Assembly (NCBI GenBank): GCA_015039365.1
Contig: WION01000736.1
Span: forward strand, 1-22,147
Reading direction: 5' to 3'
DNA length: 22,147 nt
From: Amanita rubescens
Lineage: Eukaryota; Basidiomycota; Agaricomycetes; Agaricales; Amanitaceae
Positions 1-22,147 of this stretch are shown here, piece by piece. The first letter of the stretch is position 1; every line of letters begins with the position of its first letter. The translations under genes and the position numbers were made by a program. The notes below the pieces were generated by a model. It saw only the letters and a program-made list of their open reading frames with translations. It was not told the origin of the DNA and made no database searches.

Positions 1-310
1 TAAGCACACCATAAGGTGCGATCATGAGTCTATCATGATGTCACCATGATATCATAATGAAGTCATTATGATGTCATCTCTATGTCATACATAAAGGATG
101 ACGTGAGCGATATGAATAACATTGATTGTAGTCAATCAGTAGTTAATCATTCTATAAATATAATTCTATATTTAACACATTCTCTTCCTCTTACTATCAC
201 TACTACGCCGAAGGGTAGTGCTAAGATCATATCGCAATAGGTAAGCTATTGCACCTGCTCATGCTGTGGACACGCTCTCGCGTAGACCTGTCTTCTTCGT
301 CAATTAAGTC
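1..310. other. AT-rich LTR-like or promoter-like stretch
   Basis: No coding region is visible. Positions 30-90 hold overlapping imperfect palindromes built from TGATGTCA/ATGATGTCA-like words. A TATAAATA-like box lies near 155. A pyrimidine-rich stretch follows at 180-200, and a perfect 7-bp inverted repeat with a 5-nt loop sits at 234-252 (GCAATAG / CTATTGC). The order (TATA box, pyrimidine-rich run, hairpin, GC-richer tail) resembles the promoter and R-U5 part of a fungal LTR. I see no internal retrotransposon coding sequence and no confirmed TG...CA ends, so a solo LTR is only a guess; an ordinary intergenic promoter is the alternative. Confidence 0.25.
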
Positions 311-576
311 ACTATAAATTTAGAGATGTGGCCAAAATATATCACACTTTAGCCTTTCAGTAACATTTCTAACACAAAATATTGGTTCTGGAGATATTTC
401 AGCCCTACATCTGCTATCAGATGTTGTACTTGAAGAAAACCATACTTTCAGCAATGGAGCCTTGTGCTGAAGTGGCCAAGAAAAGAGTAACTTTGGTGTA
501 TCAGTCAATCTGAATCCTCTCTCAAATGTCTTTTAATAAAGGGCTTACAACACGGCGGAATATCTAGCTTGACTCA

Positions 577-2391
577 TTACATGTATTCCTCCTCGTCCAT
601 GTCATCCCAAGGCCAATGTGTCGTGATCTCAGTCCGTTCCTCGTCCGACGTGCAAAGTGCCAATGAACCCTCCTTCACCTGCTTCTTGCGTTCCATGGCC
701 TCCTCGTAGTGCGTGATGGGTACCCAGCCGTCCCACTCACAGCCTATCATGTGCCCAATCGTCTCTTGACTCTCGACCGCGCCTCTCTGCTGTTCATTCA
801 GCTCCTTCGTCTCGCGTACGTCCTCGGCGTCGAACACGACAGGACACGGCGCGCCTCCCCCCGTAAGGATCTCCCATTTCTCGGCTACCTCTATCAGCGC
901 AACCTTCAGCGGGAGGGTTTCACCCTCCCACAGTTGACTGGCGTGGCGGAAGAGGCGGTGGCGGAGCGGGCCCATGGAGTCCGTCAATGCCGCGTAATGA
1001 AGCTCGTTGTACTTCTCCGTGTTTTTGGCGTAGTGGTAATGGACGAGGCGGCGACGGTAGAGTTCCATCTCTCCACTTTGCTGGGTTTCGTCCAACTCAT
1101 CCAACTTCTCCGGTAGCGAAGGCCGCGTCATAGATTGCGGGACAGCATCACCGTAGCCCTGTAGCTTTCGGGGTATACCGGAAAAGAGAAACAGGGGTAG
1201 GATCGGGGTGTCGTGCCAGTCGATCAGGCCGACGACGTGCAAGCCAGTGTCGGGCGACCTAGAAACAATGATATTGCTCGGCTTGAGGTTGGGATGGCGG
1301 ATGCGGAAATGACCAAGGGCCGGGTTCCTGGGGATGAGTGACGACGCGATGAGGAGATAGCGGCTCCAGGTTCTCGATGTGATCTGACGGCGACTGTTCC
1401 TGGTACTTGTAAGCCTCCCTCCTTACGCGCTGGAACGGCAAACGCGGTCGACCGAACCGCCGTAGATAAGCTAGTTCCTTTTCGGCCCCTCTTACGAGAG
1501 CTGCTTCGGCACTTTCGTCTATAGTTATCAGTTGATAGTAAAAACAAGGCAAGGAGCGGCTCACATGGTCCTCGATCTAAGTCGAGCTGCGATCTCCTGC
1601 CAAACCATAGACGAAGACTTGTATCTGGGCCGACGCAGAAACGTTTGTCCTCTAGCGGGATGCCCGGCCTCCCAGCCACCTTCTCCAGGTCTTTTGCATA
1701 GTACAGGCTTCCACCCGCCGGGAAAGCAATCGACATCATCTTCGACTCAAGTTCAGCAATCTGGCGTGAGACTGAGATGATTTCCCCTTCCCCTAGCTCA
1801 GACCATATGTTGCTTAGCCTTGCTGCCTTGTATGAATTCCATGAATATATACTCGGTCTCTGCGGCGTTATTTGGCGCAGACGAGTATCCATATACCTGC
1901 GGTATAGGCAGCCCAGAGGAACGGAGTAAGGCCATAGTAGCCACTTCACTGGCGACAGCGAAGTGCTTGGGAATAGTAGTCGGGAGCGGGATATGCGCCA
2001 CTATTTGGAAGCCATCGCGCATGGTAATGAGGAAGGCACGGTTATACCCGTGCTCGGCGAGTTTTTCCAGGTAGACGACATCATCAGGACTCCGATCGAC
2101 GGATTGCGCTGCAAGTCGACATAGCCCATGGACGTTGAAGACACGTCTGCGCTCTGCGTGGCGAAGGGCATCATTGATGCTGGACATGTAAATTACGGGT
2201 TAGACATACACCCCACAGAACAACATGTATGAGACTTACATCCACCGCCCTGACGTGTAGTCAAAAAGGTCGTGACGGGATGGTGGCGGCCAACGGGTCG
2301 GGGTAGCGGAGGAAAAGTGGCGTGAACGCAGGGAGAGCCTCGCGCTGGCAAGACGCGACAGGCAAATGGAGTGGCGGAAGAAGGACTGCAT
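577..2391 (-). pseudogene. AIM9-like mitochondrial APH-fold kinase, two frameshifts
   Basis: Three exons on the minus strand: 2391-2240, 2179-1565 and 1518-577; introns 2239-2180 (60 nt) and 1564-1519 (46 nt), both GT-AG. The 568-codon product matches the fungal AIM9-like (altered inheritance of mitochondria 9) branch of the aminoglycoside/choline phosphotransferase fold, often expanded in agaricomycetes. The start ATG at 2391 gives an Arg/Ser-rich, acid-free N-terminus (MQSFFRHSICLSRLASARL), a plausible mitochondrial presequence. Family landmarks follow: KLAEHGYNRAFLITM, SNIWSELGEGEI, AGGSLYYAKDLEKVAG, FGRPRLPFQRVRREAY, RHPNLKPSNIIVS and GLIDWHDTPILPLFL, ending DDMDEEEYM. Two single-base insertions break the frame, at the CC of 1818-1819 and the CC near 1364-1365 (plus-strand positions). 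The catalytic-loop Asp expected in HPDxxPSN is Asn (codon 1290-1288). It is a pseudogene, or a pseudoenzyme hit by sequence errors. Confidence 0.85.
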
Positions 2392-2419
2392 AGCCGTTGA
2401 CGCCCACAATGTCTACGGC

Positions 2420-2442
2420 CACGTGACGCAAAGTTATAAATA
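2420..2442 (-). promoter_or_regulatory. E-box and TATA-like element upstream of AIM9-like gene
   Basis: A palindromic CACGTG lies at 2420-2425. A TATTTATA (minus-strand reading) lies at 2442-2435, roughly 45-50 bp upstream of the ATG at 2391. The position fits a core promoter for the AIM9-like gene. This is inferred from position and motif only. Confidence 0.35.
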
Positions 2443-3135
2443 CGCGGCTCACACTGGCGCCGACGCTAGGAAGCATATGCCTGGCTTGTATGTGAACTTT
2501 ATGGAGCTAGCGACAGGGTCGGACGACAGAGATTCGAACACGAATTGTGTGCGACGATGACAGTCGCTCCTTTAAATCTGATAGATATGTATCGAGACAC
2601 AAACGTCTTTGCATATGGCAATCAAGTCTGCTTTTCCTCGGCGCATACAGTTCAATAATAGCACAATGACGCTCGTCACGGCACCAGAATCTTCCGAGTT
2701 GATGTAAATAACTGTAGCGACGCGATACGATACAGCTTAATACGTATTTAGTAGTTGTTGTTCTTCCAATGCTTCCGATAACCGTACCTCGCTTCCTTGG
2801 CCTCGCTTGCAATTGCTCACCACCCTTCGGCAGCCCTCAATATCTCAATCACCTATTCAGGCCCGCAACAGCGGTGTCTATTCTTTCCAAGCACAATCGC
2901 AAGGACACCACAGGCATCACAACATCTAACCGAAACCTCAATAAGAGCCGCGCAGGTTAAAGGAGAAAATTACTTTGATTGTCTTTCGCTCTCCCATCTG
3001 GTCAAGGCTCCACGAAGAGGTGAGATTAAAGTCTTTTCAATGTTATCGACTGATATCGCGATCACGTATCCCGGTCTGAGAAAAAGATAAATCAGAAAGA
3101 GAACAGTATAAGCCGTCCCTCCCACCTTGTTCATT
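2443..3135. other. intergenic, no gene seen
   Basis: This stretch separates the 5' end of the AIM9-like gene from the 3' end of the glomulin-family gene. Short open frames occur on both strands but none has convincing composition, splice structure or family motifs. It probably holds the 3' UTR of one gene and upstream sequence of the other. Confidence 0.4.
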
Positions 3136-4803
3136 TTATCTCTCATGAAGAAGCACGTAATACAACGACAGAGATTCGACGATCCTCCTTATTTCATATG
3201 ATTCGCACAGTTCTTGGGTACTGTAGTCTTTGGAAAGATAGTCGGGAGGGTCAGGGCGGTATAGTATCGGTCCAAACGTCTGTATGAAGAGGCGAGATGC
3301 AAACATGTTCTGAGAGGTCGATCCCAAGCCTTCTAGCACAGCTTCTTTTACAAGTCCCCACAGCAGCTGTTCGCATCTGTGGCAATCGCTGATCCGTCGT
3401 CAACTCTTTCAAGGCCTCCATACGCAACGCTGGTGGAGAATGGGATAGTAGAAGAGCTAGAACGCGGAAGGCTTGGTGCCTAACCATCGGATCTGCGTGT
3501 GTGCTGGCGATAGAGGATACAATTGTGCAAAGGGGTACAACGATCTCAGGTGATACTGTCGACTCTTGTAGATTATGGAGCACATTTAACAATAGAGCCA
3601 AGCATTCGTCCAGCGCAACCCCTGACTGAAATGCCGATAGAATAGCGGGCAACAAATTGTCGAGTAGAGAGCCTGGTTTAGGTAATGTCTTGGCGTCCAT
3701 GTGCGCCAGGAGAATGAGGTTCCCAATGGACGGCTTGGAGATCAATGCCTTTAACGTGTATCCCAATACACTGGCGCTTTGCTGACACTTCTTATTAACA
3801 GGATCGTCCGCAGATAGGCACATACTCACAATTGCGGATTGCATTACTTGCTCGCCTGACTCCCAATTTCCATCGAGATTCGGATTCACATTAAGTCGTG
3901 GATAATAAATAGCGAAAGTACGCTGCGCCACACACGAGTGGATAGAAGACACACAGATCACAAGTACGTTTGTTAGTAGATCCATCAAAAGCACCTGTTG
4001 CCGAGTAACTCGTTTGAAATGCTGGACCGAGGAAAGATGGCTCACGTTGCACGATGAACGTTCTTCACTACTACCAGTTACAGCTTCGGCCCATGAGGTT
4101 ACTGCCCGAACCAATTTGCATATGCGTTGGATGAGAGAACGACCTTGATCAATGGAGCAAGCTTCGCCGTGAGCGCGGGTCACTTTAGTAATATCTGTGA
4201 CGAAGGGCCGCAACGTTTCAGATACCGTCTTCCGACGCAGCTTGAGGCGGGGTATAGCTGAATTCCATTTCATAAACAATCGTGGATATATAGCGTTTTT
4301 GAATGCTTACCCGAAGCATATACATCGATCAGGATTATCAGCTGGTCGAAAGGAGATAGGCAGGTATCGTCGCACTGAATTTCAGTATTTTCCAACCGCT
4401 CCAGCGCTTCCTGAGCAGATATTATGACCTCTTTGGCTGAACCATGTTCGCTAAGCAACGTGATGATGTCCCTGGCGGCAGAGTCTTTGGATGGGAGGAG
4501 CACGGATAATGCATCCAATGGGCTCTAAGTCATACTTGAGCAAGACGTACACTGGCCCTAGCATGTTAACGGACAAGCAAGGAGGATCCATCGCAATCGT
4601 GGATTAAACGAGATACTTCGCTCAGTGGCAGGCGAGGGCTTTCATCTTTCACTGCCGAAGTAACGAGAGCAAGTAACGCTGTGCTTAGGTCCTACCACCA
4701 ACGCATCAATGATGAAAATAATTTCTAAAAAGAAGAAAAATACCTGTTCGCTGGTATCATCAGGGAGATCCAGCCTATTCGTCAATTCCAATGGCGCCGT
4801 CAT
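3136..4803 (-). CDS. YBP/ALF4/glomulin-family protein, frame-disrupted
   Basis: Minus strand: exon 1 4803-4744 (MTAPLELTNRLDLPDDTSEQ), exon 2 4691-4311, exon 3 4257-3136; introns 4743-4692 (52 nt) and 4310-4258 (53 nt). About 519 residues. I assign it to the Kinetochor_Ybp2 / YAP1-binding / ALF4 / glomulin superfamily: helical-repeat proteins linked in other organisms to oxidative-stress signalling, kinetochores or cullin-RING ligase regulation. Supporting motifs are LLSEHGSAKEVIISAQEALE, DVYASAIPRLKLRRKTVSE, HADPMVRHQAFRVLALLLSH, LPQMRTAAVG and FGPILYRPDPPDYLS near the C-terminus. The last part is reached only after a +1 shift at the CCCC of 3356-3359. Exon 2 also needs two +1 shifts (GG at 4571-4572, GGG at 4520-4522), or instead an extra 92-nt intron (donor GTATCTCG, acceptor CTTAG). 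I cannot tell a decaying gene from sequence error. Confidence 0.7.
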
Positions 4804-4904
4804 GCTGGTGTGACGGTAGCCTGACCTTTATTTGCCTCTATTTGCAACACTGCCAAATATAGCCTGGCCTCTTCCTCCTAAAGTTGAACGATCCCCATTT
4901 CCGC
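4804..4904. promoter_or_regulatory. bidirectional promoter region
   Basis: Only 101 bp separate the divergent start codons of the glomulin-family gene (4803, minus) and phosphomannomutase (4905, plus). Core promoter elements and 5' UTRs of both genes must lie here or within the first exons. No clear TATA box is visible. Confidence 0.5.
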
Positions 4905-5978
4905 ATGGCGGCCTTCGCAGACAGACCCATCAAGAAGCTCCTTCTCTTCGATGTTGACGGCACTCTTACACCAGCGCGCCAGGTCAGATCCCGTTACCAT
5001 TCAGGTCGAACTATGCTTACACCCTACCCAGGAGGCATCTCAGGAGATGATCTACACTTTGCGCGCTCTACGCAAAAAGTTTGTGATCGGGTTTGTTGGA
5101 GGGTCAGATATGGTCAAAATCTTGGAACAACTGTCAGTAGGGGGTAACGATGGTGCGGTTCATCATTCAGATTCTCGTTGATAAACTGCGGATCTGGTAA
5201 CTTCCGCTAGCCATCCAGGATTTTGACTACGCGTTTGCGGAAAACGGATTAACGGCGTATAAGCTTGGTCAGAAATTGGAATCTCAGTCTTTTATCAAGT
5301 TCGTCGGGGAGGATAGGTATAAAGTGCTAGTCAAGTTTATACTGCACTATATCGCGGATATGGATATACCAATTAAGAGGTATTTGCATGCTACATCCTA
5401 TTCAATATGCTTAAAGTTGCAGAGGAACGTTTATAGAGTTTCGGAACGGGATGATCAACGTCAGTCCCATAGGTCGCAATGCCACGTAAGTCTAGTGGAG
5501 CATTTTGTTTTACGTCGATCTAAAGTCTATTATGGTGTAGCATCAAGGAACGACTTGATTTTCTGGCTTATGACAATGTAAGAAATGCTTCCAATATGTA
5601 TTCCGCGATGCTGAGGCTTGCCTCAGGAACATGGTGTCAGAGCTGCCTTTGTCAAAGTTCTTAAAGAGAAATTCCCAGATTACGGCTTGACGTTCGCGAT
5701 TGGTGGTCAAATTTCGTTTGACGTATTTCCCAACGGGTGGGACAAGACGTACGCACTTAAGCATGTCGAAAACGAAGGGTTTGAAGAGATTCACTTCTTT
5801 GGAGATAAGACATACGAGGTTAGTTTCCGCTGATTGCAAAACTTTGTTTTTAAAATTGTTGTAGGGCGGTAATGATCATGAGATCTACGACGACCCACGA
5901 ACCATTGGTCATGCAGTTACTAGTCCGACAGATACGATACATATTTTAAAAGAGTATTTCCTGGATGTGCAAAACTAG
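4905..5978 (+). CDS. phosphomannomutase (SEC53/PMM2 family)
   Basis: Converts mannose-6-phosphate to mannose-1-phosphate, feeding GDP-mannose for N-glycans, GPI anchors and cell-wall mannans; cytosolic. Seven exons: 4905-4982, 5032-5143, 5211-5379, 5423-5485, 5541-5577, 5627-5818, 5865-5978. Introns are 43-67 nt, all GT-AG. The spliced length is 765 nt, giving 254 residues, normal for eukaryotic PMM. Visible motifs: the HAD nucleophile box [14 protein letters not shown] near residue 13, [82 protein letters not shown] and [13 protein letters not shown]. The acceptor of intron 2 is taken as GCTAG at 5210, because it alone restores the frame into AIQDFDYAF. No frameshift or stop is present, in contrast to its upstream neighbour. 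The gene symbol is left empty because fungal naming varies. Confidence 0.95.
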
Positions 5979-7180
5979 GTAAAGGTATGACTTACCGTAA
6001 CTGTAGTACTACAGGGATCATTAAACGAGATTCGTTGGCATGTATGAGTAGGGCGTAGTGGATCAAAGAACGGATTGGTGCACCATGCCGGCATTGGCAA
6101 AGAACCTACGCGATCTCGCCCTCTCTGACTCGAGGCTCGTGTCGACGCTCCACTTATCAGGAGATACGGCTTTACTACTAGGCGAAGGTTGCGCTATGCA
6201 GGCCGTGAGGCTAGCACAGGGCGGAAAACGAGAGATACGGTGATTGGTACTATGGTAGTGCCTGCCCGTTTCATCACACGCAGCGGACTTCAATGATCCA
6301 CCACTACAAATCCGCTGCCCCCTGTGCACTCTCTGCAACATACCGCCCAATTTCACCATCTGCACCAGCCATATCCTTCCATTGAACGGCCCTGACACTT
6401 CATCGGCTCTACCCTTCCGTACCGAACCCATGAACCAGCAAGGCGTTCGAGTTCTTTCGACTGCACATCTTCAGTCTGATATAGCAAAATTGTTAACCGT
6501 TGTATGTAAACACAAGATATATCGAATATGCAAGCAGATAAGGACACTACGCCTTCTCGAGAAAGCCTGGGCGCGAGGGCGAGCTTCGGTAACAGTCTTG
6601 CTGAGGTCGTCTTCGCATTCTTCGCCACGGTCTTCGAAGACTATTGATCGAGAAAAAGAGCCACGAGTCTGCAGTATGCATGTCCGCTGGCTTAGCTTCT
6701 ATCCTCTATGCTGAGCGATGACGTCAATAATAACTCTGCCAGTGGGTCCTCCCTTTCAACCACGGTTCAGCTGAGGGGGGAATTAGAAAGAAACTTGCCA
6801 TTTCCCCCTCCTTTCTCAGCATTCAATTCGGCTCCGTTTTCACAATGGGGCTAGGAGACGAAGAGATCTCTGAGTGGGTAGGTATAGCCATCAGGTACGA
6901 CCAGTTTCCCTAGCAACGTCGAACATCGTAAAACGAATGCAGGTTTCGAAGCTGATTCTATGGTTCGATGTGGAATAGGATACTATGACCCTTGATAGCC
7001 TTGGCTACTGAGGTCATCTTAGTCATAGTTTTAAGACCTTGTACGAACATGGCACAAAGTCCAACGTCCTACCATCAAAACAAACACTCCGTTTTACTGG
7101 AACACATGCAGTCATTGGCAACATTCACGAACATACAAAGTACGTAACACTACACAAGATCACGACACCTCCGATCTCAT
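5979..7180. other. no confident gene between phosphomannomutase and secreted protein
   Basis: Open frames at 6058-6243 and 6382-6714 (+) and 6063-6431 and 6353-6628 (-) overlap one another and show no family motif. A short ATG exon at 6845-6877 (MGLGDEEISEW) followed by a GTAGGT donor is coding-like but leads nowhere convincing. Part of the stretch should be the 3' UTRs of the flanking convergent genes. Confidence 0.35.
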
Positions 7181-7705
7181 CTAATACTTGCACCAGCCAT
7201 CGCTCTCGGTGATATAGTCAAGAAGTCCAGAGGGTTGAGTCTGGCCACCTTTGTTGATAGCAGTGTTAGAATAGTGGCATGACTTGTACATAGAGCAAGT
7301 AAGATCGGGGCTGCCATTCTGTGCAAATCCGTTAGAACCCATCCACTTGAACAAAAAAGTAAAAGACAGCTGACCTTGCCATTGACATCGTGGTAAGCTA
7401 AAAGAAGCTCAGCGTCGTACATCTTTGCAGTTAGGAATTGGCTTACTGTTGACAAATTTGCAGCCGGAGACCCCATTGCAAGCCGTGAAACAATCTACAA
7501 TCACGAATAAGCGTCGAGCGAAAGAATATACGGCCAGCACCGTACCATAGATAGTTGGGACAAGAACGTAAGTGAGATAGTCCGAGGCCTCAGTGGCTCC
7601 ATTGAGGTTCAAGAAAGTCGGATAGAAGAAACTTCTCTTAGCCACCGTGGCTGCCGAGGCAGCAGAAACAGCGGTGAGAGCGAGGATGAGCGAAGAGAAG
7701 TGCAT
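7181..7705 (-). CDS. small secreted cysteine protein
   Basis: Minus strand, four exons: 7705-7546, 7494-7447, 7397-7375 (23 nt) and 7318-7181; introns 51, 49 and 56 nt, all GT-AG. The total of 369 nt encodes 122 residues. The N-terminus MHFSSLILALTAVSAASA is a clear signal peptide, followed by a dibasic KR (AKR) that could be a Kex2 site. The mature part has six cysteines (IYDCFTACNGVSGCKF, DLTCSMYKSCHYS and DGWCKY at the end) and a conserved-looking INKGGQTQPSGLLDYI segment. The pattern ASDYLTY...C..C....GC...N recalls mushroom secreted proteins sometimes labelled fruit-body specific, but this is from memory and unverified. Role unknown: cell-surface, fruiting or effector-like functions are all possible. 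The frame is intact. Confidence 0.8.
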
Positions 7706-9346
7706 TTCGATCGTAAGACTTGTATCTGAGGACGTGAGTCTGAGGTTGGCTTCGTACGCGCCAGGTTAAATACCCTCAGTGTGTATGTTTCTGTATCTTG
7801 CCGCCCTGGACGCTCACGACTCGTATTGGGCACAGGAACGCCTTCTTGACCTCGTACTCGACAAGTCAGGAAGCTCCGTTGTTTGCGCACGAGATCCGCC
7901 CTGTGGTACATTCCACCAAGTCACTCGATCTTCTGTCTTGGCTCCATCATTCAAAACCTACACGTTACGTAGTTGAAAATGTTACGTTAAGTTGCCCTGA
8001 CCGCTCACCACTCGTGTTCGGGAATCAGGAGATGCCCAAAACGCCGGTGCTTGAGGTTTGTGCCTAGCCTTGGATTTTTCGTTGTGGGGGCCAGCTGCCA
8101 TTTCAACTCACGTTGATTAGCACGAACAGAGGCCCACAAATGTAAGAAAGTAGCCAAGAATAGTTATGACGGGAGGACGGGGGGAGCAATGAACTATTGC
8201 CAGTAGACGGTGACGGCGCCACGCCGCGCGCGCTAGCCGAACAAAAGGCTTGGATCACGGGAGCGTGGCACTACGACACGTGCATCAGGTCCTTCACTTG
8301 AAGCCTTTGTCACTGCAGTCTCACAGATTCCAGAATGTGTGCCTCTGCTCCTTTGCTTGACATTCGCTCGGCAGGGTCCATTACCTGTCCGTCGATCTCT
8401 ACCAATTTCTTATAATAACCCTCACCTCTTTTAGTTCAGTTTCCCTTTTTTGGGTATATTTTCATGTTGTATTTTCCTGAAGCGAACGGCCTTGAGGGGG
8501 CACAAATTCCGTAGCCAATACGAAGCGGAAAAGAATTGTATCACAAGTTAAAGAAAACACTGCGTACGCCAACCCTGTTTTGATGAAATTCAGACTGCAA
8601 GACCGCTGTCAACTTCCCGTGATGTACCTAACGTTTGCCTCGCTTGATGTTACTTGCACGACAGATTATTTGAATCGGCATGGCCAGGTTGACTGTCCCC
8701 ATTTACAAAGAAAAATCATTAGGCTTAAATTTGCCTAACGCCTATATACTCACTCCTTGTTCGTCGGTTTCACAAATCACCCATTTTTGGCGATGGAGCC
8801 CACAAATATTGAGATAATTGGCGGAGTATCCCAAGGTTCGCTACCCGTAAGATGCGGGATCGTTCTACTATCGGCAAGCCCCTAGGCATCCCATTAGTCG
8901 ATCGCGACCGTAGTGAGAGGCACACCTGTAGGCTGTGAATCTACTAGTACTAGGCACAATCGTGTATTTTCACAGATGGATCTTTGAAACAAAAAAAATT
9001 CAAAACGACCGTGAACCGCCTTCAGTCACTGATGCGCGGATTTGCTTGGAGAGCGCACGGCTGAAAGAAAGTTGGGTCGCGTTTCATCAGCCGAGTCGTC
9101 TCCATAGTCCAACCGAGCGATGTTGACGGTGCCACTCATCCTCTTTAAAATCTTTGCCGTTCAAGGCAGGTGGCCCGAGGTCCAGATATACCCCATGAGA
9201 CGGTTCATGTTTGTGGTTCGAGAAACTATCCAATAGACGGGCCAAAAGGTATATACAATGCGTATGGATGACATGTTAGGTGTGGACGGCAATTTCCAGG
9301 ACATGTACACCAGCAAGTTGCCTCCTCTCTTATACGTGACTAGTAC
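7706..9346. other. no confident gene; intergenic
   Basis: This contains the upstream region of the secreted-protein gene and the 3' flank of the acylaminoacyl-peptidase gene. Short open frames (for example 7798-8067 and 8935-9126 on plus) show no motifs and no usable exon chain. A weak imperfect direct repeat (7803-7824 and 7994-8015) is the only structure seen. Confidence 0.35.
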
Positions 9347-11748
9347 CTATTCACTATCCCCTTTTTCCCCAGCGGACTCTAAAAACCAGGCTCTCGCAGC
9401 TTCCCAACACACTCTTTCACACTCTACTCCATTCAGAGGATGAGACTCGCCATCAAACACGAGCATATCCACTCGACTCCCCCCTTTGGCTGTTCCTCTT
9501 CCATTCCGAAGAGCTTTAAGAGTATGGTAATATCCGTATCCTTGAGTAGGGGCAACGCGAAGATCGTCCTTCCCGATGAGGAGGAGAACGTCTGCCGTGA
9601 CTTTATCAGCGAAGCGCAGCGGTGATGCATTATATAGCTTTTGGTATATTTCAGGAACCATGCCTAGCTGAGTTGGGATTGCGTTCTCTGAAGAAACGCC
9701 GCCGTCACTTTGTGAGGAGGAATGTGAAATAGTAGTAGGGGGAGAAGAAGCAATCGGGACTGGGTATTGAAGGCCAAATTCAGCGTAACCCCAGTCAGGG
9801 ATATCACTGGTCGATATTTCGCCAACTGAAATGACGGGGTTACGGAGAGCGGCTGCTGTGAATATATCCGGGAACTGGCCAATCACTATATATATAAATT
9901 CCTGTCAGTATATCGATCCGTCGTATATAGAAAAAGTTGCATACAGTGTGCGCCTAAAAATCCACCGTGGCTTCCACCAAAGAAAAACACCTTTCCTCGG
10001 CCCAACTGGGCGTAACCGAGTTCAACCAAATGATGCAAGGTCTGAATGCAGTCTTGAACGTCCAGTGAACCGCACTTTCCAATCAAGCGGAGAATAGCGG
10101 ATTGGCCATACCCTACTGAACCGGTGTAGTTGGGTAGAGCAACGGTGTCTTGGGAATCAATGATGATTACTATTGAACGTGCAAGGTATTAATGGTAACT
10201 TACACCCTTCCAGAGCGAACGCCGACGTAATCGGGTTGAATTCCGTCGTGGTACCGCTGTGCGGACCACCGTGTGGGGCGAGAATACATCGACTCGCCTG
10301 GCTCGGAAAATTTGAGCGGATGACGACCGCTTCTACAGGGTCCCGGTTGGGAGTAGGTATGATCTTCGTCTCGATGGATAACAATGCAATTCTAAGCTCC
10401 TCGGTGAGCGTTGGCTCGTGTATAACCCGCCAGTCTACGGAACATGTAGCAGAGATGGTACCCAGTAAAACTTGGTGCGGCACGTTGGGGGCGCTTCGTA
10501 CGCAAACGATCCTGTCTTGGTCATCAGTTGTTAAGAGTGTCCAGCTCCAGTTCGATTCGTCTACAGGTGTGAGGTCGATGATCTGGCCTGTTTGGGTATC
10601 TATAAGTAGAATTGTATTTCGGGATCTCCATGTCGACGAAACTACGATCTTTGGTGCGTTCCAGTTGGGGTGATTGACAGTGAATGATGAGGATAAAGTC
10701 CAGGGTGGGTATAAGCCAGGGAACGATTTGGGATCATCGTCTTGTATGATTGGGACTAGAGTCTTAGATTGGGCCAATGGGGAATCGGATAATAAAGGAA
10801 GGTCGAAAGCGTTCAAAGAATTTGTAGACGCATGTGGCCCCCCTGTCTCGCTCGATAGATAAACCAGTTTCGTGCCAGCGGTGCCAGCGGACGAAACAAA
10901 TATGCGTGGAGACCGACATGAGAGATGCGATGGCGTCAACTTGTCCGCCGTGCATTCTCTCGTGGAATATTCATCAAGATCGCTGGTATCTGAGGTAACG
11001 CTTATTCGCCAGATACCGAAGGGCCGATTAAAACAAAATTTGATTCCTAACAGGCGGTCATCGGGCGAAGATTCATACCCAGTGGCATAGAGTTCGGTAT
11101 CAGTATGGTATATGACCTGGCCGAAGTGAACCACGTTCTCAGTTGGAATCGATAGATGATATAGCTTCGGCTTGGTTTCATCTTTTGACCACTGAAGTAT
11201 GAACACGCCGGGCCGTTTGAAGCTTGGAAGACCTTCACCAAACGAGGGCGTGTATCTGAATTTGGCGAACGCATCATCTGAAGAAGATGGTGGGTTCTTC
11301 TCTGCGATGTAGAGTAGGGAAGTTTCGGACGGGGAAAATGTGATTGACGATATGAATTCTACATCGCGCTGAGCAGCGATAGGCAAATAAAGGGAGAAAA
11401 CGCACCGTCTGAGTAAAACTGGCCATGTGCACGAGTCACATCCCTACACGCTACCAACCGGTCGTTGTTCCAGATCTCTACAAATCGACCAGAGCCCCCG
11501 GTCTTTGAAGCGTCCCGGAGAATAGCCCGGAAAGATCGGGATGGGGATACGAGCGACAAGACGATATCATTCGGCACATCTTCAAGTGCGGTCGAGATTG
11601 TCGGAGGAGGTAATGCCACGGATTTGGTGACAACGCGTTTCACATTTCGTTCATGATCCCGGACACTGAACACGATGCGTAGAGACGATTGTGACAGGAA
11701 TTGGGCCGATGTAGGCTGGGGAAGGGCTGATAGTTGGTTGTAGTACAT
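9347..11748 (-). CDS. acylaminoacyl-peptidase (prolyl oligopeptidase family S9C)
   Basis: Serine peptidase that releases N-acylated amino acids from blocked peptides; cytosolic in eukaryotes. Minus strand, four exons: 11748-11406, 11358-10204, 10148-9945, 9885-9347; introns 47, 55 and 59 nt. The total of 2241 nt encodes 746 residues, near the family length of about 730. N-terminal beta-propeller region: FSVRDHERNVKRVV, GRFVEIWNNDRLV, ISSITFSPSETSLLYIAE and ESNWSWTLLTTDDQDRI. C-terminal alpha/beta-hydrolase region: ILAPHGGPHSGTTTEFNPIT, ALPNYTGSVGYGQ, nucleophile Ser559 in GGSHGG, Asp675 in GKDDLRV and His716 in GESHPLNGVE. The acceptor at 11359 (GATGTAG) is chosen because it alone keeps frame into DEFISSITF. 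The open frame continues upstream of 11748 to 11877, so an earlier start is possible, but MYYNQLSALPQPT matches the family N-terminus. The gene is intact. A divergent neighbour starts near 11922. Confidence 0.93.
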
Positions 11749-11921
11749 GGAAGAGTTGTTCCGGACTCCACTGTGGAACCGTACCCACGCGGGGAATCGG
11801 CGGCCATACGAACCATGACGGAAATCCACGAATAGTCTACCATAACGCCCAAGAGATGCATACATGCAACTTGTCATGGTAAGACTCTGAAAATCTCGTA
11901 TGGATCACCATTTAGTCCAAC
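11749..11921. promoter_or_regulatory. shared upstream region of divergent genes
   Basis: About 170 bp lie between the start codon of the acylaminoacyl-peptidase gene (11748, minus) and the presumed start of the small plus-strand gene (11922). The region probably holds both promoters. No specific element was identified. Confidence 0.35.
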
Positions 11922-12450
11922 ATGTCCGATGTCGTACGACGTGGCCGGCGCGATGTGTACCATTTCTCGTCGGTAACTTCCGGATCTCGTTCCCACCATC
12001 TACGCTCAGCCGCTGCCGCTTCTATTTCCTTTTACAGACCATGCTTTCCGCAACCGACGAACAGGAATCTCACCTATGGCCGTATCCTCTGCTTTATCCT
12101 TAAGAAGACTCGGACGACATTTGCCCGCAACACCTATTCAATGGACGACTTTCTCTTGTTTATCGAATCATTCAAGATATCGCTTTTGCTATACCTCTGG
12201 CCATCATGTAGCTCTTGGACTCTAACGTTGCACCTTGCTTAATTAGATGGCTTGCTTCCAAATTCCACAGCGAACATCGTCGACGTCTTGTCCCCGGGCA
12301 GAGAGTATGGTGCGGCGTGCGCCCGCTCTCGTGGCCGTTATGAACTTCCTCTGTGGGACCTCGACCCTACAGTCAGTCCACCGCGCAAAGCGATACGACA
12401 TCACATCGATGTCATTCTGTCTGACAGGGTGCATTCTACATATACAATCT
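11922..12450 (+). pseudogene. broken small gene, possible membrane protein
   Basis: A plausible exon chain starts at ATG 11922 (MSDVVRRGRRDVYHFSS), with a GT-AG intron of about 64 nt ending CTTTTACAG near 12038. It continues as TMLSATDEQESHLWPYP and then LLYP, where an in-frame TAA follows. Beyond the stop the same frame stays strongly coding-like (EDSDDICPQHLFNGR, LSLVYRIIQDIAFAIPLAI). It crosses a second short intron (GTAGCTC to TTAATTAG near 12254) into WLASKFHSEHRRRLVPGQ. A +1 shift then leads to ELPLWDLDPTVSPPRKAIRH and HIDVILSDRVHS. The LVYRIIQDIAFAIPLAIIWL stretch could be a membrane helix. I do not recognise the family. The stop and the shift suggest a pseudogene, or sequence errors. 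It is convergent with the F-box gene. Confidence 0.4.
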
Positions 12451-12471
12451 ATCTCTTAGTACAAATTTACA

Positions 12472-13807
12472 TTACCTACAAGTCTCTAGGACAGAATGAC
12501 ATGCGATGTGATTTTTCAAGTGGAACGTGACAAGTTTTAGAATACCAATTTCTTCCAACTCTTTTAAACCCTTCACCCGACGCACTGCTTCAAAAAACAT
12601 ATCAGTATTTTCTGGATTGTAAATACCCAATATAATCTTGATCAGCTTCAGATTTGGGAACAGGCTCCGGAATTTATCGAGGCAATTTGGGGACTCGAAA
12701 AATCCCAACTTGGACAAGTATTCGTGTACTGAACTGTCATATAGAATGAACTTGAATTTAAATTCCTCTAGAAGGTTTGGCGAAGGAAGAGCGGACAACA
12801 TCTTCCACATAGCCGATACGAGACTTGCGTAGGCGAAATTGGGAAATCCGATAAACAGCGTCCGAAGGTTGATGCATTGCAGAACTTGGGTTGGCTCCAA
12901 ATATTTGATTGATTCATCTGTCACAGGGTTTACTCGCTAAGGTGTCATATATCTGGAACACAAACGGGAGCTTACCGAACGTGGCAAAAGTATATGGCTT
13001 GATAAATGTGATGAGAAGCTGTTCGACGCTATGACCGATGTGCTGTAAAAATCGCCAGGTCAAGGGATCCGCAGCCCGAGCAACGGGGTCCCGTATATGG
13101 AAGGTATGAACGGTAACGTCAAGGCCGGGGTTAACTAATGGATCAAGTACATGTTTAAAAAACGCGAGGGAGATGTTGTCGAGTATTCTGAAGTGGAGGG
13201 GACGACGAAATATGGATAGATGACGCGAGAAGCCCGAATGTTCTATTTCTTTAAACCGCAGCCTCCGGAAGGCAAGCGTTTTCAGAGTTGGTGAAAGCCG
13301 GCGGAACAACGCCACCACATCTTCGGCTTTCGTCATGCCCACGCCGTCCAACTGCAAATCGTGTATCTTCAATTCGAAGATCACATCTAGGACGAAGCGC
13401 GGTACTTGTTTCCATCCATATTTCCAGAGCGAATGTATGAATATGCTCAGTGTCTTGACATTACAGAGGTTTGATGCGATTGTTTTAGGGTCTCTCTCAT
13501 TGCCATAGTCGTAATTTCGACAGAACAAGTCTTGGAGGTGTATCTCTTCGACAGCGGACGTAAAGCTGGTCCATGGCGCACCAGGCAAGGTTCAAGAACT
13601 GTTCAAAATCCTTAGTCCGACCGGAACTCGAGGGTGGAAATTAGACGATGCCGGGATTCTGACAAGGGCACGTTTAGAGACGAGGCCGCAGGAAAGTAAT
13701 GTCGATGTCTCGTCGAGTTGATCGATTAATTCGTCGAGAAGCTCTGGGGGAAATTTGGAGTCGCTAGCTACGTGCATGTTGGCTGCAGATTGGCAGTGAT
13801 GAATCAT
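12472..13807 (-). pseudogene. F-box/leucine-rich-repeat-type protein, frame-disrupted
   Basis: Minus strand: exon 1 13807-12976 and exon 2 12932-12472, with a 43-nt intron 12975-12933 whose acceptor GCGAG keeps frame into NPVTDESIKYLEP. About 429 residues. An F-box-like N-terminus (KFPPELLDELIDQLDET then LLSCGLVSKRAL) suggests an SCF ubiquitin-ligase adaptor. Leucine-rich, LRR-like segments follow: VEEIHLQDLFCRN, NLCNVKTLSIFIHSLWK, LKIHDLQLDGVGMTKAED, VVALFRRLSPTLKTLAFRRL, HSVEQLLITFIKP, CINLRTLFIGFPN and LFPNLKLIKIILGIYN. The direct frame hits a TGA at 13591-13589. Three +1 shifts within about 70 bp (13657-13658, about 13614, 13589-13590) instead give a family-like bridge (RHRLISTLEFRSD, DFEQFLNL, PGAPWTSF). 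The start could be ATG 13807 or 13777. Such genes are numerous in agaricomycetes and often decay. Confidence 0.65.
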
Positions 13808-16621
13808 CTGATTTTCGCGATTGCAGGTTACTAAAGTAGGCCTAAAATGGAAATTAAATTATTCTCATCAACGCTACACCACATAACGTGATAATATTAG
13901 AGTCTCCTCCCAAAGGAGGTGAATGTGAGGGAATCAGACGGAGAACGATAGATATGAAGGCATGCCGGCGGAGTACATGCAGGGATGACTGAGCCTTCCT
14001 CCATATACAGGGAGGTGGGGGGCACGAATATCGCGTCATCGAAGGACTTTGATTTGTGCCATCATTGAGTTACGGGTGAATTCAAACGCGGAACTAACTC
14101 TTGCCTCACCGTTAGTGGCACCTCCCTGGAGTTTTCGGCCATTTCCGCTTTCAATTTGGCCAAACAACGCAAGGCCTCTCGCTCAGAGAGTCAGAGCCGC
14201 ACCACTCAATTCCGGTGAGCGTGTCCTCCTACCTCTTTACTGACCATATCCCACACATCTACCACAACATCGCTCTCTACGTGACTTGCTGACTGCCCGC
14301 CCACGTCAAAAATTTTACCACTCAGCCACTTCAGCGGTTCACGCGTCGGCGATGTCATTTTGGCAACTTGCGCTCTGGCGGCTCCCCCTCTGGCAAGGAA
14401 CATTCACAAGACCAAATTGCCTATAGTAATGAGTATGTACTTGCACCACCTTCAAAGTTTCACTGCTCATGCCATTCACCATCCAGCCAACACGATAATT
14501 TTGCACTCCACCGCTCACCGAGCGCAGCGCCGCTCGCCAGCCCCTTGCCCAGCACCATCGCTATGTCATCAACAACTGGCGCATTCCTCCACTACATGCT
14601 AGTACCCGTTCATGCCAATTACTCTTCTGTCTGCTCGGATCGTACTCGCCAGCGTACCCTTTTATTTCCCGGGTCTTGTATGCACATCCCTGTCCTTGGT
14701 CCTTTTGAAATGCCTGCATCTCGGGACAGGAGTTTGGATGGGAGTAGATTATATTCGTTTTCGTGAGCCGGGTCTTATTTACGTATAACAATTTTGAAAG
14801 CATACAGAATCACGAAACGAGGCGGCAGGCCCATATCATTTCAGTGCATAGCCTGTATCTCCATTCGCTGCAAGAAATCTGAATCGTCGCGTCTTGGTGC
14901 GAATACAACTCGTAACTGTGACATCCTCAGTTACGGATGTCTATAACATCACCCTATCCTGCTGATCAATTACCCGTTTGAAAGCGACACTTACTTTGGA
15001 CAGCGAAGCAAACGGCATTCGATGAGCTTCAACTATCAGTACACTGAGGCCAGATGGATGACGAACGTCTCGTTTCCTTGTGTGGTTTGGTTCGCGTGAT
15101 GCATATGCCTACTCCACGCCACTTAGTAAGAACATCTTGTTTCGGCAAAGGTCAATACGCAGGCTGCGATGAGTGGGTGATGCATGATGATTAATAAATA
15201 CAACGAGTAGATCACTGACATAAATCATTTCTTAATGGCGCTCGTACGTTTCGTTAGATGTTTGAGACATGTGGGATAGTACTACGCTGGCGACCCACAA
15301 GCTTTCCCGCCGCCTAGCCTGCTCTGCTCCCTTCCTTCTCGCTCGAAGCTCAAGTGACGGTATCTCCAATGATCGCGCAGTATTCCCCGCATGATCTTGA
15401 GCTATGTGGATGGAGGAAGGGTCCTCAGTCAGCTTCGAGTGCAATGACACCATCGGAGATGATAAGCGTTGGGCGCTGATTGTTCTCGTCTATTTTGCCT
15501 ACGTTTCGGTTCTAGCCAAGCGTACGTTTGCACAAGTCATAGAATGCCCTGATCGATACACGTAGGATATGCTCAGAATGGCGCGAGAGAATCTGCCATT
15601 GGAAGATACCAAACTGGGTATTTTAGTCTGAGTCCCGGCATGATTCATGGTGGGATCAGGGGAAAGTGAGGCATGACGAGTCGACATTGCTACTACATTG
15701 GACGATATTAGCTGGATCACCAATATTGATCGCGATCACGACTGTGTCGGAGAGCTACCAATAGCAAAATCTTAACTGAGTGGGTAGAATAGGCCTGGGA
15801 TCGTAAGCACGTTTCGTTTCTCGTACGACCGGCGCCGCTGCAAAGCAGGTTAGTACTAGGGATGCTGATTCAAAGAACATTGAAGATGGCGATCCATACT
15901 GTACGTCATATGTCCACCTTGGCACATAATTTTTTTTTTCCGTTTAGTCTTGGACACAACTTCCTTGATGCTTCCTGATTGAGAGACAGACGATGAATAG
16001 GATGAAAGCAGCGGAGACAATGAAACACGGCCTGAGGAAGTCACTCCGAAGGCATACCCCCTCGTTTTCCAATCCACGCTCTGAATCAGCCTGCGTATTG
16101 CCTGGAATACGCTTTTCAGCAAAGAATGGTCGCATAGTTTTGCAGCAAGTCAGAGGTTCGGACGAAACCTTCGACATTGCTAAATGAAGTAATTGACCAA
16201 ATACGTACAACTTGGCTTAGGTTCCAGGGGTCCCTGCCTCGTGCTTGTTCTTCCGCCAAACGCACCAGCCATTCCCATCGCAGTGCTCTCAACTGAACAT
16301 GTCAGTGTTTCATTTGCACGCCGCTGCCTGGGCTGACCACCCTCATTTCAGAGCCTGACACGCCATCTTCAAGTTAGCACTGCCCAGTGCCGAGTTACCT
16401 AGACTGCACACGTACTACTGGTGAGCTCCAGAAACTGCTGTTGCTTCACGACTGATGGCAGTGCCACCATTCACTGTTCCCTAGTACCAGCTGGTTCCTC
16501 AATCAAGTTGAACTCAGAGTCTCGGACACGCTTTCTAGATTCACATCACTTTCCTTCTTCCTGAGCTCATTATTACTTCTGCACCATACTACAATAAACA
16601 TTCTACCACAAAGCACTGGTG
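13808..16621. other. long stretch without a confident gene
   Basis: Several minus-strand open frames look mildly coding. One spans 14355-14206 (MTSPTREPLKWLSGKIFDVG then SHVESDVVVDVWDM). A pair at 15723-15499 and 15453-15232 can be joined only by an implausible 27-nt intron. Another lies at 16122-15856. None carries a recognised motif, a full set of splice sites or a matching neighbour exon. Remnants of decayed genes or short unannotated genes are possible. From about 16.3 kb the sequence is the immediate upstream region of the GTPase gene. Confidence 0.35.
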
Positions 16622-17926
16622 ATGGAAGATACTCATACAACTAGCATGCTTCTATCAAGTAGGCGGCCAATATATGCATTTCTATTCCCTTCCCAAAATT
16701 TGACTAATGTATTTGGATATAGATGACTCAGAGAAACATGTCAGAATGCTCAAAGATCAATACCTATGTCCCCATTTTCGTATCCTTGTTATAGGAAGGG
16801 CCAATGCTGGCAAAACAACCATCCTTGAGAAGCTTTGTGGTGTAGCAAGGGGAACAAAGCCTATCATATATGACAAGGATGGTAAGCCTGCCTCAAATTT
16901 CTGCTTTAAAATTCTTAGTTCTTTGTAGGTAAAAAAGCTTTTACCCACTGGGTCTCATTTGATTTCATCAATTGAGGTAAGTTGACTTGTGACATCTCAA
17001 CATACTTTATTCATATCCAGTTACATATCACCAGAGAGGCCTTCATGATATTGAGCATCAAATTACATTTGATGGAAGTGATTTTATCTTCCATGACTCT
17101 CAAGGTTTTGAATCTGGTGCAACTGAGGAATTGGAGATTGTTTGGGACTTCATTGAAAAGAGGTCTGGAGAAACTGAGATAAAGAATCAGTTGCATGCAA
17201 TTTGGTATATTCCTTGTGCTTTTAGCATCACATTCCTGATCTGGCTTATTGTACAATGTAGGTACTGCATCCCCATGGATGGCCCTCGGCCCATTCTACC
17301 TGCAGAGCTTGCATTTTTTACAAAAGGGACTGGCAAAGGTAAATATTTATTGCTCAAATTGGCTTCTACCTGCCCCAAAATCTATGATGCCAGTGTGTTA
17401 ACAAATTCATATAACCTTGCAGTTCCTTTGGTAGTTGTGTTTACCAAATTTGATGGTCAAATCATCAATGAATATGTTACCTTAATGGATCCATACATTG
17501 AAGATAAGTGGGAAATGGCTAGGAACAATGCTGAACACACTTTTCAAAAGGTTTATCTTCCCAAAGTCTTAGATGCCAAATATCCTCCTAAGGCATATGT
17601 GCGATTGGAAGGTGAGAAGGCAAGCATTCCATCTCTCTAGTAACATAAATAATGTTGCTTGAAAAATAGACATGGATTTACCAGAGAAGCACTGTCCTGA
17701 ATTAGCTCAACAGACTGCTGATGCAATTGATGATGAAAGCTTACATCATTTGTTTGTCTCAACACAGAAGAACAACCTTGATCTCTGTGTTAAGGCTGCA
17801 TTTCAGTGAGGTTCATATTAAAGCATTTCTTTTCATGCACTGACCATTCTCAGAGCAGTCATCAATAATAATTTCACATGGGAAGACACTGCTATTGTTG
17901 TTCTTAGCAAATTTCCACATTACTGG
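16622..17926 (+). CDS. P-loop GTPase-domain protein, 5' part (gene continues)
   Basis: Fungal-type P-loop GTPase, a family expanded in mushrooms; cellular role unknown. Exons: 16622-16658, 16723-16881, 16929-16976, 17035-17204, 17262-17338, 17423-17611, 17670-17805, 17854-17926. The first exon (MEDTHTTSMLLS) splices in phase to DSEKHVRMLKDQY; the ATG at 16707 lies in that first intron. G1/P-loop is VIGRANAGKTTILEK, G3-like is FHDSQGFESG, G4 is VVVFTKFDGQ, and a G5-like LFVSTQ follows. Other markers: NQLHAIWYCIPMDGPRP, KYPPKAYVRLEDMDLPEKHC and NNNFTWEDTAIVVLSKFPHYW. Exon 3 needs one A fewer in the A6 run at 16931-16936 to read KKLLPTGSHLISSIE. After FPHYW the gene runs through a GTATGC donor (17927) into the microexon-like array; a likely C-terminal exon lies at 21247. 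Base composition is more AT-rich than in the genes to the left. Confidence 0.85.
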
Positions 17927-18052
17927 GTATGCATAGTTTGTTAAATATCTGCACAGCAATGTAGAAAGAATTGAATTGGGAACAGTTCCGCAGGCAGGCA
18001 GGTGTCCAATTTTATATGACATGCTAAACATTCACAAAATATGCAACAGCAT
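17927..18052 (+). other. transition from GTPase exon into the array
   Basis: The donor GTATGC at 17927 follows the FPHYW codons. The nearest good acceptors are CACAG (17955) and the CAG series within GCAGGCAGGCAG (17991-18001), followed by a possible donor GTGTCC at 18002. The next AACAG ends at 18049 and is followed by CAT and a GCAAGT donor at 18053. The exact splice choice in this short stretch cannot be fixed by eye. Confidence 0.35.
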
Positions 18053-18115
18053 GCAAGTAACACTGTGATTTATTTGCATGTGCCCTAATTAGCCTTGTGC
18101 TAGATGTCTGTTACA

Positions 18116-18132
18116 GAAATGAAAGAAATTCA
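18116..18132 (+). other. possible 17-nt exon inside the array
   Basis: The first long interval (18053-18183) can be split by an acceptor TTACAG ending at 18115 and a donor GTGTAT at 18133 after TTCAG, leaving a 17-nt piece. This is the one candidate spacer in the array whose length is not a multiple of three, so it may instead be intronic. Confidence 0.25.
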
Positions 18133-20905
18133 GGTGTATTCTATCACATACCATTTGTACAAAGTTTAATGATTGGATGACAGTGGGTGAGCAAAATACA
18201 ATCACTCATAAATATCATGCCTTGTCTCATGGCCACCAGTTTGTGAGTCATGCTTCTCTTAGTTATGTAAAAGTCTTGTCCCATGATCAACAGGAAGTGA
18301 GTGTGCCACTCAATTCCTGACAGGTACTAGTCCCATGGCTCATGATATGACCAACAGACAGTGAGTAAATCTACCTTTTAAACAGTATTATCACACCATA
18401 TTCTACAATTAAAAGGCAGTCAGTCTCACAACATTTTCCTGAATTTTGGGGCTCACACTATATCACATTCTATTACATCAAGAAAGTGAGTGACACCAAC
18501 ATTTTTTTAACATCTACCCTGATTCAATGAGCAACAGAATGTTTGTGACATTATACTTATATTTGGACAAATCTTGTTTAATTACATCTTAACAATAGCG
18601 AGTAAGTGACTGTCCATCCAACTACTGATATTCATTCTAAGCACTCAATAAAACAGGCAGTGAGTGGAGACCTACATTGTCTTCTTGGCAGTCTCTTCAC
18701 ACTGACTACATGAACAAAAGAAAGTGAGTGGTGACAGTACTGTCCACTCCTATGCTAGAATTTATTATGTCCTTATGTCACACAGTCAGTAAGTAATCCC
18801 ATCATGCACTTTGGCAGGCATCTTATAACAGCTTGTGGTCACATGAACAACAGTATGTGAGTGAACTTGCACCTTTTTCTGAAACAAACTCTGAGGAAAT
18901 ATTTATCATATAACCAGTCTGTGGGTAACATTAGACATTTGTCTGAAAGAAAGCTTCATCACCCCTTCTCCCCACAATGGACAGCATGCAAGTGTCATTT
19001 ATCTCTCTAGAAGGCAACCTCATCACATCATGACGATTTTCCATGACAAATAGGAAGTGATTGACATTGCACTATTTTCTGAAAGCAATCTTATGACATT
19101 TGTTTCTGTGTCTAACAGGATGTGAGTGATATAGACATTTCTCTGATTGCAATCATCACAGCTCAATTCATATGGTCAACAGCATGTCAGTGACATTACT
19201 ACAGATCTTTCTGATACTTAACCTCATTATATTCTTCCTTTGGTTAACAGTATGTGAGTGACATTTAACAGTTGTCTGGAACAAATCTTCATTGTATGTA
19301 TTTCTCTGTGGCCAACAGTTTGTCAGTTACAATTTTCTGCAATTCAGTTTCATCACTGGTTTTTCTATCACCAACAGGCAGTGAGTGAACAGTTTTGAAG
19401 TTTTTATCAGTCTCATCACACAATTTCACATCCCCAATAGTTTGTGAGTGACATTTCATATTTTCTGAAAGGTAGCCTGATCACATATTACTCTGTTATC
19501 ATCAACAGGGAGTGAGTCTGCACAGTTTTCTGGTCTTCACACTTATCACATTGTTTTCTACTGCCTACAGTATGTAAGTGAACATATTGCTAGTAAGAGG
19601 TGACTTTACCGCATCCTTTGCTGCTACCAGTTTGTCAGTGATGCTGTACATTTTTCTGGAAAACTGTTTCATTGCCTTGTCCTACAATCAACAGCGTGTG
19701 AGTGGCAGAGCATCTTCCAGAAAAGCAATCTCAGAATGTAATAAACAGGGAGTGAGTATCATCATGCAAAATTCTCAAGGGAGTCTTATCACCTAGCAAT
19801 CACATGATAACTTCTTCTATGACTAACAGGCAGTAAGGGAATTATACATTTTCTAAAAGCAATTTTATTACATACAATCTTTCTTCAACAAATAGCATGG
19901 AGTTAGTGTACTTGCATGATTTTCTTCAAGGAAGCCTCATCATGTGTTATTTTCTTGGCCAACAGCCTGAAGTGAGTTCTGTGTATTGTGCATTTCTCTG
20001 AAATACAGTCTTATGGCATATTTTCCTATGACCAACAGCCAACAGTGAGTGGAATAAGATTACAATCCCCTGAGGTGTAGTTTTTTGACATTTTTCCTAA
20101 CCAACAGAAAGGAATTGTGGGTCACATTATACATATATAATTTCTTGAAACCCTCATATATTTCTTTTCCTTCACCAACAGTTTGTGGGTGGCAGTGCAC
20201 ATCATTCTGGAAAATAACCTCATTGTATATTCTGCAATGCACAACAGCCAGTGAGTAGTCTTACTATTAAAAGGCAGTATCATCACATCATTTCCTGTCT
20301 TCAGAAGGTAGTGGGTTATATTGTAACACATTTGTGAACAGGAGTCACATTATATCTGTTTCATAATCAATAGGGAGTGAGTGTCATTCTGCACTTTGAA
20401 TGGCAGGCTGGTTCATCACATCTTCTCCTAGCATGCCCAACAGCAAGTGTGTGGCATTGCACATCTCATAAATTCAATTTTATAGCACATTCTCATCATT
20501 AACAGCATGTGTGTGATATTTTACCCTTGTTCTAAAGTTAATTACATTTTGTCCATCTCCAACAGGAAGTAAGTGATATGATTTAAGGGAAGGAAGTCAC
20601 ATCTGAGTCACATCTATACAATTGAAAGTTTGTGAGTGATATTGTGCAATTTATGTATGGGGATTCCCATGACCAACAGGGAGTGAGTGAGACTGAACAT
20701 CTTTATGTTACCAAAATCCATGATACTTCTAATGACAACAGAAAGTGAGTGGCACTAAAACTTTTGAGCATGAGCCTCATTATATTCCAACCCATCAATG
20801 CTTGATGTATCATTTGAGTGTAACAGGAAGTGAGCAGCATACAAGTGTCTTTCTGTGCTTTCCCCATTTTTACTGCTACCCATAGATTGTAAGATTGCTT
20901 TTCAG

Positions 20906-20938
20906 TTTGTCTAATTCCTGAGCTTTGTGTCTTCCCCG
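20906..20938 (+). other. possible larger exon near the right end of the array
   Basis: A TTTTCAG acceptor ends at 20905 and a GTGAGT donor starts at 20939. Between them lie 33 nt, open in one frame (CLIPELCVFP). If used, the preceding intron would run from 20830 to 20905 and the weak ATT spacer at 20886 would be intronic. The next unit runs from 20939 to the acceptor CTAG at 20993. Confidence 0.3.
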
Positions 20939-21246
20939 GTGAGTGATATCAGCATGAGATTTATTAATACTGTGACATTTATCTATATGCTAGTTTGTAA
21001 GTCAGAAGTCCACTTCTGCATTTGAAATCTGATTTTTATAAAATAAAAGGGACCACTTTGTCTTTGTTTGGAGATGTTCCAAACAAATTTTCAATAACTG
21101 TATGCATTACTCTTACCCTTGTGGTAAATAACTGATATCAGGACAATTGAAGCCCACAGCCTGCCAAGTTTTAATTTGTAAAAGTTGCTTCTCTTCACTA
21201 ACTCTCTTCATGCTAATGCATTCAAGCAATGAATATTATTGCTAAG

Positions 21247-21411
21247 CTATCATTTGGATTGGCAAACCATTCCGGGAATCAGTCATGAAGGCTTTTGAGA
21301 AATTTAAGAGAGAGGGCTATGTGCAGAAACTGAAAATGGCCATTACTTTGCAGGCCATAAATTTGAGCAAGGAAGACTTAGTTGTATTTATGTGCCAGCA
21401 TGTGATTGATG
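21247..21411 (+). CDS. likely C-terminal exon of the GTPase gene
   Basis: After an acceptor GCTAAG (21246) one frame stays open for 165 nt (IIWIGKPFRESVMKAFEKF, then REGYVQKLKMAITLQ and INLSKEDLVVFMCQHVID), ending at a GTACGT donor at 21412. Its codons resemble those of the upstream GTPase exons in AT bias. An amphipathic C-terminal helix region of this type is what I would expect at the end of such GTPases. A further acceptor (GAGGCAG, 21461) would add a short last exon with a TGA at 21503-21505. How the exon connects to the array (21003-21246) is unresolved. A candidate exon at 21050-21123 (TTLSLFGDVPNKFSITVCIT) is open but its downstream joins are out of phase. Confidence 0.5.
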
Positions 21412-21465
21412 GTACGTCCTTCAGTTTCAATTAATAAAATACCCATGCACATTTGAGGCAGGATG

Positions 21466-21648
21466 TCATTCCACACTCCAAGTTGGCAGTGCTTCCACAG
21501 TATGAAACTCATTTGATTTACCTGGATATGCTTCATCTTTTGCCACTACTATTTTCATCACATTGTACTTAAGTTTCTTACTTTTGCTGTCAAAACTTCT
21601 TCCATAAAAGTATGCAGGCTCTGTGTTAGGAGGTGATCCCAGACACAA
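21466..21648 (-). other. coding-like open frame, unassigned
   Basis: A minus-strand frame (SLGSPPNTEPAYFYG-like start, then SFDSKSKKLKYNVMKIVVAK and AYPGKSNEFHTVEALPTW) has coding-like composition and stops at 21466. It overlaps the putative last GTPase exon on the other strand by about 40 nt, so at most one of the two is likely right. I do not recognise a family and see no upstream exon that joins in phase. Confidence 0.25.
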
Positions 21649-21779
21649 TCACTAAGACACTCGAGACTTGAACGCAGAAGGGAAAATGAGACTAGATTGA
21701 GTCTATGGATGACAGAAACAATTGTAAGGCTAAGGGACTCATACATGCATAACAGTATATATACTAGGACTCGTTATTC

Positions 21780-22026
21780 CCAGGCTATCATCCCGCGGAA
21801 TCCTTAGGTAAGCATGGGAACTTTCTTGAATTTAATGAAAAAGAAAAGAAATGAAATATAATGAAATAATCACCGTTACACTCTGATTATACCATGATCA
21901 TGGACTGTAGCCAAGGCATGCATCAGGATTTCAGCTGGGTTTGGTGTAACTAGATAGTTCTGATTAACAAATCCCACTCTGCAATTACTACATAAAACAT
22001 TATCAGGACTTATCTACCATTTACAG
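21780..22026. other. AT-rich intergenic or intronic sequence
   Basis: No coding frame is visible. The right end (CATTTACAG at 22026) is a good acceptor for the exon candidate that follows. Confidence 0.3.
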
Positions 22027-22125
22027 GGTTGTTAGTAACAAAGGATCATACATGATACACTTCAAGCATACAATCTGGACCCAGGCCATTGTGGAGCTCA
22101 TGAAATCATGGACTTTGGGCAACAG
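22027..22125 (+). CDS. internal exon of an unknown gene at the window edge
   Basis: 99 nt are flanked by a good acceptor (TTTACAG) and a donor (CAG then GTCAGT at 22126). They are open in one frame (VVSNKGSYMIHFKHTIWT then QAIVELMKSWTLGN) with coding-like codons and matching end phases. The gene would continue past the window edge. The family is not recognised; it could belong to a separate gene or to more distal exons of the GTPase locus. Confidence 0.4.
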
Positions 22126-22147
22126 GTCAGTACTTTACACTCCCCCC

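Follow-up and report, generated by a model that had tools for sequence, protein, structure and literature searches.

The genome of Amanita rubescens contains a predicted GTPase gene with 40 exons of one codon each and six of two to ten codons. We consider it very likely that this array is spliced and translated as written, because a public sequence free of introns shows practically the same residues in that order; stepwise intron removal, exchange of units and selection would complete the picture. The outcome would be a hypervariable segment flanked by a conserved GTPase domain and, on the C-terminal side, a conserved helical part; our guess is that this segment most plausibly serves a large family of P-loop GTPases as a surface for recognition or interaction. 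The array would mean that dozens of one-codon exons, nearly all in succession, are joined accurately, which goes well beyond the single microexons turned up by our literature searches.

The gene lies in the window, by which we mean the whole 22,147-nucleotide stretch of DNA analysed, and has a twin locus (L048, on C328) that is 99.7% identical. Its features are the following.

16722..16881, plus strand: GTPase exon with the P-loop (GRANAGKTTILEK), start approximate (read by eye, paralog alignment)
16929..16976, plus strand: GTPase exon 2, one base longer than the twin's, a frame break in the window copy (paralog comparison, L061)
17035..17204, plus strand: GTPase exon 3 (RGLHDIEHQITFDGSDFIFHD..) (reading and paralog alignment)
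17262..17338, plus strand: GTPase exon 4 (YCIPMDGPRPILPAEL..) (reading and paralog alignment)
17422..17611, plus strand: GTPase exon 5 (VPLVVVFTKFDGQ..) (P0116/twin alignment)
17670..17805, plus strand: exon DMDLPEKHCPEL.. (P0116/twin alignment)
17854..17926, plus strand: last constant exon upstream of the array (..VVLSKFPHYW) (P0116/twin alignment)
17986..17997, plus strand: 12-nt exon FRRQ (P0116/twin alignment, parse)
18050..18052, plus strand: first single-codon exon, H (P0116/twin alignment, parse)
18104..18133, plus strand: 30-nt exon MSVTEMKEIQ (P0116/twin alignment, parse)
18184..19832, plus strand: run of 27 one-codon exons W F E T A K N R A K S Y S H E D H Y F A F G Y F R G A, with introns between (parse, P0116)
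19896..20116, plus strand: exons HG, PE, PT (6 nt each) and KGI (9 nt) (parse, P0116/twin alignment)
20182..20376, plus strand: single-codon exons F P K G (parse; K from P0116)
20432..20446, plus strand: 15-nt exon HAQQQ (acceptor given by P0116)
20506..20996, plus strand: single-codon exons H E F G K E I F, array end (I and F placed from twin L048)
21050..21099, plus strand: constant exon GPLLSLFGDVPNKFSIT, one base shorter than the twin's, a frame break in the window copy (P0116/twin alignment, parse)
21153..21177, plus strand: 25-nt constant exon PTACQVLI, phase 1 (P0116/twin alignment)
21227..21411, plus strand: C-terminal exon (MNIIAKLSFWIGKPFRESVMKAFEKFKREGYVQKLK..), one base shorter than the twin's (alignment; boundaries by reading)

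Reading and parsing of the window gave 46 exons between H (18050-18052) and F (20994-20996), namely 40 of 3 nt, three of 6 and one each of 9, 15 and 30, which bears out the 40, three and one spacers of 3, 6 and 9 nt counted in a preliminary description of this DNA. The 47 introns examined (17998-21049) all start with GT or GC (three with GC) and end with AG, so that the 40 exons of 3 nt sit between introns as spliceosomal microexons do. The earlier statement of 48-82 nt holds for 46 of the 47 introns, the remaining one being 105 nt long. Two codons had to be revised: P0116 gives AAG (K) instead of GTA near 20305, and the CAA near 20444 is the end of the exon HAQQQ. The last two codon exons, I and F, were positioned by comparison with the twin. 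Tandem Repeats Finder did not detect the array in the window, presumably because its introns are too diverged. The window copy also has three 1-nt frame breaks, all in flanking exons and not foreseen in the preliminary description, which reflect either assembly error or decay.

Evidence for splicing comes from P0116, an intronless public protein of 285 aa encoded on a JGI contig of 1,099 nt. It joins the listed codons in order, preceded by the GTPase exons and followed by the C-terminal exon, in agreement with the proposed position of the array between these parts on the same strand. Aligned to the twin locus, P0116 spans 53 exons, 40 of them of 3 nt, with no stop and one residue gap. Its array part matches 51 of 53 residues (score 397), well above both permuted sequences (n=8; 18-23 residues, scores 53-94) and placements at four other arrays (15-25 residues, scores 124-192), as expected if the segment is assembled codon by codon from more than 40 exons. 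Against the window itself the alignment has 8 residue gaps and only 37 exons emerge as 3 nt, because of the three flanking frame breaks. P0116 is not letter-for-letter the window gene; it mixes features of L048 and L054.

Similarly, residues 171-478 of a second intronless protein, P0041, align to L015 over 61 exons, 46 of them of 3 nt, and the array part matches 39 of 47 residues compared with 17-23 for permutations (n=8). This alignment contains 8 residue gaps, and the C-terminal exon of L015 reads a stop. Both proteins carry the codons in order, as mature RNA including the array would; the contigs are presumed to derive from RNA because introns are absent, and that of P0116 is very likely cDNA. 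RNA skipping or retaining the array had been named as the result that would speak against the description, and P0116, in which the codons are joined, went the other way. Searches with the P0116 array region (3 candidates) and the P0041 C-terminal region (130 candidates) matched only P0116 and P0041 themselves, respectively, with no second independent sequence for the former. The end of P0024 reads as a retained unit intron (best 10 of 19 residues, mean 4.3).

A diverged minisatellite within one giant intron, never spliced into codons, would also explain why the units are plainly tandem-duplicated and, in several loci, nearly identical. Skipping would keep the frame, since phase is 0 both ahead of the array and in the exon that follows, and the annotated A. 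rubescens model P0076 joins an ..FPHYW exon to C-terminal exons with no array residues in between. Against this stand the ordered codons of P0116 and P0041, the single-codon residues common to many places, and the length of the spacers, which is 3 nt in 2,254 of 2,306 strict matches with 2, 3, 4 or 6 nt; we regard the minisatellite as extremely improbable. Among annotated A. rubescens models, seven that were picked all stop before the array, and the terminal residues of P0001 and P0119 do not follow it. Since the examined models miss the array, databases probably lack this part of the protein.

Many such arrays exist across a large family, which the preliminary description had not foreseen: the genome holds at least 150 matches to one GTPase exon. 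The pattern ACAG-N3-GTGAGTGAC occurs 2,254 times genome-wide against 4 for the reversed-pattern control, and versions with spacers of 2, 4 and 6 nt occur 16, 10 and 26 times (controls 0, 2 and 10). In a parse of 18 loci including the twin, with neither a length-of-three nor a stop rule and with chains scoring at least 150 kept, 17 loci yielded 667 exons (L017 gave none), 624 of 3 nt, 12 of 6 and 7 of 9. Twelve of the 667 are not a multiple of three, and the five short ones among these (2 or 4 nt) are all in L051. Frame-breaking units are present in L051 and C749.

The codons themselves were compared in 49 decoded stretches from 38 genomic places. The array starts with neighbouring one-codon exons W and F at 34 of the 38 places, W-F-E is found at 28 and W-F-E-Q-G-K at 15. 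With W-F given as anchor, the third codon is GAA in 17 of 20 non-redundant stretches, at 80.7% identity of the intron interiors. None of 715 single-codon exons is a stop, where position-wise base frequencies predict 38.9, and the 2,254 genome-wide spacers include one TAA/TGA and no TAG, a depletion that is confounded for TAA/TGA as AG-TRA-GT makes a rival donor. Pairwise differences in the first four codons are 2 synonymous versus 151 non-synonymous, but the free fourth codon contributes most of them, so the comparison is of no use for gauging selection. The array peptides show weak heptad periodicity of the coiled-coil kind (z 2.1 at lag 6 and 1.8 at lag 7).

Comparison of gene copies revealed that unit introns can be identical while codons differ, again unanticipated. 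The loci L050, L051, L056 and L057 have flanks 97.3-99.7% identical and share a modal 62-nt intron in 20-41 copies each (352 exact copies in the genome), and their array residues are no more alike than shuffled ones (P 0.11-0.78). In units with an intron over 85% identical to the modal one, the agreement is 99.1-99.5% for introns and 41-70% for codon bases (four arrays). Two intronless proteins from JGI contigs, P0032 and P0042, agree in 279 of 293 residues before the array, 35 of 79 within and 85 of 90 after it. Because P0116 joins the codons in order and near-identical copies share introns but spell different stretches, comparison of the sequences suggests that this segment is likely rewritten within the family residue by residue.

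Could the codons be neutral filler, spliced and translated but part of a functionless disordered linker, free to lengthen, shorten and drift? The P0041 model has a pLDDT below 50 at 316-359, covering most of the array segment (327-374), young arrays are of low-complexity composition, and the frame-breaking units of L051 fit as well. This reading is harder to reconcile with L058, L059 and L060, which agree in 56-57 codons where the four copies with near-identical flanks are wholly different. A weak result in the same direction is that the first 28 array exons of the window and L054 differ in 0 of 87 bases, with 2.8 expected at the rate of their introns (96.8% identical), whereas later exons do differ (PE-PT-KGI versus E-PA-NRN). 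Taken together we consider neutral filler somewhat unlikely.

Some features point to recombination. L060 differs from L058 by the absence of precisely one GGA unit, and the junction has an intron that resembles a hybrid of those on either side. Adjacent identical codons number 88 of 740 (shuffled mean 64.8, maximum 86), and nine codon 4-mers are repeated (mean 1.4, maximum 8). A mobile unit intron inserting into one-codon exons with a 3-bp target duplication, and so adding an in-frame copy of the codon each time, would fit the excess of identical neighbouring codons and the 352 identical introns. Introner-like elements are inserted singly in many genes, and the unit introns would differ from these elements in standing in tandem at one-codon spacing in one gene family. 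Such elements exist in fungi and resemble the unit intron as near-identical spliceosomal introns in many copies (PMC4457414). Among the exact copies listed, the first of the 352, tandem series stand on C13, C79 and C82, where their coordinates place them downstream of GTPase exons, and one isolated copy is on C12. The block repeats and the hybrid-looking intron of L060 point to recombination instead, and insertion appears rather improbable.

Targeted writing, in which a dedicated process acts on the codon between AG and GT, altering or writing its three bases while units are copied, would account for the contrast between introns and codon bases in near-modal units and for the unrelated codon strings of four near-identical copies. 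The stability of codons across L058, L059 and L060 argues against it, and the 5-11 codon types in each of four young arrays fit shuffling and selection. As we also know of no enzyme or template for it, we rate targeted writing as very unlikely.

The preferred reading, a spliced array that evolves by unit exchange, would work as follows. Each 48-82-nt intron may be recognised as a unit (intron definition) and introns taken out one after another, probably in 5' to 3' order while the gene is being transcribed, so that the exon upstream gains one codon per step; stepwise removal is proposed because a 3-nt exon cannot hold both neighbouring spliceosomes at once. The repeating unit would be one intron plus one codon. 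Homologous exchange among units may homogenise introns both inside a gene copy and across copies, every unit gained or lost would change the protein by exactly one residue in frame, and selection would maintain codon diversity. Tentatively, and as a possibility rather than our expectation, the family may consist of interchangeable one-codon cassettes whose identical introns are universal recombination handles for swapping, adding or removing one residue in frame, read out by the spliceosome as a hypervariable recognition segment. If true, the cassettes would form a diversity-generating system at single-residue resolution. The arrays lend themselves naturally to tests of intron definition and of the order of splicing, and suggest a form of protein evolution where introns make each recombination event an in-frame one-residue change.

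Tiny exons are known from several eukaryotes: a 1-nt exon in Arabidopsis APC11, for which intron definition and recursive splicing were proposed (PMC4674806), plant microexons covered by a survey (PMC8831610), a 1-nt exon in Fusarium CYP621A (PMC12940212) and a 3-bp exon in Drosophila hth (PMC7392893). As these sources describe them, known microexons (1-15 nt) resemble the A. rubescens array in lying between canonical introns and being missed by annotation, but they are single or neighbouring pairs, whereas the window has a nearly unbroken row of 40 one-codon exons, and arrays of this kind recur in many genes. We saw no report of such arrays among the open-licence PMC papers that our searches listed.

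The unit of the hnwd genes is reportedly a WD repeat of about 42 residues. The Podospora anserina het-d/het-e/het-r WD-repeat arrays (PMC1805685, PMC2873952) share with the A. rubescens family that fungal NTPases carry units homogenised within and between genes and that units are lost or duplicated; diversification of specific codons, as in hnwd, may be a further parallel. Homogenisation of this kind is seen in the modal 62-nt intron, but not in the window's own old array. The hnwd framework is coding, whereas in A. rubescens it is an intron and a unit adds a single residue; the domain architecture differs from STAND/NACHT NTPase plus WD repeats, with Pfam giving sub-threshold matches only. 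Schistosome micro-exon genes and aphid bicycle genes encode fast-evolving proteins from many small exons, which are longer than one codon, and we know of no single-codon exon arrays in either. Their products are putative secreted effectors (PMC4671649, PMC9168663), in contrast to the predicted GTPase family of the A. rubescens arrays.

None of five GTPase sequences scanned passed the curated Pfam cut-off, with weak P-loop GTPase and other sub-threshold matches only: a hand-typed query reached 20.3 bits for MMR_HSR1 (cut-off 21.9), and a second scan gave 16.1-19.6 bits or nothing at all. For some relatives a PF01926 assignment has been precomputed. For the P0041 model, the best Foldseek matches are IRG (IIGP1/Irga6, PDB 1tq6) and dynamin-like GTPases (E about 1e-4), with TM-scores below 0.5 for all of the best 50 of 547 matches, and of about 0.2-0.4 at 9-14% identity for the listed IRG and dynamin-like ones. 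We would guess that the family functions as recognition GTPases. Downstream of the arrays lie conserved exons in the same frame; a loose pattern match had hinted at arrays ending in TGA/TAA, a reading dropped once these conserved constant exons had turned up. A conserved 0-nt AG^GT site, which recursive splicing would use first as acceptor and then as donor, lies close to where the array ends in 9 of 12 loci and is lacking in the window, L050 and L051.

The window comprises contig C689 in full, from an assembly of 75.7 Mb in 786 contigs. The preliminary description of an array of one-codon exons in its predicted GTPase gene is borne out by parsing: 46 exons lie within 18050-20996 on the + strand, 40 of them exactly 3 nt long. 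The array introns, old and diverged in this copy, measure 48-82 nt, apart from one of 105 nt, and all 47 introns examined start with GT or GC and end with AG. GTGAGT is the donor in 21/47, so the intron side seems to supply the splice-site strength, leaving the codon free. Unspliced, none of the three frames is open across the array (53-59 stops per 3 kb).

That the codons are joined in order as a spliced protein is supported by two public proteins whose JGI contigs, also devoid of ordinary introns, are taken as cDNA. P0116 (285 aa, 1,099-nt contig), found among the best 120 of 775 matches to a composite query, reads straight across the array. Spliced alignment to L048, the window's twin (99.7% identity over 5,197 nt), yields 53 exons, 40 of 3 nt; it meets no stop and needs a single residue gap. 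The window itself gives 51 exons, 37 of 3 nt, and 8 residue gaps, a poorer alignment because it carries 1-nt breaks at the trouble spots. In P0116, 51/53 array residues are matched (score 397), against 18-23 (53-94) in eight permutations of these residues and 15-25 (124-192) on four other arrays. Similarly, residues 171-478 of P0041 (478 aa, 1,486-nt contig) align to locus L015 via 61 exons, 46 of 3 nt. This alignment needs 8 residue gaps, and its C-terminal exon fits poorly, reading one stop in L015; the array part of P0041 matches 39/47 residues versus 17-23 in permutations. At two places, K and HAQQQ, P0116 also overrules the predicted boundary; a protein derived from the prediction would not do so. 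A protein search with the array region of P0116 found no second sequence of that array.

Comparison with L048/L061 located three 1-nt differences that break the frame in these exons of the window:

16929-16976, exon 2
21050-21099, GPLLSLF exon
21227-21411, C-terminal exon

All three sit in homopolymers, which points to assembly error or decay, and the window copy may be either mis-assembled or decayed. Elsewhere in the window, exons at 4906-5980 presumably encode a phosphomannomutase, judged by eye.

Single microexons of 1-6 nt are already described; for arrays of single-codon exons, no report was found in the open-licence literature searched. Exon definition cannot span an exon of 3 nt, and simultaneous splicing of the two introns around it is unlikely, which suggests that the array introns would be removed stepwise. 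The same argument appears for a 1-nt exon in Arabidopsis, for which intron definition combined with recursive splicing is proposed (PMC4674806). Another public protein, P0024, shows a spliced 5' array followed by an apparent retained unit intron, translated through the last 19 residues to the protein's end (10/19 residues in the best match, mean 4.3); this one case fits a 5' to 3' order.

The architecture recurs across a large family: a search for one GTPase exon, which scored 150 of 256 candidates, gives at least 150 genomic matches, with near-duplicate contigs counted in. A chain parser was trained on donor and acceptor letters, scored separately and with no rule on multiples of three or on stops; its training pairs had been chosen with a 3-nt spacer. 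In chains scoring ≥150 it returned 667 exons, 624 of 3 nt, from 17 of 18 loci. The strict pattern (ACAG, 3-nt spacer, fixed donor letters) occurs 2,254 times genome-wide; the loci read yielded 949 parsed units for 404 strict matches, which extrapolates to about 5,300 units, with near-duplicate loci counted in and old arrays under-counted (the window gives one strict match). At C749:2134-4148, 10/16 strict 2-nt and 3/10 strict 4-nt spacer matches of the genome cluster, perhaps a decaying array.

Downstream of the ..FPHFW exon, 49 stretches were decoded from 38 genomic places; adjacent single-codon exons W and F occur at 34 of these, W-F-E at 28 and W-F-E-Q-G-K at 15. Among the four places lacking W-F, L043 has almost no chain and L016 reads L-F; W-F is recovered in L015 by P0041 and in L054 by P0116. 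The 3' end carries, in order, AAA, ATT, a 0-nt AG^GT site, one more codon and constant exons of the types ELFSMFGD, PTDCQVL and IIIIAKLSFW, which by eye share the array frame, as P0116 bears out for L048. The 0-nt site, conserved in 9/12 loci, is AG^GTGAGT-like: acceptor meets donor with no exon between, resembling a recursive splicing site.

Seven chosen annotated proteins lack the array, all ending upstream. Hebeloma protein P0102 stops precisely at ..FPNFW, the point at which an array would start. In P0076, an A. rubescens gene model on a 976,794-nt contig, the ..FPHYW exon is joined to C-terminal exons without array residues; the array may be skipped, the gene may have none, or the model may be mis-annotated. 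A very long array (L009 4747-9942 and L010 1309-3741, C3:126747-135741) has about 76 + 36 introns, with a C-terminal exon match between its two parts (L010 542-676); together with a GTPase exon at C3:115096 it may form one giant gene. In L014 (7642-9391), over 1 kb of repeat-like sequence, absent in the close copy L049, separates array end and C-terminal exon.

Loci L014, L050, L051, L056 and L057 have many nearly identical introns with differing codons, and one 62-nt intron sequence recurs genome-wide in 352 exact copies. Within four young arrays, units with an intron >85% identical to the modal intron show 99.1-99.5% agreement among introns and 41-70% among codon bases. Flanks of L050/L051/L056/L057 are 97.3-99.7% identical, yet the similarity of the array residues does not exceed that of shuffled ones (200 shuffles each, P 0.11-0.78). 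Across L058, L059 and L060 the codons agree save for one GGA unit missing from L060, where the intron resembles a hybrid of the two flanking L058 introns. Elsewhere L060 is more distant (96.6% over 4,241 nt; 76% in the 600 nt compared 3' of the array). Some comparisons thus show the codons unchanged, and others show them replaced throughout. Unit recombination plus selection explains both stability and replacement; a dedicated writing process is a less probable alternative. Identical adjacent codons, and likewise codon 4-mers that recur, are more numerous than in any of 500 shuffles.

Codon use in the parsed arrays is narrow (foremost GAA, CAA, GGA, CGA, CTT, TTT, AAA, TAT and GAT). G- or C-ending codons make up 5% of 715 single-codon exons, which may reflect splice-site competition; stops number 0/715 versus 38.9 expected, a depletion confounded by the splice-site likeness of TRA codons.

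P0041, modelled with AlphaFold2 from a 30-row alignment, reached mean pLDDT 78.2 and pTM 0.80, with pLDDT <50 at residues 316-359, covering most of array segment 327-374. As modelled, this segment appears to be a flexible or unmodelled stretch joining the GTPase fold to a helical C-terminal part. Foldseek ranks IRG immunity GTPases and dynamin-like proteins as the best matches, a weak fold likeness (E ~1e-4, TM ~0.2-0.4). With Pfam, P0041, P0042 and P0115 gave MMR_HSR1/Arf matches below threshold, and P0116 gave none. A recognition function is guessed from the size of the family, its hypervariability and this weak resemblance in fold. Fungal hnwd genes follow the same population logic, with WD repeats as their units (PMC1805685, PMC2873952).
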